From the NCBI RefSeq assembly GCF_030546645.1, contig NZ_JAUOTO010000007.1, positions 434,001 through 498,000 on the forward strand: 64,000 nucleotides of DNA, in the 5' to 3' direction. Made by a program: the position numbers and the translations under genes. The notes below the pieces were generated by a model, which made no database searches, was not told where the DNA came from, and worked only from the letters and a program-made list of their open reading frames with translations. Below, in pieces: positions 1 through 64,000 of this stretch (position 1 is its first letter; every line of letters begins with the position of its first letter). The stretch is from Flavitalea plasmicola (GTDB taxonomy: Bacteria > Bacteroidota > Bacteroidia > Chitinophagales > Chitinophagaceae).

Positions 1-455
1 CGCCTTTTATCAAGACCATTCTCCATCCCATCCCCGCTGTGCCCGAGAGCATGAGCGCCACCGACCTGATCAGTAAATTCAGCCGCGAAAGAAAGAGCAT
101 CGCATGGGTAGTGGATGAATTCGGCGGCACCGCCGGCATCGTCACCATGGAAGACTTGCTGGAAGAGATCTTCGGAGAAATAAAAGACGAATATGACACC
201 GAGGAGTTCGAGGAAAGAAAGCTCTCTGCCGATGAATTCATCTTCTCCGGTCGCCTGGAGCTGGATTATCTCAACGAAAAATACCATTTGGAGCTCCCGC
301 AGAACGGCTCGGAAACCCTTTCCGGCTATATCATCAATCAACATGAGACCATCCCCCATCTGAAAGATCGTATCATCATCGGTGATTACGAATTCGAGAT
401 CCTCAACGTCTCCGATACACGCATAGAAATGGTCCGGCTGAAAGTGCTGAAATAA
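1..455 (+). CDS. CorC/HlyC-type CBS-domain membrane protein, C-terminal part
   Basis: The reading frame is open from base 3, so the gene starts outside the window and only about 150 residues are seen. The visible part begins at the end of a CBS domain (VVDEFGGTAGIVTMEDLLEE is the usual second-CBS ending of this family) and continues into the CorC_HlyC transporter-associated domain, ending near IGDYEFEILNVSDTRIEMV. The missing N-terminus should hold the DUF21/CNNM membrane domain. Such proteins are linked to Mg/Co ion homeostasis, and in Bacteroidota one member (GldE) is tied to gliding; the visible part cannot tell these apart. The GTG at 39 is only an internal codon. A terminator pair follows at 639-720. 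Confidence 0.85.
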   Translation, partial: PFIKTILHPIPAVPESMSATDLISKFSRERKSIAWVVDEFGGTAGIVTMEDLLEEIFGEIKDEYDTEEFEERKLSADEFIFSGRLELDYLNEKYHLELPQNGSETLSGYIINQHETIPHLKDRIIIGDYEFEILNVSDTRIEMVRLKVLK

Positions 456-638
456 CGCTTCCGGATATTATGAAATGGCAGGCAACCCGTGGCCCTTCGC
501 TGCGCTCGGCTACGGTTAACGTATGTTAACCCGTGGTTAAACAGGCCCGATTTCTTTTTCATGCTGTAATTTTTGGCCACCTTTATTCTCGTAAGGCAAT
601 CAACCGGAACATCTGATAACTCCTGAAAAAAGATATTG

Positions 639-666
639 TTCCTCTGCTAAAAGAGGGGAATTTTTT
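639..666 (+). terminator. Intrinsic terminator after CorC-like gene
   Basis: TTCCTCT (639-645) pairs with the GA-rich arm ending at 660, followed directly by six T. It lies 184 nt after the stop of the CorC-like gene. The stem has an imperfect closing part. Confidence 0.5.
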
Positions 667-691
667 CATAGGTCAGTTAGGAGTAAACAAT

Positions 692-720
692 GCACTCTGT
701 AATGGAGTGCTTGTTTTTTT
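692..720 (+). terminator. Second intrinsic terminator
   Basis: GCACTC (692-697) and GAGTGC (705-710) form a six-pair stem, followed by TTG and a run of T to beyond 720. It sits 30 nt after the first terminator, so either read-through is being blocked or a very short RNA is made in between. Confidence 0.6.
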
Positions 721-774
721 TATGCACCCGTGCGGAGAAAGGTATTTTCAAATTAACTTCGCGGCAGTGAATAT

Positions 775-870
775 AGCTGCAAGCTGCAAGCTTTCAGCTA
801 CAAGTGGTTATTAATAAATGAGTTAGCTTATAAAACTAGGCTTGTAGCTTGCAGCTCGAAGCTTGTAGCT
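775..870. repeat. Palindromic AGCTGCAAGCT repeat, copy 1 (upstream of tatC)
   Basis: Left arm 775-804 and right arm 841-870 are imperfect inverted repeats (24 of 30 positions match) built of AGCTNCAAG/CTTGNAGCT modules, with a 36-nt A/T-rich loop. The right arm ends 4 nt before the tatC ATG. Copy 2 of the same architecture follows the tatC stop at 1736-1835. The two copies share arm sequence and the first loop bases (TGG) but not the rest of the loop. Confidence 0.8.
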
Positions 871-874
871 TACT

Positions 875-1732
875 ATGGCTTTAAATCTTTTTAACAGGAA
901 CGCCGAAGGGGAGGAGATGTCTTTCATAGACCATTTGGAGGCGCTGCGCTGGCATATTGTCCGCTCGGCGCTTGCCATCGTCATCGTGGGCATCGTCATC
1001 TTCATCAAAATAGACTGGATCTTCTCGAAGATCATCATGGGGCCTATCCGCAATGACTTTGTCAGCTATGTGGGCCTCTGTAATCTGGGCAAGACCCTGC
1101 ACCTGGGCGATGCCCTTTGCCTGCAATCCGTCAAAGGCCTGGAACTGCAAACCACCGAGTTCGGCTCCCAGTTCATGACAAGCATCAATGTCGGGATCAT
1201 CGGAGGCTTTATCGTGGCCTTCCCTTACGTATTCTGGGAATTATGGCGGTTCGTAAAACCAGCCCTTTCCCCCAAAGAATTAAAAAGCAGCCGGGGCGCC
1301 ATCTTCTGGGTGAGCTTTTTTTTCATGCTGGGCATCGCTTTCGGTTATTTCCTGCTGGCCCCTTTCACGTTCAGCTTTCTTTTCAACTACACCATCGGGA
1401 TTCCCGGGACCATCATTACAAGGCCTACGCTAAGCGATTACATCGAGAACCTGATAGACATCATCATTGGCTCGGGCCTGGCATTCCAGCTGCCCCTGGT
1501 CAGCTATGTGCTCACCAGCATCGGCCTGATAACGCCTACCTTTCTCCGGACCTACAGGAAATATGCTTATGTAGCCATCCTTTTTATTGCCGCCATCATC
1601 ACACCCTCCCCGGACTGGATGAGCCAGACCATCGTAGCGTTGCCGCTTATCCTGCTATACGAGCTGAGTATCCGGATCTCCAAACGCGTCGTCAAACGCC
1701 AGGAGAAGAGAGATAGGGAAGAGTGGTCGTAA
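875..1732 (+). CDS. tatC: Sec-independent protein translocase subunit TatC
   Basis: Encodes a 285-residue polytopic inner-membrane protein, the twin-arginine signal receptor of the Tat pathway that exports folded proteins. The family start motif MSFIDHLEALRWH is at residues 15-27 and the conserved PYVFWELWRFVKPAL block at 117-131; six membrane spans are visible. In the later FExP motif the usual Glu is Gln (GLAFQLPLV), which is seen in other lineages. An alternative ATG at 917, right after GGGGAGGAG, would give the shorter common N-terminus; the upstream ATG at 875 has no clear ribosome site because it abuts the palindromic repeat. No tatA/tatB is adjacent. Confidence 0.95.
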   Translation: MALNLFNRNAEGEEMSFIDHLEALRWHIVRSALAIVIVGIVIFIKIDWIFSKIIMGPIRNDFVSYVGLCNLGKTLHLGDALCLQSVKGLELQTTEFGSQFMTSINVGIIGGFIVAFPYVFWELWRFVKPALSPKELKSSRGAIFWVSFFFMLGIAFGYFLLAPFTFSFLFNYTIGIPGTIITRPTLSDYIENLIDIIIGSGLAFQLPLVSYVLTSIGLITPTFLRTYRKYAYVAILFIAAIITPSPDWMSQTIVALPLILLYELSIRISKRVVKRQEKRDREEWS

Positions 1733-1735
1733 TTG

Positions 1736-1835
1736 AGCTGCAAGCCTCAAGCTGCAAGCTACAAGTGGGACTTAAATAAGCCATAAAGAACTTAAATGAA
1801 CCAAGCTTGTCGCTTGCAGCTTGCAGCTTGTCGCT
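1736..1835. repeat. Palindromic AGCTGCAAGCT repeat, copy 2 (downstream of tatC)
   Basis: Left arm 1736-1765 and right arm 1806-1835 form a long imperfect inverted repeat with a 40-nt loop starting TGG, the same design as copy 1. It fills the gap between the tatC stop (1732) and the stop codon of the convergent TPR gene (1834-1836), so it may act as a shared bidirectional 3' structure although neither side has a good T-run. Confidence 0.8.
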
Positions 1836-2349
1836 AACTGGGATTTGCCGCGGTATGCTTCTTCGCTATCTCCGTCTTCATTTCCACCCGCTCGATATCG
1901 TTGCGGTAATCCTTGATCTTCTCGTCATTCTGGCTGGCCAGGATCGCCTTTTCGAAATAATACACTGCTTTGCTATAGTTCTGTCTCAGCTCTTCGGATA
2001 AGGCATATCGGCCATAAACCCATGATTTATCGATCGTGCGGATGCGCAGGCATTTATCCAGGTGCTGCCCCAGCTCATCAAATCTTTCCATGTCCATCAG
2101 CAGGGCCGCCACATGGAAATAGGAATGCGGGTACATCGGATCACACCGCATGGCAGTGAGAAAATGATTTTCCGCCTTGACATAATCGTCAAATTGCGTT
2201 TTATAGAGCCATCCCATGGAATTATGAGCGGGCGCACTATCCGGCTCTTCATACAGGATGCTTTCGTATTTCTTGAATGCTTCGGCGTAATTGTTGTTCT
2301 TGATATCAGCTTCTGCTTCCAGGTATAGTTCTTCAGAGTTGGCGTTCAT
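1834..2349 (-). CDS. Tetratricopeptide repeat protein
   Basis: A 171-residue soluble protein, almost entirely helical, with three to four TPR units: residues about 5-35 (NNYAEAFKKYESILYEEPDS), 38-70 (AHNSMGWLYKT...), 72-105 and 110-145 (NYSKAVYYFEKAILASQND). TPR arrays are protein-binding scaffolds; there is no signal peptide, so it is probably cytoplasmic. It starts 15 nt after the stop of the deoxyhypusine-synthase-like gene and is likely in one transcript with it. The partner is unknown. Its stop codon overlaps the end of the palindromic repeat. Confidence 0.75.
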   Translation of the reverse strand: MNANSEELYLEAEADIKNNNYAEAFKKYESILYEEPDSAPAHNSMGWLYKTQFDDYVKAENHFLTAMRCDPMYPHSYFHVAALLMDMERFDELGQHLDKCLRIRTIDKSWVYGRYALSEELRQNYSKAVYYFEKAILASQNDEKIKDYRNDIERVEMKTEIAKKHTAANPS

Positions 2350-2364
2350 ATGGTATTAATTTAA

Positions 2365-3351
2365 TTACCACCCCAGTATCCACGCAAACATCAGCGGGGC
2401 TACAATAGTGGCGTCACTTTCAATAATAAATTTTGGCGTGTTGATATCCAGCTTACCCCAGGTGATCTTTTCATTCGGCACGGCGCCGGAATAAGATCCA
2501 TAAGAGGTGGTGGAGTCGGATATCTGGCAGAAATAGCTCCAGAAGGGTACATCATGCCATTCCAGGTCCTGGTACATCATCGGCACCACGCAGATAGGGA
2601 AATCACCGGCAATGCCTCCGCCTATCTGGAAGAACCCGACACCCTTACCTTCCGAATTATTACGGTACCAGTCCGCCAGCCACACCATATATTCGATACC
2701 ACTGCGCACGGTGGTAGCTTTCAGCTCCCCTTTGATCACATAGCTGGCAAAAATGTTACCTGTGGTGCTATCTTCCCAGCCGGGTACCACAATGGGGATA
2801 TTCTTCTTCGCCGCGGCCACGATCCAGCTGTCCTTCGGGTCTATCTCATAATACTGCTCCAGATCCCCGCTGAGCACCACCTTATAAAGGAACTCATGTG
2901 GAAAATAGCGCTCACCTTTGGCTTCTGCCTCTTTCCACACTTTTACCAGGTGCTTCTGCAGGCGACGAAAGGCTTCTTCTTCGGGTATACAGGTATCTGT
3001 AACGCGGTTGTAATGGTTTTCCAGCAAGTTCCATTCCTCCTGCGGGGTAAGATCCCGGTAATTGGGCACCCTTTTATAATGGCTGTGCGCCACCAGGTTC
3101 ATGACATCCTCTTCCAGGTTCGCTCCTGTACAGCTGATTATCTGCACTTTATCCTGGCGGATCATCTCGGCCAGAGAAATGCCCAGCTCTGCCGTACTCA
3201 TCGCGCCAGCCAGGGTAACCATCATCTTACCCCCCTCCTGCAAATGCGTTTCATACCCTTTGGCGGCATCCACCAGCGCCGCAGCGTTGAAATGCCGGTA
3301 ATGATGCTGAATGAATTGCGAGATAGGACCTTTGTTCATGATTTTCAACAA
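2365..3351 (-). CDS. Deoxyhypusine synthase-like protein
   Basis: A 328-residue member of the deoxyhypusine synthase family, NAD-dependent enzymes that transfer an aminobutyl group from spermidine. Family features are the early GGKMMVTLAGAMSTAELG region, the CTGANLEEDV block, WEDSTTGNIFASY, the GGGIAGDFPICVVPMM stretch and, near the end, EKITWGKL, whose Lys matches the lysine that carries the butylamine intermediate. Bacteria lack the eukaryotic eIF5A substrate, so the real reaction may be homospermidine formation or modification of another protein; sequence alone does not decide. Likely first gene of a transcript with the TPR gene. Its leader contains four hairpins. Confidence 0.85.
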   Translation of the reverse strand: MLKIMNKGPISQFIQHHYRHFNAAALVDAAKGYETHLQEGGKMMVTLAGAMSTAELGISLAEMIRQDKVQIISCTGANLEEDVMNLVAHSHYKRVPNYRDLTPQEEWNLLENHYNRVTDTCIPEEEAFRRLQKHLVKVWKEAEAKGERYFPHEFLYKVVLSGDLEQYYEIDPKDSWIVAAAKKNIPIVVPGWEDSTTGNIFASYVIKGELKATTVRSGIEYMVWLADWYRNNSEGKGVGFFQIGGGIAGDFPICVVPMMYQDLEWHDVPFWSYFCQISDSTTSYGSYSGAVPNEKITWGKLDINTPKFIIESDATIVAPLMFAWILGW

Positions 3352-3365
3352 TTTTTTTGTGTGCT

Positions 3366-3480
3366 CGGGGATGTTTTTTTCCGAAAACTAACCCATCCCC
3401 TACGCACGGTTAATGATGGGCCTTTCGGCCAGCGGGACCCTGTCCCGCTTGATGAATACCGGGATCGATCCCGTTCGGTT
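3366..3480 (-). promoter_or_regulatory. Hairpin-rich leader of the deoxyhypusine-synthase-like gene
   Basis: Within the 234-bp gap to the next gene there are four consecutive inverted repeats: GGGGATG/CATCCCC (3367-3400), GGCCTTTCGGCC (3419-3430), AGCGGGA/TCCCGCT (3431-3449) and the palindrome CGGGATCGATCCCG (3460-3473). A minus-strand TAGTTTTG (complement of 3488-3495) fits the -7 element and would place all four in the 5' leader. Whether they regulate or are only repeats is open. Confidence 0.4.
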
Positions 3481-3585
3481 AAGGGGGCAAAACTAACGTT
3501 TTTTTGCCGCTCTGCCCCCCCTTCGCTTTCTTACAATTTTCCCGGCAGCATATGATGGAACTTTGTGTGACAAAATTTAACATTC

Positions 3586-4449
3586 ATGACACAGACAAAG
3601 ATCCTGATCACAGGCGCCACCGGCAGCGTAGGTTCCGAACTCGTAAAACAGCTCTCCGCAAAACACATCCCGTTCAGAGCCCTGGTACGAACCTCAGATA
3701 AAACAAACGCCTTCCCCGCGGAGGCTGAGATCATACAAGGCGATCTGGGTGACCCCGAAAGTGTCCGCCAGGCTTTGCAGGGTATCGAAAAAGCCTTCCT
3801 GCTCACCAATTCCTCGGAGCAGGCGGAACAGCTGCAATCCTCCTTCGTGGACATCGCCGCCACCGCAGGGATACAACACATCGTAAAGCTATCCCAGCTC
3901 CATGCCAGGCCGGATTCACCCGTCCGTTTCCTCCGCTATCATGCCGCGGTCGAACAAAGGATAAAGGATGCCGGCATGGCCTACACCTTTCTCCGGCCTA
4001 ACCTCTATATGCAAGGTCTGCTGGGCTTTCGCGGTTTCATTGCACAGCAGGGAAAATTCTTCGCCGCCGCAGGCAATGCACGCATCAGCCTGGTGGATAT
4101 CCGGGACATCGCCGCCATGGCTGCAGCAGCGCTCCTGGATAAAGGACACGAGTATAAAACCTATGATATCACGGGTCCTCAAGCCCTCACCCACGAAGAG
4201 CTGGCTGCCCATCTCTCCGCCGTCCTTGAAAAGCCCGTGCATTACATTGATGTCACCCCGGAGCAAATGCAACAATCCCTGCTGTCAGCCGGCTTCCCCC
4301 AATGGCAGGCGGAAGGGGTGATCGAAGACTATGCGCACTACGCAAGAGGAGAAGCCGCAGCCGTCAGCCCTTCTGTAGAGGCCGTGACAGCTCATCCTCC
4401 CCGCGATTTTAAAAGCTTTGCACGCGACTATGCCCCGCTTTTCTCCTGA
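3586..4449 (+). CDS. NmrA-family NAD(P)-binding oxidoreductase
   Basis: A 287-residue atypical short-chain dehydrogenase. The N-terminus has the Rossmann signature ITGATGSVGSELVKQL (residues 7-22) and RALVRTSD at the position that contacts the cofactor. The catalytic Tyr-Lys pair of classical SDRs is not evident, as in NmrA/HSCARG and QorB-like quinone reductases, which act as redox sensors or quinone reductases. Residues around 120-150 (RFLRYHAAVEQRIKDAGMAYTFLRPNLYMQ) are typical of the group. It is followed after 26 nt by an AraC-type regulator and is probably cotranscribed with it. A GAACTTTG sequence about 25 nt upstream is close to the -7 consensus. Confidence 0.85.
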   Translation: MTQTKILITGATGSVGSELVKQLSAKHIPFRALVRTSDKTNAFPAEAEIIQGDLGDPESVRQALQGIEKAFLLTNSSEQAEQLQSSFVDIAATAGIQHIVKLSQLHARPDSPVRFLRYHAAVEQRIKDAGMAYTFLRPNLYMQGLLGFRGFIAQQGKFFAAAGNARISLVDIRDIAAMAAAALLDKGHEYKTYDITGPQALTHEELAAHLSAVLEKPVHYIDVTPEQMQQSLLSAGFPQWQAEGVIEDYAHYARGEAAAVSPSVEAVTAHPPRDFKSFARDYAPLFS

Positions 4450-4475
4450 TCCCCGAATTTCACTACATTGCCGGA

Positions 4476-5306
4476 ATGGACGATGGCAAAAATGCATATC
4501 TCACCCGGAGCATCGCCGCCCCTGACGAGTTTGCTGAAGTATTCTCCCACTTTTATGTGGCGGAAAATCACACCGGAGAACCTATACACAAGATCCTGGT
4601 CCCTTCCTTCCAGACCATCCTGGTATGCAGTTTCGGAGCTCCCCTGGCGCTGACCACCTCCCCTCACCGAACCCTGCTGATCAATAAGGTCAGCATCCTG
4701 GGACCTGTAAAACAACCCTTACATTACACCCTGCCGCCCGGTGCCGAAATGCTGGTGGTCAACTTCCGGTCGGACGGGTTCTTTCGCTTTTTCGGAAAGG
4801 CCCTACAGGAGCTGCGACCGTCCGACCCCGATGATCTGCTGCGGGACAATTGTTTTGCGGAGCTCTGGGAAACATTGAGACCAATGACCTCCATGGATGA
4901 AAGGATCAGCCGTATCCTTGCATTTGCCCGCCCCTATGTACGGCCGCAGGATGCATTGATAGCGCAGCTCGATGAAATGCGGAAAGAGAATATCCAGGGC
5001 AGTCCCGTGAAGGAGATGGCAGGCCGGTCTGGTCAGACAAAAAGGAATATACAATTGAAACACCGTCAGCGCCTGGGATACAGCGTGAAAGAGCTCACCC
5101 GCTATGAACGTTTTCTGAAAGCCCTGGAGCTGGTCGGCCGGCAGATCTCAGCAGGCCATAAAAAAGTGGATTGGTTCGACATCATCCATGACTGTGGCTA
5201 CTACGATCAATCTCAGTTGATCCATGACTTCAGGCATTACCTGGGCCTTTCGCCTACGCGTTATCTTAAAGTGCAAAAAGACATCTGCCTGGTCAGGCCA
5301 TCCTGA
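4476..5306 (+). CDS. AraC-family transcriptional regulator
   Basis: A 276-residue protein with an N-terminal cupin-like sensory half and a C-terminal AraC DNA-binding half. The second helix-turn-helix ends in WFDIIHDCGYYDQSQLIHDF and FRHYLGLSPTRYL, the classic AraC signature (residues about 230-265). The sensor half resembles the uncharacterised DUF6597-type domain common in Bacteroidota regulators; its ligand is unknown. Because it directly follows the NmrA-like oxidoreductase, regulation of that gene is the simplest guess. It ends 4 nt before the stop of the convergent response regulator, with no terminator between. Confidence 0.85.
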   Translation: MDDGKNAYLTRSIAAPDEFAEVFSHFYVAENHTGEPIHKILVPSFQTILVCSFGAPLALTTSPHRTLLINKVSILGPVKQPLHYTLPPGAEMLVVNFRSDGFFRFFGKALQELRPSDPDDLLRDNCFAELWETLRPMTSMDERISRILAFARPYVRPQDALIAQLDEMRKENIQGSPVKEMAGRSGQTKRNIQLKHRQRLGYSVKELTRYERFLKALELVGRQISAGHKKVDWFDIIHDCGYYDQSQLIHDFRHYLGLSPTRYLKVQKDICLVRPS

Positions 5307-5310
5307 AACA

Positions 5311-5922
5311 TCAATTCACCTTATATAAGGTGGCAAGGTCTTTCAATTCAATGACATTGCCTGTATTCGTCTTCTCGAAGATCCGGTTCTTTACAGTGGA
5401 GATCGTATTCCATTTCAGGTTCAGGGCGCTGGCGATCTCGTTGGTGCCGGTGCCTTTCAGCATATAGTGCAGTATTTCCAGCTCCCGGGGGGTGAAGTCG
5501 GAGAATGGATTATTGAATCCCGATAACTCGCCATGATCCGGTGCGGGAGGATCATTTTGAAGAAAGCGGCGCAATAGTTTAATGGTTTCATCCTCATGGA
5601 TCGTTTTGCTCACATAATGATAGATGCCGTATTGCCGCAACGCCTTGGCATAGATCCCGGCAGGCTGCATGGAAAATATCATGATCCGCAGTTCGGGGTA
5701 CAACTTCTGGATGGCCGGCAAAACTTCCAGGCTGCTGCCATCCGAGAGGATGATATCCAGCACCAGGTGAGAATACGTTTTTTTGGAAAGCTCTTTCATC
5801 AGCTCGCCGCAGCTGGATACTTCACCCATATCCGGGTAGCCGAAATACAGCTCAAACAGCAGCTTCAGTCCTCTTCGGGTGATACTATGATCGTCTGCAA
5901 GTAGAATATTCGGCTTTGCCAT
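5311..5922 (-). CDS. LuxR/NarL-type response regulator
   Basis: A 203-residue regulator: receiver domain at residues 4-120 with acidic pair D10/D11, phospho-acceptor D56 (LVLDIILSDG), S84 and K106, then a LuxR-type helix-turn-helix at about 140-200 (FTPRELEILHYMLKGTGTNEIA, ...NTISTVKNRIFEK). The ATG at 5922 was chosen because it lies 2 nt after the stop of the terpene synthase gene (5925-5927); an upstream in-frame ATG at 5973 would lie inside that gene. This tight coupling shows translation together with the terpene synthase. The histidine kinase two genes upstream is the natural partner. Confidence 0.9.
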   Translation of the reverse strand: MAKPNILLADDHSITRRGLKLLFELYFGYPDMGEVSSCGELMKELSKKTYSHLVLDIILSDGSSLEVLPAIQKLYPELRIMIFSMQPAGIYAKALRQYGIYHYVSKTIHEDETIKLLRRFLQNDPPAPDHGELSGFNNPFSDFTPRELEILHYMLKGTGTNEIASALNLKWNTISTVKNRIFEKTNTGNVIELKDLATLYKVN

Positions 5923-5924
5923 AC

Positions 5925-6893
5925 TTAATTCAGATAAATGTGCGGATACCGGGTCGTCTCCCTGGTGCTCCAATCTATATTTCCTTTCATCAGGTATTCA
6001 AGGGCATGGACATATTTATGCAGCATAAAGTTAGTTTCTTTATCATATATATACGCCCTTCCTGACAGATCGACGAATTCATGGACCGTATTGTCATGCA
6101 CCCGCGCCGCCTCACTGATGGCCTTCTCCATGCTGAGGGAGTGTTTTCTTTTCAAAATGGTCACCAGATTGAATTCGGCGCCGTTCGACTGCGCTACCTC
6201 CTTACTCAGCGAAAAAAGGTCATTGGCAAAACAAATGGCGTTGCGGCAGATCTCCGTCAGCTTGGTTACCAGGGGCATCCTGTATATTTCTTCGCTCAGG
6301 TTGATCCTCCCCGTCACTTCCAGCGAATCCGTGGCCAGATTGGCCGCCCCCAGGTATTGCCGGATGCCGATGTATTCATTCAGGTCAGGCGTCCTGCCAT
6401 CCATGATATGCCTTAACTGCCACATGCCGCCCGCAAACATATCCTTGATCCCCTGGATGAACTTTTCCTGCCAGCCCGTTCCAGAGCGCAGGAGCATCCG
6501 CCGCCAGAAATCGCTCAATGCCGTAAGGATGGGACCGTCCTTTTCCAGCGAACAGATCTTATTGGTTTGCAGCACTTCCAAAAAGTCGCTTTCAAACTGC
6601 AGGAAAGCCCGCTTGTCTTTTATAATATCCTGCTCGTCCAGCTGATCGTCCACAATAAATAATAAAGTATTCAGATCGCACCAGGCACAAAGATCGACAT
6701 ACTCCCCATATGGATAGCTTCGGGCGATCATGGAAGCAAATCGCTGCTGTTTATACTGCGTCAGCATCTCATAGGAGCTGATCAGCTTAAAGTCGAGGAG
6801 CCATTGCTGTGTATGTGCTTCAATTTCATTGATGGCGGGATGGATGGTCGACGAGAACGGGCAATACAGCCCCGGTATCGTGTAGAGGTGCAT
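5925..6893 (-). CDS. Class I terpene synthase (terpene cyclase)
   Basis: A 322-residue single-domain terpene cyclase, which ionises a prenyl diphosphate and cyclises it. All class I marks are present: the Asp-rich motif DDQLDE (residues 82-87), the pyrophosphate-sensor Arg R178 exactly 46 residues before the NSE triad, the NSE triad NDLFSLSKE (N224, S228, E232), and the C-terminal Arg-Tyr pair R315-Y316. Length is that of bacterial sesqui- and diterpene cyclases; cyclases of this kind are known from Chitinophaga. Substrate chain length and product cannot be told from sequence. It sits between a histidine kinase gene (82 nt upstream) and a response regulator gene (2 nt downstream); no prenyltransferase, P450 or other tailoring gene is next to it. 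Confidence 0.9.
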   Translation of the reverse strand: MHLYTIPGLYCPFSSTIHPAINEIEAHTQQWLLDFKLISSYEMLTQYKQQRFASMIARSYPYGEYVDLCAWCDLNTLLFIVDDQLDEQDIIKDKRAFLQFESDFLEVLQTNKICSLEKDGPILTALSDFWRRMLLRSGTGWQEKFIQGIKDMFAGGMWQLRHIMDGRTPDLNEYIGIRQYLGAANLATDSLEVTGRINLSEEIYRMPLVTKLTEICRNAICFANDLFSLSKEVAQSNGAEFNLVTILKRKHSLSMEKAISEAARVHDNTVHEFVDLSGRAYIYDKETNFMLHKYVHALEYLMKGNIDWSTRETTRYPHIYLN

Positions 6894-6975
6894 AGTGATA
6901 AGGTTTTATTTGTGTTCGAATTTAACACTTAAACAATTACTTACACCGCTCGTATAAGTTTCCGTATAGCCCAAA

Positions 6976-8361
6976 CTAAGAATTAACAAATAGCTTATCC
7001 AGGCGGGGCAGGGCCCTTTCCACCGGCGCCGCCAGCGGTATATAAACAGTAATGCTGGTCCCCACTCCTTTGCTGCTGCTGACAGTGATCTTACCCTTCA
7101 GTGTCTCTACCAATTGCCGCGTGATATGCAATCCAAGGCCTACCCCCTCCCTGTTCTGGTCAGTGCTCTTTTCCGTCACGAAAGGCTGTTCGAACAACCG
7201 GTCCAGCTTTTCACTGTTCATCCCCTCTCCCGCGTCTTCCACATTGATCTTCCAGTAGCTGCCCTCTTTTTCGATCCGGACAAACACTTCGCTCTCCTTC
7301 CGGGTGAACTTGATCGCATTGCTGATGATATTGGTGGCGATCTGGGTAATTTTCAAACGGTCGCAATCGACAAACTCAGGAATATCTTCCGACACATGGA
7401 GATGGATATGCACTTTCTTTTCCGACGCGGAATACTGCCCGATATCCACCAGGTTGCGTATCAACAGCCGGACATTGATCGGTTCCGGATACACCTGGTC
7501 ATGGATCCCGGAAGAATACTTGGAATATTCCAGGATATTGTTCAGCACCATTTTCAGGTTTTCACAGGCCGACCGGAGGTTGTATATCAGCTTTTTCCAA
7601 TCCTGCAGCTTCTCAACACTCTCCATCTCGCTGAGGATCTGGATGATGACAAAGACGCCAAAAAATGACCCCCGCACTTCGTGATAGGCATTACTGATAA
7701 AGATCGTCTTCATCCTGTTCTCCTTTTCCTCCTTCTCCAGGTTGATCTCGATCTGGCCTGAATAGTCCTTCAGCCTGTTTAATAGCCGGTTATTATTCCT
7801 GGCATACAGATAAAAAATAAGGATCACCAGGAAAATGATCACCCCGTAAGAACCCCACCGCATAAAATACCTCAATGACTCGCTCACCTGGATAGGTTTG
7901 ACGAACTCATACTTGAAGTTCATCTCCAGCAGCACCAATACCATTATCGTCACCGCGATACAAAATGCACGTATGGCCATCTTCTCGAAAATGAAGAGTA
8001 CGCTCCCAATCAGGAAGACGATCATCAGCTGCGCTTCTACCGCCTTGCCTATCAGGCTGCTGAAATAAAAAGTAGCGGCATTGAGGATCAGGTAGAACCC
8101 TATATTGGCGGCATCGTACCACCTGCGGTAATTCATCCATACCAGCGAGCCGATCAGGGCGGCTTCCAGATAGCTTCCCAAAAGGACGAGGGGTTTGCCG
8201 CTCATAATGAAAAAAAGCAATCCGACAGTGAGGTTGATCAGCGCGATCCAAAGACTCATAAGATTTACGCCAATACAAATGCCGCGCTTGGAGTCGTGAT
8301 CAGCAAGTCCTTCAGATCCCGCATAGACAAGGGAGCTCCAGAGTTTTTTTAACTTGTTCAT
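6976..8361 (-). CDS. Membrane sensor histidine kinase
   Basis: A 461-residue kinase with about six membrane spans in residues 30-185 and no obvious periplasmic sensor domain, followed by a DHp domain with phospho-acceptor H227 (NAYHEVRG) and a HATPase domain with N box (NIISNAIKFT), G1 (DAGEGM) and G2 (GVGLGLHI). A seven-membrane-segment-like intramembrane sensor suggests detection of a signal in or near the membrane. It is the first gene of a minus-strand cluster: kinase, terpene synthase, LuxR response regulator. The 460-bp upstream gap carries a structured element at 8624-8758. Confidence 0.9.
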   Translation of the reverse strand: MNKLKKLWSSLVYAGSEGLADHDSKRGICIGVNLMSLWIALINLTVGLLFFIMSGKPLVLLGSYLEAALIGSLVWMNYRRWYDAANIGFYLILNAATFYFSSLIGKAVEAQLMIVFLIGSVLFIFEKMAIRAFCIAVTIMVLVLLEMNFKYEFVKPIQVSESLRYFMRWGSYGVIIFLVILIFYLYARNNNRLLNRLKDYSGQIEINLEKEEKENRMKTIFISNAYHEVRGSFFGVFVIIQILSEMESVEKLQDWKKLIYNLRSACENLKMVLNNILEYSKYSSGIHDQVYPEPINVRLLIRNLVDIGQYSASEKKVHIHLHVSEDIPEFVDCDRLKITQIATNIISNAIKFTRKESEVFVRIEKEGSYWKINVEDAGEGMNSEKLDRLFEQPFVTEKSTDQNREGVGLGLHITRQLVETLKGKITVSSSKGVGTSITVYIPLAAPVERALPRLDKLFVNS

Positions 8362-8623
8362 AGATTGGGCTTAAAGAGTAGACGGAAGGAGAGGATAGTA
8401 GCAGTCAGGTGATAGATGCTGTGAAAATAACACTTATTTCTTATAATATGCCATCCGCCGTGCAACGGGAAAATGAATTTTTGTTATAATACTATCTCTA
8501 TACGAGCGCCTAAGAAGATGCCCTGAAATCTTTTATTTTTTCTTGTTCCATTGGAATAAAACATTATACCTAGACATAATTCTACGGCGGATTCTATAGG
8601 AAATTATACTTTACAGGTCTAAA

Positions 8624-8746
8624 GAATAAGGTTTAGGGTAATGGGCTTTGATAGTAGTAGCCAAATCCCCCTGGTATGTGGGGGCGAGAAGCCTTAGCCA
8701 ACATTAGCATGTTGAGTTAAAAATAGCATTACAAACCGCCTTATTC
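8624..8746 (+). ncRNA. Possible structured RNA (three-way junction)
   Basis: A long-range stem closes the element: GAATAAG (8624-8630) with CTTATTC (8740-8746) and GTAATG (8638-8643) with CATTAC (8727-8732), with a symmetric 7x7 interior stretch that may add GTTT/AAAC pairs. Inside are GGCTT/AAGCC (8644-8648, 8689-8693) capped by CCCCC/GGGGG (8667-8671, 8680-8684), and the perfect hairpin CAACAT-TAGC-ATGTTG (8699-8714). The 3' strand of the closing stem overlaps the arm of a terminator hairpin, so the two are mutually exclusive, as in riboswitches and terminator-ended small RNAs. The plus strand is preferred because of the terminator, but no plus gene follows; on the minus strand it would be in the leader of the kinase-terpene synthase cluster. 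Confidence 0.4.
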
Positions 8747-8765
8747 CTAGGGCGGTTTATTTTAT
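8733..8765 (+). terminator. Terminator-like hairpin overlapping the structured RNA
   Basis: AAACCGCC (8733-8740) and GGCGGTTT (8751-8758) pair perfectly over eight bases with a 10-nt loop, followed by ATTTTAT. Its left arm is also used by the closing stem of the 8624-8746 element. Confidence 0.55.
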
Positions 8766-8821
8766 CCCCGGCTTTCTTCATCATAATTCATAGAAAAATT
8801 TCCTGCCCCTTTTCCACGCGT

Positions 8822-9229
8822 TCAACACACCGGCGGCCGCTGAGCTTTTTTCCCGGACAGAAGCATCGCCTCCCGCAACATACTTTTCAATGCTTCCAGA
8901 CCCTGCGCCTTCGGATAATGATAAACTTCGGAATAAGCCAGTAAGGAGGCATCCGGCTTAAGATCGGAATAAATGATCACCGGGATGCTTTCATATCGTT
9001 CGTCGTTCCGCAGCAGCTCAAGAAACTCCCTGCCATTCATGACAGGCATTTTCATGTCCAGGAAAACGATATCGGGAATGGCGATCTCCTGGCTTTCCAG
9101 TTTGTCCCATGCATCCTGGCCATGTAAGGCATAATAACAAAGTATATCCGGGTCAACATTTTCCAATGTCTCCCTGAATATATGCGCATCCTCATAGTCG
9201 TCATCGACAAGTAGAAATTTTTGTTTCAT
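8822..9229 (-). CDS. Stand-alone receiver-domain protein (CheY-like)
   Basis: A 135-residue single receiver domain with no output domain: acidic cluster D9-D11 (VDDDYEDA), phospho-acceptor D58 (IVFLDMKMP), S88 and K107 (YHYPKAQG). The YEDA...HIFRETLE pattern is that of the phytochrome-type (Rcp1-like) receivers common in Bacteroidota. Such proteins work by protein contact or as phosphate shuttles in phosphorelays. It lies on the same strand as, and 460 nt upstream of, the histidine kinase, which could be its phosphodonor; this is inference from position only. Confidence 0.9.
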   Translation of the reverse strand: MKQKFLLVDDDYEDAHIFRETLENVDPDILCYYALHGQDAWDKLESQEIAIPDIVFLDMKMPVMNGREFLELLRNDERYESIPVIIYSDLKPDASLLAYSEVYHYPKAQGLEALKSMLREAMLLSGKKAQRPPVC

Positions 9230-9343
9230 GTCATCGGTTTAATCGTCCTGTTTTAGTGAAAGTCGTGTCTTTAAAGATACGACAATAGCCTGAAAGATCA
9301 ACGGGGCGCTAAATTCCAGGCTTTTCCGGTGCAGGCGCACAAC

Positions 9344-9377
9344 AAAAAGCCGAACAGATATTTCTGCCCGGCCTTTG
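9344..9377 (-). terminator. Terminator of the first PepSY-like gene
   Basis: On the minus strand a hairpin formed by the GCCG and CAGA/TCTG segments around 9348-9375 is followed by five T, about 50 nt after the stop of the gene at 9427-9885. Confidence 0.5.
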
Positions 9378-9426
9378 TCCAACTAAAAATCAAACGATAA
9401 AGCTCGTGTTCGTATATATAGGTGTA

Positions 9427-9885
9427 TTATTGTTCCGCTGTCTTCTTCGTCTTGGAATATACCTCCCAGCTATCGATCCCGTTGCTGCGCAATACGATCT
9501 TCTTGTCCGCGTTCTCCAGCGTCACATAATAGGTCGTCTGCTCGTCTGCCGCGATCTCAAAAAGATCGGAGATCCAAAAACCCGTATAGTCCCTTTTCAA
9601 TGGCGTGAGCAGGCTGATAGGCAGCTGGTCGGATACGATGTTGCGGACAACGGCCGTCATCTGACCGTCATTGTTATAGTAAGCATAGAGTACCTGGTCG
9701 TTCATGGTGAACTCTACTTTTACATAGCCTGTCTTCTGTTCCCACCTGATATTTTTTGCGTTGCCGAAATCCTTGTGAAAAGATTTTACTGCCAGTTGGT
9801 TTACATCTGTTTCATCAGTCCCGTTGGCGAAAGCGCTAAGTCCCATCATAAGCACGGTAGCGATGGATAAAATAATCTTGTTCAT
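9427..9885 (-). CDS. Secreted PepSY-like protein (first of two)
   Basis: A 152-residue protein with a signal peptide (MNKIILSIATVLMMGLSAFA) and one to two PepSY-like beta-alpha-beta repeats typical of the small exported DUF2874/PepSY-like family in Bacteroidota: SFHKDFGNAKNIRWEQ, then VEFTMNDQVLYAYYNNDGQM. The family is periplasmic or surface located and its role is unknown. A clear paralogue lies at 13410-13874; both share the order signal peptide, F..FP/GNA..W, Y.V.F..N, and the N-IVSDQLPIS/N-LPINIL segment. The 5' side is very A/T-rich. A hairpin structure is present 60-130 nt upstream. Confidence 0.75.
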   Translation of the reverse strand: MNKIILSIATVLMMGLSAFANGTDETDVNQLAVKSFHKDFGNAKNIRWEQKTGYVKVEFTMNDQVLYAYYNNDGQMTAVVRNIVSDQLPISLLTPLKRDYTGFWISDLFEIAADEQTTYYVTLENADKKIVLRSNGIDSWEVYSKTKKTAEQ

Positions 9886-10353
9886 TTTTCTTCTTTTTAT
9901 AATTTTTTTAAAATTTGTTTTGATTTCCTCCTGTATAGAACGTGTAGCCTGCTCTGCTTTTGTCGAAGATGGTTCTTTCCCGGGGTATCCATCTTCGGTA
10001 CATGCGGTACGCTACATATAAGACGCAGCCTTTTCTCCGATGTTGCAGCTGCCTCAAAAATTTTTTCTGCTTTTTTTCTTTATTTTAAAGAGCGATATCA
10101 AATGTCTCACATCCTTTGACGAGGCAAAGCTAGAAAGGTTACACTCCATCTGCAATACAATCTACACGAGCGGCGTCCTATATGAAGGAATTGTGAACAG
10201 TCCTTCGGAGAATATTTTTAACAACCCCTGAAACCCTTTGCAGTCCTGCATTAGCGCCGGTTTCTTAATAAAAATATAAAATCCGCCACCATCTTGTTAA
10301 ACCATAGGAACGGTGGTTGGTCCCACCAAAAAGAAATTCAGTAAATTGTGTTT
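9886..10353. other. Divergent intergenic region with a folded element
   Basis: About 470 bp between the minus PepSY-like gene and the plus ACP phosphodiesterase gene. It contains a nested hairpin structure at 9943-10016, an oligo-A/T leader next to the PepSY gene, and a small GGTGG/CCACC hairpin near 10310-10325 before the next gene. A 63-codon frame at 10040-10231 is low-complexity and not considered a gene. Confidence 0.5.
9943..10016. other. Nested hairpin element (possible RNA structure)
   Basis: TGTAGC (9943-9948) pairs with GCTACA (10011-10016), enclosing a perfect nine-pair stem CGAAGATGG/CCATCTTCG (9964-9972, 9989-9997) and a GTAC-ATGCG-GTAC hairpin (9998-10010). The three stems form a compact junction. 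It could be in the leader of the minus PepSY-like gene or of an independent RNA; the strand is not clear. Confidence 0.4.
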
Positions 10354-10968
10354 GTGAATTATCTGGCACATGCATACCTGTCCTTCGATATACCCGACAT
10401 AGCAGTAGGCAACCTGATCAGTGACTTTGTAAAAGGGAAAAAAAAGCTGGACTACCCAGTCACCATAGGCCACGGCATTGCCCTCCACCGGTCCATCGAC
10501 ACTTTCACCGACACGCATCCCATTACCAGTGAAGCCAAAAGCTATTTCAGGGCCGATTATGGTCTGTATGCCGGTCCGCTGATCGATGTCGTATACGATC
10601 ATTTCCTTGCCAACGACCCTGCTCAATTCCCCGATCCCGCCAGCCTGGAGGCCTTCACCGGCAGGACCTATGAGCAGCTCGCCAGCCGTCAGGACCTGTT
10701 CCCCGACCGCTTTGCCCGCCTTTTCCCCTATATGAGGTCCCAGAACTGGCTTTACCATTACCGCTCCCGGGAAGGCATCTACAACAGCTTCCATGGCCTG
10801 GCCCGCCGCGCTACCCATATGCCCGACCCAAAAAAGGCCTTTCAGCTCTTCGAAACACAATACGAAAGCCTGAAAGATTGTTATAGCCGTTTTTTTCCGT
10901 CGCTTAAGGATTTTGCTTTTAGTCAGCTGACGGCCGTCTCCACTATTCCATTAGGTGGGAAAAATTGA
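10354..10968 (+). CDS. Acyl carrier protein phosphodiesterase (AcpH) family protein
   Basis: About 204 residues of the AcpH/DUF479 family, which in E. coli removes the 4'-phosphopantetheine arm from holo-ACP. The N-terminal NYLAHAYLSF and GNLISDFVKG are the family hallmarks, followed by GHGIALHRSIDTFTDTHP, whose His and Asp residues match the HD-like metal site, and YDHFLANDP. The GTG at 10354 was preferred since family members begin Met-Asn-Phe/Tyr-Leu-Ala-His; a GTG at 10348 would add two residues. No strong promoter motif was seen. It is followed by a gene with its own promoter overlapping the last codon. Confidence 0.88.
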   Translation: MNYLAHAYLSFDIPDIAVGNLISDFVKGKKKLDYPVTIGHGIALHRSIDTFTDTHPITSEAKSYFRADYGLYAGPLIDVVYDHFLANDPAQFPDPASLEAFTGRTYEQLASRQDLFPDRFARLFPYMRSQNWLYHYRSREGIYNSFHGLARRATHMPDPKKAFQLFETQYESLKDCYSRFFPSLKDFAFSQLTAVSTIPLGGKN

Positions 10969-10969
10969 A

Positions 10970-10977
10970 TAATTTTG
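10970..10977 (+). promoter_or_regulatory. TAATTTTG -7 element before the DUF2911 gene
   Basis: Exact match to the Bacteroidota -7 motif TAnnTTTG, 18 nt before the ATG at 10996 and directly after the preceding stop. It argues against the in-frame TTG at 10975 as a start. No good -33 TTG at the usual spacing. Confidence 0.55.
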
Positions 10978-10995
10978 CCATACATAAATCAATTG

Positions 10996-11568
10996 ATGTC
11001 TATGAACCTTCGTAATGTAGTCCTCGCCGCCGTCCTGATAATGGGCCTCGACCACGCCGATGCCCAAACCAAACCCGCCTCCCTGGACAAATCACCCATG
11101 GACATGTGCTACTTCCCGGTGGACTATCCCGTCCTGAAGATCCAGGATAAGACCCCCGGCCCCCTCATTGCCCGGGCTATTTACAGCCGCCCCCAGAAAA
11201 ACGGGCGCCACCTGTTCGGCGACCTGGTAGAATATGGCAAAGTATGGCGCCTGGGCGCCAACGAGGCCACGGAAATTGAATTTTTTCAGGACGTTAAGAT
11301 CGATAATAAAAAAGTAAAGAAAGGCCGCTACACGATCTACGCTCTCGTGGATACGGACAAATGGACCATCATCCTGAATAAGGAAACAGACACCTGGGGA
11401 GCCTTTCGCTATGACATGGCCAAAGACGTGCTGCGCACCACTGTCGCGGTGGAAAAGCAGCCTGAAATAGCAGAAGCCTTCTCCATGGAATTTGAAAAAG
11501 CTAAAAAGGGCGCCTTGCTCATCATCAACTGGGATGATGTGCTGGTAAAACTCCCCATTAGCTGGTAA
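10996..11568 (+). CDS. Secreted DUF2911 protein
   Basis: A 190-residue exported protein: signal peptide (NLRNVVLAAVLIMGLDHADA) followed by a DUF2911 domain recognised by SRPQKNGRHLFGDLVEYGKVWRLGANEAT-type sequence, then a central KKGRYTIYALVDTDKWTIILN segment. DUF2911 proteins are common in Bacteroidota, beta-rich and of unknown function. ATG 10996 is used; ATG 11002 is equally possible. The stop is one base before the asnB start, so the two genes are translationally linked, although there is no obvious functional link. Confidence 0.85.
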   Translation: MSMNLRNVVLAAVLIMGLDHADAQTKPASLDKSPMDMCYFPVDYPVLKIQDKTPGPLIARAIYSRPQKNGRHLFGDLVEYGKVWRLGANEATEIEFFQDVKIDNKKVKKGRYTIYALVDTDKWTIILNKETDTWGAFRYDMAKDVLRTTVAVEKQPEIAEAFSMEFEKAKKGALLIINWDDVLVKLPISW

Positions 11569-11569
11569 T

Positions 11570-13417
11570 ATGTGCGGTATCGCAGGCATCTTATCCCCCG
11601 ACCCGGCAAACATCAGCCGGCAGCGCTTGAAGAAAATGACGGACGCCATCGCCCATCGCGGCCCGGATGGAGAGGACGCCTGGATCAACCCTTCAGGCCA
11701 GGTAGGTCTTGGTCATCGCAGGCTGGCGATCATCGATCTCAGCCCCGCAGCCGCGCAGCCCATGCATTACCTGGACCGCTATACCATCCTGCACAACGGG
11801 GAGATCTATAATTATCTTGAGCTAAGAAGCCTGCTGCAATCCAAAGGCTATCATTTTACTTCAGCATCTGATACAGAAGTGATCCTGGCGGCCTATGATC
11901 ATTATGGCTCTGAATGCCTGCAGTACTTCGACGGCATGTTTGCCTTCGCCATCTGGGACGAGCGCGAAAGAAAGTTATTTGCCGCCAGGGACCGCTTCGG
12001 CGAAAAGCCCCTCTTCTATTTTAAGGATGCCACCCAATTCCTGTTCGCCAGCGAGATGAAAGCGCTCTGGGCCGCCGGTGTAAAAAAGGAAAGCAATAGA
12101 AAGCTGATATTCAACTTCATCACCATCGGCTATACCCAGAACCCCGCCAATGGCTTCGAAACTTTTTACAACGGCATTTGCAAGCTGCCTGCGAGGAGTT
12201 TTCTGGTGTATCAGGCCGATTCCGGTCAGCTTACCACTTCCCTTTACTGGGACATCAGGATAGGCGACAGCTACTCTCCAGGGGAAGATGACGCCATCAG
12301 ACAGTTTACAGGCCTTCTGTCCGCCTCTATCCGGCGCAGGATGAGATGCGACGTGCCGCTGGGCACCAGCCTCAGCGGTGGCCTGGACAGCTCGTCCGTC
12401 GTAGCCAGCCTCTTCGCCCAAAAAGGACATCCCCGCCGGCTGCAGACATTTTCAGCCATCTTTCCCGGCTACGAAAAGGACGAGTCCGGCTTCATCCGGC
12501 TCGTTAGCGAACGATTTCCCATCGACAGCCACACGATAGAACCCTGCGCCACAGACCTGGTAAAAGACTTTGAAAAGCTGGTCTACCACCAGGAAGAGCC
12601 GTTCCTTTCCTCCAGTGTCTATGCCCAGTTCAAAGTATTCGGGCTGGCAGGCAGCCACGGCGTAAAAGTTTTACTGGACGGCCAGGGAGCCGACGAGCTC
12701 CTGGCCGGCTATCATAAATATTATCACTGGTACTGGCAGGAGCTGTATCGGAATGACAAGAAAGCCTTCGTCCTGGAATTGGAGGCAGCCAGGGAATCCG
12801 GAGTAGACGACCGGTGGACCTGGCGTAACAGGCTGGCCGCCAACCTCCCGGTCTATGCAGGCATCTTCCTGAAGAAAAAAAGAACAGCCGCACAACGCAG
12901 CAGCAAAGGCCTTTCCCGGGATTTCGTCGGCCAATTCGGGTTCTCTTACTATGACATCCCGCATTTCGACCGCCTCAACGGTGTACTGTATTACAACACG
13001 TTCATGAATGGAATGGAAGAGCTGCTGCGCTATGCGGACCGCAGCTCCATGGCCCATGGTGTAGAAGTGCGCCTGCCTTTCCTGGACCATGAGCTGGTTG
13101 AGTTCCTCTTCTCCCTTCCTTCCCATTTCAAGATCAGGGAAGGGTGGACAAAATGGCTGCTACGGACCAGCATGGAGAACGATTTGCCCAAAGAGATCGT
13201 CTGGAGAAAAGATAAGACAGGTTACGAACCTCCACAGCGCTCCTGGATGCAACACCCCGCCTTGCAGGAATATATCCACGAGGCCCGGCGACAGCTGGTG
13301 AAGGCGAAGATCCTGGCCCCGGCTGTATTGCACAAAAAAATTCAGCCGCAGGATGCTCATGCGGCTGAAAACAACGATTGGCGATACCTGGTCACGGCAG
13401 CGTGCCTGACTAGTTAG
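11570..13417 (+). CDS. asnB: Asparagine synthase (glutamine-hydrolysing)
   Basis: A 615-residue class II amidotransferase that makes asparagine from aspartate, ATP and glutamine. The nucleophile Cys2 follows the initiator Met (MCGIAGIL), RGPDG at 30-34, HNGEIYNY near 75-82 is the glutaminase signature, and the synthase half has the pyrophosphate loop SLSGGLDSSSV at about residue 263. The second half contains DGQGADELLAGYHKYY and the C-terminal RLPFLDHELVEF block. Members of this family in glycan clusters amidate uronic acids or other substrates, but here no such cluster is near. Its 3' end carries the terminator of the opposing gene at 13341-13369, and the two genes overlap by 8 nt. Confidence 0.93.
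   Translation: MCGIAGILSPDPANISRQRLKKMTDAIAHRGPDGEDAWINPSGQVGLGHRRLAIIDLSPAAAQPMHYLDRYTILHNGEIYNYLELRSLLQSKGYHFTSASDTEVILAAYDHYGSECLQYFDGMFAFAIWDERERKLFAARDRFGEKPLFYFKDATQFLFASEMKALWAAGVKKESNRKLIFNFITIGYTQNPANGFETFYNGICKLPARSFLVYQADSGQLTTSLYWDIRIGDSYSPGEDDAIRQFTGLLSASIRRRMRCDVPLGTSLSGGLDSSSVVASLFAQKGHPRRLQTFSAIFPGYEKDESGFIRLVSERFPIDSHTIEPCATDLVKDFEKLVYHQEEPFLSSSVYAQFKVFGLAGSHGVKVLLDGQGADELLAGYHKYYHWYWQELYRNDKKAFVLELEAARESGVDDRWTWRNRLAANLPVYAGIFLKKKRTAAQRSSKGLSRDFVGQFGFSYYDIPHFDRLNGVLYYNTFMNGMEELLRYADRSSMAHGVEVRLPFLDHELVEFLFSLPSHFKIREGWTKWLLRTSMENDLPKEIVWRKDKTGYEPPQRSWMQHPALQEYIHEARRQLVKAKILAPAVLHKKIQPQDAHAAENNDWRYLVTAACLTS
13334..13370 (-). terminator. Terminator of the opposing PepSY-like gene, inside asnB
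   Basis: Read on the minus strand, TTCAGCCGCA and TGCGGCTGAA (13341-13350 and 13360-13369) form a perfect ten-pair stem with a 9-nt loop, followed by seven T (13334-13340). It lies 40 nt beyond the stop of the gene at 13410-13874 and within coding sequence of asnB (residues near 590). Confidence 0.75.
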
Positions 13418-13874
13418 CTTTTTTATACTTCTCTACGACCTGCATATTCCCGTCCGCATTCGATTTAACAGTGATCCAGTTCTCATCATCCTCCAGCTTG
13501 ATATAATACTCCACCGCCGCATCCGTCGTCATCTCGGTAACGCCAAATACTTTTTTATCGGCGTATTTCTTTTGCAGACGGCAAAGGATGTTGATGGGAA
13601 GGTTCTTCTCCTTGTAGTAACGGAGACTGCTGATAAAGTTCCCATCCTTGTCATAATCGATCTTGGTAAGGACGCCGTTCTCCGAAAAATTGACGGTATA
13701 TCGGTCCGCCTGCTCCAGCCATTTCACCTGCTGCGCGTCAGGAAAGGTTTTCTTGAAAGAATTAAGTATTTTTTCGCTGATGGTAAATCCATCAGTAGCA
13801 AAGGCTCCAGCCGTCAGCGTCATAAAACAGACGAGGGTGAAGAGGGTCTTTTGGATGAATACGCGCGGTGTCAT
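13410..13874 (-). CDS. Secreted PepSY-like protein (second of two)
   Basis: A 154-residue exported protein with a signal peptide (residues 1-26, LFTLVCFMTLTAGAFA) and PepSY-like repeats: KTFPDAQQVKWLEQADRYTVNF and ENLPINIL, then YYIKLEDDENWITVKSNADG. It is a paralogue of the protein at 9427-9885 with the same domain plan. Function of the family is unknown; related PepSY-like proteins bind or inhibit partners. The upstream 290 bp are A/T-rich with a near-match promoter. Convergent overlap of 8 nt with asnB. Confidence 0.75.
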   Translation of the reverse strand: MTPRVFIQKTLFTLVCFMTLTAGAFATDGFTISEKILNSFKKTFPDAQQVKWLEQADRYTVNFSENGVLTKIDYDKDGNFISSLRYYKEKNLPINILCRLQKKYADKKVFGVTEMTTDAAVEYYIKLEDDENWITVKSNADGNMQVVEKYKKAN

Positions 13875-14163
13875 AAATGGTTATTTTTAAAATTTTTTAT
13901 TGAATAAGTCAATTAATAACGTAAAACTATTGTTCCAAAGCGCGCAAGTCAAGCCAAACTTTACGTTCGGTATAAAGTTTTTACCCATCGTATTATGCCG
14001 GACTCTCCTTTAGGTTACCCAACACCGTAAAAAAAGATTTGAAACCTGTGAAATATCGGACGAAACGGTAAAAAGTCATGTTGCTCCCGCGGGGTTAAGC
14101 TTTTGTTAAACCGGATTAGTGGTTTTCGGTATCTTTACAAATTCAAGAAATCACACCACACCA

Positions 14164-15303
14164 ATGAAGCTTTCAACCAAACTCATCCATGCAGGCATGG
14201 AGCCCGATCCTTCCACAGGCGCCATCATGACCCCAATCTACCAGACCTCTACCTATGTACAGTCCGCCCCGGGCAAACACAAGGGCTATGAATATGCCCG
14301 CTCGCAGAACCCCACCCGCCAGGCGCTGGAGACCGCCATGGCCGCGATAGAGAATGGGAAACATGGCCTTTGCTTCAGCAGTGGCGTGGCAGCCACGGAT
14401 GCCGTATTACGATTGCTGCTGCCGGGAGACGAAGTCATCGCAGCCAATGATATGTACGGCGGCACCTACCGCCTGTTCACAAAAATATTCGAACCCACCG
14501 GGATCAAATTCCACTTCGTCAATATGCAGGATGCGGCGAATATCAAACAGTACATCACCCCAAAGACCCGTCTCATCTGGGCGGAAACACCGACCAACCC
14601 CCTGATGAATATCGTCGACATCGCCGCCGTGGCCGCTATCGCCCAACAACATTCCATTCTGCTTTGCGTGGACAATACCTTTGCTTCGCCTTACCTGCAG
14701 AACCCGTTGGACCTGGGAGCAGACCTGGTATTGCATTCCGCCACCAAATACCTGGGCGGACACAGCGATGTCATTCACGGCAGCCTGGTAATGAATGACA
14801 CCAGCCTCCGCGATAAATTATATTTCATCCAGAAAAGCTGCGGGGCCGTCCCCGGCCCACAGGATTGCTTCCTGGTACTGCGCGGCCTGAAGACCCTGCA
14901 CGTACGCATGGACCGGCATTGTTATAATGGTGAAAAGATCGCTCATTTCCTTCGCAGCCACCCCAAGGTAGGGCAGGTGTACTGGTGCGGATTCGAAGAC
15001 CATCCCGCCTATGACATCGCCAGGCGCCAGATGCGGGGCTTCGGCGGCATGATGAGCTTCACCTTGAAAGATGACAGCCTGGCGACAGCCACCCGCGTAC
15101 TTTCTTCCACCCACCTCTTTGCGCTTGCCGAAAGCCTGGGAGGCGTGGAATCCCTGATCAATCACCCCGCCAGCATGACCCATGCTTCTATCCCCCGTGA
15201 AGAAAGGATAAAGAACGGGCTCAGCGATTCCCTGATCCGGCTCAGCGTGGGCATCGAAGACGCGGACGACCTGATAGAAGATCTCCGCAAAGCCATCGGG
15301 TAA
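14164..15303 (+). CDS. Cystathionine gamma-synthase/beta-lyase family PLP enzyme
   Basis: A 379-residue Cys/Met metabolism enzyme. PLP is bound by K195 in HSATKYLGGHSDV; Y98 (NDMYGGTYR) and D170 (VDNTFASPYL) are the usual cofactor contacts, and SRQNPTR/YARSQNPTR is the substrate-side loop. The group covers cystathionine gamma-synthase (metB), cystathionine gamma-lyase and methionine gamma-lyase; residues seen here do not settle which. ATG 14164 was chosen because it starts the conserved N-terminus (KLSTKLIHAG). A near-match -7 (TATCTTTA) lies about 30 nt upstream. First gene of a likely three-gene operon with TIGR02757 and S41 genes (gaps 12 and 9 nt). Confidence 0.9.
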   Translation: MKLSTKLIHAGMEPDPSTGAIMTPIYQTSTYVQSAPGKHKGYEYARSQNPTRQALETAMAAIENGKHGLCFSSGVAATDAVLRLLLPGDEVIAANDMYGGTYRLFTKIFEPTGIKFHFVNMQDAANIKQYITPKTRLIWAETPTNPLMNIVDIAAVAAIAQQHSILLCVDNTFASPYLQNPLDLGADLVLHSATKYLGGHSDVIHGSLVMNDTSLRDKLYFIQKSCGAVPGPQDCFLVLRGLKTLHVRMDRHCYNGEKIAHFLRSHPKVGQVYWCGFEDHPAYDIARRQMRGFGGMMSFTLKDDSLATATRVLSSTHLFALAESLGGVESLINHPASMTHASIPREERIKNGLSDSLIRLSVGIEDADDLIEDLRKAIG

Positions 15304-15315
15304 CGATACGACCAC

Positions 15316-16071
15316 ATGACGACAACACCTCAAGATCTTCGCACGTTCCTGGATAGAAAGGTGGATGAATACAATCGTCCATCTTTCATTGCCAGCGACC
15401 CCATCAGCATCCCACGGGCATTCACCAAACAGGCGGACATCGAGATCTCCGGTTTTTTCGCAGCCATCTTCTCCTGGGGCAATCGCACGACCATCATCAA
15501 CAAGTCGCGACAGCTGATGCAGCTGATGGATAATGCCCCCCATCAATTCATTTTACAGCACGAAGAAAAAGATTTAACAAAACTGTTAAACTTCCGGCAC
15601 CGCACCTTTAACGACACTGACCTGCTGTATTTCATCGAATTCTTCCGGCATCATTATACCCATTACGATTCCCTGGAAGACGCCTTCCTCCATACGCCCG
15701 ACCACCTCTCCGGCTTCTATCATTATTTCTTCTCTCTGGACCAGGTCCCACCCCGTACCTACAAGCACATCGCCACGCCGGAGAAGAACTCCAGCTGCAA
15801 ACGACTGAATATGTTCCTCCGCTGGATGGTACGCGACGACGACAGGGGAGTGGACTTCGGCATCTGGAAAAGGATCTCCCCCAGCCAGCTCATCTGCCCC
15901 CTGGACGTTCATGTTGCCAGGGTAGCCCGCCGCTTCGGATTGATGACCCGGACGCAGACGGACTGGCAGGCAGCCTTGGAGCTTACCGGTTATTTAATTA
16001 CATTGGACGCAGACGATCCCGTGAAATATGATTTTGCCTTATTCGGACTGGGCGTCATGGAAAAATTCTAA
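15316..16071 (+). CDS. TIGR02757/DUF2400 family protein
   Basis: A 251-residue soluble protein of a family widespread in Bacteroidota and other bacteria but of unknown function. Recognisable blocks are SDPISIPRAFTKQADIEISG, SWGNRTTII, and near the end SQLICPLDVHVARVARRFGL. The conserved LDVHVAR/ F.R..D architecture has been compared with helix-hairpin-helix DNA glycosylase-like folds in some annotations, but no catalytic motif was identified here. It is 12 nt after the PLP enzyme gene and 9 nt before the peptidase gene, so it is inside an operon. Confidence 0.85.
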   Translation: MTTTPQDLRTFLDRKVDEYNRPSFIASDPISIPRAFTKQADIEISGFFAAIFSWGNRTTIINKSRQLMQLMDNAPHQFILQHEEKDLTKLLNFRHRTFNDTDLLYFIEFFRHHYTHYDSLEDAFLHTPDHLSGFYHYFFSLDQVPPRTYKHIATPEKNSSCKRLNMFLRWMVRDDDRGVDFGIWKRISPSQLICPLDVHVARVARRFGLMTRTQTDWQAALELTGYLITLDADDPVKYDFALFGLGVMEKF

Positions 16072-16080
16072 ATCTTGACT

Positions 16081-18363
16081 ATGAAGCAAGCCTTCCTTAT
16101 TTTATGGGCCCTCCTGTTCCTTTCTCAATGGTCGCCGGCCCAAATGACAAACCAACAACAAAAAAATCTTACTGCCTTCACCCGCCTCTATGGCTACGCA
16201 CGTTATTTCCACCCCTCCGATGAAGGGGCGGAGCTGGATTGGGACAAATTTGCCATCTATGGCAGCAGCATAGTAATGTCAGCAAAGGATGACAAGGCCC
16301 TGATCAGCACCTTAAAAGAATTGTTCCATCCCTTTGCTCCCACCATCGCCATATATGCAGCAGGTCAAGGCGATCCATTTTCCAGCGCCTCCATTACACC
16401 CCCGGATACAAACAATTATAAGCCCATTGCCTGGCAGCATTTGGGCGTGGCGCTCAGCAGCAACAGCGTTTATAAAAGCATCCGGGTCAATCGCCCTTCA
16501 CCGGAAATAGCAGCGGTACAGGGTTTTGCTCCCGTCTCGCAAACTTTCTCCGCAGACCGTATCAAAGGAAAAGAATTCCGGCTCAGCGGATGGATGAAAG
16601 TAGACTCCACCTGGGGTGGCGCCGGTCACCTTTGGATGAGGATCGCAAAAAAAGGACAGGTGGTTTACTTCTACAACATGGACAACCGCCCCGCCACCTC
16701 GGGTACATGGAAAGAATACAGCTTCACGGGCCAGGCGGATATGAATGCCGATACTTTGTTCATGGGCGCCTTCCTCAGCGGGAAAGGCTCGCTGCTGATA
16801 GACCATATAAGACTTTCCGTAAAAGAAGCCGGAGAATGGAAAGAGGTCCCTCTGGAGAACGGCAGCTTCGAAAATGACAACCCGACAGCCAAAGGATGGC
16901 GCTATAACCAAAACCTGGCAGGCTATCGATTCGCGACAGAATCTAAGGATGCCCAGGATGGCGCCAAAGCCTTTTCCATCGTCAGTGTGAAAGGCGCCAG
17001 CCTCCAAAACAGGCCCGTCGCCCAGCCCTTATTTGACCATTACCCCAGGCCGGGCGAATCGATACATACCTCCCTCGTCTCCGGCATCGATTGCAACGTT
17101 CCCCTTGCCCTGTATGGCAACAAAGAGCACTCCTGGCCAACAGCCGATACGGCTGCGCTTACCCGCCTTCAAAAGGCCATCCAGGCCGCGGCTCCTGCTT
17201 CGGTAAGCGGGGACGCACTCTCCGTCCGGTTAGGCGATATCGTCATCGCCTGGAACATTTTCCGCCACTTCTTTGCCTATTGGGATGATGCCTCCGCCGC
17301 GCCGGAGCAGCTGCTGGATAAAGCCCTGTGGAAAGCAGCAATGGACAAGACGCAATTCGATTTTGTGCAAACCCTTAAATTAATGACCGCCCCGCTGAAC
17401 GACGGTCACATCTATATCAGTTTCCAGAGAGACACCGTGCAAAGGGCATATGCACCGCTTACCTTCGTCCAGGCCGAAAGCAAGCTCCTGATCGAGCAGG
17501 TGCTGGACAGCAATCTCCGCACGTCCATTTCCCCGGGTGATGTGGTAACTACATACAATGGTCAGCCGGCAGCCGCCTATCTCAAGGACCTCGATCAGAC
17601 CGTTTCGGGCTCGCCGCAGCTGAGAGCATTCCGGATTGCCGCCGAACTCCCCATCGGTCGCCAGGATAGCAGCCTGACCCTCACCATCCAGCGACCGGAT
17701 GGCATCCATACGGTCAATGTACGTACCTCCAACAACTGGCAAACCTGGTATGGCGCCCAGGCTAACCGCCCTTCCGGATGGCTCCGGCCCGGCATCTTTT
17801 ACATCGACATCGAAAAAGCGCCGATGGATTCCATCAATGCCTGGATGCCGCAGCTCACGCAGGCCAAAGCCATTATTTGCGACCTGCGCGGATATCCCAA
17901 TAGTAACCACGAGCTGATCAATCACCTGCTGGATACGGCGGAGGACACGAAGTGGATGTTTATCCCCGAGATCACCTATCCGGATTATCAGCACGTCTCC
18001 TACAAAGGCGGAGGCTGGCAAATGACCCCCCAATCACCGCACCTGGGGGGAAAGATCTTCTTCCTGACGGACGGCAGCGCCATCAGCTATGCGGAAAGCT
18101 ATATGGGCTTTATCAAAGACTTTCACCTGGCCACCATCGTAGGACAACCCACGGCCGGCACCAATGGCAATATCAATCCCTTTACCTTGCCTGGAGGTTA
18201 CCGCATCTCCTGGACAGGAATGCTGGTGAAAGACCACAACGGCGGCAAACATCACCTGAAAGGCATCACACCCGACGTGCCGGTGCAACGCACCATCCAG
18301 GGCATCCGGGAAGGCAGGGACGAATTCCTCGAAAAGGCCATTGGGCTGGCGGAAAAATTCTGA
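16081..18363 (+). CDS. Secreted S41 (C-terminal processing) peptidase
   Basis: A 760-residue exported protein. A signal peptide (AFLILWALLFLSQWSPAQM) precedes about 300 residues of family-specific N-terminal beta-rich region, then a PDZ-like part around 470-520 (ISPGDVVTTYNGQPAAAYL) and an S41 catalytic core. The core has the strand FYIDIEKAPMDSI, AIICDLRGYPNSNHEL and the nucleophile loop FLTDGSAISYAESYMG; GQPTAGTNGN follows. S41 proteases cleave peptide tails in the periplasm or outside the cell. The in-frame TTG at 16075 is not preferred. Stop codon is 2 nt from the stop of the convergent minus-strand gene. Confidence 0.88.
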   Translation: MKQAFLILWALLFLSQWSPAQMTNQQQKNLTAFTRLYGYARYFHPSDEGAELDWDKFAIYGSSIVMSAKDDKALISTLKELFHPFAPTIAIYAAGQGDPFSSASITPPDTNNYKPIAWQHLGVALSSNSVYKSIRVNRPSPEIAAVQGFAPVSQTFSADRIKGKEFRLSGWMKVDSTWGGAGHLWMRIAKKGQVVYFYNMDNRPATSGTWKEYSFTGQADMNADTLFMGAFLSGKGSLLIDHIRLSVKEAGEWKEVPLENGSFENDNPTAKGWRYNQNLAGYRFATESKDAQDGAKAFSIVSVKGASLQNRPVAQPLFDHYPRPGESIHTSLVSGIDCNVPLALYGNKEHSWPTADTAALTRLQKAIQAAAPASVSGDALSVRLGDIVIAWNIFRHFFAYWDDASAAPEQLLDKALWKAAMDKTQFDFVQTLKLMTAPLNDGHIYISFQRDTVQRAYAPLTFVQAESKLLIEQVLDSNLRTSISPGDVVTTYNGQPAAAYLKDLDQTVSGSPQLRAFRIAAELPIGRQDSSLTLTIQRPDGIHTVNVRTSNNWQTWYGAQANRPSGWLRPGIFYIDIEKAPMDSINAWMPQLTQAKAIICDLRGYPNSNHELINHLLDTAEDTKWMFIPEITYPDYQHVSYKGGGWQMTPQSPHLGGKIFFLTDGSAISYAESYMGFIKDFHLATIVGQPTAGTNGNINPFTLPGGYRISWTGMLVKDHNGGKHHLKGITPDVPVQRTIQGIREGRDEFLEKAIGLAEKF

Positions 18364-18365
18364 GC

Positions 18366-18782
18366 CTATGGTTTGGGTGCCCCCGCTGCGGGCGGCTGTT
18401 GGGCAGCCTGCTGCTGTTGCTCCCGGGCCTGTTTGCCCGACAGGGAAGATGGCAGCGTGACGTCTGCCTTCCCTTTCGTCGCCTTATCCTGTGTCCCTCC
18501 GGCGGAAGAAGCGGCAGGAGCCGCATCCGCCTTACGAACAGGCACTGCCACTGTCTGCACCGCCTCCATGCGCGTCGCCTTTGGTTGCACCGCCTCCGGC
18601 TGCACCGTCTTTGGTTGCTGCGCATGGTCCCCGCCTTTCAACGGGATGGCAGTCCGCACGACCTCAAGCCGTCGCACAGGATCACTGGTTCGCACAGGCG
18701 GCAGCTGGGGTTTATTCGTTTCCTGTGCCTGCGCGGTAAACGCGATGCAGGCGATACAAAGCTGGAGTAATATGATTTTCAT
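18366..18782 (-). CDS. Small secreted Pro/Gln/Ala-rich protein
   Basis: A 138-residue protein with a signal peptide (ILLQLCIACIAFTAQA) and a low-complexity mature part rich in Ala, Gln, Pro, Thr and Lys, with QPKTVQPEAVQPKATRMEAVQ as short near-repeats and a terminal QQQQAAQQPPAAG tail. No domain or function recognised. It is the last gene of the minus-strand surface operon (39 nt after the repeat protein), so it may be exported with it. The opposite frame of this region also stays open because of composition; the signal peptide and operon position favour this strand. Confidence 0.6.
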   Translation of the reverse strand: MKIILLQLCIACIAFTAQAQETNKPQLPPVRTSDPVRRLEVVRTAIPLKGGDHAQQPKTVQPEAVQPKATRMEAVQTVAVPVRKADAAPAASSAGGTQDKATKGKADVTLPSSLSGKQAREQQQQAAQQPPAAGAPKP

Positions 18783-18821
18783 GACTATTCTATTTGAACG
18801 TTATTAACAAAAGCCCTTTGT

Positions 18822-21116
18822 TCACTTCACATTGACCAATACCCTGATCTTTCCGGCAGCGCCATCGAATGCTTCCAGGGCCTTGCCGATGGCCTCTCCT
18901 GGTTTCACCTTGTCCAGGTCGGCTTTCATGGCGTAGCCCTGCCTCGAGGAAGTCACCAGGATATCCCCCCGGCGAATAGGGCCGTTCTCATCACACACTT
19001 TCGTGGGGATCACGCCTACCACGCCCATAGGGACCTTACCCGCCAGAGTGCTGGTGACAGACTCTTCCGTCAGCAGCACACCCGGTTTAGTGGCATAGAC
19101 GCCCGCCACCAGGGGAGAATAGGCCTCGTTCGATCTGACCACGGTCCTGTCGGTAGTAGTAGAGATGAGCAATACATCTCCCGGCTCATAGTCCGCATAG
19201 GCTCCCTCCACGTCGAAGGCTTCGGCCAGGTCGGCGCCGGAGTTCTGTGTACCTCCGTCGAAGAACCCTTTGCCCGTATTGTCTATGCGGGCCTTATTAG
19301 CGCCGCTTTTCTGGAAGATGGCCAGGTTACCGGAGCCTTCATGGTCCACGACCATTGCCGTACCCTGATCGAAGCTGACCACCTGGAGGGTAATCCCAAA
19401 ACCCGTTGGCTCAGAATGCTCGAAGTAACCGGCATATCCGCCGGTCCCGGAAGCCACCCCGTATACCCCGGCCGTACCATTGTTGCCGAAGATGGAGTTC
19501 ACTTCCCCCCGGACACCGGCCCCTACGCCGCTGGTGTTGTTCATAAAGAAATTCCCCGCATTACCTTGCGAATGATCCGCGATCACCCCGGGGCCATTGC
19601 TTGTCACATTCAATATATTCGATGTGTTCGAAGAATTGCTATTGGCTACGCTTAATCCGGAGCCCGTGCCATTGGTGATGGCTACCAGGGTCGGCTGTCC
19701 ATTGGAGGACTGCTGATTCTCGAAATACCCCACAGTACCCAGCCCCGCGGTCGTAGCATACAGGGCCATCCCATAACCCGTCGTCTCCGAATGCTCGAAG
19801 TAACCGCCATAGCCGCCGGTGCCGGAAGACACCCCATAAACCCCCGCCGTGCCGTTGTTGCCGAAGATGGAATTCACTTCCCCCCGGACACCGGCGCCAA
19901 CGCCACTGGTGTTGTTCATGAAGAAATTCCCCGCATTGCCTTGCGAATGATCCGCGATCACGCCCGGGCCGTTGCTCGTCACATGCAATATGTTGGATGC
20001 ATTCGCAGTGTTGGTATTGGCCACCGTCAATCCATGGCCCGTGCCATTGGTGATGGCTTCCAGGGTCGTTTGTGTATTGGCGGACGGCAAAGTCTCGAAA
20101 TGTCCCACAACACCCTGCCCCGCTGTGGCGGCATACAATGCCATCCCAAACCCCGATGCATTGCTGTGCTCGAAATAACCGCCATACCCGCCGGTGCCGG
20201 AAGACACCCCATATACGCCGGCCGTGCCGTTGTTGCCGAAGATGGAATTCACTTCTCCCCGGACACCGGCCCCTACGCCACTGGTGTTGTTCATGAAGAA
20301 ATTCCCTGCATTGCCTTGCGAGTGATCGGCGATCACACCCGGGCCATTGGACGTCACATGCAGGATGTTCGAAGTATTGGCATTGTTCGTATTGACCACC
20401 GTGGCCCCTTTGCCCGTACCATTGGTCACGACCTCTAACGCCGTCCCCGCATTGCTGGCATTCAGGTTTTCGAAATGACCGGCAATGCCCGTGCTACCGC
20501 TGATGCCTACCCGTCCAATCACCCCGATGCCGTTGCCCGAATTATCCGTTGCGACAAAGCCGCTCACGCCATAGCCGGGACCGTCATTGCGTCCTACAAC
20601 GGCCCCCGTAGGAATGCCGCTGCCGCTGCTGGTCCTCCCCGTCACAGCCTCCCCTCCGGCGGTATTGTCAGCTAACAGGCCGGCCCCGCTGAGGACGCCG
20701 GTCGAGCCGTACATGCCCGTACCTCCCGTGCTCGATCCGCTTATCGCCATCCCACTCCCCGTATTGGTAAGGCCAAACAACGTGGAGACAGAATTGAGCG
20801 TAGCTGAATAAGGCAGGGCCAACGCACCGGCGCTGTTCGGTATCTGCTGCCAGCCCGTTCCTGTCTTGTAATACCAAAAGCTTTTGGTGTCCGTGTCATA
20901 GACCCACAACCCATCCGCAGGTGAGACAAAAGCAGTACGCTGTGCCGTAGTTACCCTGGGCGCCAGCACCCCTTTCGTGGTGCTTTTGACATCCAGCATC
21001 GCGCTGGCATCCGGTGAGCTTGCGTCGGTGTTGATCGCTACCTGTGCCCGTAAGGCAACCTGCCCCGCCAATAACAAGGCCAGGAGGGATAGGAGGGATC
21101 CCTTGATTTGTGTCAT
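18822..21116 (-). CDS. Large repeat-containing secreted surface protein
   Basis: A 764-residue exported protein. Signal peptide (residues 1-24), then a fibre-like head typical of Bacteroidota surface proteins (QRTAFVSPADGLWVYDTD), then three near-identical 125-residue repeats at about residues 200-575 rich in Gly, Asn, Ser and Thr (NAGNFFMNNTSGVGAGVRG), and a C-terminal domain starting near GADLAEAFDVEG with blocks EPGDVLLIS, SPLVAGVYATKPGVLL and GDILVTSSRQGYAM. The C-terminal part resembles the peptidase G2/IMC-like domain of tail fibres. Between the T9SS cargo gene and the small secreted gene, it looks like part of one surface layer. No T9SS sorting domain is visible in this protein. Confidence 0.78.
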   Translation of the reverse strand: MTQIKGSLLSLLALLLAGQVALRAQVAINTDASSPDASAMLDVKSTTKGVLAPRVTTAQRTAFVSPADGLWVYDTDTKSFWYYKTGTGWQQIPNSAGALALPYSATLNSVSTLFGLTNTGSGMAISGSSTGGTGMYGSTGVLSGAGLLADNTAGGEAVTGRTSSGSGIPTGAVVGRNDGPGYGVSGFVATDNSGNGIGVIGRVGISGSTGIAGHFENLNASNAGTALEVVTNGTGKGATVVNTNNANTSNILHVTSNGPGVIADHSQGNAGNFFMNNTSGVGAGVRGEVNSIFGNNGTAGVYGVSSGTGGYGGYFEHSNASGFGMALYAATAGQGVVGHFETLPSANTQTTLEAITNGTGHGLTVANTNTANASNILHVTSNGPGVIADHSQGNAGNFFMNNTSGVGAGVRGEVNSIFGNNGTAGVYGVSSGTGGYGGYFEHSETTGYGMALYATTAGLGTVGYFENQQSSNGQPTLVAITNGTGSGLSVANSNSSNTSNILNVTSNGPGVIADHSQGNAGNFFMNNTSGVGAGVRGEVNSIFGNNGTAGVYGVASGTGGYAGYFEHSEPTGFGITLQVVSFDQGTAMVVDHEGSGNLAIFQKSGANKARIDNTGKGFFDGGTQNSGADLAEAFDVEGAYADYEPGDVLLISTTTDRTVVRSNEAYSPLVAGVYATKPGVLLTEESVTSTLAGKVPMGVVGVIPTKVCDENGPIRRGDILVTSSRQGYAMKADLDKVKPGEAIGKALEAFDGAAGKIRVLVNVK
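19416..20540 (-). repeat. Three 375-bp tandem repeats in the surface gene
   Basis: Matching landmarks recur exactly 375 bp apart: the ATGCTCGAA landmark at 19416, 19791 and 20166, and the GATGGARTTC landmark at 19491, 19866 and 20241. Each unit encodes 125 residues and the units differ mostly by scattered substitutions. The region is in frame, so loss or gain of a unit by recombination would keep the gene intact. Confidence 0.9.
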
Positions 21117-21149
21117 ATTCGTAGATTTAAGGTTAATGCGGTATTTGAT

Positions 21150-22550
21150 TTATTGTTTGGTGATCTTCGTTTGCAGCGAGACATTATTCATTCGTACCTC
21201 CACCACATAAGTGCCTGCCGCCAGTTGCGAGACAGGCAATACATAATGGTTGATCCCCGGCTGCAGGTCCCATGAAGCGCCGAGCAGCAGCTGCCCGCTG
21301 ATGCTGAATAGCCGGATAGTTGCCCGGGAAGCCTCCCTGACAGCCACCTGGGCCACCGCCTCCGACTGTACGGGATTGGGATACACGGAGAATGGCAGCG
21401 TAATATCCGAGCACCCCCCCTCGAACACGGGAGAATAACCGTAGCTGCCGGACCTGTCTATGATCTTCAGCCGGTAGAATACACTGGATTTCCGGTCCGG
21501 GTCTTTATAACTGTAAGCCGCGCCGCTGGGATTGTTGGTTGCAGCCAGTTTGCCCAGCGTGGTCCAGGCCACCGCATCCGTGCTCCTCTCTATCTCGAAA
21601 TGATCCACATCTGCCTCGACGCCCGTTTGCCACTGAATCTGCGTATAGCTGTCCTCGCAGGAGGCCTTGAAAGAAAGCAGCACCAGGGGCAGCGGATTGA
21701 CCAGGTCCGTCAGGGTCCAGTAGCTTAGATCGGTCAACCCGGTCTTCTCCACATATTTGCCGGCGGCATTCCGGCTGTCGGCCCCCATCTGTATCCAGTT
21801 GACCCCATTGCTGCTCTTCCACAGGGACAGCGTCGAAGGGTCATCGCCATTCAGCTCTGCATTCAGGTAATAGAATCGCAGCGTGGCATTCAGGGCGGTG
21901 TTGTTTTGCGGCTGTATCAGGAATGTCCGCTGTATGCCGTGAATGCTTCCATTGCCCGGGTTCGTCGCCGGCTTACTGCTACGGCTAACCGTAAGATTAC
22001 CAAGATTGGCCCCGCTGGTCAGGACAGCCCCAAGGTTGCCCGCATTCAGCTGGTTGGGATTGTTTACCCCAGTAGCAGATACAGTCACTGCTCCACCTGT
22101 GACTCCCGTAATATGGCTGGCCTCGCTCTCGCCCTGGAGGGCGCCGTTTCCCGCCAATTGCAGTTGATGGTTGTTCAGGTCGATCAGACCGTTTTCGAAA
22201 TTCAGGGCATTCGAGATCTGCAGGGAAGTGTTCAGGGTCAGCGTACTTGCAGCAGAGGTATTCAGCGTCAACGCTTTTATCAGGGGCGAACCCGTTCCGC
22301 CCATCGACGTATTGCTACTGCCCATGAGCAACACCGTTGCATTCGATGCATCCAATGCACCGTCGCATTTCAGGTCGGTTTTATTCAATACCAGGTTGTT
22401 GCCGGTCACAGAGAAGGTCGTCCCCCCCTGGATAATGAGCTTGGTATTTTGCGCGGACAGGATACCCGGCGCCAGTAACAGGCTCAGCCAGATCAATAAG
22501 CCCGGGGAACGATGAGGTACACGCATGCGGAGGCGTACAGGAATACCCAT
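21150..22550 (-). CDS. T9SS type A sorting domain-containing protein
   Basis: A 466-residue exported protein with a signal peptide (LLIWLSLLLAPGILSAQ), a beta-helix-like N-terminal half rich in Thr, Asn and Leu (TKLIIQGGTTFSVTGNNLVLN), a fibronectin-like segment with QIQWQTGVEADVDHFEIERS, and a C-terminal T9SS type A domain starting at YPNPVQSEAVAQV and ending AAGTYVVEVRMNNVSLQTKITK. The C-terminal domain directs crossing of the outer membrane by type IX secretion and attachment at the surface. First gene of the surface operon. No enzyme domain recognised. Confidence 0.9.
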   Translation of the reverse strand: MGIPVRLRMRVPHRSPGLLIWLSLLLAPGILSAQNTKLIIQGGTTFSVTGNNLVLNKTDLKCDGALDASNATVLLMGSSNTSMGGTGSPLIKALTLNTSAASTLTLNTSLQISNALNFENGLIDLNNHQLQLAGNGALQGESEASHITGVTGGAVTVSATGVNNPNQLNAGNLGAVLTSGANLGNLTVSRSSKPATNPGNGSIHGIQRTFLIQPQNNTALNATLRFYYLNAELNGDDPSTLSLWKSSNGVNWIQMGADSRNAAGKYVEKTGLTDLSYWTLTDLVNPLPLVLLSFKASCEDSYTQIQWQTGVEADVDHFEIERSTDAVAWTTLGKLAATNNPSGAAYSYKDPDRKSSVFYRLKIIDRSGSYGYSPVFEGGCSDITLPFSVYPNPVQSEAVAQVAVREASRATIRLFSISGQLLLGASWDLQPGINHYVLPVSQLAAGTYVVEVRMNNVSLQTKITKQ

Positions 22551-22676
22551 ATGTTTTTAAATTAAAATGATCAATACAATATATTGGACGGGATCAGGTG
22601 CAATAGGGGAAACAGACTTTCTAAAATAGTCAGGAGGCAGGGAAGATGCAGCAATAATGATTAACTTGCTTATCCT

Positions 22677-23015
22677 ATGGAGGCCGATAACACACAGCAA
22701 AAGGAATGGATGCAGGATCTTCGCCAGACCTATGGTTTGGAACTGGCAGCAAACCTCAGCCGGGAAGAAGTCACAGCCTTGCTGGCCGAAAAGCTCAATG
22801 CACTGATCAGGGACGATTTCGGCGCACTGGTGCAGCTGCTGTACCGCGTCGACATCGAAGAGCCAAGGCTTCGTTATTTATTGCAACATCACAAAGGGGA
22901 AGACGCCGGTAAGATCATCGCCGGACTGATCATACAAAGGATGGAGCAAAAGATCCTCACCCGAAAGCAGTTCAGTAAAAAAAATAATGATATTCCGGAA
23001 GAAGACAGGTGGTGA
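22677..23015 (+). CDS. Conserved small protein, unknown function
   Basis: A 112-residue charged, helical, soluble protein. Sequence suggests conservation among Bacteroidota: NLSREEVTALLAEKLNALI at 20-40 and LVQLLYRVDIEEPRLRYLLQ at 50-70, the latter resembling small ribosome- or membrane-associated proteins of the family, but no function is assigned here. The stop is 2 nt before the end of the convergent fatty acid hydroxylase gene. Start ATG 22677 lies after TAACTTGC at about 22660, near the -7 consensus. Confidence 0.7.
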   Translation: MEADNTQQKEWMQDLRQTYGLELAANLSREEVTALLAEKLNALIRDDFGALVQLLYRVDIEEPRLRYLLQHHKGEDAGKIIAGLIIQRMEQKILTRKQFSKKNNDIPEEDRW

Positions 23016-23016
23016 C

Positions 23017-23673
23017 TTAGTACATCAGCTCTTTTACTTTCTCTTTATCCTCTTTCTCTTTCTTCAGATCGAACATGGTGCCGAAGACCCGGTCCCAGAT
23101 CGTGCTGCTTACCCCAAAACCTTTGTTTTCATCCTTGTAATGATGTAAATGGTGATTGCGCCAGAGCGGCTTCATCCATTTGAAAGGAGGATTCCAGGCA
23201 TGGATGGCATAGTGCATGCTGCCATAAAGAAGATATCCGAGAATAAAGCCTGGCCAGAACATAAATACATTGGTGCCCATGATCAGGTACTGCAGGCCGA
23301 ACAGGGCCGAGGCAATGATCAGGCTGGGCACCGGCGGCATGAACAGCCGTTCTTTATCCCGGGGAAAATGATGGTGGTTGCCATGCAGGACATAGATGAA
23401 CTTCTTCGCCCGCTCGCTCTCCGCCACCATATGAAACGCCCAGCGGTGCATCAGGTACTCAAAGAAGGTCCAGAAAAACATCCCTCCCAAAAAGATCAGG
23501 GCGACCCTCGGGAGCGAATTATTCAGCGTGTCCCAGCTGTAATACAGGAAATAGCTGATAATGGGAATATACATTCCCCAGATTACCAAAGGATGCGTCT
23601 TGGTAAGCATTTCCAGATATTGATTCCTGAACAGCTGAGCCTGCCCTTTATTGTGGATCTTTTCGAATTTCAT
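23017..23673 (-). CDS. Fatty acid hydroxylase family protein (sphingolipid type)
   Basis: A 218-residue membrane di-iron hydroxylase of the fatty acid hydroxylase/sterol desaturase superfamily. The histidine motifs are in order HRWAFH, HGNHHHFP, HYAIH and HHLHHYKDE (residues about 85-175), with four membrane spans. The nearest characterised relatives are the fatty acid 2-hydroxylases that act on sphingolipid acyl chains; Bacteroidota make such lipids, so a role in hydroxylated sphingolipids fits. The ATG at 23673 avoids overlap with the upstream gene; a minus-strand TACCTTTG -7 element is just before it. Confidence 0.85.
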   Translation of the reverse strand: MKFEKIHNKGQAQLFRNQYLEMLTKTHPLVIWGMYIPIISYFLYYSWDTLNNSLPRVALIFLGGMFFWTFFEYLMHRWAFHMVAESERAKKFIYVLHGNHHHFPRDKERLFMPPVPSLIIASALFGLQYLIMGTNVFMFWPGFILGYLLYGSMHYAIHAWNPPFKWMKPLWRNHHLHHYKDENKGFGVSSTIWDRVFGTMFDLKKEKEDKEKVKELMY

Positions 23674-23693
23674 GGTTCGCCTGTTATAAGCAG

Positions 23694-23701
23694 CAAAGGT
23701 A
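23694..23701 (-). promoter_or_regulatory. -7 element of the fatty acid hydroxylase promoter
   Basis: Complement of CAAAGGTA, giving TACCTTTG, lies 21-28 nt upstream of the ATG at 23673 and just downstream of the preceding stop. It supports a separate promoter for this gene. Confidence 0.6.
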
Positions 23702-23716
23702 CGAAGAACCATCCAA

Positions 23717-24967
23717 TCAACGCTCCGGGGCATAGGAGAGCCTGAATTTGCCGAGATCCGGCCTATGCCTCCTTTTCCGCCCCAGTTCATACCTATAAAT
23801 GATTTCCCCTACCTCCCTGAAAAATGGATAGCCCGTCTCGTCATATTCGTATTTATCATCATTCAAAACGCCGTCCCGGTTGACATAGATCACGCCGCTG
23901 AGCATGAACTCCACTTTATTCTTAAAATCAACGATATAGGCCACATCCGTCAGGAAGCCGTACGACCAGCCCGGCTTGTTGAAGACCCGGATATATCCCG
24001 GAATGGGCGTCCTGCCCGCCTTGAAAAAGAAGAACTTCGTGTAACTGTCGAAGTATTCCGCCGTGTCATAACGGGGATGCCGCTCCTCCGAAGGGTATTG
24101 CGACATATAGCGATAGAGAAAGGCGTAATCCTCCGCAGTCAGGTGAAACCGTTTTGCCGGCGGCACCGACTCCGGAAATAATATAGACTGCAGGAGGCTT
24201 TGTTCATCTTCCAGGGGCACATTATTGTGCCGGGTGAAATCCATGGGCGTATGGACCAGCGAATCGTTACGGTCCAGGTGAGCATGGCCGATGAAGACCT
24301 GCCGGCTGAAATCGAACCTTGCTTTACTTTCAGCAGGCGGCTGCTCATACGCGACACTGTCATTCCGCATGAACCGCACAGGATTGGTATGCCGGTTCTC
24401 CTCCTCCGTCATCGGTACAAAGCGGCGGGTGATCCGTATACGGGGATACCCCATCTGCCACAGCCGCTCATTCAGGTATTGCTGACCTAAGAATTCATAC
24501 AGCCGGTTGTACGCATCATTGTCGCTGACAAGAAAGATCTTTTTGATATACTGCGCCAGAGATGGCCGTCCGTCAGCCGCGCTGGTATCGGTGGATACGG
24601 GATGCTGACCGCTGAAAGCGCTATCCGTCAGCATTGGACTATACTTGTCGATGCCATGGCTTCGAAGATTGTTCATTTTTTCCAGGGCAAGGAAGGCAAG
24701 CGGCATTTTCACTGTGCTGGCAGGGTTAAAATATTCCAATGGGTCCACCCGGTAGTAATAGCTGTGAAACCGTGGCCGGTTATGGGCGTCCCGGTCTATC
24801 TGTGTATAGATAAGCTGGTACCGGAAAGAATCGGGGTGCGCTAATATCGTCCTCAGCTGCGGAGAAGCCTGGCCTTGCAGCAACCCCTCCAGGAAATGAT
24901 CCGTCCGCTGCGCCCGGGATGTACCAAATATCATTATACCAATGACGAATAACCTTATTCCCTTCAT
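23717..24967 (-). CDS. Secreted beta-lactamase-like serine hydrolase
   Basis: A 416-residue exported protein with a signal peptide (residues 1-19). It carries the S-x-x-K catalytic tetrad S84-T-V-K87 (NPASTVKMPLA) and SDN at 148-150 (LVSDNDAYN), characteristic of class A beta-lactamase and penicillin-interacting enzymes; the KTG-like element may be NKPGWSYG near residue 325. It might cleave a peptide or amide in the cell wall or be a true serine beta-lactamase-related enzyme; the mature part is longer than beta-lactamases (about 290), with an extra C-terminal region. It shares its upstream gap divergently with the FAH-family gene. Confidence 0.8.
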   Translation of the reverse strand: MKGIRLFVIGIMIFGTSRAQRTDHFLEGLLQGQASPQLRTILAHPDSFRYQLIYTQIDRDAHNRPRFHSYYYRVDPLEYFNPASTVKMPLAFLALEKMNNLRSHGIDKYSPMLTDSAFSGQHPVSTDTSAADGRPSLAQYIKKIFLVSDNDAYNRLYEFLGQQYLNERLWQMGYPRIRITRRFVPMTEEENRHTNPVRFMRNDSVAYEQPPAESKARFDFSRQVFIGHAHLDRNDSLVHTPMDFTRHNNVPLEDEQSLLQSILFPESVPPAKRFHLTAEDYAFLYRYMSQYPSEERHPRYDTAEYFDSYTKFFFFKAGRTPIPGYIRVFNKPGWSYGFLTDVAYIVDFKNKVEFMLSGVIYVNRDGVLNDDKYEYDETGYPFFREVGEIIYRYELGRKRRHRPDLGKFRLSYAPER

Positions 24968-25012
24968 AATCTCCTAAATCTAGCACATTTTAAATATTCC
25001 ATTACCTTTGAC

Positions 25013-25020
25013 CTCCCTGA
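25013..25020 (+). promoter_or_regulatory. TACCTTTG -7 element before the FAH-family gene
   Basis: Exact -7 match, 14-21 nt before the ATG at 25034. No TTG at the usual distance. Transcription should start close to the translation start. Confidence 0.6.
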
Positions 25021-25033
25021 AAAAAATACGCAT

Positions 25034-26044
25034 ATGAGGATCGTAAGCTATCTGAAAGAAGAGCATGAACAACTGGCCATCTTCGTGGAAGGGTTGTTAT
25101 ACGATATGGAGCTGATCCATCCCGACATCCCCAACACGATGGTCATGTTCCTCAACTACTGGGAGGAGCTGTACCCGCTGGTACAGGCAGGTGAACTGGC
25201 GATACAGGATGGCCACATCGGTAATAAGAAAGCCGTCCCCGCAGACAGCGTCCAACTGCTGGCCCCCGTACCTTTTCCTTCTTCCTGCCGGGATGGCTAT
25301 GCGTTCCGTCAGCATGTCGCTGCCGCCAGGCGCAACCGGAATGCGCCCATGATCCCCGAATTCGATCAATACCCGATCTTCTATTTCACCAATCATCATA
25401 GTATCCAGGGACCCGGCGACATCCGTTGCATGCCCGATCATTTTGAAAAGCTGGATTTCGAGCTGGAAGTAGCCATCGTCATCGCCCGCCATGGAAGGAA
25501 TATCCCCGCGGAAGAGGCAGATGAGTACATCGGGGGGCTGATGATCATGAATGATATGAGTGCCCGGCGACTGCAGATGGAAGAAATGTTATTGAACCTG
25601 GGACCTGCAAAAGGCAAGGATTTTTCCACCGTCACCGGCCCCTGGCTGGTGACCCTGGATGAGCTGCAGCCTTTCGAAGTACCCTGTAAGGAAGGACACA
25701 CGGGCAAGAACTGGAACCTGCGGATGCAGTGCCGGGTCAATGATATACAGGTCAGCGATGGAAATCTGGCCGATATGGATTGGACCTTTGCCGAGATCAT
25801 TGAAAGAGCCTCCTATGGCGTGGACCTCTACCCGGGGGATATCATCGGCAGCGGTACGGTCGGCACGGGCTGCTTCCTGGAATTGAACGGCACCGGCAAG
25901 CTCAACGATCCCAACTATACAGAACAGTGGCTGCGGGAAGGCGATAAGATAGAGCTGGAAGTAGAAGGACTGGGGATCCTCGCCAATACCATCGTACGGG
26001 AAGACAGTACCTTCTCTCTTTTGGCAAAAAAGAAGCGCTTATGA
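25034..26044 (+). CDS. Fumarylacetoacetate hydrolase family protein
   Basis: A 336-residue soluble enzyme of the FAH/HpaG family that uses a divalent metal for hydrolysis, decarboxylation or isomerisation of beta-diketo acids. Metal-site residues are in KLDFELEVAIVI (E and the second E), and MIMNDMSARRLQ (D), with DIIGSGTVGTG as the C-terminal signature. In Bacteroidota this gene lies with homogentisate/tyrosine degradation genes. Here it is followed with a 4-nt overlap (ATGA) by a flavin reductase-like gene. Whether the substrate is fumarylacetoacetate or another acylpyruvate cannot be decided. Confidence 0.9.
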   Translation: MRIVSYLKEEHEQLAIFVEGLLYDMELIHPDIPNTMVMFLNYWEELYPLVQAGELAIQDGHIGNKKAVPADSVQLLAPVPFPSSCRDGYAFRQHVAAARRNRNAPMIPEFDQYPIFYFTNHHSIQGPGDIRCMPDHFEKLDFELEVAIVIARHGRNIPAEEADEYIGGLMIMNDMSARRLQMEEMLLNLGPAKGKDFSTVTGPWLVTLDELQPFEVPCKEGHTGKNWNLRMQCRVNDIQVSDGNLADMDWTFAEIIERASYGVDLYPGDIIGSGTVGTGCFLELNGTGKLNDPNYTEQWLREGDKIELEVEGLGILANTIVREDSTFSLLAKKKRL

Positions 26045-26925
26045 CACTCGACCTTGCCTCCCTTAGCCCCGTCCTGCGGCAAAATTTTCTGCAATATGCC
26101 GTGGCGCCCCGTCCCGTCTGCTTTGCCAGCACCATCGACAGCTCCGGACAGGTGAACCTGAGCCCATTCAGCTTTTTCAACCTGTTCTCCTCCACCCCTC
26201 CGATCCTGGTCTTTTCCCCCGCACGGCGGGTAAGGGACAATACCACCAAGCACACCCTCCACAATGTGCTGGACGTGCCGGAAGTGGTAATCAACATAGT
26301 GGATTACGACATGGTGCAGCAGACGAGCCTCGCCAGCTGTGAATACCCAAAGGGGACCAACGAATTTCTCAAGGCAGGACTTACGGAAATGCCAGCTACC
26401 CGGGTACGCCCTCCCATGGTAAAAGAAAGCAAGATAAAGATCGAATGCAAGGTCATCGAGATCAAGCCCCTGGGTGAAGAGGGCGGCGCGGGCAACCTCG
26501 TCATCTGTGAAGCCCTGTGCATGCACATCGATGACGCCATCCTGGACGATGAAAAAAAGATGATCGACCAGCGTCGCATCCATCACATAGCCCGCCTGGG
26601 AGGCGACTGGTACTGCAGGGTGGACGAGCATAATCTTTTCCAGGTGGAGAAGCCCAACACAAAGCTGGGCATCGGCATCGACGCCTTGCCGTCTCCGCTG
26701 CGCAACAGTACCATCCTCAGCGGCAATGACCTGGGGCAACTGGCCAATGTGCACGAACTACCCACCATTGACCCCGCCTTTCATGACGACACCCTGAAAA
26801 ATATATTCCAATATTATTCTGTCAATCCCGACGAAATGGAAAAAGAGCTGCATGCCTATGCCAAAAAGCTGCTCAGCCAGGGTAAAGTGGCTGAAGCCTG
26901 GCAGGTGCTGCTGGCATTGAACTGA
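26041..26925 (+). CDS. Flavin reductase-like domain protein
   Basis: A 294-residue FMN-binding split barrel protein with a family-typical start (QYAVAPRPVCFASTIDSSGQ), NLSPFSFFNLFSSTPPILVF and PEVVINIV; CEYPKGTNEFLKAGLTE follows. Members reduce or bind flavins, and in Bacteroidota a version of this protein accompanies fumarylacetoacetate hydrolase. It overlaps the preceding stop by four bases. The last 100 residues (after about 200) are an extra helical tail not present in the simple reductases. The stop lies 20 nt before the lysS promoter motif. Confidence 0.85.
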   Translation: MTLDLASLSPVLRQNFLQYAVAPRPVCFASTIDSSGQVNLSPFSFFNLFSSTPPILVFSPARRVRDNTTKHTLHNVLDVPEVVINIVDYDMVQQTSLASCEYPKGTNEFLKAGLTEMPATRVRPPMVKESKIKIECKVIEIKPLGEEGGAGNLVICEALCMHIDDAILDDEKKMIDQRRIHHIARLGGDWYCRVDEHNLFQVEKPNTKLGIGIDALPSPLRNSTILSGNDLGQLANVHELPTIDPAFHDDTLKNIFQYYSVNPDEMEKELHAYAKKLLSQGKVAEAWQVLLALN

Positions 26926-26946
26926 TGACCTATGCTGCATTTTTTA

Positions 26947-26954
26947 TACCTTTG
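26947..26954 (+). promoter_or_regulatory. TACCTTTG -7 element of the lysS promoter
   Basis: Exact -7 motif, 28-35 nt before the lysS ATG at 26982. A TTG at 26917-26919 is too far for a canonical -33. Confidence 0.6.
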
Positions 26955-26981
26955 CCGCCATTTCTATATCATTTTCGGACT

Positions 26982-28535
26982 ATGAGCACATCAAATTTGT
27001 CAGAGCAGGAGATCATTCGCCGGGAAAAGCTGGAAGAGCTGAACAAGCTGGGAGTGGACGCTTACCCCGCCCCTTTGTATCCCGTGAATTCCAATGCCGC
27101 TTATATCAAGGCCCATTACATGGGGGAATCCAATGCCGCCGAATTTGCCAATGTATGTGTAGCCGGCCGCCTCATGAGCCGCCGGGACATGGGTAAAGCC
27201 TCCTTTGCCAGCCTGCAGGACAGCACAGGCCGTATTCAGATCTATATCAAACGGGACGACATCAGCCCAGGAGAAGACAAATCCCTCTACGACAAAGTGT
27301 GGAAGCACCTGCTTGACCTGGGCGACATCGTAGGAATAAAAGGCTATGTCTTTACGACCAAAACTGGCGAGATCTCCATCCATGCAAAGGAGTTCACCAT
27401 CCTGACAAAATCACTCAAGCCCCTGCCCGTTGTTCGGGAGAAAGAAGGCGAAACCTTCGATGCCGTCACCGATCCGGAGTTCCGCTACCGCCAGCGCTAT
27501 GCCGACCTTGTCGTCAACCCGCAGGTAAAAGAAACATTTATTAAAAGGAGCAAAATGATCAATGCTATCCGGGACTTCCTTAATGACCGAGGAGCCCTGG
27601 AAGTGGATACCCCCGTATTACAGAGCATTCCCGGTGGCGCCGCTGCCCGGCCGTTCATCACGCACCACAACGCACTGGATGTTCCATTCTACCTGCGCAT
27701 CGCCAATGAGCTCTATCTCAAAAGACTTATCGTAGGGGGCTTCGACTGGGTATATGAGTTCAGCCGCAACTTCAGGAACGAAGGGATGGACCGTACACAC
27801 AATCCTGAATTCACCGTCCTCGAGTTCTATACGGCCTATAAAGATTATCTGTGGATGATGGAGACGACGGAACAATTGCTGGAGAACGCAGCCCTGGCCA
27901 CCAATGGCAGCAGCGTATCGACGGTCGACGGCAAAGAGATCGACTTCAAAGCTCCTTACCGGAGGATCACCATGTACGACGCCATCCGGGAATACACCGG
28001 CATCGACATCAGCGGCATGAATGAAGACCAGCTGAGGGATGTCTGCCAGCAGCTGCATATCCCCGTGGACAAGACCATGGGTAAAGGCAAGCTGATCGAC
28101 GAGCTCTTCAGCGAAAAATGCGAACATCACTTTATTCAACCCACCTTCATCACCGATTACCCGGTGGAAATGAGCCCGCTTACGAAGAAACACCGCAGTC
28201 GTCCCGGCCTGGTCGAACGCTTCGAGCTCATCGTCAACGGGAAGGAGATCGCCAATGCCTACAGCGAGCTCAACGACCCCATCGATCAACGGGAACGTTT
28301 CGAAGCGCAGCTCCAGCTGATGGAGCGCGGTGATGACGAAGCGATGTTCATCGACTATGACTTCCTTCGCGCCCTGGAATACGGCATGCCGCCGACAGCA
28401 GGTATAGGTTTCGGTATCGACCGGCTGGCGATGCTTTTCACCGGCCAGACCAGCATACAGGACGTATTGCTGTTCCCGCAGATGCGGCCGGAGAAGGTGG
28501 CCGATCAACAGGAAGATTCACAGCCGCATCCATGA
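26982..28535 (+). CDS. lysS: Lysine-tRNA ligase (class II)
   Basis: A 517-residue class II lysyl-tRNA synthetase that charges tRNA-Lys with lysine. N-terminal anticodon-binding OB fold: CVAGRLMSRRDMGKASFASL, IQIYIKRDD. The catalytic core has motif 1 (DFLNDRGALEVDTP), motif 2 (NFRNEGMDRTHNPEFT) and motif 3 (GIGFGIDRLAML). ATG 26982 matches the family start after the promoter; upstream in-frame Met at 26925 is inside the previous gene. The last 18 codons (from 28482, MRPEKVADQQEDSQPHP) are repeated downstream, see the repeat entry. Most homologues end soon after MRPEK. Confidence 0.96.
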   Translation: MSTSNLSEQEIIRREKLEELNKLGVDAYPAPLYPVNSNAAYIKAHYMGESNAAEFANVCVAGRLMSRRDMGKASFASLQDSTGRIQIYIKRDDISPGEDKSLYDKVWKHLLDLGDIVGIKGYVFTTKTGEISIHAKEFTILTKSLKPLPVVREKEGETFDAVTDPEFRYRQRYADLVVNPQVKETFIKRSKMINAIRDFLNDRGALEVDTPVLQSIPGGAAARPFITHHNALDVPFYLRIANELYLKRLIVGGFDWVYEFSRNFRNEGMDRTHNPEFTVLEFYTAYKDYLWMMETTEQLLENAALATNGSSVSTVDGKEIDFKAPYRRITMYDAIREYTGIDISGMNEDQLRDVCQQLHIPVDKTMGKGKLIDELFSEKCEHHFIQPTFITDYPVEMSPLTKKHRSRPGLVERFELIVNGKEIANAYSELNDPIDQRERFEAQLQLMERGDDEAMFIDYDFLRALEYGMPPTAGIGFGIDRLAMLFTGQTSIQDVLLFPQMRPEKVADQQEDSQPHP

Positions 28536-28846
28536 GTTCCATTGAAAAGACATTAATTCACGAATAAATGAGGCCCGAAAAAATGACAGATCAAGAAGAA
28601 GGGCCGAATTGACAGACCTTCTCCATGATTTTTCATCGGTGTCTGCCGAACTTCGTTTCATGAGTTCCATTGAAAAGACATTGATTCACGAATAGATGCG
28701 GCCGGAGAAGGTAGCCGATCAACAGGAAGATTCACAGCCGCATCCATGAGTTCCATTGAAAAGACATTGATTCACGAATAAATGCGGCCGGAGAAGATGT
28801 CCGATCCATCCAAAACGCCCCGTCTGACCCCCATGCACAAATAAAA
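28482..28846 (+). repeat. Tandem copies of the lysS 3' end
   Basis: Four units start with the lysS tail codons MRPEK: 28482 (inside lysS, tail VADQQEDSQPHP), 28568 (MTDQEEGPN), 28696 (identical protein tail to the first) and 28782 (MSDPSKTP...). Each is followed by a stop. A second element, ATG-started MSSIEKTLIHE, lies between units at 28532, 28660 and 28746, always right before the next unit (TAA or TAG immediately followed by ATG). Units 1 and 3 are 86 bp and almost identical; unit 2 is 128 bp and has four synonymous changes in RPEK. No further gene is seen here. Confidence 0.85.
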
Positions 28847-29033
28847 GCCCGCTTTCGCCATGACCTGCCCTTGCCGGAGAGCCTCCCTGAGGCGCCGATA
28901 CCCTCCTGCTAACGGATAGCCGAGGAAACAGGATCTTTACAAAGGAGCTCATGCTTCGGAAAGCCTATGTGCAAAGATTGTCCGGGGCCGTTACCTAATT
29001 TTTCGTTAAATTGTAGGTATAAACGATTGCCAT
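28536..29033. other. Intergenic region after lysS
   Basis: After the tandem lysS-tail units (to about 28846) the remaining 190 bp show no open frame worth calling, no clear terminator and no promoter motif. The antisense frame at 28719-28952 is a shadow of the repeats. Confidence 0.6.
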
Positions 29034-29405
29034 ATGGATAATGCAACCATCTCTAAGATCGGAACCATTTTCTATGCCTTGGTTATTGGCTTTTTTGGCC
29101 TCAATCATTTTATGAATGGTACAGGCATGGCAAAAATGGTACCCAGGTTCCTCCCGGGAGGAGAAATCTGGGTATATCTCACAGGCGCAGCTCTTCTTTT
29201 AGCAGCTATTTCTTTTCTCATCAACAAGTATACCCGATTGGCGGGATTGCTGCTGGCCCTTTTCCTGTTATTGATTGTATTGACGGTCCATTTGCCGGCC
29301 GTACTGAATGCTCCTGATGAAAGTGCCAGGAGATTCCCCATGGTCAACCTTATCAAAGACACTGGCCTGGCAGCCGCCGCATTATTGGTGGCCAGCCGGC
29401 ATTAG
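29034..29405 (+). CDS. DoxX-like small membrane protein
   Basis: A 123-residue protein with four membrane spans (residues about 8-26, 46-62, 66-88, 100-118). The Phe-Gly-Leu-Asn-His motif in span 1 (IGFFGLNHFMNG) and the overall size fit the DoxX/DUF417-like family, membrane proteins of mostly unknown role in Bacteroidota. A single gene with no close neighbour; a hairpin-rich non-coding stretch follows. Confidence 0.75.
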   Translation: MDNATISKIGTIFYALVIGFFGLNHFMNGTGMAKMVPRFLPGGEIWVYLTGAALLLAAISFLINKYTRLAGLLLALFLLLIVLTVHLPAVLNAPDESARRFPMVNLIKDTGLAAAALLVASRH

Positions 29406-29861
29406 AACCGCAAGGCCGTTGCAAAATCCTTATCACGCCTAAAAAGCAAAATCGGGCCAAAGGCCCCATTCTGTCGTGGACCCGCAAAACCGGACCACGC
29501 CTAAATTAACTGTGGCGGACCACAGATCCGGTGCGCCATTCTCTTTTCGGCAGATGAAGCGGACCGAACGTCCGCTGATCGGCCTGACGGCCGATGTTTA
29601 GTTAGACTCTAACCTATTGTCCTTCGGAACTTCGGCGGAGCTGCATTCCTCGCTCAGAACTTCGGCAAAGCTGCGTTCCTCGCTTTACCTCGTTCGTACC
29701 TTTCGCTACGCTCAGGTACGTTCATAACCTTCGCTATCGCTCGGTTACCTCCTGTGCTCGGATCTGGCAAAAAAAATCCTCCCGCCTTTGAACGGGAGGA
29801 GGATGTTGCCTTTTACCCAGGATTAAAAATGAAAAAAATTTAATGGGTCGCGTCTTACGTC
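29406..29861. other. Hairpin array, non-coding
   Basis: This 456-bp gap is packed with inverted repeats: GGGCCAAAGGCCC (29454-29466), CTGTGG/CCACAG (29510-29525), AGCGGAC/GTCCGCT (29538-29576), ATCGGCC/GGCCGAT (29578-29595), GTACC/GGTAC (29696-29719), and TAACC/GGTTA (29725-29747). Two 28-bp direct repeats (29627-29654 and 29657-29684, about 3 differences) with the CTTCGGMRAGCTGCRTTCCTCGCT pattern lie between. It ends with the terminator of the minus-strand SDR gene. No open frame. Confidence 0.7.
29771..29803 (-). terminator. Terminator of the SDR gene
   Basis: On the minus strand a stem TCCTCCCG/CGGGAGGA (29777-29784 with 29793-29800) is followed by seven T, about 60 nt after the SDR stop. 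Confidence 0.75.
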
Positions 29862-30686
29862 TTATAGAAATAAATCGTTCATTAACTTGTGCTCGGGATT
29901 GATCGCATACTTGGAAAAGTCCGAAATCCCGGCTTCAATTAAAACGTCCTCATCTATAAAAAAATTGCCCGTGCTTTCAAAAGAAGGTTTTTGTAATATG
30001 TAGAACGCCGCATCAGCAACAATTTCCGGTGTACGGCTTCGCTGAATCAAAAAATCTCCCCCCAGCAAATTCTTCACCGCCGCAGTAGCGATGGTCGTCT
30101 TGGGCCAGAGAGCGTTGGCGCCGATCCTATATTGCTTCAATTCCTCCGCCAGACCCAGGATCACCATGCTCATACCATATTTACTGATCGTATAGGCCAG
30201 GTGAGGGGCAAACCAGCGCGGGTCCATGTTAAGGGGCGGCGACATATTTAATATATGGGGATTATGCGCCTCCTTCAGATAGGGTATGCAAGCCTGGCTC
30301 ATAAAAAAACTGCCCCTGATATTGATATTATGCATCAGGTCCCATCGTTTGAACTCGGTTTGCTCCGTTGGCGCGATATTGACAGCGCTGGCATTGTTCA
30401 CCAGGATGTCGATCCCCCCGAAAGCATTCACTGTCTCCTGAACGATATGCTTGATGCTGTCCTCAAAGCGGATATCTCCCTGGATAGGGAGCACCTTACC
30501 CCCTCCGGCGGCGGCAATCTCCTCCGCCGCGGTAAAGATCGTCCCCTCCAGCTTTGGATTAGGCTCGGCTGTCTTGCCCGCAATCGCGATATTCGCACCT
30601 TCCTTAGCCAGCCGAATGGCAATGGCCTTGCCGATGCCCCGGGTCCCGCCCGTAATGAGTACTGTTTTGTTTGAGAAGCCTGTCAT
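29862..30686 (-). CDS. Short-chain dehydrogenase/reductase (HSDL2-like)
   Basis: A 274-residue SDR. The cofactor motif VLITGGTRGIGKAIA (residues 9-24), the NNASAV loop, and the catalytic Ser-Tyr-Lys set (LNMSPP, then AYTISKYGMS) are present. The tail after the catalytic block (EELKQYRIGANALWPKTTIATAAVKNLLGGD) is characteristic of hydroxysteroid dehydrogenase-like 2 proteins, whose substrate is not known in bacteria. ATG 30686 is the likely start; the Met at 30734 adds an unusual N-terminus. Terminator 29771-29803. Confidence 0.9.
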   Translation of the reverse strand: MTGFSNKTVLITGGTRGIGKAIAIRLAKEGANIAIAGKTAEPNPKLEGTIFTAAEEIAAAGGGKVLPIQGDIRFEDSIKHIVQETVNAFGGIDILVNNASAVNIAPTEQTEFKRWDLMHNINIRGSFFMSQACIPYLKEAHNPHILNMSPPLNMDPRWFAPHLAYTISKYGMSMVILGLAEELKQYRIGANALWPKTTIATAAVKNLLGGDFLIQRSRTPEIVADAAFYILQKPSFESTGNFFIDEDVLIEAGISDFSKYAINPEHKLMNDLFL

Positions 30687-31127
30687 AGATAAAGGTATAA
30701 TTACTACTGAATTAGGAACTACAAAATAGGTCAATTTATGCGCTATCCCAAATCTGCTGTCACCATACCAACAGCGTATATCGTAAATCTACGACAACAG
30801 CAGTAAATACTGCATCCTTTAAATATAGCGTTTCTTCTCTTGCGGTATAGGCCGTTGGATTGTATGTTTGTATTGTTAAGTATGATTGATGCGCGGGACC
30901 AGAAAATCCAATTTATCCGAAGAAAGACCGAACTGAATGAATGAATGAAAATCCAAAGAAAAACCAAGATCCAATTCCGAAGAAAAGCCAACATCCAAAC
31001 ATCCTGAAAAATCCAAAAGAATTCAAAATCCAGAAAAGCCCTGATTCCTAGATCAATCAAAACTTATCCGTTTAAAAAATCCAAATCCGAACAGATCCAA
31101 TCCTACGAACAAGCCGTGAATTAAAAT

Positions 31128-31217
31128 TTGTACCTATTGATGGCCGCGAAAATGTTGGTTAGGTATCGTACAAAAATGTTGAAACGTCCTGAAGAGATTC
31201 AGGACGTTTCTTTTTTT
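31128..31217 (+). ncRNA. Possible small RNA ending in a strong terminator
   Basis: TACCT (31131-31135) can pair with AGGTA (31161-31165), AAAATGTTG occurs twice (31150-31158, 31174-31182), and a perfect 13-bp terminator stem follows. Upstream of it lies TTAAAATTTG (31121-31130), one base longer than the -7 consensus. No coding frame of significance is within. It would be a roughly 85-nt RNA. Confidence 0.35.
31181..31217 (+). terminator. Strong intrinsic terminator
   Basis: GAAACGTCCTGAA (31181-31193) and TTCAGGACGTTTC (31198-31210) form a perfect 13-pair stem with a GAGA loop, followed by seven T. Confidence 0.85.
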
Positions 31218-31420
31218 ACCTCATCGGCAAAGCCGATCTCTTTTTTTCCGCGGGGCCCGTCCCTGAGTAACCTCGGGGACAGGCTTGGCGCGGCGCATGG
31301 GACGCAAGGGCCGTTCTAATGGTTCGTATTTCCTTTCTCGACGACTATTCCGGTTCTAAATCCGCTCTGTTGTATTCAACCCTGCTTATATATATCCAGT
31401 CTGTAATTCTAATATTGTCA

Positions 31421-32968
31421 TCAGTGCGCATCGACAGGCATTGCGACACTCTTTTTAAACTTCTGCAAGTAGACGATCGGGATGCTGAAGAGTACAAATA
31501 ACCCGATGATCAGGTAAAGATTATCATAGGTGACGAGCAAGGTCTGCTTGATGATATTGCCTTCCATGGCCCTGTTGGCCATTTGCTGGGCATCCAGCGC
31601 CGAATGGCCCTTGCTCATAAAGTTCTGTACCATGGCGCCATTCCGCTGCACATACTCCGTATTATAGGGATTGATATTCTCCAGCAACGCAGTACGCACC
31701 TTTCCCGACTTGGTATGGATCAGGGTCGTCAGGATGGCGATCCCAAAAGACCCTCCCAGCTGTCGCATCATATTGTTCAGGCCGGCGCCCTGGCCGATCT
31801 CAGGCCCCTTCAGCTCCTGCAGCGCCAGGGTGGTCAATGGCACGAAGAGAATGGCCATGCCGATCCCGCGGATCACCAGGGGCCAGAAGAAGTCTCCTGT
31901 ACCGGATTGCAGGGTCGAATTGGACAGCATCCAGGTAAAGACAAAGAAAAGGAAGAAGCCACCTGTCGCCATAAACTGACCGGGTATGCCTCTTTTCAGC
32001 ATCATCCCCACAAAGGGCATCAGCATGATGGTCGCCACTCCGCTGGGGAACATGATAACGCCTGTTTGCTGGGCGGAAAAACCCAAAAGGTTCTGGCAAA
32101 AGACAGGGAAAATGAACACGGAACCATACAGGGCAAAGCCCAGTATGAATGAGGTCAGGATACCCACCGCAAAGCTCCTGTTCTTAAGGATCTTGAAATT
32201 CACGACAGGATGATCCGTGCTCAATTCCCGCCAGATAAAGGCAATGCCTGCCAGCACAGTGGTTAACGTAAGCGCGGAAATATATGGCGTTGCAAACCAG
32301 TCCTCCGTTTCTCCTTTTTCAAGCACCACCTGTAGGCTGCCTACGCCGGCCGCCAGCAGGGCAATACCCCACCAGTCGATGGGCTTCCCTTTAGCATAGC
32401 GGGGAGATTCCCGCACAAAGGCCGAGACAAAAAAGGCGGCAATGGCGCCCACTGGTATATTCACATAAAATATCCAGGGCCAGCTGAAATGGTCGGTGAT
32501 ATACCCCCCGATGGTAGGACCTACGGTGGGGCCTACTACGGCGCCCAGACCAAAAAGGGCCGTCGCCATACCCAACTCTTCCCGGGGCCAGGTTTCCATC
32601 AGGATAGCCTGGGCAGTGGAAAGGAGACCACCCCCGGCCAGCCCTTGTAATATACGGAACAACACCAGCTCGGTAAGGCTATGCGCCTGTCCGCAAAGGA
32701 AACTGGCGAAAGTAAAGACGAGGATGGAAGTGATAAAATAGTTCTTTCTACCAAACCGGTCGCCCAGCCATCCCGACATAGGCAGGATAATTACGTTCGC
32801 CACCGCATAGCCCGTGACGATCCAGCCGGCATCTTCGAGGGTGGCGCCCAGGTTGCCCATAATGTCAGGTAAGGCCACGTTTACGATCGTGGTATCGATC
32901 AGCTCCAGCAGAGAAGCTAATATCACCGTGATGGTAATGATCCATTTTCTAAATCCATGTTCAGCCAT
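31421..32968 (-). CDS. MFS multidrug transporter, DHA2 family (EmrB/QacA-like)
   Basis: A 515-residue, 14-span proton-driven drug exporter. DHA2 signature in and after span 1: LLELIDTTIVNVALPDIMGNLG; motif A-like GWLGDRFGRKNYF after span 2; motif C ALFGLGAVVGPTVGPTIGG in span 5. With the upstream HlyD-type adaptor and TolC-type outer-membrane protein it forms a complete tripartite pump. Gap of 72 nt from the adaptor gene. Last gene of the tetR operon. Confidence 0.92.
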   Translation of the reverse strand: MAEHGFRKWIITITVILASLLELIDTTIVNVALPDIMGNLGATLEDAGWIVTGYAVANVIILPMSGWLGDRFGRKNYFITSILVFTFASFLCGQAHSLTELVLFRILQGLAGGGLLSTAQAILMETWPREELGMATALFGLGAVVGPTVGPTIGGYITDHFSWPWIFYVNIPVGAIAAFFVSAFVRESPRYAKGKPIDWWGIALLAAGVGSLQVVLEKGETEDWFATPYISALTLTTVLAGIAFIWRELSTDHPVVNFKILKNRSFAVGILTSFILGFALYGSVFIFPVFCQNLLGFSAQQTGVIMFPSGVATIMLMPFVGMMLKRGIPGQFMATGGFFLFFVFTWMLSNSTLQSGTGDFFWPLVIRGIGMAILFVPLTTLALQELKGPEIGQGAGLNNMMRQLGGSFGIAILTTLIHTKSGKVRTALLENINPYNTEYVQRNGAMVQNFMSKGHSALDAQQMANRAMEGNIIKQTLLVTYDNLYLIIGLFVLFSIPIVYLQKFKKSVAMPVDAH

Positions 32969-33040
32969 GACACACAGTTTAATAAATTACAGAGGTTGGC
33001 ACCCTGTCTTCCGGTCGGCAAAGTGCCATTTAACACAGGC

Positions 33041-34087
33041 CTATTTTGTATACACAACGACTTTTACGCTCATCCCCGCACGCAGCAGACTCTTCGTAAC
33101 AGTATCCGTTTCCAGCTTGATCCTCACCGGCACTCGCTGTACCACCTTTACGAAGTTACCCGTGGCATTGTCCGGAGGCAGCAGGGAGAATTTGGCGCCC
33201 GTGGCCCCGGCAAAAGATTCTACAGAGCCTTGTATAGTCTTATCGGAATAGGCGTCGGGGTGAATGTCTACCTTCTCACCGATCTTCAGGTGCTCTAATT
33301 GTGTCTCTTTAAAATTTGCCGTCACATAGATCCCTTTGTCATCGACAATAGCAAATAGGGATTGTCCGGCCTGCACCAGCTGGCCCAGCTGGATATTGCG
33401 TTTGGATACTACGCCGCTGGTTGGGGCGACGATGACGGTATAGGAAAGCTGCAGCTTTGCAAAGTCGATATCCGCCTGACGGGAAGCGATCACACTGGCG
33501 GCGGCGCCGACCTGGCTCCTGTTGGTGCTGACGCGCCTTGCCTGTACAGGCACCTGCGTCTGTGCAACGTTCAGCGCGGCTTCGGCAGCGTCCTTTTCAG
33601 CTTTCGCATCATCAAACTGCGCCTTGGTGATCGCGTGGTCGTTATAAAGGTTTTGATAACGGTTAAAATCTTCATTCGCCTTCCATACCCTCACCTTGGC
33701 AGCCTGCACATTTGCCTGTGCTGTGGCGATACCCGTCCTGGCTTCCGACACCTGCGTCTCGGAAACATCCACCGTCTGACGGGTAGCCGTCAGGGCGGCC
33801 TGCGCCTGTTGTAATCTCACCTGGTAATCCCGGTCGTCCAGGACCACCAGCGTATCACCCGCTTTCACGAATTGGTTGTCGGCAAATCTTATTTCCTTGA
33901 CATAGCCGCCGACCCTGGCCACCACAGGGCTGATGTCCGCGTCTATCTGGGCATTATCTGTTTCTTCATGGCTTTGGAAATAGAAATATTCCTTGGCCGA
34001 AAAGATCAGGGCTCCTACCAGCACCAACGCCAGGATGATGGGGAAGATGAGTTTTTTGCCTTTTTTTGGAGTGTTATTTTGTTCCAT
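33041..34087 (-). CDS. HlyD/EmrA-type membrane fusion protein
   Basis: A 348-residue periplasmic adaptor with one N-terminal membrane span (LIFPIILALVLVGALIFSA), a biotinyl-lipoyl-like domain (VARVGGYVKEIRFADNQFVKAGD), a long helical hairpin (about residues 90-200, QAALTATRQTVDVSETQ) and beta-barrel domain ending in VKVVVYTK. It links the inner-membrane exporter to the TolC-like channel. Located between tolC-like gene (36 nt) and exporter gene. Confidence 0.93.
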   Translation of the reverse strand: MEQNNTPKKGKKLIFPIILALVLVGALIFSAKEYFYFQSHEETDNAQIDADISPVVARVGGYVKEIRFADNQFVKAGDTLVVLDDRDYQVRLQQAQAALTATRQTVDVSETQVSEARTGIATAQANVQAAKVRVWKANEDFNRYQNLYNDHAITKAQFDDAKAEKDAAEAALNVAQTQVPVQARRVSTNRSQVGAAASVIASRQADIDFAKLQLSYTVIVAPTSGVVSKRNIQLGQLVQAGQSLFAIVDDKGIYVTANFKETQLEHLKIGEKVDIHPDAYSDKTIQGSVESFAGATGAKFSLLPPDNATGNFVKVVQRVPVRIKLETDTVTKSLLRAGMSVKVVVYTK

Positions 34088-34123
34088 ATACTATATAAAT
34101 GCAGTTGTTTAAAAATTATCCTT

Positions 34124-35455
34124 TTATAAGCTGATCTTACCCGTTGCATGCAACATATCATACCAGGCGATGGTAGCGTCCGACTTGGCCAGCTCCAGGT
34201 TCACCCGGGCCTGGTACAGCAAGGTCTGCGCATCGATCCGGTCCGTCGTATTCACCAGGTTATTGCGGAATTTCGATTCAGTGATCCGCTCGTTCTCTTC
34301 CGCCTGTGTGACGGCATCCTGCAGGACTTTTATCCTTTCCAGGGATTGCCGGTAAAGAATGAAATTCTTGTTCACGTCCTTATGGATCTCATCCAGCTCC
34401 TGCTCTTTTGCCGTATTCAATTCCTGCCGTTGAAGCGAAGCCTCCCTTTCCTTGTTTTTATTCGTATATAGGGTGCCGATATCCCAGGAAGCGCCGATAC
34501 CGAGGGTAACGGGGGCGATCAGGTTATTATGGGTAGGGATCACCTGGCCTGTAGGATTGATATAATACATTCCTGCTGTCGCTGACACCGTCGGCAGACG
34601 CTTGTCATGGATCTGCTTCACCGTGACGTCGGCCAGCTTGGTCTGGTAGGAAAGGTCCTGCAGCTCGCGGCGATTGGTCTCGGCCTGTTGCACCAGGTCG
34701 GTAAAGACAGGGTTCTGATCCAGCTTATAGCTGGGCGCCGGCAAAATGATCTGCGTGGAATCCGGCAGGCCCAGCAATATGTTCATATTGTAGTTGGCGA
34801 TCCTTCTGTTGTTCTCCAGCTCTATCTCCGTCAATTGCAGCTGTGACTGCTGCAGCTGATACCGGAGCACGTCATTCTTCGTGGCCAGTCCCTGACCTTC
34901 GTATTTGGTGATCTCTTCCAGCTTACCTTGTACGTCCTGCATATTCTGCGCTACGATCAGCTGGTTCTGCAGGATCTTGTTATAATTGATGTACGAGCTG
35001 ATGACCACCCAGGTGATATCGTCCTTGTCTTTGTCGGCATCCAGGCGGCTCATCTGCACCATCAGATCAGCTGATTGGCGGGCATATTTGAATTGATTGC
35101 CTGCGAAGATGGGCTCGGAGACGGACAGCGTACCCATATAAGCCGGAAAATCAAACGGCAATTTTATAGGTTCTTTTGTCACACCAGGGATCTCGATGAG
35201 ACGGGAGAGCATCAGGGCATGGAGATATTGAAAGCTAACTTTGGCGCTGGGCAGGGCTGCATCTTTCGCCTGCGCAACACGGGTCAGGGCCTCGTCGATC
35301 TTGTATTGGCTCCTTTTCAGCTGCTTGCTGTTCTGTATGCCCAGCTGCACGGCCTCATCCAGGGTAAGTGTCCTGGTGGGCGTCTGTGCGGACAGGTCAT
35401 AAGCAGTCAATATCAGGAGGCTTAAGGCCACTGAGAATGTCTTAATCGCGTTCAT
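34124..35455 (-). CDS. TolC-family outer membrane efflux protein
   Basis: A 443-residue outer-membrane factor with a signal peptide (residues 1-23) and two OEP repeats, each with the long-helix pattern (LDEAVQLGIQNSKQLKRSQY, and later LQDAVTQAEENERITESKFR). It would form the trimeric exit channel for the HlyD/MFS pump. Located second in the operon, 85 nt after the regulator gene. Confidence 0.92.
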   Translation of the reverse strand: MNAIKTFSVALSLLILTAYDLSAQTPTRTLTLDEAVQLGIQNSKQLKRSQYKIDEALTRVAQAKDAALPSAKVSFQYLHALMLSRLIEIPGVTKEPIKLPFDFPAYMGTLSVSEPIFAGNQFKYARQSADLMVQMSRLDADKDKDDITWVVISSYINYNKILQNQLIVAQNMQDVQGKLEEITKYEGQGLATKNDVLRYQLQQSQLQLTEIELENNRRIANYNMNILLGLPDSTQIILPAPSYKLDQNPVFTDLVQQAETNRRELQDLSYQTKLADVTVKQIHDKRLPTVSATAGMYYINPTGQVIPTHNNLIAPVTLGIGASWDIGTLYTNKNKEREASLQRQELNTAKEQELDEIHKDVNKNFILYRQSLERIKVLQDAVTQAEENERITESKFRNNLVNTTDRIDAQTLLYQARVNLELAKSDATIAWYDMLHATGKISL

Positions 35456-35540
35456 CAGTTTATATTTTATTTTATTCCCTCATTCAATGCGCACTTATAG
35501 ATTATCTGTAATCAACCCTCCGGTGCGCATCATCTTAGGT

Positions 35541-36188
35541 CTACCCCTTAGAGGGCGAACCAAGGTTTGCAATGTCCAGATGCGCCCGTAACAACTGTTT
35601 AAGGTGGGCCTTCAACCTGGGGGCAAGCTTCGAGCGATAAGCTTCGTCGTTAGCATCGTATCCAAGGGCAAGGACCTGGCAACCATACGGTCTCGCCTGG
35701 GTGTAGGATGAGATGGTTCCCATCAGGGAGCCCATCGTCATAGGGATGTCAATTTCCCGGAAAAGTTTTTTTTGCTGTCCGTCCTGGATGATCTTGGTGA
35801 TCTGCTCCAGGTTACGGAGCTTTATATTGATGATCCTGTCCCGGATCTCTTCAGATCGTACATTGGTAGCCTCCCGGTACATGATGCTGTGGAAACGCAG
35901 GTTGTTCAGCACCTTTTCGACATAAAATTCCACCAGCCGGTCGATCTTATCCCAGGGGCTCAGCGTCTCGTCCTTATTCAACTCTTCCAGGATGCCGAAG
36001 GAATAACCCGCCCGCAACTCGATCAGGGCCTCCAGGAGTTTCTCCTTGGAGCCAAAATAATAAGAGATCATTGCCAGGTTTACCCCGGCCTTCTGGGCAA
36101 TATCCCGCACGGACGTTCCGTCAAACCCGTTATCCCCAAAAAGCTCCTCCGCCACCGTGAGGATATGTTCTCTTTTATCTGCTGCCAT
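35541..36188 (-). CDS. TetR-family transcriptional regulator
   Basis: A 215-residue repressor with an N-terminal helix-turn-helix (GTSVRDIAQKAGVNLAMIS, about residues 29-48) and a helical C-terminal ligand domain. Start ATG 36188 was chosen over an upstream ATG at 36236 because the promoter -7 element (36207-36214) lies between them. First gene of the operon with tolC-like, hlyD-like and exporter genes. The promoter is overlaid by two operator palindromes, so it should repress its own operon until a drug or metabolite binds. Confidence 0.92.
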   Translation of the reverse strand: MAADKREHILTVAEELFGDNGFDGTSVRDIAQKAGVNLAMISYYFGSKEKLLEALIELRAGYSFGILEELNKDETLSPWDKIDRLVEFYVEKVLNNLRFHSIMYREATNVRSEEIRDRIINIKLRNLEQITKIIQDGQQKKLFREIDIPMTMGSLMGTISSYTQARPYGCQVLALGYDANDEAYRSKLAPRLKAHLKQLLRAHLDIANLGSPSKG

Positions 36189-36206
36189 ATCAAAGAATTG
36201 ATGACA

Positions 36207-36243
36207 CAAAATTAAACAAACGTTTGAATTAAACAAACGTTTA
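36207..36243 (-). promoter_or_regulatory. Promoter and double operator of the tetR efflux operon
   Basis: Read on the minus strand: TTG (complement of CAA 36234-36236), 19 nt, then TAATTTTG (complement of 36207-36214), an exact Bacteroidota promoter. Overlapping it are two copies of the palindrome CAAACGTTTR (36217-36226, perfect, and 36234-36243), within 15-bp direct repeats ATTAAACAAACGTTT at 36211 and 36228 spaced by 17 bp. This arrangement predicts cooperative repressor dimers covering the -33/-7 region. Confidence 0.85.
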
Positions 36244-36401
36244 ATTGAATATTTTTTGGATCGCCTTGCTCGCCAGCGGGAGGAATGCTATCTAACTTCC
36301 GTTGTGTCAGTCACTTGTGCTGTCGGGGCCTTGCTCGACTTTTTTGGGTTTTCTAGGCGTTTGGTAGATTTCCATTCTCCGCTTTTGTCGGCGACCCTAA
36401 C

Positions 36402-36637
36402 CCTTCCGTCGCTATACTTTCCACCTTCGATGAAAATTATTACTACTGTGAACGATAACTAAGGCCAACCATCAGCAAAAATCCCCGACCGTAGGAAAGT
36501 AAGGCTCCTCCAGGGCAGGGTCAACCTCAAGGCCACTGAATTGCAAGCCGCCGCCTTTACACTTCCGAACTCGTCTCACTTGTCAAATCCCCGCTGGCCC
36601 AATCCGTGGGCGATCCCCAAAGTACAGCGACGGAAGG
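36402..36637. mobile_element. Possible non-autonomous element with 19-bp inverted repeats
   Basis: CCTTCCGTCGCTATACTTT (36402-36420) and AAAGTACAGCGACGGAAGG (36619-36637) are inverted repeats with 18 of 19 matches, enclosing 198 bp with no open frame. It has the shape of a miniature inverted-repeat element; no target-site duplication is visible at the ends, so this remains tentative. Confidence 0.35.
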
Positions 36638-36666
36638 CGCATAGCTGTCGGGAATGAAAAAGGGAA

Positions 36667-36706
36667 AAACTAAAGGCCGCCCTAATAACTTAAGACGGCC
36701 TCCAGC
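36667..36706 (-). terminator. Terminator of the aldo/keto reductase gene
   Basis: On the minus strand, GAGGCCG and CGGCCT arms form a hairpin around 36674-36702, followed by TTTAGTTTTT, about 30-60 nt beyond the stop of the aldo/keto reductase gene. Confidence 0.65.
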
Positions 36707-36727
36707 ACATAAATAAACTTATAACTC

Positions 36728-37717
36728 CTATGCCAAATCCAACACCGGCTTATTATCTAATATCCTCTCAATCTCCTCCAAAACATCGTGCGTCAACAGC
36801 GGCAGCACCTCCAGCGCCTTCAAATTTTCCAGCAGCTGCTCCTTCCGCGTAGCACCTAATATAGCCGTAGTAGTCGTCGCCGCATCCCGCACCGTCCAGG
36901 CAATGGCCAGTGCAGGCAACGAAACCCCCAGCCGCTTAGCCAACTCCGCCAGCTTCCCCGTCTTAGCGATCCGGTCCTCCTGCAGCCACCGCTTCACCAA
37001 CCACTCATATCCAGGCATGGCAAACCGCGAATCCTTCGGAATACCATTCAGATATTTCCCGGAAAGAAAACCCGCCGCCAATGGACTCCAAATAGTCGTA
37101 CCCAATCCCACGCTCCGGAACACAGGCAGATAATCCTGCTCCATCTTGAAACGCTCGAACATATTGTATTGCGGCTGCTCCATGACAGGTCCGATCAGGC
37201 AATACTGCTGCGCGACCTTATGCGCCTCCATGATCTCCGCAGCGCTCCACTGGCTGGTGCCCCAATACAAGGCCTTCCCCTGCTGGACCAGGTTATGCAT
37301 GGTCCATACCACCTCTTCGATGGGGACATTCGGATCCGGACGATGACAAAAATAAAGGTCCAGGTATTCCAGCTGTAGCCGCTTAAGCGCCTCATGACAG
37401 GCCTCCACCAGGTGTTTGCGGCTCAATCCCGTCTGGTTGGGCACAGGCTTATCCCGCGATCCAAAATACGCTTTGGAAGAAACGATATAAGACGTCCTGT
37501 CCCAATTCTTCTTTTTTAGTACCCGCCCCATCATCAGCTCGCTTTCCCCATTGGCATAGGTCTCCGCATTATCAAAAAAGTTGATGCCCTTTTCATAGGC
37601 GATCCCCATCAGCTCATCAGCCGTATTGTCCTCCACCTGCCCGTGAAAGGTCACCCAGCTGCCAAAAGATAATACACTCAGCTGCAAACCGGATCTGCCC
37701 AAACGACGATATTCCAT
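36728..37717 (-). CDS. Aldo/keto reductase (Kv-beta-like)
   Basis: A 329-residue TIM-barrel NADPH-dependent oxidoreductase. Catalytic tetrad: Asp and Tyr in FFDNAETYANG (residues 48-58), Lys in VSSKAYFG, and His in YFCHRPDPN. GFLSGKYLNGIPKDSRF and the C-terminal ILGATRKEQLLENL match the Kv-beta/ YhdN-like branch, with broad activity on aldehydes. A single gene with its own terminator. Substrate unknown. Confidence 0.92.
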   Translation of the reverse strand: MEYRRLGRSGLQLSVLSFGSWVTFHGQVEDNTADELMGIAYEKGINFFDNAETYANGESELMMGRVLKKKNWDRTSYIVSSKAYFGSRDKPVPNQTGLSRKHLVEACHEALKRLQLEYLDLYFCHRPDPNVPIEEVVWTMHNLVQQGKALYWGTSQWSAAEIMEAHKVAQQYCLIGPVMEQPQYNMFERFKMEQDYLPVFRSVGLGTTIWSPLAAGFLSGKYLNGIPKDSRFAMPGYEWLVKRWLQEDRIAKTGKLAELAKRLGVSLPALAIAWTVRDAATTTTAILGATRKEQLLENLKALEVLPLLTHDVLEEIERILDNKPVLDLA

Positions 37718-37779
37718 ATTTTTTTGTTTGAAAGTACAAAGATTGCAAATTACGGGCCCACGACCAGCCCGCTCATATT

Positions 37780-38358
37780 TTACTTAGGCACAGCCCCCTG
37801 GGAAGTAAGGATACTGCCCTTGAAATGGGTGATCGTATACCAGCGGAAATTCTGGTCTGCTTCCATGCCATATCCGAAGAGGATCTTATCCTTTTGATAG
37901 ATCGCCACCGAATCATCCGTCGTGAATTTCTGTGTCTGCTGGTCCCACCACAAAGATCTGCAATGGAGCGTGTCCCCCTTCAGAATATTCTTCACCCGCA
38001 CGCTGTCCCGGAGAAAGACCTTATTCTGATTGGGCAGATATTTTCCGTATTTCGCATCCATCTGGCTTTCGATCTGGAGACTGTCGGTGTAAAAGTCCAC
38101 ATGCAGCGTACGGGGAAATTCAGAGTAAGGCGTATCCGCCTTTTGAAAACGCAGCATATAGGGAGAGGTGAGCTTCCCTTTCACCTTGGCGCCTTCGCTC
38201 AGATAGCTTTCGATATTCTTAGCCTCCTCCGGGATCGGTACCCTTGGCCCCGTGGAGGGCGTACTCTTGATTTTATTCTCACAGGATGGCAGCAGCACTG
38301 ACGCAGCCACCGCCAGCACGACAGCGCAGAAGCCCGATAGAGAAAAGCTATTGATCAT
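37780..38358 (-). CDS. lptC: LPS export protein LptC
   Basis: A 192-residue periplasmic lipoprotein-like member of the LptC family, part of the bridge that moves lipopolysaccharide from inner to outer membrane. Lipobox candidate LLPSC at about residue 27-31 with the membrane anchor before it; OstA/LptC beta-strand features in RTLHVDFYTDSLQIESQMDAK and RVKNILKGDTLHCRSLWWDQ. ATG 38358 overlaps the coaX stop (38348-38350) and avoids a six-residue extension to 38376. Last gene of the LON-domain/coaX/lptC operon. Confidence 0.82.
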   Translation of the reverse strand: MINSFSLSGFCAVVLAVAASVLLPSCENKIKSTPSTGPRVPIPEEAKNIESYLSEGAKVKGKLTSPYMLRFQKADTPYSEFPRTLHVDFYTDSLQIESQMDAKYGKYLPNQNKVFLRDSVRVKNILKGDTLHCRSLWWDQQTQKFTTDDSVAIYQKDKILFGYGMEADQNFRWYTITHFKGSILTSQGAVPK

Positions 38359-39076
38359 TGTATTCGCTGATGACATATAACCCCTTATAGATTAAATATG
38401 GGTCCGTAAAATATTGCTTTTTCAGGTGACGGGTGAAATACGCGGCATCGCCGCCGCTTAAAAGCACGTTAAAGTTCGCATATTTCTCCTCATAGGCCGC
38501 TACAATACCGTCTATCTCCTTGGCCATGCCCAGGATCACCCCGCTGAGTATATTGGTCCGCGTGTCATAGCCCGCCAGGGGAAAGTTCCAATCCGGCTTT
38601 ACCAGCGGCAGCTTGGCAGTGAAAGCCTGAAGGGACTTGAAACGCATTTCCATGCCGGGGGAAATACCGCCCCCGATAAACTCCTTGTATTTATTGATAT
38701 AATTATACGTGATCGCAGATCCCAATCCGATGACAAGATTGTTCTTCCCCGGGAAATAGTGCGAAGCCGCCACTACCAGCGCCAGGCGGTCCGTGCCGAT
38801 GGTCTCGGGCTTGCCGACAGGAGTGGTGACAGGCAGACGTGAGAGATGACCGAGCTTGTGAAACCGGGTGGTTGCGCCCAGCACCTTCTCCATCTCCGGG
38901 TTATGCTCAATGACAGAGGAAAGGATGGACTTTGTAGGGTGGTACTGGTCTATCAGCGCCTGGATCGTTGCCGGTTGATCGTTGTCCAACACATGCTCGC
39001 AGATATATTCGCCGTCAGTAAATACGGCACATTTCATTCGGGTATTTCCAAAATCAAAGCAGAGGGTGGTCGCCAT
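38348..39076 (-). CDS. coaX: Type III pantothenate kinase
   Basis: A 242-residue type III pantothenate kinase, first step of coenzyme A synthesis. The N-terminal phosphate-binding motif DFGNTRMKCAVF (residues 7-18) and GTDRLALVVAA (around 93-103) are typical. The following active-site motif reads IGLGSAITYNYI, where canonical enzymes have Asp-x-Gly-Thr...Thr-x-Asp; here both acidic residues are replaced (Gly and Asn). This may be lineage-specific or mean altered chemistry. It starts 6 nt after the stop of the LON-domain gene and overlaps lptC. Confidence 0.82.
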   Translation of the reverse strand: MATTLCFDFGNTRMKCAVFTDGEYICEHVLDNDQPATIQALIDQYHPTKSILSSVIEHNPEMEKVLGATTRFHKLGHLSRLPVTTPVGKPETIGTDRLALVVAASHYFPGKNNLVIGLGSAITYNYINKYKEFIGGGISPGMEMRFKSLQAFTAKLPLVKPDWNFPLAGYDTRTNILSGVILGMAKEIDGIVAAYEEKYANFNVLLSGGDAAYFTRHLKKQYFTDPYLIYKGLYVISEYNDQ

Positions 39077-39082
39077 ATGGAT

Positions 39083-39727
39083 TTAATCTTCGAATTGGAA
39101 CGAAGATAGGTTTTTGAAATGACCATTCAGCTTTACTCTTTCCTTCAGGGTTTCCATTTCGGCAATGACGGGCAGCACCCTTCCCAGGTGGCGTTTCAGG
39201 TATTCCTGCCGCTGCTCTTCCCGCATGAGGCCGAGCAGCTCATATTCTTCCTGCAGGGTAAGCCCCGCATGATGGGCAATGTCATAGGCGGCCAGCTCGG
39301 CGTCGGGCTTATGGAAATCCTTGGTGATATTCAGCAGCCGGTGCAATTCCCGGACGGCATTCAGCACCTTTTGCATCAGCTCCCGCTTGCCGGGGCCTTC
39401 TACATTTTCCGGATAGTTGACAATGGCGCCGCTGAATAATTTGTCAGGTACGACCTTTATCACTTCCAAAACCCTGAAAACGCGCTGGCCCTGGGCCCGG
39501 ATATCCATCTCACCATTGTCGTACACCTTCACCACCTCGGTGATCTTCACCAGGGTGCCCATTTCGTTCAGCTTATTGTCTATGACGGTAGGAATGCCAA
39601 AAGGCTTGCCCTCCGCGTAACATTCATTCACCAGTTGCTTATACCTGGGCTCGAATATATGCAGGTTCACCGTTTCGCCAGGATAGACTACGATGCCCAG
39701 GGGAAATACAGGAATAAAATTCGTCAT
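39083..39727 (-). CDS. LON-substrate-binding-domain protein
   Basis: A 214-residue protein made only of the N-terminal substrate-binding domain of Lon proteases (PVFPLGIVVYPGETVNLHIFE at 5-25; then ILEPRYKQLV-like sequence and ILNITKDFHKPDAE). Neither the AAA nor the Ser-Lys protease part is present. Stand-alone LON-domain proteins are common in bacteria and thought to bind unfolded or specific proteins. First gene of the operon with coaX and lptC. Confidence 0.9.
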   Translation of the reverse strand: MTNFIPVFPLGIVVYPGETVNLHIFEPRYKQLVNECYAEGKPFGIPTVIDNKLNEMGTLVKITEVVKVYDNGEMDIRAQGQRVFRVLEVIKVVPDKLFSGAIVNYPENVEGPGKRELMQKVLNAVRELHRLLNITKDFHKPDAELAAYDIAHHAGLTLQEEYELLGLMREEQRQEYLKRHLGRVLPVIAEMETLKERVKLNGHFKNLSSFQFED

Positions 39728-39759
39728 GTTTTAATGGTGCGGACTCATCGTCCACGCTG

Positions 39760-39767
39760 CAAATTTA
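39760..39767 (-). promoter_or_regulatory. -7 element of the LON-coaX-lptC operon
   Basis: Complement of CAAATTTA, giving TAAATTTG, exactly TAnnTTTG, about 33-40 nt before the ATG at 39727. It overlaps the end of the preceding gene's stop region. Confidence 0.55.
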
Positions 39768-40550
39768 ATGATGCTTATTCAATCCGTTGACACAATAAAT
39801 GCGCCCGGCGGCTTCTTTCGCCCGCCACAGCGCCTTACTCACCGGTGCATCCTGGGAATAGTGAGCGATATGATACAGGTGATAGACGATGGCCCTATGC
39901 CTCATGGATTGCTTTTTGATTCCATTCGCCAGCAGCCGCCATTCAATATCTATGTCTTCGCCGACGCCGGCCGTCACATAGTCTTCGTCATATCCGTTGA
40001 CCTCCAGGATATGTTTTTTGAAGATCCCCCAGTTACAGCCCAACAGGCCATTGGTTTTGTTCCGCTTACGAAAAAAGGGGAGATAGATCCCATCTTCTAT
40101 TCTTTTGGATCTGTGTTTGAACTGGCTATACAAGGACAGCAGCCCTGGGTCCCGCGAAGCCACCAGCTTTTGGGTCAGCTGCTCGCCCATCAACACTCTT
40201 CTGCCAAAAAAAAGGGTGCCCTCCTTAGCCATGCGCGCATACTCTTTCACCAGGCTGCGATGCGGTATGCAGTCACCGTCCAGGATCGTGAGAAATTCTC
40301 CCTCAGATATCCGTATCGCTGCATTCAGGATCTTATTCTTGCGAAAACCATCGTCCTTCTGACAAACATGCTTCAGTACGAATGGCAGGTCATGCGACCT
40401 TCTTTCCAGATACGCAGGCGTCTCAGGTGCATCGTCGTCTTCCGCAATGATCACCTCGAAGTCTTTAAAGTTTTGCCTTTGAAGACCGTCCAGGACCAGG
40501 TCGAGGAAAGGCAGATTCTTATAAAAGCCAATGATGACTGATATCTTCAT
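39765..40550 (-). CDS. Family 2 glycosyltransferase (copy 2)
   Basis: A 261-residue GT-A glycosyltransferase, probably for surface polysaccharide. The nucleotide-sugar site is seen in ISVIIGFYKNLPFLDLVLDG, then AEDDDAP and the DxD-like LDGDCIPHRS; the acceptor part has GCNWGIFKKHILEVNGYDED and GVGEDIDIEWRL, as in galactosyltransferase-like GT27/GT2 enzymes. The same strand upstream gene (40574-41371) is homologous over its full length, so the pair came from a duplication. Gap 23 nt. Confidence 0.88.
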   Translation of the reverse strand: MKISVIIGFYKNLPFLDLVLDGLQRQNFKDFEVIIAEDDDAPETPAYLERRSHDLPFVLKHVCQKDDGFRKNKILNAAIRISEGEFLTILDGDCIPHRSLVKEYARMAKEGTLFFGRRVLMGEQLTQKLVASRDPGLLSLYSQFKHRSKRIEDGIYLPFFRKRNKTNGLLGCNWGIFKKHILEVNGYDEDYVTAGVGEDIDIEWRLLANGIKKQSMRHRAIVYHLYHIAHYSQDAPVSKALWRAKEAAGRIYCVNGLNKHH

Positions 40551-40573
40551 AGCCGAAAACGCGGGAAATTTGT

Positions 40574-41371
40574 CTATCTGAAATTGACATGGTTATCCAA
40601 CCCGTTTATGCAATACACATGCCCGGCAGCCTGCTTGTCTCTCAATAATTTATAGTTCACTTCCGCTTCTTCCAAAGAATAATGGGCCTTGTGATAAAGA
40701 TGATACACGATAGCCCGGTGCTTCATGGATTGCAGCCGCAGCCCATTTGCCAGGAGTCGCCACTCTATATCCACATCCTCGCCAACGCCGGCGCTGACAT
40801 AATCTTCATCATACCCGTTGATCGCTATGATATGCTTCTTCAGGACACCCCAGTTGCAGCCCATGATCCCCCCCTTCTTGACTTTCTTCCGGAAAAAAGG
40901 GATATAAATACCATCCTCTTTCCGCTGTGACCCATACTTCAGGTGGCTGTAAAAAGACAACAACGTTCGATCGCCGGTGGCCAGTAATTTTTGGGTCAGC
41001 GCCTCGCTCATCATGACACGCCTGCCCATCAGCACGCTTTCCTCTCCTGCCATTAATGCATATTCCTGCAGGCACCGCCGGTGGGGGATGCAATCCCCGT
41101 CGAAGAACACGAGCAATTCACCGTCAGCCGCCCGGACAGCCGCATTCAATATCCTGTTCTTCCGGAACCCCTTGTCCTCCTGGCAAACATGTTTTATTAA
41201 AAATGGCAGCTCCCCGGATCTTTTTTTTATATATTCTTTCGTGGCCGGTGCGTCATCGTCTTCCGCAATGATCACTTCGAAATCATCATACACCTGTCTT
41301 TGTAGCCCTGCAAAGACGAGATCGAGAAAGGGTAAATTCTTATAAAAAGCAATGATGACCGATATCTTCAT
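40574..41371 (-). CDS. Family 2 glycosyltransferase (copy 1)
   Basis: A 265-residue GT-A glycosyltransferase like its neighbour: ISVIIAFYKNLPFLDLVFAG, AEDDDAPA, FFDGDCIPHRR, GCNWGVLKKHIIAINGYDED and GVGEDVDIEWRL. The conserved catalytic residues match in both copies, so both may be active with different acceptors. ATG 41371 matches the conserved start; an extension to 41500 has no family similarity. First of the two-gene operon. Confidence 0.88.
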   Translation of the reverse strand: MKISVIIAFYKNLPFLDLVFAGLQRQVYDDFEVIIAEDDDAPATKEYIKKRSGELPFLIKHVCQEDKGFRKNRILNAAVRAADGELLVFFDGDCIPHRRCLQEYALMAGEESVLMGRRVMMSEALTQKLLATGDRTLLSFYSHLKYGSQRKEDGIYIPFFRKKVKKGGIMGCNWGVLKKHIIAINGYDEDYVSAGVGEDVDIEWRLLANGLRLQSMKHRAIVYHLYHKAHYSLEEAEVNYKLLRDKQAAGHVYCINGLDNHVNFR

Positions 41372-41485
41372 GGTTGTAAAGATCGGTATATTTATCTTCC
41401 TGTTAATGCCATTTAAAATGGCGAAGATGAACCTGGCCCACAGCATCCGACCATTCGGCAGCGGATCCGGCCATTCGACTGTTCT

Positions 41486-41515
41486 TTGGAGATTGACCAT
41501 ATTAATGTAGGTTTG
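41486..41515 (+). promoter_or_regulatory. Promoter of meaB
   Basis: TTG at 41486-41488, 19 nt, TAGGTTTG at 41508-41515: an exact TTG-N19-TAnnTTTG promoter. Transcription should start at about 41520-41522, only 3-5 nt before the ATG at 41525, so the message is probably leaderless or nearly so. Confidence 0.8.
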
Positions 41516-41524
41516 TCAATCAAC

Positions 41525-42418
41525 ATGACTGACAAAGCATCCCTTCTTTTCCGGGACATACGGCAAGGCAATTCCCGGGCACTGGCCCGGGGCATCTCGT
41601 ATATAGAAAATGAAGTCACGGACTTCTTTGCTCAATTGCAGGACCAGCCGCCTTTTCCCGGATCCATCATTGGCATCACCGGCCCCCCCGGCGCCGGAAA
41701 AAGCACCCTCGTGGATGGGATGATCGGAGCGTTTATCGATGCAAAAAAAAAGATCGCCGTCCTCTGCGTGGACCCCTCCTCCTTTTTCCATTCCGGTGCG
41801 CTCCTGGGCGACCGCATCCGCATGAGTGAATGGTACAATCACCCCGATGTGTTCATCCGCTCCCTGTCTTCCCGCGGAACATTGGGAGGCCTGCACCCAG
41901 GCATTGTCAATATAACAGAGCTGCTGAAGGCCGGCGGCTTCGATCACATACTGATAGAAACGGTAGGAGTGGGACAGAATGAAATAGAGATCGCCGCACT
42001 GGCCGATATTACCCTGGTCGTGCTGGTACCCGAGGCGGGTGATGAGATCCAGGCCATGAAAGCAGGTCTGATGGAGATCGGCGATATCTTCGTCGTGAAT
42101 AAAAGCGACCGGCCCGACGCGGATCTTTTCGCCAGGCAGCTCCGGCTCATGCTCTCCCGGCCGGGGCGGGAACCAATCGTCATGAAGACCATCGCATCCG
42201 AAAAAAAGGGGCTCCAGGAATTGATCCGCCAGCTGCAACAGCAGCTGCAGCAGCCTTTCACTTCCGATAAAAAGTACTGGCTGCTCACGGAAAGGGCCTT
42301 GCAACTGATCAGCCGGCGCCGCATGCAGGACATCGACCGTGAAGCGATGACCCAAAAGATCAGGGAGCTGTCAGCCGCCGGAAACTTCAACCTTTACCAG
42401 TTTATTGCCGGTTACTGA
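41525..42418 (+). CDS. meaB: Methylmalonyl-CoA mutase-associated GTPase MeaB/ArgK
   Basis: A 297-residue G3E-type GTPase that guards and repairs methylmalonyl-CoA mutase in propionate/succinyl-CoA metabolism. P-loop GITGPPGAGKSTLVDG (residues 43-58), VDPSS, Switch II ETVGVGQNEIEI, and NKSDRPDAD (the guanine-specific NKxD). The mutase genes are not in the window. ATG 41525 follows the promoter directly; a longer N-terminus from 41486 would lie inside it. It overlaps the convergent glycosyltransferase gene by 17 nt. Confidence 0.94.
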   Translation: MTDKASLLFRDIRQGNSRALARGISYIENEVTDFFAQLQDQPPFPGSIIGITGPPGAGKSTLVDGMIGAFIDAKKKIAVLCVDPSSFFHSGALLGDRIRMSEWYNHPDVFIRSLSSRGTLGGLHPGIVNITELLKAGGFDHILIETVGVGQNEIEIAALADITLVVLVPEAGDEIQAMKAGLMEIGDIFVVNKSDRPDADLFARQLRLMLSRPGREPIVMKTIASEKKGLQELIRQLQQQLQQPFTSDKKYWLLTERALQLISRRRMQDIDREAMTQKIRELSAAGNFNLYQFIAGY

Positions 42419-43421
42419 TAGACAGCAGGTATTCCTTCAATTTTATGGGGCTTATATCCCGCATACATGCACAGTCATGTACGCCCGGACAGCCCTTGCA
42501 GGGCCCTTCCAGGGAGAAGACCATTGCCTTGGGTCCCAGTGGCGCCCAGCGCTCGGGATGGATAGGCCGTAAGGGAGGAAATAGCCCCAATGCGTGGATA
42601 CCCACGGCTGCGGCTACGTGCAAAGGACCAGTGCCGGAAGCCAGCAACCCGTCTGCCCGGGCAATAAAAGCCAGGAACTGCGGCAGGCTTAGCTTTCCCA
42701 CGAGATCCGTCACGGTCGGACACGCTTTCAGCAGCGGCTCCAATGCCGCCCGTTCCGCCGGCATACCCGTAACGAAGATCTTAAATCCTTCGGGAGGTAG
42801 CATTTTCACCAGCCGTATGAAATTATCGATGCCCCACTCTCTCCCATTCCCTCGGGATTTCGGGTGCAGAATGAGATTGAACCTTCCCTCGTCAAGCAGT
42901 CCGGCAACATCCGCCGGCAGAGGTGATAGCTTTGTCAGTCCATAATAACAGGGGATCTCCGCCAATTCATACAGGGGTTTGGCGCCCAGCACCGTCAGCA
43001 GACGGAGGTTGAGCTGGGCCTCATGATAGTGGGATTTCTTCCGGGACAGTCGCACCAGCTTATTACAGGTATACCAGTGATACGCCCGGTTGGTGGTACC
43101 GATACGGAGCTTGATACCCGCCTTTTTTGCCAGCCAGGCGATGGCCGGCATGGGAAGGACATGAATGATGGTATCGGCGCCCGTCGCCGCCAGCGCCCGG
43201 GCTTGTTCGGCCTCTTCCATCTCTTTCAGTTCGTCCCAATTGAGAAACGCATCCACATGCTTGCAGGCCCTGATGATCTCCTGCGTATAGTTGCTGCCGA
43301 GAAATATGATCCGCGACTGCGGATATAATTCCCTCAATACCCCTGCCACCGGCAGGGTCAGCACCACATCGCCGATAGCATCAGCACGGCTTACAATAAA
43401 CGTTCTGTTTTGATGGGACAT
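42402..43421 (-). CDS. Family 9 glycosyltransferase (heptosyltransferase-like)
   Basis: A 339-residue GT9 enzyme. N-terminal Rossmann: VSRADAIGDVVLTLPVAGVLRE with Asp13 as the proposed catalytic base, later ADTIIHVLPMPAIAWLAKKAGI and the donor-side NLILHPKSRGNGREWG and GTGPLHVAAAVGIHALGLF. Such enzymes transfer heptose or other sugars to the LPS core. A 19-nt gap follows the FkbM methyltransferase gene, and both look like one surface-glycan operon. Confidence 0.9.
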   Translation of the reverse strand: MSHQNRTFIVSRADAIGDVVLTLPVAGVLRELYPQSRIIFLGSNYTQEIIRACKHVDAFLNWDELKEMEEAEQARALAATGADTIIHVLPMPAIAWLAKKAGIKLRIGTTNRAYHWYTCNKLVRLSRKKSHYHEAQLNLRLLTVLGAKPLYELAEIPCYYGLTKLSPLPADVAGLLDEGRFNLILHPKSRGNGREWGIDNFIRLVKMLPPEGFKIFVTGMPAERAALEPLLKACPTVTDLVGKLSLPQFLAFIARADGLLASGTGPLHVAAAVGIHALGLFPPLRPIHPERWAPLGPKAMVFSLEGPCKGCPGVHDCACMRDISPIKLKEYLLSISNRQ

Positions 43422-43439
43422 ACCTTCTCTTTGTACGGC

Positions 43440-44141
43440 TCATGCCGTCTTCACGGCCGGCTTCTTGCCGATACTCTTTCTCACCTTCCGGAGCTTGACG
43501 CCGGTCTCCCGCCACCAGAGCTGGAAGGCTTCCCTCCAGTCAGTCGCCAATGTCCCTTCCCGGTAATAAACGGTATCCGTCCGGTTGATGAACCAGCGCT
43601 TATATCCATTGGAGGCCATCCAGGCGTTGATCTCTGGCAGGTAAGGATTGGAATACACTTTCCCATGCGTCTCCAGCGAAATGATGGCCGGCCGGCTCTT
43701 CATGTATTTCAGCACATACCATTCACAGCCCTCCGTATCCACGCTCAGCAAGTCGATGGTGCCATCATCTATCTCGTCGAACCTCACGCATGCTACGCTA
43801 AAAGTATCCTCGTTCTTCACGACATAGCTATCGTTGATCATCGCGGGACTGAAAGGCAGCGAAGTGGCAAACGTGGACTCACCCAGCTGCGCCAGCTCCA
43901 GCACGCCATGATGGTCGTAAATGGCGAAAGGATAAAGATGGACATGCGCATATTTACCGAATGCTTTTTCAATCGCGGCGATATTCTCCGGCCCCGGCTC
44001 CACCAGCGTGGTCCGGACACGATCCCTGGTAATAAAATCCAGGATATTCGACAGCTCAGGCGAATAAACCCCTACCTCGCAGACATGCTGGATAGGGACT
44101 CTCTTCAGCTTGCTTCTCTTATAAAGTTCATTGGAGACCAT
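43440..44141 (-). CDS. FkbM-family methyltransferase
   Basis: A 233-residue SAM-dependent methyltransferase. SAM site VCEVGVYSPELSNILDFITR, the acid motif VEPGPENIAAIEKAFG, IYDHHGVLELAQLGE and the catalytic region DLLSVDTEGCEWYVLKY (IDVEG variant) all match FkbM. These O-methylate sugars or other surface groups. It precedes the GT9 gene on the same strand, suggesting LPS or capsule decoration. Terminator-like hairpin of the preceding gene at 44182-44215. Confidence 0.88.
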   Translation of the reverse strand: MVSNELYKRSKLKRVPIQHVCEVGVYSPELSNILDFITRDRVRTTLVEPGPENIAAIEKAFGKYAHVHLYPFAIYDHHGVLELAQLGESTFATSLPFSPAMINDSYVVKNEDTFSVACVRFDEIDDGTIDLLSVDTEGCEWYVLKYMKSRPAIISLETHGKVYSNPYLPEINAWMASNGYKRWFINRTDTVYYREGTLATDWREAFQLWWRETGVKLRKVRKSIGKKPAVKTA

Positions 44142-44181
44142 ACGATCGGTTTATCTCACCATAAAAACATAAATATACGCA

Positions 44182-44215
44182 AAGAGGTCATCCGCCCAAC
44201 GGCGGACAACCTCTT
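44182..44215 (-). terminator. Hairpin after the small membrane protein gene
   Basis: Complementary arms AAGAGGT-ATCCGCC and GGCGGA-ACCTCTT (44182-44215) with two mismatches and a CAAC loop lie 15 nt after the stop at 44230. Read on the minus strand a weak T-rich tail follows. Confidence 0.5.
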
Positions 44216-44229
44216 CCTTATCAAATATA

Positions 44230-44454
44230 TTAATCTGCTTGGTTATGCTTCCACCAGCGATAGCCGATGAGGCCGAAAATAGCCAGAGGGGTAAAAGCCA
44301 GATAAAGGATCCCTTTATTTAAAGCCTTGGCAGGCCTTTCGCCCAATTGTTGCGCAGACCGCGTACAAATGGAGCACTGCGCCTCCACGCGGACAGAGCC
44401 CGTCGTCAACAAAAAGAAAAGGATTATAAAAAACACCCGTCTGTGTCTCATCAT
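44230..44454 (-). CDS. Small membrane protein with CxxC
   Basis: A 74-residue protein with a signal-anchor (VFFIILFFLLTTGSVRVEA), a CSICTRSAQQLGERPAKALNKGILYLA region, and a second membrane span (ILYLAFTPLAIFGLIGYRW). This sequence type is conserved in Bacteroidota as a short membrane protein of unknown function. The CxxC could bind a metal or be redox active. A minus-strand TAACTTTG -7 element (44472-44479) is 18-25 nt upstream. Confidence 0.7.
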   Translation of the reverse strand: MMRHRRVFFIILFFLLTTGSVRVEAQCSICTRSAQQLGERPAKALNKGILYLAFTPLAIFGLIGYRWWKHNQAD

Positions 44455-44471
44455 AACTACCTCCTTTTGAC

Positions 44472-44479
44472 CAAAGTTA
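44472..44479 (-). promoter_or_regulatory. -7 element of the small membrane protein gene
   Basis: Complement of CAAAGTTA gives TAACTTTG, an exact -7 match close to the ATG at 44454. Confidence 0.6.
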
Positions 44480-44521
44480 CGACATAATTCAATCCCTGCC
44501 GTCCCCGCACGCCGCCGCTGG

Positions 44522-46330
44522 TTACGCCTCCGTCTTCATCGCAGTCTGGCGTCTCTTGCGTTCGTTCTCGTCGAGGATCGTCTTGCGCAGGCGTATCTTC
44601 TTCGGCGTCACTTCGATACACTCATCCTGCTGAATGTATTCCATGCACTCTTCCAGGGTCATTTGCTTTCTGGGGATGATACGGACGGAGTCGTCGCTGC
44701 CGCTGGCACGCATGTTGGTCAGCTTCTTGCCTTCCGTAGCGTTAACGATCAGGTCGCCCGGCTTGATATGCTCGGCAATGATCTGCCCGACATAGACCTC
44801 CTCGCCCGGATCGACGAAGAAAGTACCACGGTCCTGCAATTTATCGATGGAATAGGCCGTCGTCTTCTCCTGGTTCTTGGAAAGCAATACGCCGTTGTTC
44901 CTGCCGGGGATGGGACCTTTCCATGGCTTATATTCCAGGAAACGGTGCGCCATAACAGCTTCACCGGCTGTATTGGTCAGCATATTGCTACGCAGACCGA
45001 TCAGACCCCGGGAAGGGATCTCGAATTCAAGGTGCTGCATGTCGCCCTTGCTTTCCATTACGAGCATCTCGCCCTTGCGCTGCGTCACCATATCGATGAC
45101 CTTTCCGCTGTAATCGCCCGGTACGTCCACTACTAATATTTCAAAAGGCTCATGCTTCTTGCCATTGATCTCCTTCACCAGCACCTGGGGCTGGCCCACG
45201 GTAAGCTCAAAGCCTTCACGACGCATGGTCTCGATGAGGATACCCAGGTGAAGGATCCCACGTCCGTACACCAGGAAGCTATCCGCACTGTCCGTATCCT
45301 CTACGCGCAGGGCCAGGTTCTTTTCCGTCTCTTTTATCAGCCGGTCACGAAGGTGACGGGAGGTAACGAACTTGCCATCCTTACCGAAGAAAGGCGAGTT
45401 GTTGATACCGAACAGCATGCTCATCGTAGGCTCGTCTACGCTGATCACCGGCAATGCTTCCGGATTCTCCGCGTCGGCGATGGTATCCCCGATATTGAAG
45501 TCTTCCAATCCGACCACAGCGCAGATATCGCCCGCCATGACCTCGGCAGCCTTCTTCTTACCCATGCCCATGAAAGTATATAATTCTTTTACCTTGCTGC
45601 GCTTGATGACACCATCGGCTTGCATCAGGGCAATGTTCTGACCTTCCTTGATAGAGCCCCTTGCTACCTTTCCCACCGCGATACGGCCCAGGAAAGACGA
45701 ATAGTCCAGCGAAGTGATCTGCATCTGCAACGGACCTTCCGACACCTTCGGAGCAGGTACATATTGCAGGATACCATCCAGCAAAGGCGTAATATCCTCA
45801 CATTGCTCGTTCTTGCTGTTGAACCAGCCATTCTTGCCGCTGCCATAGAACGTGGGGAAGTCCAACTGTTCTTCCGTAGCGTCCAGGTTGAAGAAAAGTT
45901 CAAATACAGCATCATGCACCTCGTCAGGACGACAGTTGGGCTTGTCGACCTTATTGATCACCACAATAGGTTTCAGGTTCAGGTGCAGGGCCTTCTGAAG
46001 GACAAAACGCGTCTGCGGCATCGGACCCTCGAAGGCATCCACCAGCAGCAGCACCCCGTCCGCCATTTTCAGCACCCGCTCTACCTCACCACCGAAGTCA
46101 GAGTGACCCGGTGTATCGATCACATTGATCTTTACACCCTTATATTCCACCGCAGCATTCTTGCTGAAGATGGTGATACCCCTTTCCCTTTCCAGGTCGT
46201 TGCTGTCCATGATTAACTCCCCCGTCTCCTGGTTATCACGGAATACGTGGGTGGCATGTAAGATCCTGTCTACCAGGGTAGTCTTACCATGGTCAACGTG
46301 CGCGATGATTGCTATATTTCTGATTTCCAT
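44522..46330 (-). CDS. typA: Ribosome-associated GTPase TypA/BipA
   Basis: A 602-residue translational GTPase that acts on the ribosome under stress and low temperature. G1 [15 protein letters not shown] (residues 8-22), G2 region ERERGITI, G3 [16 protein letters not shown], and [13 protein letters not shown] contain the usual motifs; EF2-like domains III-V and the C-terminal domain follow ([20 protein letters not shown]). ATG 46330. The gene has a structured leader with a promoter at about 46484, see next entry. Confidence 0.96.
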
Positions 46331-46651
46331 AATGTTATCTTTCTCCGGCCAAACCTGGCCTACCTGTTCTGTCCGTCGGTGGTGATTCGCGCTTCAAATC
46401 CTTCTCAAAATATTGATCTTCAGCACGAAACATCTATTTGTCTGGCCGTTCGGCCAAACCGACTACCCGTCGGTTTAAAGCCGCAAAAGTACGTCAAAAC
46501 ACCCGAACTTCCTAGCTTAAACGAACCTTTGGACGGAAATAACACAAAAAACACATAGCATCTGTCCGATCCCCCTGAAAAAGATGGACCTTTTCCCTTC
46601 GTTACCGTATTATATGCCCCCTATTTTATAAATTCAGGCCAAATTTGAGTC
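46331..46651. other. Divergent region with the structured typA leader
   Basis: On the minus strand TACTTTTG (complement of 46484-46491) is an exact -7 element, placing the start of typA mRNA near 46478. Its leader (about 148 nt) begins with a perfect eight-pair hairpin (46456-46476) directly followed by TGGCCG/CGGCCA (46443-46456). The last 100 bases before the plus-strand hydrolase gene hold CAAATTTG, close to a -7 element. No gene. Confidence 0.6.
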
Positions 46652-47701
46652 ATGCGTAAAAAATGGTTGTTGCTAATTCCTGTTCTGCTTATCATTCTTT
46701 ACCTGCTCGGCCCCAGCCCTTCCACCCCCGTCTACCGGCAGGAGATGCCCGTCGTACCTGCTGCACCGGTAGCCCTGGAAACCTATATCCGTGACAATGA
46801 AGCGCAGCACAAACTAAAGCCCGACAATGAAGCCCGCATCGTTTGGGCCAACGATTCGGCAAAGTCCCCCACGGAATATGCCATCGTCTACCTCCATGGC
46901 TTTTCAGCCAGCCAGGGAGAAGGCGATCCGGTACACCGCTATATCGCCCAACGCTATGGTTGTAACCTCTACCTCTCCCGTATGGCGGAACACGGCATCG
47001 ATACCACAGAGGCCATGGTGAACCTCACGGCTGACGAATATTGGGAGTCCGCCAAACAAGCCCTGGCCATCGGGGAACAACTGGGCAAAAAGGTGATCCT
47101 TATGGGCACCTCCACGGGCGGAAGCTTTGCCCTGCAGTTGGCAGCCGCCTATCCCGATAAGGTCACCGCGCTGATCCTGATGTCACCCAACATCGCCATC
47201 AACGATCCCAATGCCTGGGTAGCGAATAACCACTGGGGCCTCCAGGTCGCCCATATGGTGACAGGCTCCCCTTACATCGTCAGCAAGGAAGACTTCGGCC
47301 CGCTCTATCGACAGTATTGGTATCCAAAATATCGTTCGGAAGCCGTCGTAGCCCTCGAAGAATACCTGGAGACGGCGATGGTAAAGAAAACATTTGAAAA
47401 GGTCCGGCAGCCAGTGGCCATGTTATACTACTACAAGGATAAGATCCACCAGGACAGCACCGTGAAAGTGTCCGCCTCCCTGGAAATGTTCGATCAGCTG
47501 GGTACACCCGCTAACCTTAAATACAAACAGCCTGTTCCCGAAGCAGGCAGCCATGTCATCGGCTCTTCCATTCGCAGCCATGATGTCGAAAGCGTGAAAA
47601 AAGGCATCGACCATTTCATGACGGCGATCCTTCATCTGTCGCCCATTCCCCACACACCCGATCTGCTGGCAGCTAAACCACAGACAATGAATACACATTA
47701 G
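46652..47701 (+). CDS. Membrane-anchored alpha/beta hydrolase
   Basis: A 349-residue protein with an N-terminal membrane anchor (LLLIPVLLIILYLLGPS) and an alpha/beta-hydrolase fold. Nucleophile elbow GTSTGG (MGTSTGGSFALQL) and the HGF oxyanion motif (VYLHGFSASQGEGD) are visible; the catalytic His is probably in EAGSHVIGSSIRS. The overall order resembles carboxylesterases/monoglyceride lipases. Substrate unknown. Single gene; the following lipid kinase starts 53 nt later. Confidence 0.85.
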   Translation: MRKKWLLLIPVLLIILYLLGPSPSTPVYRQEMPVVPAAPVALETYIRDNEAQHKLKPDNEARIVWANDSAKSPTEYAIVYLHGFSASQGEGDPVHRYIAQRYGCNLYLSRMAEHGIDTTEAMVNLTADEYWESAKQALAIGEQLGKKVILMGTSTGGSFALQLAAAYPDKVTALILMSPNIAINDPNAWVANNHWGLQVAHMVTGSPYIVSKEDFGPLYRQYWYPKYRSEAVVALEEYLETAMVKKTFEKVRQPVAMLYYYKDKIHQDSTVKVSASLEMFDQLGTPANLKYKQPVPEAGSHVIGSSIRSHDVESVKKGIDHFMTAILHLSPIPHTPDLLAAKPQTMNTH

Positions 47702-47754
47702 CGTTCCAACATTAGCCGGAATATTCGATCTTTGCCCCGGAAATAATATATCGA

Positions 47755-48627
47755 GTGGTTGCAAGAAAAATAATTTTCCTTATCAATCCTATCTCCGGCA
47801 CACGCGGCAAATCCTCCCTTAAGGAGCTGATCACCCGCAGGACAAAGGAACGGCACATCGATTTCGATATCCTTCCCACCAATGCGGAAGGCAAATACGA
47901 TCTTTTACCCACGCTGATCGAAAGGGAGAAAGTGACAGACGTCGTCATCTGTGGAGGCGATGGCACCATCAACGCTGTGGCAGCCACCTTACAAGGCAAC
48001 CCCGTCCGGGTCGGCATTATCCCGATGGGATCCGGCAATGGACTGGCCTTCGCAGCAAAAATTCCCAAAGACCCGTCCAAAGCGCTGGATATCGTTTTCA
48101 CCGGCAAAGCTTCCCCGATCGACGGTTTTATGATCAACGAAAGCTTTTCCTGCATGCTATGCGGCATTGGCTTCGACGCACAGGTGGCGCATTCCTTCGC
48201 CCAGCAGCCGACAAGAGGACTGCAGACCTATGTAAGGGTCACTCTCCGGCATTTCTTCTCCGGTAAATGCTGGCCCTTCGAGATCGACCTTCCCACGGAA
48301 AAGCTCCATGCCGAAGCTTTCTTCATCAGTATAGCCAATGCCAACCAGTTCGGCAACCACTTCACCATCGCTCCCCGGGCACGGCTCGACGACGGCCTGT
48401 TAGACATCGTCATCGTAAAAAAAATGAATAAGCTCCACACCCTGCTGTCCGTCCTCCGCCAGGTAATGGGCAGCCGGCCCAAAAATATCCTCTATTTCCA
48501 AACACCCACTTTACGCATCGTCAACAGGGACCTCGCACCCTTACACATTGACGGCGATCCCCAGGCAACTGCACCGGAATTTAACATCCGCATCCTGCCG
48601 AAAATAATTCAGCTGATACAGCCTTGA
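47755..48627 (+). CDS. Diacylglycerol kinase family lipid kinase (YegS-like)
   Basis: A 290-residue DAGK-catalytic domain protein. Active-site motifs: IFLINPISGTRGKSSLK, VICGGDGTINAVAATL, IIPMGSGNGLAFAAKIP, with the C-terminal IVNRDLAPLHIDGDP. It phosphorylates diacylglycerol, or a related lipid such as sphingosine-like bases, in this lineage. The GTG at 47755 is used as start; no upstream ATG in frame fits. Confidence 0.88.
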   Translation: MVARKIIFLINPISGTRGKSSLKELITRRTKERHIDFDILPTNAEGKYDLLPTLIEREKVTDVVICGGDGTINAVAATLQGNPVRVGIIPMGSGNGLAFAAKIPKDPSKALDIVFTGKASPIDGFMINESFSCMLCGIGFDAQVAHSFAQQPTRGLQTYVRVTLRHFFSGKCWPFEIDLPTEKLHAEAFFISIANANQFGNHFTIAPRARLDDGLLDIVIVKKMNKLHTLLSVLRQVMGSRPKNILYFQTPTLRIVNRDLAPLHIDGDPQATAPEFNIRILPKIIQLIQP

Positions 48628-48814
48628 CCATTGTTGCATCGGGCTGCCATCTTACAATTTGTCGTTCCCGGGGCGCAATCATTCTCTTGAAAACGAACAT
48701 ACGCAGTAGCATATACGAACAGTGTATATAAATTGAGTCTGTAAAAGCAGCAATAGTTAATCCTATAAAGAGTTTGAGAACGGAGTAAATAGATGTCGCC
48801 CGTAAATGAATGCA

Positions 48815-51046
48815 CTATTGGCCCTTTGCAAATTCCCTGAACCGTCCAAAACTCTTTTGATTCTCCAGGTTATCCAGGGAGCTGATGATATTCAGCTTCT
48901 CCTGGGTGGTAAGATGGAAATTGAGCGCAGCCCCCGCGTCTTCCGACTTGGGCGCATATTGGAACACCAGCTTGTGGAATGGAAATCCCATGCCGCTTTG
49001 CGCCAGGCTCAGTAAGTCATCCTGGTTGTATTCCTGCATCTTGTACCAGTTGTCCTGCAGCAATAACACCGGCTTGGTAATGATCTCGGTGACATTCACG
49101 GACTCATAAGGATTCTCCCAGCCGCCGGTCTTACGATCCCGTATCTGCAGCAGGACCACCCCGCTGGTGTTCTCCTGCATCCATTCCCGGAAAGCATTCA
49201 GGAACCGTATGGCATTCATCTCGCCAAAATTATCCCGGAATCCGGCATCCATCACATCGATCACCGGGACAGTAGGCAGCCAGACATTCGGCAATACATA
49301 GGGGAAAGTAGCATTCATACGCAGGGCGGTCAGCAGCCGCAGGTTCTCAGGACCCTGCCGGGCAAACAAGGCCCCGAAGTCCACGGCATCCGGGTCCATG
49401 CCGGGCAGCTTGCTGCTGTCAAAACGTGGCCGCATTAAAAAGCTGACAGGCTGGCTGCTGATGATCAATGCCCGGCTGTCGCGGGTAATGACAGGATTGA
49501 AGAACATCAGCGGCACCCTCGCCGCCGCCTCATCCACGGCAATGTCCTTCATCTGCCGGTTCAGCACCCCCTCGGTATTGGCATTCAGCTTTTGCTCGAA
49601 GGCGTAACCTCTGTCCTTGATGTATTCATAATCGCCCACCTTGAATTTCTGCGCCGGCGAAGCAAGGTCTCTCGCCACAAAAGAAGAGAACAGGGTGTTC
49701 AGCAGGTCGCCGGAAATGTCGTCCACGTAATGCCTGTCCTGCAGACGGATCGCCGCATTGCCGGCCTCCTTCATGCGTGAAAGCTCCCTGAAATAAGCAG
49801 CCCCCAGCATCCCTCCCGAAGCGCCCGTGATCAGGAACGTCTTGCGCATCAGCTTGCCTCCGCAGAGGCTATCCAGCCGCTGCAATATGCTCATGGTGAA
49901 AGTAGCGCTGCGATTGCCGCCGCCGCTGGTGTTCACCAGAAAAAGCACCGGCTTCGCCTCCGTTTGCCGGGCTTTCCAGCGCTCCAGGATCTTCAGCATG
50001 TTCGCCTTGTCGGCAGCGACATGCTGGGCCGAACACAGTTCCAATAAGGTCAGCTTATCATACAATGGCCGGTTCTCCTCATTGGTATAGTTCAGCCCAT
50101 ACGCCTTATTGGTAGGATCGATGACATTAAATCGGTACAACAGGTTCAGCACCAGGAACACCACAACAAAGAAGGGCATGCTCCAGCTCTGAAGAAAGTA
50201 GGTAAAGGCGCCGGAAAGGGATATCAGGATAGCAAAGAAGATCAGGATGCTGGCTGCTGCCGGCAGCTGGAAAAAACGGCTGTCCATGAAAAACCCCACG
50301 GCGATCAAAAATATGAACGCCACGAAAATAGACAGCACCGCAGAAATGTGGTGGCGGTTGAATATATTCTCGATGAAGTCCTTGCTATAATGGGAGACAT
50401 CGCGCGTCTTCCTGATCGTGGTAGGCGAATTCATATACCATTTCACCCGCATCAGCCGGCTCTCATTGAGCTTTACCTCCTCCTTGCGGAACTGTGACTT
50501 GAAAAGCCTGGGATTGCTGATCACAGGCGTCATCCGCCTGATGATACTCTTGTCGGCACCGAAAAAATACAGCAGCGACACGACAATGATGAACATAAAA
50601 CCCAGCATGAACCCCATGCTGAGCCAAATGATCCGGCCCGCAGGAAGCAATTCCTTGGTGCTGCTGAACTGCACCGCCTTTATACAATAGAATATCAAAA
50701 AGAACAGGGGCAGGATGGCATTGTTGATGCAATATTTCAGAAAAGGTTTGGTCGTAGTGGCCAGGAACCTGAAATGACGGCAAAAAAGAATGAACGTGGT
50801 GATATTCCAGCTCATGATAAAGATGCCTGTTGCCAATCCCACAATGGCAAAGCTGGCCCAGCTCACTTCTCCAAGATATTCCGGCGAGAGGAAAAGGGCT
50901 GCTGCACCATAACTTTTCATAAATCCGCCGTTCAACGTACTGAACAGAATGAACCAAAACACCAGCAGCACCTGGAACTTCTTAATGTGCAGCAACAGCA
51001 GTTGTACAGGGAAGAAATGATAGATCGATTTAAGCGTACGCATCAT
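48815..51046 (-). CDS. Patatin-like phospholipase with large membrane domain
   Basis: A 743-residue protein. About seven membrane spans lie in residues 24-300 (with two cytoplasmic stretches), and a patatin-like catalytic half begins near 365. The oxyanion hole GGGNRS is at 375-380, nucleophile S410 in GASGG (408-412) and the catalytic Asp in DAG at 600-602. Patatin enzymes hydrolyse acyl chains of phospholipids. The fusion of a long membrane domain to patatin is unusual; compare canonical patatins of about 300 residues. It starts four bases inside the stop of the heme A synthase gene, so translation is coupled. Confidence 0.8.
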   Translation of the reverse strand: MMRTLKSIYHFFPVQLLLLHIKKFQVLLVFWFILFSTLNGGFMKSYGAAALFLSPEYLGEVSWASFAIVGLATGIFIMSWNITTFILFCRHFRFLATTTKPFLKYCINNAILPLFFLIFYCIKAVQFSSTKELLPAGRIIWLSMGFMLGFMFIIVVSLLYFFGADKSIIRRMTPVISNPRLFKSQFRKEEVKLNESRLMRVKWYMNSPTTIRKTRDVSHYSKDFIENIFNRHHISAVLSIFVAFIFLIAVGFFMDSRFFQLPAAASILIFFAILISLSGAFTYFLQSWSMPFFVVVFLVLNLLYRFNVIDPTNKAYGLNYTNEENRPLYDKLTLLELCSAQHVAADKANMLKILERWKARQTEAKPVLFLVNTSGGGNRSATFTMSILQRLDSLCGGKLMRKTFLITGASGGMLGAAYFRELSRMKEAGNAAIRLQDRHYVDDISGDLLNTLFSSFVARDLASPAQKFKVGDYEYIKDRGYAFEQKLNANTEGVLNRQMKDIAVDEAAARVPLMFFNPVITRDSRALIISSQPVSFLMRPRFDSSKLPGMDPDAVDFGALFARQGPENLRLLTALRMNATFPYVLPNVWLPTVPVIDVMDAGFRDNFGEMNAIRFLNAFREWMQENTSGVVLLQIRDRKTGGWENPYESVNVTEIITKPVLLLQDNWYKMQEYNQDDLLSLAQSGMGFPFHKLVFQYAPKSEDAGAALNFHLTTQEKLNIISSLDNLENQKSFGRFREFAKGQ

Positions 51047-52137
51047 ACGGTTACAGAATGACTTACAGGTCTCACAATGTACAACATCTCTACTATTGTC
51101 AGTAAAAAAAGCAGTCCCGTGATCTGGTGCAGCTGGGCCAGCCAGTCAAAAGCCACCCACCTGTTGGGAATGATCCCCGGACTGGCCAGCAGGCTGGAAA
51201 TACCCAGGAAAACCTGGAGCCCGATCAACAGCAGGGGAAGCCATCGAAATGTAAGGAAATACTTCGGCACACCCGGGAGCCTGCAGGCCTTGAACGTCCA
51301 TATCACTACCAGGAGGAGCAGCAGGTAAGCAATACCGCGATGGATGAAATGGACGGTGATGGTATTGCCGATGATGTCCTGTAAGAAGGGATGCTGGCTG
51401 AACAGGGCGCCCGGCACCCAGTCCCCGTTGATCGTCGGCCACGTAGGAGCGATGGCTGCCGCTTTGTTGCCCGCCATCAGGGCGCCATACAATAGTTGAA
51501 AAAACAGCACCACCAGGATCAGGATAGTCCAGCCACGCAGGCCCGCGCCTTTCCCCGTAGCAGAAGCCCTGACGATATGCCTTTCAGACACCATCAGCTG
51601 CAGCGCAAACCAGAAAGCATATACGATCAGCCCCAATGCAAATACAAAATGAAGGGCCAGCCGGGTAGGACGTACATAGATCGCATCTCCCGTCAGACCA
51701 CTGGCTACCATGATCCACCCGACAGCGCCTTGCAATGCTCCCAGCAAAAATAAGATCACCAGGGGACGGATCATGTCCTTCCGCATCTTTTTCTTCCACA
51801 ACAGCCAGGCAAGGCCCACTACGAATACCACCGCCACCAGCCGTGCCCACAGCCGGTGGAACCATTCCCAGAAAAAAATGAACTTATAATCAGAAAGGGT
51901 GAAATCCGCATTGATCAGCCGGAACTGGGGCGTCTGCCGGTACTTGTCAAAGGCTTCCAGCCACTGCGCATGGTTCAACGGAGGCAGCGCACCCGTCACA
52001 ATATTCCATTCCGTGATGGATAGCCCCGAGCCGGTAAGACGGGTAATACCCCCCAGGATCACCTGTATCAGCAACATGATGACCCCGGTCATCACCCACA
52101 TTGCGACGGGGCGGGAAGAAGAAGAAGAGGTTTGCAT
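51043..52137 (-). CDS. ctaA: Heme A synthase (COX15/CtaA family)
   Basis: A 364-residue eight-span membrane protein that oxidises the methyl of heme O for cytochrome oxidase. Signature in the first half: MVLLIQVILGGITRLTGSGLSI, EWNIVTGALPP, and conserved His in FIFFWEWFHRLWARL; the second half has the repeat FSQHPFLQDIIGNTITVHFIHRG. The gene pairs with YeeE/YedE genes upstream (gap 27 nt) and the patatin gene downstream (4-nt overlap). No other cytochrome oxidase genes are in the window. Confidence 0.93.
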   Translation of the reverse strand: MQTSSSSSRPVAMWVMTGVIMLLIQVILGGITRLTGSGLSITEWNIVTGALPPLNHAQWLEAFDKYRQTPQFRLINADFTLSDYKFIFFWEWFHRLWARLVAVVFVVGLAWLLWKKKMRKDMIRPLVILFLLGALQGAVGWIMVASGLTGDAIYVRPTRLALHFVFALGLIVYAFWFALQLMVSERHIVRASATGKGAGLRGWTILILVVLFFQLLYGALMAGNKAAAIAPTWPTINGDWVPGALFSQHPFLQDIIGNTITVHFIHRGIAYLLLLLVVIWTFKACRLPGVPKYFLTFRWLPLLLIGLQVFLGISSLLASPGIIPNRWVAFDWLAQLHQITGLLFLLTIVEMLYIVRPVSHSVTV

Positions 52138-52144
52138 AGCGGCG

Positions 52145-52152
52145 CAAAGGTA
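52145..52152 (-). promoter_or_regulatory. -7 element of ctaA
   Basis: Complement of CAAAGGTA is TACCTTTG, 8-15 nt upstream of the ctaA ATG, so ctaA-patatin may have its own promoter besides read-through. Confidence 0.55.
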
Positions 52153-52164
52153 CGTGCCGGACTT

Positions 52165-52677
52165 TCAATGCGGTAATTTTTCCCGCACCACCCCATACAC
52201 ATACGTCCCGGCAACAGCGCTGAGCAAAGTCACACTCACCGCCGTAAACCCTGCCCCTATCTGCGCAAACAATGGCCCCGGACAAGCTCCCGTAATAGCC
52301 CATCCAAATCCAAACAGCAACCCGCCGAACACCTGGCCCTTATTGAACTTCCTCACCGAAAAGACGATCGGCGCTCCCGCCAGCGTACGGATCTTATATT
52401 TCCTGATCACCCACACCGACAAAATACCCACCACCACCGCCGATCCGATGACCCCATACATATGAAAGCTTTGCAATCGGAACATCTCCTGGATCCTCCA
52501 CCATGAAATGATCTCCGCCTTCACCAGGACGATGCCGAAAAACATCCCCGTCAGGAGATACTTCAGCTGGTACCACCAAGGCCCGCGCGATTGCTGCACC
52601 TGATCCGGCTGACCCCCGGAGGTGACATCCAGGCTGCGCACTTCGACATCCATATTGATCTCTCTTTTTTCCATCAT
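52165..52677 (-). CDS. YeeE/YedE half-transporter, second part
   Basis: A 170-residue four-span member of the YeeE/YedE sulphur-transport-like family. The conserved GFGWAITGACPGPLFAQIG (about 110-130) is the second half of the family motif. It starts with a four-base overlap (ATGA) behind the first-half gene, so the two polypeptides act together, probably as one transporter for thiosulfate or a similar sulphur compound. ATG 52677. Confidence 0.85.
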   Translation of the reverse strand: MMEKREINMDVEVRSLDVTSGGQPDQVQQSRGPWWYQLKYLLTGMFFGIVLVKAEIISWWRIQEMFRLQSFHMYGVIGSAVVVGILSVWVIRKYKIRTLAGAPIVFSVRKFNKGQVFGGLLFGFGWAITGACPGPLFAQIGAGFTAVSVTLLSAVAGTYVYGVVREKLPH

Positions 52678-53243
52678 AACTGTAAGATCATCGGTAAAAT
52701 AAAATTTGCCATCACAAATCCTCCCACCATGAAACAGCCGGTCGCCACCAGCGAAGGCCACTGTAAGGTAGATAGCCCCATAATGGTATGCCCCGAAGTA
52801 CATCCCCCCGCATACCGGGTGCCAAACCCTACCAGGAATCCCCCCATCACCATCAACAGCCAGCCCTTCAGGGTCGACAAAGCCCCCCAGCTGAACAAGC
52901 TTCCGGGCATCAGGTCTCCGAAACCCTGTACCCCATAACCCTTCATCTCGAGGACCAGCCTCGCATCCACCACCATCGGCGCCCGATTCCCCAATCCATG
53001 TACAGCTACCCAGGCCCCGGCCAAAATACCCGCGACAAAAAGCAAGTTCCAGGCCTCCTTCTTCCAGTCATACTGAAAGTAAGGCGCTTTACCCGGCAGA
53101 CAGGCAGCACAGATGTGACGGAGTGACGAAGAGACCGCAAGACCCTTGTTCCCTATGATCAGCAGGGTAGGGACAGCAAGCCCAATCAACGGGCCCGCAA
53201 CATACCAGGGCCAGGGCTGCCTTAACCATTCCATTATTTGCAT
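52674..53243 (-). CDS. YeeE/YedE half-transporter, first part
   Basis: A 189-residue protein with four to five membrane spans and the motif GFGTRYAGGCTSGHTIMGLS (160s), the first-half signature of YeeE/YedE. In many Bacteroidota and Proteobacteria this pair is coded in tandem as here. The pair leads an operon with ctaA and the patatin gene. A membrane segment at the N-terminus starts at residue 10. Confidence 0.85.
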   Translation of the reverse strand: MQIMEWLRQPWPWYVAGPLIGLAVPTLLIIGNKGLAVSSSLRHICAACLPGKAPYFQYDWKKEAWNLLFVAGILAGAWVAVHGLGNRAPMVVDARLVLEMKGYGVQGFGDLMPGSLFSWGALSTLKGWLLMVMGGFLVGFGTRYAGGCTSGHTIMGLSTLQWPSLVATGCFMVGGFVMANFILPMILQL

Positions 53244-53318
53244 AAAAAACCATATTGTAAGAGGACGAAGTTATTATCATGTGGACAAAAGATACTCCTT
53301 CATTTTATCCAATCCCTG

Positions 53319-53326
53319 TATTTTTG
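53319..53326 (+). promoter_or_regulatory. -7 element of rnhB
   Basis: TATTTTTG is an exact TAnnTTTG. Transcription would start near 53332, after the GTG at 53281 and before the TTG at 53341, so it decides the likely start codon. Confidence 0.6.
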
Positions 53327-53340
53327 AAAAAAATCCGGAT

Positions 53341-54012
53341 TTGCTAAAGGCTTTTTACAAGGAGGGCGCCATTGAAGCAGGCTGTGACGAAGCCGGCAGA
53401 GGTTGTTATGCCGGTCCTGTATTTGCCGCCGCCGTCATCCTCCCCGATGGGTTCTACCACCCATTATTGAACGACTCCAAGCAGGTGACCCCCGAAGACC
53501 GGCAGGAGCTCCGCATTTTTATAGAGGCCAACGCACTGGCCTACGGCGTAGGCATGGTGGATCATGAGGAGATAGACCGGATCAATATCCTGCAGGCTTC
53601 TTTCAAAGCCATGCACCTGGCGCTGGATAAGCTGAAAAAGCGCCCCCGGCTCCTGCTCATCGACGGCAACCGCTTTGTCAAATACAGGCGTATCACTCAT
53701 CATTGCATCATCCAGGGCGATGGCATCTATGCCTCCATCGCCGCCGCAAGTATTTTGGCCAAAACCTGGCGGGACGAATACATGCAAACCCTCCACCTGG
53801 AATTTCCACATTATAGCTGGGACAGTAACAAAGGATATGGCACCCGGGAACACCGGACAGCCATCGAAAAGTTCGGCCTGTGCAAATACCACCGGAAAAG
53901 CTTTAATATCCTGCCCGGCGAGCCAGACCAACTGGATGAAGCGGACCAACTCCGCGAGCCCGAAGACGCCCTCACCGCTCCTCCAGCTCCCACACCCCTA
54001 GTCCCATCCTGA
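53341..54012 (+). CDS. rnhB: Ribonuclease HII
   Basis: A 223-residue RNase HII that cleaves RNA of RNA-DNA hybrids. The active-site DEAGRGCYAGPV (D and E) is at residues 17-28, with the other acids in LLIDGNRF and ASILAKTWRDEYM. Start is TTG 53341 (MLKAFYKEG), chosen since the promoter -7 lies at 53319-53326; the upstream GTG at 53281 would be before the transcription start. A long Pro/Ala-rich tail of about 25 residues beyond the usual end overlaps the convergent YrdC gene by 41 nt. Confidence 0.9.
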   Translation: MLKAFYKEGAIEAGCDEAGRGCYAGPVFAAAVILPDGFYHPLLNDSKQVTPEDRQELRIFIEANALAYGVGMVDHEEIDRINILQASFKAMHLALDKLKKRPRLLLIDGNRFVKYRRITHHCIIQGDGIYASIAAASILAKTWRDEYMQTLHLEFPHYSWDSNKGYGTREHRTAIEKFGLCKYHRKSFNILPGEPDQLDEADQLREPEDALTAPPAPTPLVPS

Positions 54013-54589
54013 TCACCGAAGGCTCCTCTCCCGTACAATCCACCACCGTCGAAGGAACGATCCCCCCGATGCCCCCGTCCACCACGATATCCACGATATG
54101 ATTGAACTTCTCATGGATGATCTCCGGGTCGGTATACTCCTCCACCATGTCACCTGGCAACGAAGAACTGAGAATAGGATGCCCCAGCTCCCTCACCAGC
54201 CCACATGCAATATTATTATCCGGCACCCGCAGTCCAATGGTATCCTTCTTGCTTTTCAGGATCTTGGGCACCTGCTTGCTCGCCGGGAGGATAAATGTAT
54301 AAGGTCCTGGTAAATAGTTCTTTAGCATCCGGTACAATGGGGTGGAAATACTTTTGGTATACTTACTCAGGTCGCTGAGGTCATAGCATATGAAAGACAG
54401 CTGGGCCTTGGCCGGGTTCACCTGCTTGATCTGGCAGATGCGTTCGATGGCCTTGTGCTGGAAGATGTCACACCCCAGGCCATAAATGGTATCCGTGGGA
54501 TAAATAATGACACCCCCGTCCAGCAGGCATTCCACAATGGTCTTTATATTTCTGGGCTGAGGATTATCCGGATGGAGATGCAGGAGCAT
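53972..54589 (-). CDS. Sua5/YciO/YrdC-family threonylcarbamoyl-AMP synthase-like protein
   Basis: A 205-residue protein of the family making threonylcarbamoyl-AMP for tRNA t6A. Conserved start LLDGGVIIYPTDTIYGLGCD, and SKKDTIGLRVPDNNIACGLV near the end of the core. The YciO-type (shorter, without the Sua5 C-domain). Whether it is the essential enzyme or the YciO-type paralogue is not decided. Convergent overlap with rnhB. Confidence 0.85.
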   Translation of the reverse strand: MLLHLHPDNPQPRNIKTIVECLLDGGVIIYPTDTIYGLGCDIFQHKAIERICQIKQVNPAKAQLSFICYDLSDLSKYTKSISTPLYRMLKNYLPGPYTFILPASKQVPKILKSKKDTIGLRVPDNNIACGLVRELGHPILSSSLPGDMVEEYTDPEIIHEKFNHIVDIVVDGGIGGIVPSTVVDCTGEEPSVIRMGLGVWELEER

Positions 54590-54662
54590 GTGGAAATATA
54601 CCGAAAAAATGTTAAGCCAACGCTAAGAAATTAACAAGGTTTTCTTAACCTGAATTTAGTAC

Positions 54663-54670
54663 TATTTTTG
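54663..54670 (+). promoter_or_regulatory. -7 element before the JmjC/cupin gene
   Basis: TATTTTTG, exact -7, 16-23 nt before the ATG at 54686. It argues for that ATG over the in-frame TTG at 54668. Confidence 0.65.
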
Positions 54671-54685
54671 CGGAAATTGGACCCC

Positions 54686-55576
54686 ATGCAATTACATAAG
54701 GTCGATCGGGTGGACAGTATCAGTCCTGAAGATTTCAGGGACCAGTACTACACCCCAATGAAGCCTTTGGTGATCACCAACCTCTCAAAGCAATGGCCTG
54801 CCTATCAAAAATGGAATTGGGATTTTTTCAAATCCATTGTAGGCAATGTGGAAGTAGGCCTGTATAACAATATCAAAAGCGACGCCTATACCCCTATCAA
54901 TACTGCGGACGACTATATGAAGTTCGGCGACTACATCGATATGGTCAGGAAGGGACCTGCCGAATGGCGCATCTTCCTCTTCAATATTTTCGAGCACGCC
55001 CCGCAGATCACCGCTGACTTCGAATGGCCGGAGGACCTGATGAAAGGCTTCGTAAAACGATACCCCATGCTGTTTGTCGGGGGTAAAGGATCCATCACCC
55101 ACATGCATTTCGACATCGACCTTTCCCATATCATGCACACCCAGTTCGGTGGCCGTAAAAGAGTCCTGCTCTTCCCATTCGAAGAACAGCATAAACTTTA
55201 CCGCAAGCCCTGGGAAGTCCTGAGCTTTGTCAATTTCGAGCACTATTTTGACGATTGCAACAATAAGCTGGAGATCGATAGATTTCCCGCCCTAAAGCTG
55301 GCAAAAGGATACGAAGTGATCCTGGATCACGGGGACACCCTGTTCATGCCGGCGGGATACTGGCACCATATGGAGTACCTGGACAGCGGCTTTGCCATGA
55401 GTCTGCGGGCTTTGCAGACCTCGCTGACAGGCAAGCTAAAAGGAGCCTGGTACCTGCTCGGAATGCGCAATATCGATACCCTGATGAAAAAAACGGCCCC
55501 GGAATGGTGGTTCAACCTCAAAAAAGAAAAAACCTTCAAGGCAGCTAACAAAGAGCTCGAAACCTTTGCTCCTTAA
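54686..55576 (+). CDS. Cupin/JmjC-like Fe(II)/2-oxoglutarate oxygenase
   Basis: A 296-residue protein of the JmjC-like cupin_8 group. Fe-binding HxD in THMHFDIDLSH (about residues 140-150) and the distal His in DTLFMPAGYWHHMEYLD; the 2-oxoglutarate-binding Lys in GGRKRVLLFP. Homologues in eukaryotes hydroxylate Asn, Asp or Lys of proteins or are tRNA hydroxylases; in Bacteroidota the substrate is unknown. Single gene with its own promoter; a long non-coding region follows. Confidence 0.85.
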   Translation: MQLHKVDRVDSISPEDFRDQYYTPMKPLVITNLSKQWPAYQKWNWDFFKSIVGNVEVGLYNNIKSDAYTPINTADDYMKFGDYIDMVRKGPAEWRIFLFNIFEHAPQITADFEWPEDLMKGFVKRYPMLFVGGKGSITHMHFDIDLSHIMHTQFGGRKRVLLFPFEEQHKLYRKPWEVLSFVNFEHYFDDCNNKLEIDRFPALKLAKGYEVILDHGDTLFMPAGYWHHMEYLDSGFAMSLRALQTSLTGKLKGAWYLLGMRNIDTLMKKTAPEWWFNLKKEKTFKAANKELETFAP

Positions 55577-55881
55577 GGTATTTAGGTGTCTTTCGGTAGA
55601 CAGATGTGCAGGAAACCCTTGCCCATATTTAAAAAACTTTAAAAAAAATATTGCTTTTTAACGAAATCGTCTTTATTTTTACCCCGCTTATACTCTGAAA
55701 GCGTTTAACTTATTAACGCTCACCCACAAGAATCTGATCCGATCCAATTTCCACATTCCGACTATCCAATTTCCGTCCCAAGATTCCAATTTCCAAAAAA
55801 TATCCGGTTTTGCATTGAGTGTATGAAGGGTAACGTCTTTCATGCTGTTTAGTCTACTGATCCTTTGTGTCCTATCGCATA

Positions 55882-55998
55882 TTATTTCCATACCCTTTTG
55901 AATAATGTCCTGGTGTTCTGGCTCATGGCCTCTACCCAAACGATCTTACCCTCGGTTTTACTGTAACTGAATTTGACAGACCAGGATGTATCCGGCAA
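55882..55998 (-). CDS. Possible short gene or gene remnant
   Basis: On the minus strand a 38-codon frame reads PDTSWSVKFSYSKTEGKIVW followed by VEAMSQNTRTLFKRVWK with amphipathic, charged composition unlike random A/T DNA. It has only a TTG start and a stop 10 codons upstream of that. It may be the C-terminus of a decayed gene. Not supported by motif. Confidence 0.2.
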   Translation of the reverse strand: MPDTSWSVKFSYSKTEGKIVWVEAMSQNTRTLFKRVWK

Positions 55999-56149
55999 AA
56001 ATATTCTGGTTGAACAAGGCCAATATTACGGAAAGGCTTATGCGGAAAAGTGGAATTTTTGAATAAAAGACAAGCGCCAACAAGTCAACATGCGTTCAAT
56101 AAAAATATATTCGATCTCTTTCTTTTTGTGGTTTCAGAGGTAAGCACAG

Positions 56150-56180
56150 GCCGGCGATGTCTATCGCTGGCTCTTTTTTT
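56150..56180 (+). terminator. Intrinsic terminator in the non-coding region
   Basis: GCCGGCGAT (56150-56158) pairs with ATCGCTGGC (56163-56171), one G-U pair, followed by TCTTTTTTT. It suggests a plus-strand transcript from the JmjC side or an unknown RNA. Confidence 0.7.
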
Positions 56181-56268
56181 CTCCGGTACTAATCCCCGGA
56201 CGCTTTAGCGGCCTCTTTCACTGGCCAAAAAGTTAAAAGATTTCACTGTGAAAAAACCAAAATAAAAA

Positions 56269-56402
56269 GAGGCTGGCTCCTGACCCGTAAAAAAACAGAG
56301 CCGCCTCTTTTTCGTTTTATGTCCTGAAATACTTCGTATTTCAGAGGGAGGCTGGCTCCTGACCCGTAAAAAAACAGAGCCGCCTCTTTTTCGTTTTATG
56401 TA
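56269..56402. repeat. Tandem duplicated terminator, 80-bp spacing
   Basis: Two 54-bp copies (56269-56322 and 56349-56402), each starting GAGGCTGGCTCCTGACCC and ending CGTTTTATGT, are 80 bp apart. Each holds a GAGGC-GGCTC/GAGCC-GCCTC stem with T-runs on both sides, so it can stop transcription in either direction. Between them lies another perfect nine-pair hairpin, CTGAAATAC/GTATTTCAG. Confidence 0.85.
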
Positions 56403-56423
56403 TGTCCTTATGGAGACGAATAT

Positions 56424-57461
56424 CTAAACGATCGTCCACGTCTCATTACCCCGGAGCAACTTATCCAGGTCGCCTTTCCCCTTGCTGCGCACCACTTCCT
56501 CAATTTGAAGATTCAGCATCTCCTCATAACAAGGACGCTCCGTCTCATAAAATACGCCAAAAGGCCTGGGCAAATGGCCTTCAACACGCACGTCGTCGAA
56601 CAGGCGCACCAGTATCTGCGCCTTGTAAAAATCCTTCTCGTCATGGACCCACAGGTCATCCTTGCTGAACCCTTCCCCCAGCGTAACCACCGTCGGCTTA
56701 AAGCCATCCAGTCGGATCCCTTTCTCCTGCTTAGCCCCGAATACCAGGGGCTGACCCTGCTCGAGGAACAAGGCCTCCATGGGTTTCGAGCTTTTTTCCG
56801 TAAACACTTCGAAAGCCCCATCGTTGAAAATATTACAGTTCTGGTAGATCTCCAGGAAAGACGCACCCTTATGAGCCGCACTACGCAACAGCATTTGCTG
56901 CAGATGCTTGGGGTCACGGTCCATGCTCCTGGCGACAAAGCCCGCATCGGCTCCCATAGCAAGCGCCAGTGGATTAAAAGGATGATCGATGCTTCCGAAA
57001 GGAGTAGACTTGGTCACCTTATTCTCTTCCGAAGTAGGAGAATACTGTCCCTTTGTCAATCCATAGATCTGGTTATTGAACAAAAGGATATTCATATCGA
57101 AATTCCTGCGCAGCAGATGGATGGTATGATTCCCTCCAATGCTGAGACTGTCGCCATCACCCGTGACCACCCAGACACTCAGCTCAGGCCGGGTAGCTTT
57201 CAGTCCGGATGCAATAGCCGTGGCTCTCCCATGAATGGAATGCATCCCATAGGTATTCATATAATAAGGAAACCGGCTGCTGCAGCCGATTCCCGATATA
57301 ATAACAATATTTTCCCTGGGGATCCCCAGCGTAGGCATGATCTTCTGGACCTGTGCCAGTATGGAATAATCGCCGCATCCCGGACACCAGCGCACTTCCT
57401 GGTCAGTAGCAAAATCTTTTGCCGTTAGGGGCTGCGGGGTAACTGTAGTTGTTGCGCTCAT
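56424..57461 (-). CDS. korB: 2-oxoacid:ferredoxin oxidoreductase beta subunit
   Basis: A 345-residue thiamine-pyrophosphate subunit of the 2-oxoglutarate/pyruvate:ferredoxin oxidoreductase family. WCPGCGDYSI (residues 26-35) is the CxxC-type site seen in Bacteroidota, and TPP binding is in VTGDGDSLSIGGNHT with NNQIYGLTKGQYSPT. In most relatives korA precedes korB; here the preceding gene on the same strand is an outer-membrane barrel 15 nt upstream, so the alpha subunit must be elsewhere or this subunit pairs with another protein. Terminators follow. Confidence 0.92.
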   Translation of the reverse strand: MSATTTVTPQPLTAKDFATDQEVRWCPGCGDYSILAQVQKIMPTLGIPRENIVIISGIGCSSRFPYYMNTYGMHSIHGRATAIASGLKATRPELSVWVVTGDGDSLSIGGNHTIHLLRRNFDMNILLFNNQIYGLTKGQYSPTSEENKVTKSTPFGSIDHPFNPLALAMGADAGFVARSMDRDPKHLQQMLLRSAAHKGASFLEIYQNCNIFNDGAFEVFTEKSSKPMEALFLEQGQPLVFGAKQEKGIRLDGFKPTVVTLGEGFSKDDLWVHDEKDFYKAQILVRLFDDVRVEGHLPRPFGVFYETERPCYEEMLNLQIEEVVRSKGKGDLDKLLRGNETWTIV

Positions 57462-57476
57462 AATACCCCAAAGGTA

Positions 57477-58049
57477 CTAATGTAATCGCAATTCCATACC
57501 CAGCTGTAACACCCGGTTGGCATAGCTGTAATTGTCATCCGGCGTCAGATCCGACAATCCCAGTCCATACCGGAGGTAAAAACCCACCTGGCGGTTGGCA
57601 TAATAGCCCATGCCCAGGTTCAACGTCGCATCCGTCTTGTGAAATCCGTCCTTAATATCCGCATTATACCCATTCGGCCCCTTATTCCGCGCTGCGGCGA
57701 GAATCCCCAGCTGAGGCCCCGCCTCCACGTAGAACCTCCGCGCAGGATAGTACTGGAACATCAGGGGGATAGTGATATAGTTCAGGGCCCAGGTAAACCG
57801 GACGTCCCTGTCCCAGTATCTCTGCCCCTGCCCACTGTACAATATTTCCGGCTGGAAAGCCCATTGTTTGGCAATGCTCGTATGCAGGAAAAATCCCACG
57901 TGTCCGCTGATCCGGTTGTCGCCGTACAGGTTGGAGATATTGGCTACATTCAATCCTCCTTTAAAGCCAGGGATGATATTTTGGGCTTGGGAAAGGCTGC
58001 AGGACAGGCAGATCAGGGTCAGGAAACATACATTTTTGCTCGGGTTCAT
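57477..58049 (-). CDS. Outer membrane beta-barrel protein
   Basis: A 190-residue exported barrel (outer membrane beta-barrel family, PorT-like/OMP_b-brl). Signal peptide (residues 1-24), then alternating strands: IPGFKGGLNVANISNLYGDN, WAFQPEILYSGQGQ, and GFYLRYGLGLSDLTP, ending in the aromatic/hydrophobic last strand LGMELRLH. ATG 58049 was taken over an earlier in-frame ATG at 58088. Gene order with korB is unusual. Confidence 0.85.
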   Translation of the reverse strand: MNPSKNVCFLTLICLSCSLSQAQNIIPGFKGGLNVANISNLYGDNRISGHVGFFLHTSIAKQWAFQPEILYSGQGQRYWDRDVRFTWALNYITIPLMFQYYPARRFYVEAGPQLGILAAARNKGPNGYNADIKDGFHKTDATLNLGMGYYANRQVGFYLRYGLGLSDLTPDDNYSYANRVLQLGMELRLH

Positions 58050-58234
58050 AATTTTCTCTTTTAGGGTTTTGTAACGCAAGGCTTTCATTTGTAGAGATTT
58101 TACCCCTTGGAAACAAAGGATATGCCATACTCCTGTTTTGGCATCAATTAATTGATTCTCAACCTTAGGAAAATCACCTATCAGGTTGTTGCGGTGGCAT
58201 GCTATTGGACACCCTCATAGATAAACCTACATAT

Positions 58235-58525
58235 ATGACAAAGCAGCTATTGTTGACCATCGCCATCGCCGGCAGCCTGACGGGCCTCACCGGCTGCGCA
58301 GTGGACGGCTATGTGGAAACGCAGCCGGCGGAGGTGGTTTACACCCGGCCCCTGGCACCCGGCCCGGATTATGTGTGGATCGAAGGAGACTGGATATATA
58401 CGGGAGGAAGATACAACTACCACCCCGGCTACTGGCGCCGCGCCAGGGTCGGCCGCACCTGGCGGGCAGGTCACTGGGACCATGGTCCCAGAGGCTACCA
58501 TTGGAACAGGGGACGCTGGAGATAA
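58235..58525 (+). CDS. Small YXWxxGxW-motif lipoprotein
   Basis: A 96-residue lipoprotein. Lipobox LTGC (signal peptide residues 1-22), then repeated aromatic motifs: PDYVWIEGDWIY and YHPGYWRRARVG...AGHWDHGPRGYHWNRGRW, as in the YXWQxGxW family of envelope lipoproteins of unknown function. Met 58235 was chosen; the upstream GTG/ATG would lengthen the signal peptide. A good terminator follows at 58538-58576. Confidence 0.85.
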   Translation: MTKQLLLTIAIAGSLTGLTGCAVDGYVETQPAEVVYTRPLAPGPDYVWIEGDWIYTGGRYNYHPGYWRRARVGRTWRAGHWDHGPRGYHWNRGRWR

Positions 58526-58537
58526 AGTACGTCATTT

Positions 58538-58576
58538 AAGCCCGATAAGGATATCTTATACCCCTATCGGGCTTTT
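58538..58576 (+). terminator. Terminator of the lipoprotein gene
   Basis: AAGCCCGATA (58538-58547) and TATCGGGCTT (58565-58574) pair perfectly over ten bases, with TTTT after. Confidence 0.8.
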
Positions 58577-58716
58577 CATTAAGTGAAAGCCTTTACCTGA
58601 TGGTAATCCATAGCCTCAATTGGTACTTTTTTCACAATTTCTTTCACCAATCTCCGTATTATCGTTGTTATTTTATTGCTGTTATACTGACATTTAATAT
58701 CTTCAAAATCCAATAT

Positions 58717-59121
58717 ATGCCCTCAACCATGCACAGCCAGATCTCGCTGCACCATTTCGTAGATGAATTGACCCTGGGATTGTTACCTTTGGCCGTTAGC
58801 CGGAAATCAATAATTATTAATCAAATAGATAGGAATTTGCAGGTAGGTTCCGACGAGAACATGTTAGCGTATGTCCTGTGGAACCTGCTGGACCGCGCCG
58901 TCAATAGCACGCAAAATGAATGTATCCATATCGAGTCCGTAACGGAAGGCGATACCACGCTCATCCGCGTCCGGAACGCAGGCACCTACTTTTATCGCAC
59001 CGTCTGCCACGGTTTCCGTCAGGTGCAATACGCCGCCGAAAAACTGGGCGGCACCATCAGCATCGATTATACGGGCAATACCAGCACCACCATTGCCCTT
59101 ACGATCAGGAACGCAGCCTAG
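58717..59121 (+). CDS. Short HATPase-like protein
   Basis: A 134-residue protein resembling the ATP-binding half of a histidine kinase, without DHp or membrane part: IIINQIDRNLQVGSDENMLAYVLWNLLDRA matches the N-box region and VRNAGTYFYRT the G1-like part, but key Gly and Asp residues of the nucleotide loop are weak. Similar small proteins are common in Chitinophagaceae. Role unknown; possibly a degenerate kinase or anti-sigma-like factor. ATG 58717 preferred to an upstream one at 58600. Confidence 0.65.
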   Translation: MPSTMHSQISLHHFVDELTLGLLPLAVSRKSIIINQIDRNLQVGSDENMLAYVLWNLLDRAVNSTQNECIHIESVTEGDTTLIRVRNAGTYFYRTVCHGFRQVQYAAEKLGGTISIDYTGNTSTTIALTIRNAA

Positions 59122-59139
59122 CAGGCCACCTCCTAAAAC

Positions 59140-59165
59140 GAAAAAAGGGGACCCTACCGGATCCC
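59140..59165 (-). terminator. Terminator of the RRM gene
   Basis: On the minus strand AAGGGGA and TCCCCTT arms with one bulge (59145-59168) are followed by six T, 22 nt after the RRM stop. Confidence 0.65.
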
Positions 59166-59186
59166 CTTCCTCCTGGAAAAAAACTA

Positions 59187-59513
59187 TTAATATCTGCTAT
59201 TGCTATAGTTGTTGTTCCTGCGTTGAAAGCCGCCGCCTCCTTTGTTACCACCGCCGCCATTGCCACGGTCTTCCCTTGGCTTAGCTACGGATACGCCGAT
59301 GGTCCTTCCATCGACAGATGCACCGTCCAGTTCCTGAATGGCTTTCTGGGCAGCAGCATCATCAGACATTTCCACAAATGCAAAACCGCGGGATTTGCCG
59401 GTGAATTTGTCCATGATAACCTTAGCAGAAGATACTTCTCCGTATTCTGCAAAATAATCTTGTAAGTCTTCGTCCGTGACGTTGAAACTTAAATTAGAAA
59501 CGTAAATGTTCAT
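59187..59513 (-). CDS. RRM-domain RNA-binding protein
   Basis: A 108-residue single-RRM protein. RNP2 IYVSNLSF (residues 3-10) and RNP1 KSRGFAFVEM (about 40-49) are textbook, and a Gly/Arg/Asn-rich tail follows. Such proteins are common in Bacteroidota and cyanobacteria, bind single-stranded RNA, and are often cold-induced. The promoter lies far upstream (see next entry), so there is a long leader. ATG 59513. Confidence 0.92.
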   Translation of the reverse strand: MNIYVSNLSFNVTDEDLQDYFAEYGEVSSAKVIMDKFTGKSRGFAFVEMSDDAAAQKAIQELDGASVDGRTIGVSVAKPREDRGNGGGGNKGGGGFQRRNNNYSNSRY

Positions 59514-59655
59514 AAATTAACTAACTGGTTAAAAAAAATAAATAATACCAATCTGAGAAAATATAGCAGGGAGTAAAGAAAACTAACGATTACCGGAGAT
59601 GGTTTAGCGGAAGCGATCATTCAATTACTAATGCTGTAAGCTCAAATTTACTTCA

Positions 59656-59685
59656 CAAAGATACAATATTGTAATCAAAAACCAA
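59656..59685 (-). promoter_or_regulatory. Promoter of the RRM gene with long leader
   Basis: On the minus strand TTG (complement of 59683-59685), 19 nt, TATCTTTG (complement of 59656-59663): exact promoter. A second possible -7, TAAATTTG (complement of 59643-59650), lies just downstream. mRNA would start near 59650, giving a leader of about 135 nt before ATG 59513. Confidence 0.8.
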
Positions 59686-59711
59686 GCGGAAAATATCCCC
59701 GAATCGGCTAA

Positions 59712-61013
59712 TTAGTAATTTGTTAACGAGGGCTTCATTTTCCTGCTCGTTACGGAAAATACGACGAAAGCAAGCGATGCAAGGACCATTCCTGTCACAC
59801 ATACCCCTTTCCAGCCGGCCCATTCCCATACAGACAGCCCGATGAATGAACCCAGGGAAGTTCCCGTGAAGCTCACGGTCATGTACACGGTATTCAGCCG
59901 GTTGCGCGCTCCGGGCAGCAAAGCATAGACCCTGCTTTGATTCGACACATGGATACCTTGCATCGCCAGGTCCAGCAGGACGATCCCCACGACAAGTCCC
60001 ACCACCGAAGTATCACATATATAAAAGATAATAAAGGATACGAACAGCAGGCCCAGACCATATCCGATGGCAATACGCGGATTGCGCTTATCTGCCGCCC
60101 CGCCTACCAGGGGCGCCGCCAACGCCCCGGCCGCCGCCGCCAATCCAAACAACCCGATGAGATCACTCTTAAAATGAAAGGGAGGACCCGCCAGGTGCAG
60201 TACCATCGTAGTCCAGAACATGCCGAAAGTAGCAAACCCCAATGCATTGATCGAAGCAGCCTCCCTTAACACCGGCTGCTCCCGCACCAGCGTGCCCAGG
60301 CTCCGCATCAGTGACGCATAAGACCCCGAAAAAGCAGGTACGCTCCGGGGAAAAGCCTTCCGCATGGTCAGCAGCAGGATAAAGCTGAGACCGGCAGCTA
60401 CCCAGAACATCCCCCTCCACCCCAGCCAGGCGCCGATCAGCCCGCTCAGCGTACGGGACAGCAGTATCCCCACCAGCAGTCCGCTCATGATCGTGCCAAT
60501 GACCTTCCCCGTCCGGGCAGGGGAGGCGAGATAGGCCGCCAGCGGTAATATCAGCTGCGGTATGACAGAGGTGGCCCCAATCAGCAGACTGGCGATCTCC
60601 AGGCACAGCAGGTTCGGCGAAAGCGCCGCAAAAGACAAACATACCACCGCACCGGCCGTCATCCACACGATCTGGCTCTTTCGCTCCATCTTGTCCCCTA
60701 ATGGTACAAAGAATAATAGACCAAGCGCATAGCCCGCCTGCGTAAAAAAAGCGACCTGCCCGGCCTTGCTCTCTGGTACCCCAAATCCCTTGCTGATCAG
60801 TACGATCAACGGCTGACAATAATAAATATTCGCTACGATCAACCCGGTGCAAACAGCCATCAATACAATAAGCCCTTTCGGCAACTGATCCTCCAAACGG
60901 ACCGGAGGTTCGTTGTCCGGAGGACTGACATTAAATTTTTCCGGAAAACGGTTTACATTTTCTGGAGAATCCGTTTTCCGGACATTTTCTAATGATTCTT
61001 CTAATGCTCCCAT
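59712..61013 (-). CDS. MFS transporter
   Basis: A 433-residue, 12-span major facilitator with an N-terminal cytoplasmic extension of about 45 charged residues. The motif-A loop is GDKMERKSQIV in the first half and a GGAADKRNPRIA equivalent in the second half. It most resembles the YfcJ/arabinose-efflux-like permease branch. Substrate unknown. A TATCTTTG -7 lies 9-16 nt upstream of the ATG, so the mRNA is nearly leaderless. Confidence 0.88.
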   Translation of the reverse strand: MGALEESLENVRKTDSPENVNRFPEKFNVSPPDNEPPVRLEDQLPKGLIVLMAVCTGLIVANIYYCQPLIVLISKGFGVPESKAGQVAFFTQAGYALGLLFFVPLGDKMERKSQIVWMTAGAVVCLSFAALSPNLLCLEIASLLIGATSVIPQLILPLAAYLASPARTGKVIGTIMSGLLVGILLSRTLSGLIGAWLGWRGMFWVAAGLSFILLLTMRKAFPRSVPAFSGSYASLMRSLGTLVREQPVLREAASINALGFATFGMFWTTMVLHLAGPPFHFKSDLIGLFGLAAAAGALAAPLVGGAADKRNPRIAIGYGLGLLFVSFIIFYICDTSVVGLVVGIVLLDLAMQGIHVSNQSRVYALLPGARNRLNTVYMTVSFTGTSLGSFIGLSVWEWAGWKGVCVTGMVLASLAFVVFSVTSRKMKPSLTNY

Positions 61014-61180
61014 ATTGACCGCAAAGATACACCGTCACCATTGAGCGCGATCGTGCGCTGCAAAACTTAACCCGATTGTGCCGAACGCCACAACGTCATT
61101 GCCCCGATTGTCAAAATATTGTCAAAAAAAGAGCTTTTTATAAAGTCAATGCTTTAAATTCGGCTCTTAAACAGTTATGT

Positions 61181-61609
61181 ATGTTGCATGGTAAAAAAAT
61201 AGCCGTCGCATTGACACTTTCAGCTCTGATGATCATTGGTATGGCCGCTACCCGTCCCTCCGGCAGCCCGGCGGAAAAGCCCCTGGCCGACAAGCCCCAC
61301 AAAAACCTCAAGGTCCTGCCCAAAAACATCAGTCACGAAGACCTCGACAAGGTAATGGACAACTGGAAAGCCGCCCTGGGCGTGAAATGCAATTTCTGCC
61401 ACGCCCCTTCCCAGGACAGCACTTCCCATAGGCTGGACTTTGCCAGCGATGCCAAGCCCGAAAAAGATGTAGCCCGCCACATGTTTAAAATGACGGGAAA
61501 GATCAATAAGAAATACTTCAACTTTGACAAGGATGACAAAGGCAATGCCGTTCCAACCGTCACCTGCATGACCTGCCATCGCGGCAACCCCCATCCGGAA
61601 GAGAAATAA
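61181..61609 (+). CDS. Diheme c-type cytochrome (reaction-centre cytochrome-like)
   Basis: A 142-residue exported cytochrome with signal peptide (IAVALTLSALMIIGMAATR) and two heme sites, CNFCH (VKCNFCHAP) and CMTCH (VTCMTCHRGNPHPE). The order and the VMDNWKAALGVKCNFCHAP motif match the family annotated as photosynthetic-reaction-centre-cytochrome-like, found in non-phototrophic Bacteroidota too. It could deliver electrons in respiration. ATG 61181 is the start after which the signal begins. Strong terminator follows. Confidence 0.85.
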   Translation: MLHGKKIAVALTLSALMIIGMAATRPSGSPAEKPLADKPHKNLKVLPKNISHEDLDKVMDNWKAALGVKCNFCHAPSQDSTSHRLDFASDAKPEKDVARHMFKMTGKINKKYFNFDKDDKGNAVPTVTCMTCHRGNPHPEEK

Positions 61610-61621
61610 CCATTTATTCAT

Positions 61622-61657
61622 AAAAGCGCACGCTCATGCAAAAGGGCGTGCGCTTTT
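61622..61657 (+). terminator. Terminator of the cytochrome gene
   Basis: AAAAGCGCACGC (61622-61633) and GCGTGCGCTTTT (61646-61657) form a perfect 12-pair stem, ending in T. Confidence 0.85.
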
Positions 61658-61786
61658 GCCTTATACTATTCCTTCTTTATCCTGTTTTCATCTACCCCAC
61701 GAGCCTCCTTGTCCTCCCCAAGACATTATTTAGAATAATAAATTGCCTAATTTTACCCGCTCTTAAGCGTACAAACAACTCACATC

Positions 61787-63202
61787 ATGGCAAACAATTC
61801 ATTTAAGTTCGGAATGATCGGCCTCGGCGTTATGGGTCGCAACCTGTTGCTCAATATGGCTGACCACGGTTTCCCCGTCGTCGGCTTCGACAAGGACACA
61901 CAGAAGACTTCCACGCTCGAATCCACCGCTACGCCCGGCACCACCGTAAAAGGAGTTAATACACTGGCCGAAATGATCCAGGCGCTGGAAAAGCCCCGCA
62001 GGCTGATGATGCTGGTCCCCGCCGGGAAGCCTGTAGATGATGTGATCAACGATCTCATCCCCCTGCTGGATAAAGGGGACATCGTCATCGACGGAGGAAA
62101 CTCACATTATACAGATACTTTACGTCGCGTCAAACTGCTGCAGGAAAAAGGCTTCCACTTTATGGGTGTAGGCATTTCAGGCGGTGAGCAGGGAGCCCGC
62201 ACGGGCCCCAGCATCATGCCCGGCGGAGATCCCGAAGCATATACTCACGTACAACCCCTGCTGGAAGCCGTAGCCGCAAAGGTCAATGGTTCTCCCTGTG
62301 TCGCCCACCTGGGCAAAGACGCCGCGGGTCACTATGTAAAAATGGTGCACAATGGGATAGAATACGCCATCATGCAGCTGATCAGCGAAACATATGACCT
62401 CCTGCACAGAGGACTGGAACTGGACAATGACGAGCTGTACAAGATCTACAAAAGCTGGAACGAAGGCGAGCTGCAATCCTTCCTCGTGGAGATCACGCGC
62501 GATATCTTCCTCAAAAAGGACGAAAAAACCGACAATCGCCTGGTGGACATGATCCTCGACAAGGCCGGCGCCAAAGGCACGGGCAAATGGACATCCCAGG
62601 ATGCCATGGACCTGGGCCTGCCCATCCCCGTCATCGACATGGCCGTCTCCATGCGCGAGCTCTCCGCCTATAAGGAGGAAAGAACGAAGGCCGCCACCAT
62701 GTATAAGACTTCCACCGTCGACATGCCCATCCCCCAGGAAGTATTTATCCAGCAAGTGCACGACGCCCTTTACTTTGCCACCATCATCAGCTACGCACAA
62801 GGCCTGGCCATGCTGCACAAGGCATCCATAGAACTGGGCATGGAGATCCCCATGCCGGAAGTGGTGAGGGTATGGAGAGGCGGTTGTATCATCCGCTCGT
62901 CCCTCCTGGAAGTTTTCTATCAGTCCTTCACAAAAAATCCCGACCTGCCCAACATCCTGCTGGATGAAGATATCTGCACGCTGCTGTCCGCCAAAAGGCA
63001 GAACATGCGCAATGTGATCATCCACGCCATCCACATGGGCTATCCCGTGGCCGGCCTGATGGCAGCCCTCAGCTACTTCGATGCCTACCGGAGCGAACGC
63101 ATGCCGACCAACCTTATTCAGGCGCAAAGAGATTATTTTGGCGCCCACACTTACCAGCGCATCGACGAACCAGGGGTCTTCCATTCGGAATGGAACAAAT
63201 AA
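61787..63202 (+). CDS. gnd: 6-phosphogluconate dehydrogenase
   Basis: A 471-residue NADP-dependent enzyme, third step of the oxidative pentose phosphate pathway. GLGVMGRNL (residues 11-19) is the cofactor site and GISGGEQGARTGPSIMPGG is the substrate/catalytic motif; K and E in the GHYVKMVHNGIEY region complete the site. The zwf gene follows 32 nt downstream, the normal pairing in Bacteroidota. A near-promoter TAATTTTA is about 35 nt upstream. Confidence 0.97.
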   Translation: MANNSFKFGMIGLGVMGRNLLLNMADHGFPVVGFDKDTQKTSTLESTATPGTTVKGVNTLAEMIQALEKPRRLMMLVPAGKPVDDVINDLIPLLDKGDIVIDGGNSHYTDTLRRVKLLQEKGFHFMGVGISGGEQGARTGPSIMPGGDPEAYTHVQPLLEAVAAKVNGSPCVAHLGKDAAGHYVKMVHNGIEYAIMQLISETYDLLHRGLELDNDELYKIYKSWNEGELQSFLVEITRDIFLKKDEKTDNRLVDMILDKAGAKGTGKWTSQDAMDLGLPIPVIDMAVSMRELSAYKEERTKAATMYKTSTVDMPIPQEVFIQQVHDALYFATIISYAQGLAMLHKASIELGMEIPMPEVVRVWRGGCIIRSSLLEVFYQSFTKNPDLPNILLDEDICTLLSAKRQNMRNVIIHAIHMGYPVAGLMAALSYFDAYRSERMPTNLIQAQRDYFGAHTYQRIDEPGVFHSEWNK

Positions 63203-63234
63203 ATATCGCACATTATAGAATCAATAGATAGTAT

Positions 63235-64000
63235 ATGCAAAACCATAAAAGACCGCCCGCCTCCCTCATCTTCATCTTCGGGGGCAGCGGCGACCTGAAC
63301 TTCAGAAAGCTTTCCCCCGCCTTATATAATTTAGCCATCGATAACTGGATGCCGGAGAAATTCGGCATCATCGGCATCGGCCGCAGCAAATACAATGACG
63401 AGGATTACCGCAAACGTCTCTATGAAGGGATCCAGCAATTCAGCCGGCGGAAAGGCGAAGGCAACGGACAATGGGATGAATTCTCCCAACACGTGTCCTA
63501 CCTCCAGATGGACGCGGAAAAAGGGGAGGAGTATCAAAAAATTGCCGATGTGGTGAAGAAAAAAGAAGAAGAGTTCGGCATACACCCCAATGTGATCTTC
63601 TATCTTTCCGTAGCGCCCCAGCTGATGCCCGACATCGCCCAAAAGCTGGGAGGCCTCAACCTCTGCTCCGACACACGCACCACCCGCATTGTGATCGAAA
63701 AACCTTTCGGGCATGACCTTAAAAGCGCGCACGAGCTGAACGAGCTGCTCATGGGTATGTTCAAGGAAGAGCAGATCTACCGCATCGATCACTACCTCGG
63801 TAAAGAGTCGGTCCAGAACATCCTCTCCCTGCGCTTTGCCAATGCCCTCTTCGAACCCATCTGGAATCGCAACTACATCGAATACGTACAGATCACCGCT
63901 GCCGAAACGGTAGGCGTGGAAGGCCGCGGCGGCTATTACGAACAGTCCGGCGCCCTGCGGGACATGGTGCAGAACCATATCCTTCAGCTGATGTGCATGA
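63235..64000 (+). CDS. zwf: Glucose-6-phosphate dehydrogenase, N-terminal part
   Basis: First 255 codons visible; the gene continues past the window. Cofactor motif [11 protein letters not shown] (residues 16-26; usual GATGDLAxRKL) and the active-site signature [20 protein letters not shown] (about residues 183-202) identify it. The substrate-binding EKPFGHDL precedes it. It oxidises glucose 6-phosphate, giving NADPH. ATG 63235 is 32 nt after the gnd stop, so the two are in one operon. Confidence 0.96.

Follow-up and report, generated by a model that had tools for sequence, protein, structure and literature searches.

Two-component regulators of secondary metabolism that are cluster-situated adjoin a biosynthetic gene. 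CqsS and LqsS, the sensors of the Cqs and Lqs systems, are kinases with six helices whose genes lie with those of their synthases, and synthase and sensor in the Cqs, Lqs and Jqs systems are thought to be co-inherited and co-evolving (PMC3376566, PMC3566124, PMC3285556). Among Chitinophagaceae terpene synthases (TPSs), 18-hydroxydolabella-3,7-diene synthase (PMC5588592) and CjCsS, CjNdtS and DsJS (PMC12723471) have been described; the terms kinase, gene cluster, genomic context and regulator are absent from the available portions of both texts. The word kinase is absent from the main text, as available, of the terpene and Bacteroidetes papers examined, and the available part of a myxobacterial paper mentions kinases solely as regulated genes. 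We found no description in the open-licence literature linking a terpene synthase or cyclase to a kinase or two-component system, in agreement with the original prediction that a kinase-cyclase-regulator unit lacks a known description.

Here we analyzed such a locus in a window of 64,000 nucleotides from Flavitalea plasmicola, the window being the whole stretch of DNA studied. A kinase, a TPS and a regulator gene lie on the same (minus) strand of this 64-kb window with gaps of 82 nt and 2 nt, and both coordinates and Pfam domains bear out the predicted order of same-strand kinase, terpene synthase and LuxR regulator with a 2-nt junction. Genes were called with a simple longest-ORF script, and the features are as follows.

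6976..8361, minus strand: membrane sensor histidine kinase, 461 aa (Pfam HATPase_c 1.8e-28; HisKA unmatched)
7807..8361, minus strand: N-terminal membrane sensor region of the kinase, residues 1-185 (alignment A1, 31 kinases)
6894..6975, no strand: kinase-TPS gap, 82 nt, absent from the nearest relative L020, with no terminator-like site on the minus strand
5925..6893, minus strand: class I terpene synthase, 322 aa (Terpene_syn_C_2, PF19086, 9.6e-38)
6633..6650, minus strand: aspartate-rich motif DDQLDE, TPS residues 82-87 (motif inspection)
6198..6224, minus strand: NSE motif NDLFSLSKE, TPS residues 224-232 (motif inspection)
5311..5922, minus strand: LuxR-type response regulator, 203 aa (Response_reg 5.7e-15 and GerE 1.9e-11)
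5317..5332, minus strand: terminator-like hairpin at the end of the regulator gene (pattern match only)
6947..6956, minus strand: TATACGAGCG, candidate operator and weak lead, inside the kinase-TPS gap
8499..8508, plus strand: TATACGAGCG, candidate operator and weak lead, upstream of the kinase

The window TPS scored 130.4 bits against PF19086 (cut-off 23.7), placing it by domain among class I terpene synthases. In addition to the two listed motifs it carries R178 and an RY at residue 315, and we take these residues to be the aspartate-rich motif, NSE motif, arginine sensor and RY pair of such enzymes. The expectation that all TPS motifs are intact was thus confirmed by DDQLDE, R178, NDLFSLSKE and RY. 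Its best match among solved sequences was (+)-T-muurolol synthase (9hqd, 1.8e-34). None of the NCBIfam synthase models reached its cut-off, so the product cannot be named, and a structure predicted from the single sequence had a pLDDT of 37.5. The kinase has H227 (in NAYHEVRG), which is identical in L020, and the regulator has a putative phospho-acceptor at D56, a position counted by eye. With histidine and ATP-binding boxes in the kinase and receiver and output domains in the regulator, the two proteins would form a two-component system, the pairing being judged by adjacency. The regulator ATG lies 2 nt past the TPS stop; a longer TTG-start frame reaching 5973 and overlapping the TPS was rejected, and the L020 regulator starts at the corresponding ATG.

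We tentatively favor reading the locus as one case of a recurring module of the family, in which a class I TPS would accompany a membrane-sensor kinase of one type and a terpenoid would be the ligand of that kinase. Two forms of the kinase occur in the module: a plain one accompanied by a LuxR regulator, as in the window, and a hybrid one that includes a receiver. In a sample of 394 Chitinophagaceae genomes, PF19086 TPSs were present in 26, and across the phylum they were present in 5 of 395 genomes, two of the five from the window's genus. A histidine kinase was the immediate neighbor of 39 of 69 TPS genes in the fetched regions, spanning eight genus codes. Setting aside the regions fetched through the regulator (L118, L122, L124 and L125), a kinase adjoined 35 of 65 TPSs and, after clustering at 70% identity, 26 of 45 clusters; we counted the 30 of 65 without a kinase neighbor against the module reading.

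Kinases made up 35 of the 117 genes adjoining a TPS but 1 of the 383 that lie at least three genes from it (in the window, genes with a start past 14000 were not counted). As background, 20 further stretches, from three genomes, held 3 kinases among 227 genes. Within 1.5-kb flanks in the same 26 genomes, a kinase was found at 16 of 32 TPS loci versus 0 of 13 squalene/phytoene-synthase (SQS_PSY) loci, and at 0 of 30 best ketoacyl-synthase loci, one of which had a receiver-domain gene. Plain chance as the cause of the adjacency was rejected on the strength of the background genes and these two control enzyme families. The profiles for kinases and TPSs were refined iteratively against one and the same set of ORFs, and other kinase types may be missed.

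The neighbor kinases share more than their class, as 38 of 39 have one N-terminal membrane sensor region in common, a count that is partly circular because TPS-neighbor kinases supplied most of the sequences behind the sensor profile. Hydropathy gave five helices in the sensor of the window kinase; at the same threshold, 33 of the 62 sensor kinases show six. Pfam left the window sensor region unmatched. Assignment to MASE7 (PF20967) was tried and rejected: 5 of 31 sensor regions matched (best 2e-7) but the window's did not, even at E up to 1, so we do not file the sensor under MASE7. A PDB search with the sensor profile returned two matches, the better at E 0.54 and neither convincing, and an NCBIfam search with 31 sensor regions likewise gave nothing convincing, with no CqsS/LqsS family among the matches.

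The sensor profile found at least 62 kinases in at least 29 of the 394 family genomes, both counts being lower bounds since 8 candidates per genome were scored; across 395 phylum genomes, scored in the same way, it gave weak matches only outside the family. TPS and sensor occurred together in 22 of the 394 genomes (26 with TPS, 29 with sensor; Fisher 3.5e-26, a test that ignores relatedness). Within 3.5 kb, 33 of 62 sensor kinases lay near a TPS and 34 of 63 TPSs near a sensor kinase, with about 0.2 expected. Kinase-TPS neighbors with this sensor cover seven of the eight genus codes, in varying orientation. The presence of a same-type membrane sensor beside the TPS in many relatives suggests a sensor that probably either controls the terpene or responds to it.

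The remaining 29 of the 62 sensor kinases have no PF19086 TPS within that distance, which we counted against the module reading. Their neighbors were read in 24 regions (all but G353:C21, G353:C12, G353:C23, G104 and G224). A UbiA-family gene adjoins 2 of the first 20 read, and among four more, one (L239) adjoins a UbiA-type gene, assigned by sequence likeness only; the other neighbors are mixed (ten neighbors scanned). UbiA is another isoprenoid enzyme family, and the three sensor kinases beside such genes were counted in favor of the module reading.

If the module reading holds, the TPS would make a lipophilic terpene, perhaps a sesquiterpene judging by its nearest characterized relatives, and the kinase would read this terpene, or a close isoprenoid or precursor, within the membrane. 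Phosphotransfer from kinase to regulator would then alter the transcription of target genes, probably with the TPS among them. Linkage and co-diversification raise the likelihood of the proposed reading of a terpenoid by the kinase. A stronger version, in which the terpenes would be cell-cell or self signals and each kinase would recognize the terpene of its own synthase, enzyme and sensor having diversified together, strikes us as doubtful.

Distances between TPSs and between sensors were correlated over 38 pairs (r=0.64), a value reached in 0 of 2000 free shuffles and in 0 of 5000 shuffles of partners within genomes (mean 0.39, sd 0.07). The TPS tree (built without L124) required 11 changes of kinase label versus 22.3 in shuffles, and the kinase tree (built without L059, second copy of L020) 9 changes of synthase label versus 18.7; the clade that holds the window kinase has 12 rows (99*) and consists of non-hybrid kinases. 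Kinase-core distances correlated with TPS distances almost equally (r=0.62); the signal is therefore shared by sensor and core, and linked inheritance alone could account for the co-diversification. TPS and kinase may thus travel on one DNA stretch with no direct regulatory relation, as this equal strength for core and sensor and the labile presence of the TPS at a given locus would allow. We consider this improbable, since kinase-TPS neighbors recur in eight genus codes (seven with the sensor) with changing orientation, the enrichment vanishes at a distance of three or more genes (1 of 383), and a mobile-element gene is absent among the ten window neighbors scanned.

One part of the TPS tree departs from the enzyme pattern: in a clade of 22 TPS-like proteins the DDxxD is missing from its aligned position, where 20 of the 22 have LND, while the NSE motif is largely retained. 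A kinase adjoins 18 of the 21 clade members in the tree. TPS-like proteins, most plausibly those of this LND clade, could serve as isoprenoid sensors in the cytosol, binding the kinase and controlling it, and both the missing DDxxD beside a retained NSE and the 18 of 21 kinase neighbors would fit that role. For the locus studied here we judge this very unlikely, as the window TPS has all catalytic motifs and falls outside the LND clade.

At eight loci including the window, a kinase and a LuxR regulator flank a TPS directly, the further seven (L015, L108, L109, L111, L118, L122 and L125, of which L118, L122 and L125 were fetched through the regulator) coming from three genus codes. The TPS is inverted in all seven. 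Outside the order, L233 (G641) has a short kinase without the sensor region, a LuxR regulator and two inverted TPSs in a row. Among 34 TPS-sensor pairs, 25 are convergent (tail-to-tail), 7 same-strand and 2 divergent, so co-transcription is not the common feature. The proposal that the cyclase is translated with the regulator is not supported as a general rule, as the TPS lies on the opposite strand in the seven other wrapped loci and 25 of 34 pairs converge. The gene-order comparison in Chitinophagaceae gave two results: the exact same-strand order did not recur, the syntenic L020 having no TPS, whereas the combination of kinase, TPS and regulator was found at seven further loci.

L020 (JAFKGQ010000003.1, G006:C32), from a Chitinophagaceae MAG of the window's genus, is the nearest relative found and its locus is syntenic, with 81% identity in the kinase and 93% in the regulator. 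The two genes are spaced by 64 nt with no TPS gene between them. Within this gap, 42 nt align with the TPS gene at 40 matching positions, and a further stretch corresponds to the last TPS codons. These remnants indicate that a TPS stood between both genes in the ancestor and was deleted in G006. The TPS is dispensable to the kinase-regulator pair, as its loss in G006 shows, and kinase and regulator are under purifying selection between window and L020 (dN/dS about 0.09 and 0.04). Under the ligand model, a kinase that had lost its TPS would listen to the terpene of a paralog or neighbor.

The window genome has a second kinase-regulator pair (G000:C11, L015), with an inverted TPS between both genes. 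Its G006 ortholog is 60% and 73% identical, with downstream genes at 71-85%; there the two genes are adjacent, with no TPS and no remnant found between them. Other TPS genes, G006:C8 (55%) and G000:C12 (53%), have no adjoining kinase. Besides the G006 ortholog, the closest relatives of the window regulator in the regions compared are L127 and L128 (66-68%), whose partner kinases lack this sensor region and which have no TPS beside them, a context that would speak against a fixed three-part unit. The G006 kinase-regulator pairs without TPS, the L127/L128 context and the equal kinase-core correlation were all counted against the module reading.

The main rival, which we hold to be quite possible, is a cluster-situated regulator: the kinase would sense an unrelated outside or membrane cue and the regulator would switch the TPS on, with the terpene an output (a volatile, defense compound or membrane component) and not a ligand. 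Survival of kinase and regulator after TPS loss in G006 suits this explanation and is compatible with the ligand model as well. The many sensor kinases with no TPS next door point the same way, as do the 2-nt junction and the absence of a terminator-like site between the genes, which favor one transcript in the window. The association of one sensor family with very diverse TPSs, including a clade without DDxxD at the usual place, is harder to accommodate, and with 25 of 34 pairs convergent a shared transcript is not general.

Transcription signals in the window were sparse. On the minus strand, a pattern scan for terminator-like sites gave no candidate in either junction of the three genes; with 6 candidates in the region against 3.6 in shuffles, such hits are little commoner than chance. 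Neither the kinase-TPS gap nor the sequence upstream of the kinase contained a site within one mismatch of the Bacteroidota promoter consensus. The element TATACGAGCG has exactly two exact copies in the window, one in that gap and one upstream of the kinase, making the pair a weak lead to a candidate operator; it was chosen by eye, with a rough estimate of about 0.07 for a 10-mer common to both gaps, and is absent from L020, as chance would also give. The ten neighbors scanned encode TatC, TPR, deoxyhypusine synthase-like, NmrA, AraC, single receiver domain, ACP phosphodiesterase, DUF2911 and asparagine synthase proteins and one unmatched product. Consistent with the original prediction, no terpene-pathway prenyltransferase or oxidase was among these ten, nor was an encapsulin or a mobile-element gene.

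To our knowledge, the role of many bacterial terpenes is not known. A sensor family that travels with TPSs points to where the terpene, or the need for it, is read. Should the terpenes prove to be ligands, bacterial signals would gain a new chemical class; if not, dedicated regulators of terpene genes are still revealed.

Compared with known systems, the module most resembles CqsA/CqsS, LqsA-LqsR-LqsS and JqsA-JqsS-JqsR, which likewise place an enzyme with a small lipophilic product beside a multi-helix kinase, either hybrid or with a separate regulator. The window has such a kinase beside its synthase (five helices, adjacent genes). Unlike in the Cqs and Lqs systems, the enzyme is a PF19086 terpene synthase rather than of the CqsA/LqsA type, and neither NCBIfam nor PDB gave a quorum-sensing kinase as a match to the sensor regions; the full window kinase matches LuxQ solely through its kinase core, residues 205-445. 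With a different enzyme and no sensor homology found in NCBIfam or PDB, the locus is not a Cqs/Lqs member and is similar in layout only. The window TPS is like the Chitinophagaceae synthases of PMC5588592 and PMC12723471 in enzyme class and host family. Unlike cluster-situated regulators, one sensor family here accompanies one enzyme class, mostly tail-to-tail, and no other pathway gene occurs among the ten window neighbors scanned. An SrpI-like neighbor was seen in L099. Like the terpene cyclases linked to Family 2 encapsulins (NCBIfam NF041167/NF041168), the module joins a class I TPS to a conserved non-enzymatic partner, although the partner is a different one.

Motif alignment revealed a clade of 22 terpene synthase-like proteins (loci L015, L019, L101-L115, L118, L122, L124, L125 and L143) in which DDxxD is absent at the aligned position. 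In 20 of these the position is occupied by LND, mostly as LNDxMGR[DE]. Conservation of the NSE motif and of the RY at the terminus is largely intact. A kinase adjoins 18 of the 21 clade members present in the terpene synthase tree, from which L124 had been dropped beforehand. At five loci (L111, L113, L118, L122 and L125), the hybrid kinase is flanked by a second, short HATPase gene of 233-263 aa.

Kinases sharing the N-terminal membrane sensor region of the window kinase also occur next to UbiA-type genes, which lie on the same strand as the kinase at L206, L217 and L239; this assignment is based on a Pfam match at L206 and L217 and on sequence likeness at L239. The sensor region is absent from a group at L233, in genome G641 from outside the window's order, where two terpene synthases in inverted orientation lie together with a LuxR regulator and a kinase that is short.

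Other terpene synthases, at L098, L099 and L100, carry an unusual DDYFVDD motif, and a scan of the neighbors at L099 identified a SrpI-like encapsulin shell gene. At L017, L094, L145 and L234, genes for terpene synthases form groups of three or four packed into a few kb.

The gene upstream of the kinase differs between the window, where it encodes a single receiver (8822-9229), and L020, the syntenic locus in the nearest relative found, where the corresponding place (L020:6431-8140) holds a gene recognized by eye as GroEL-like.
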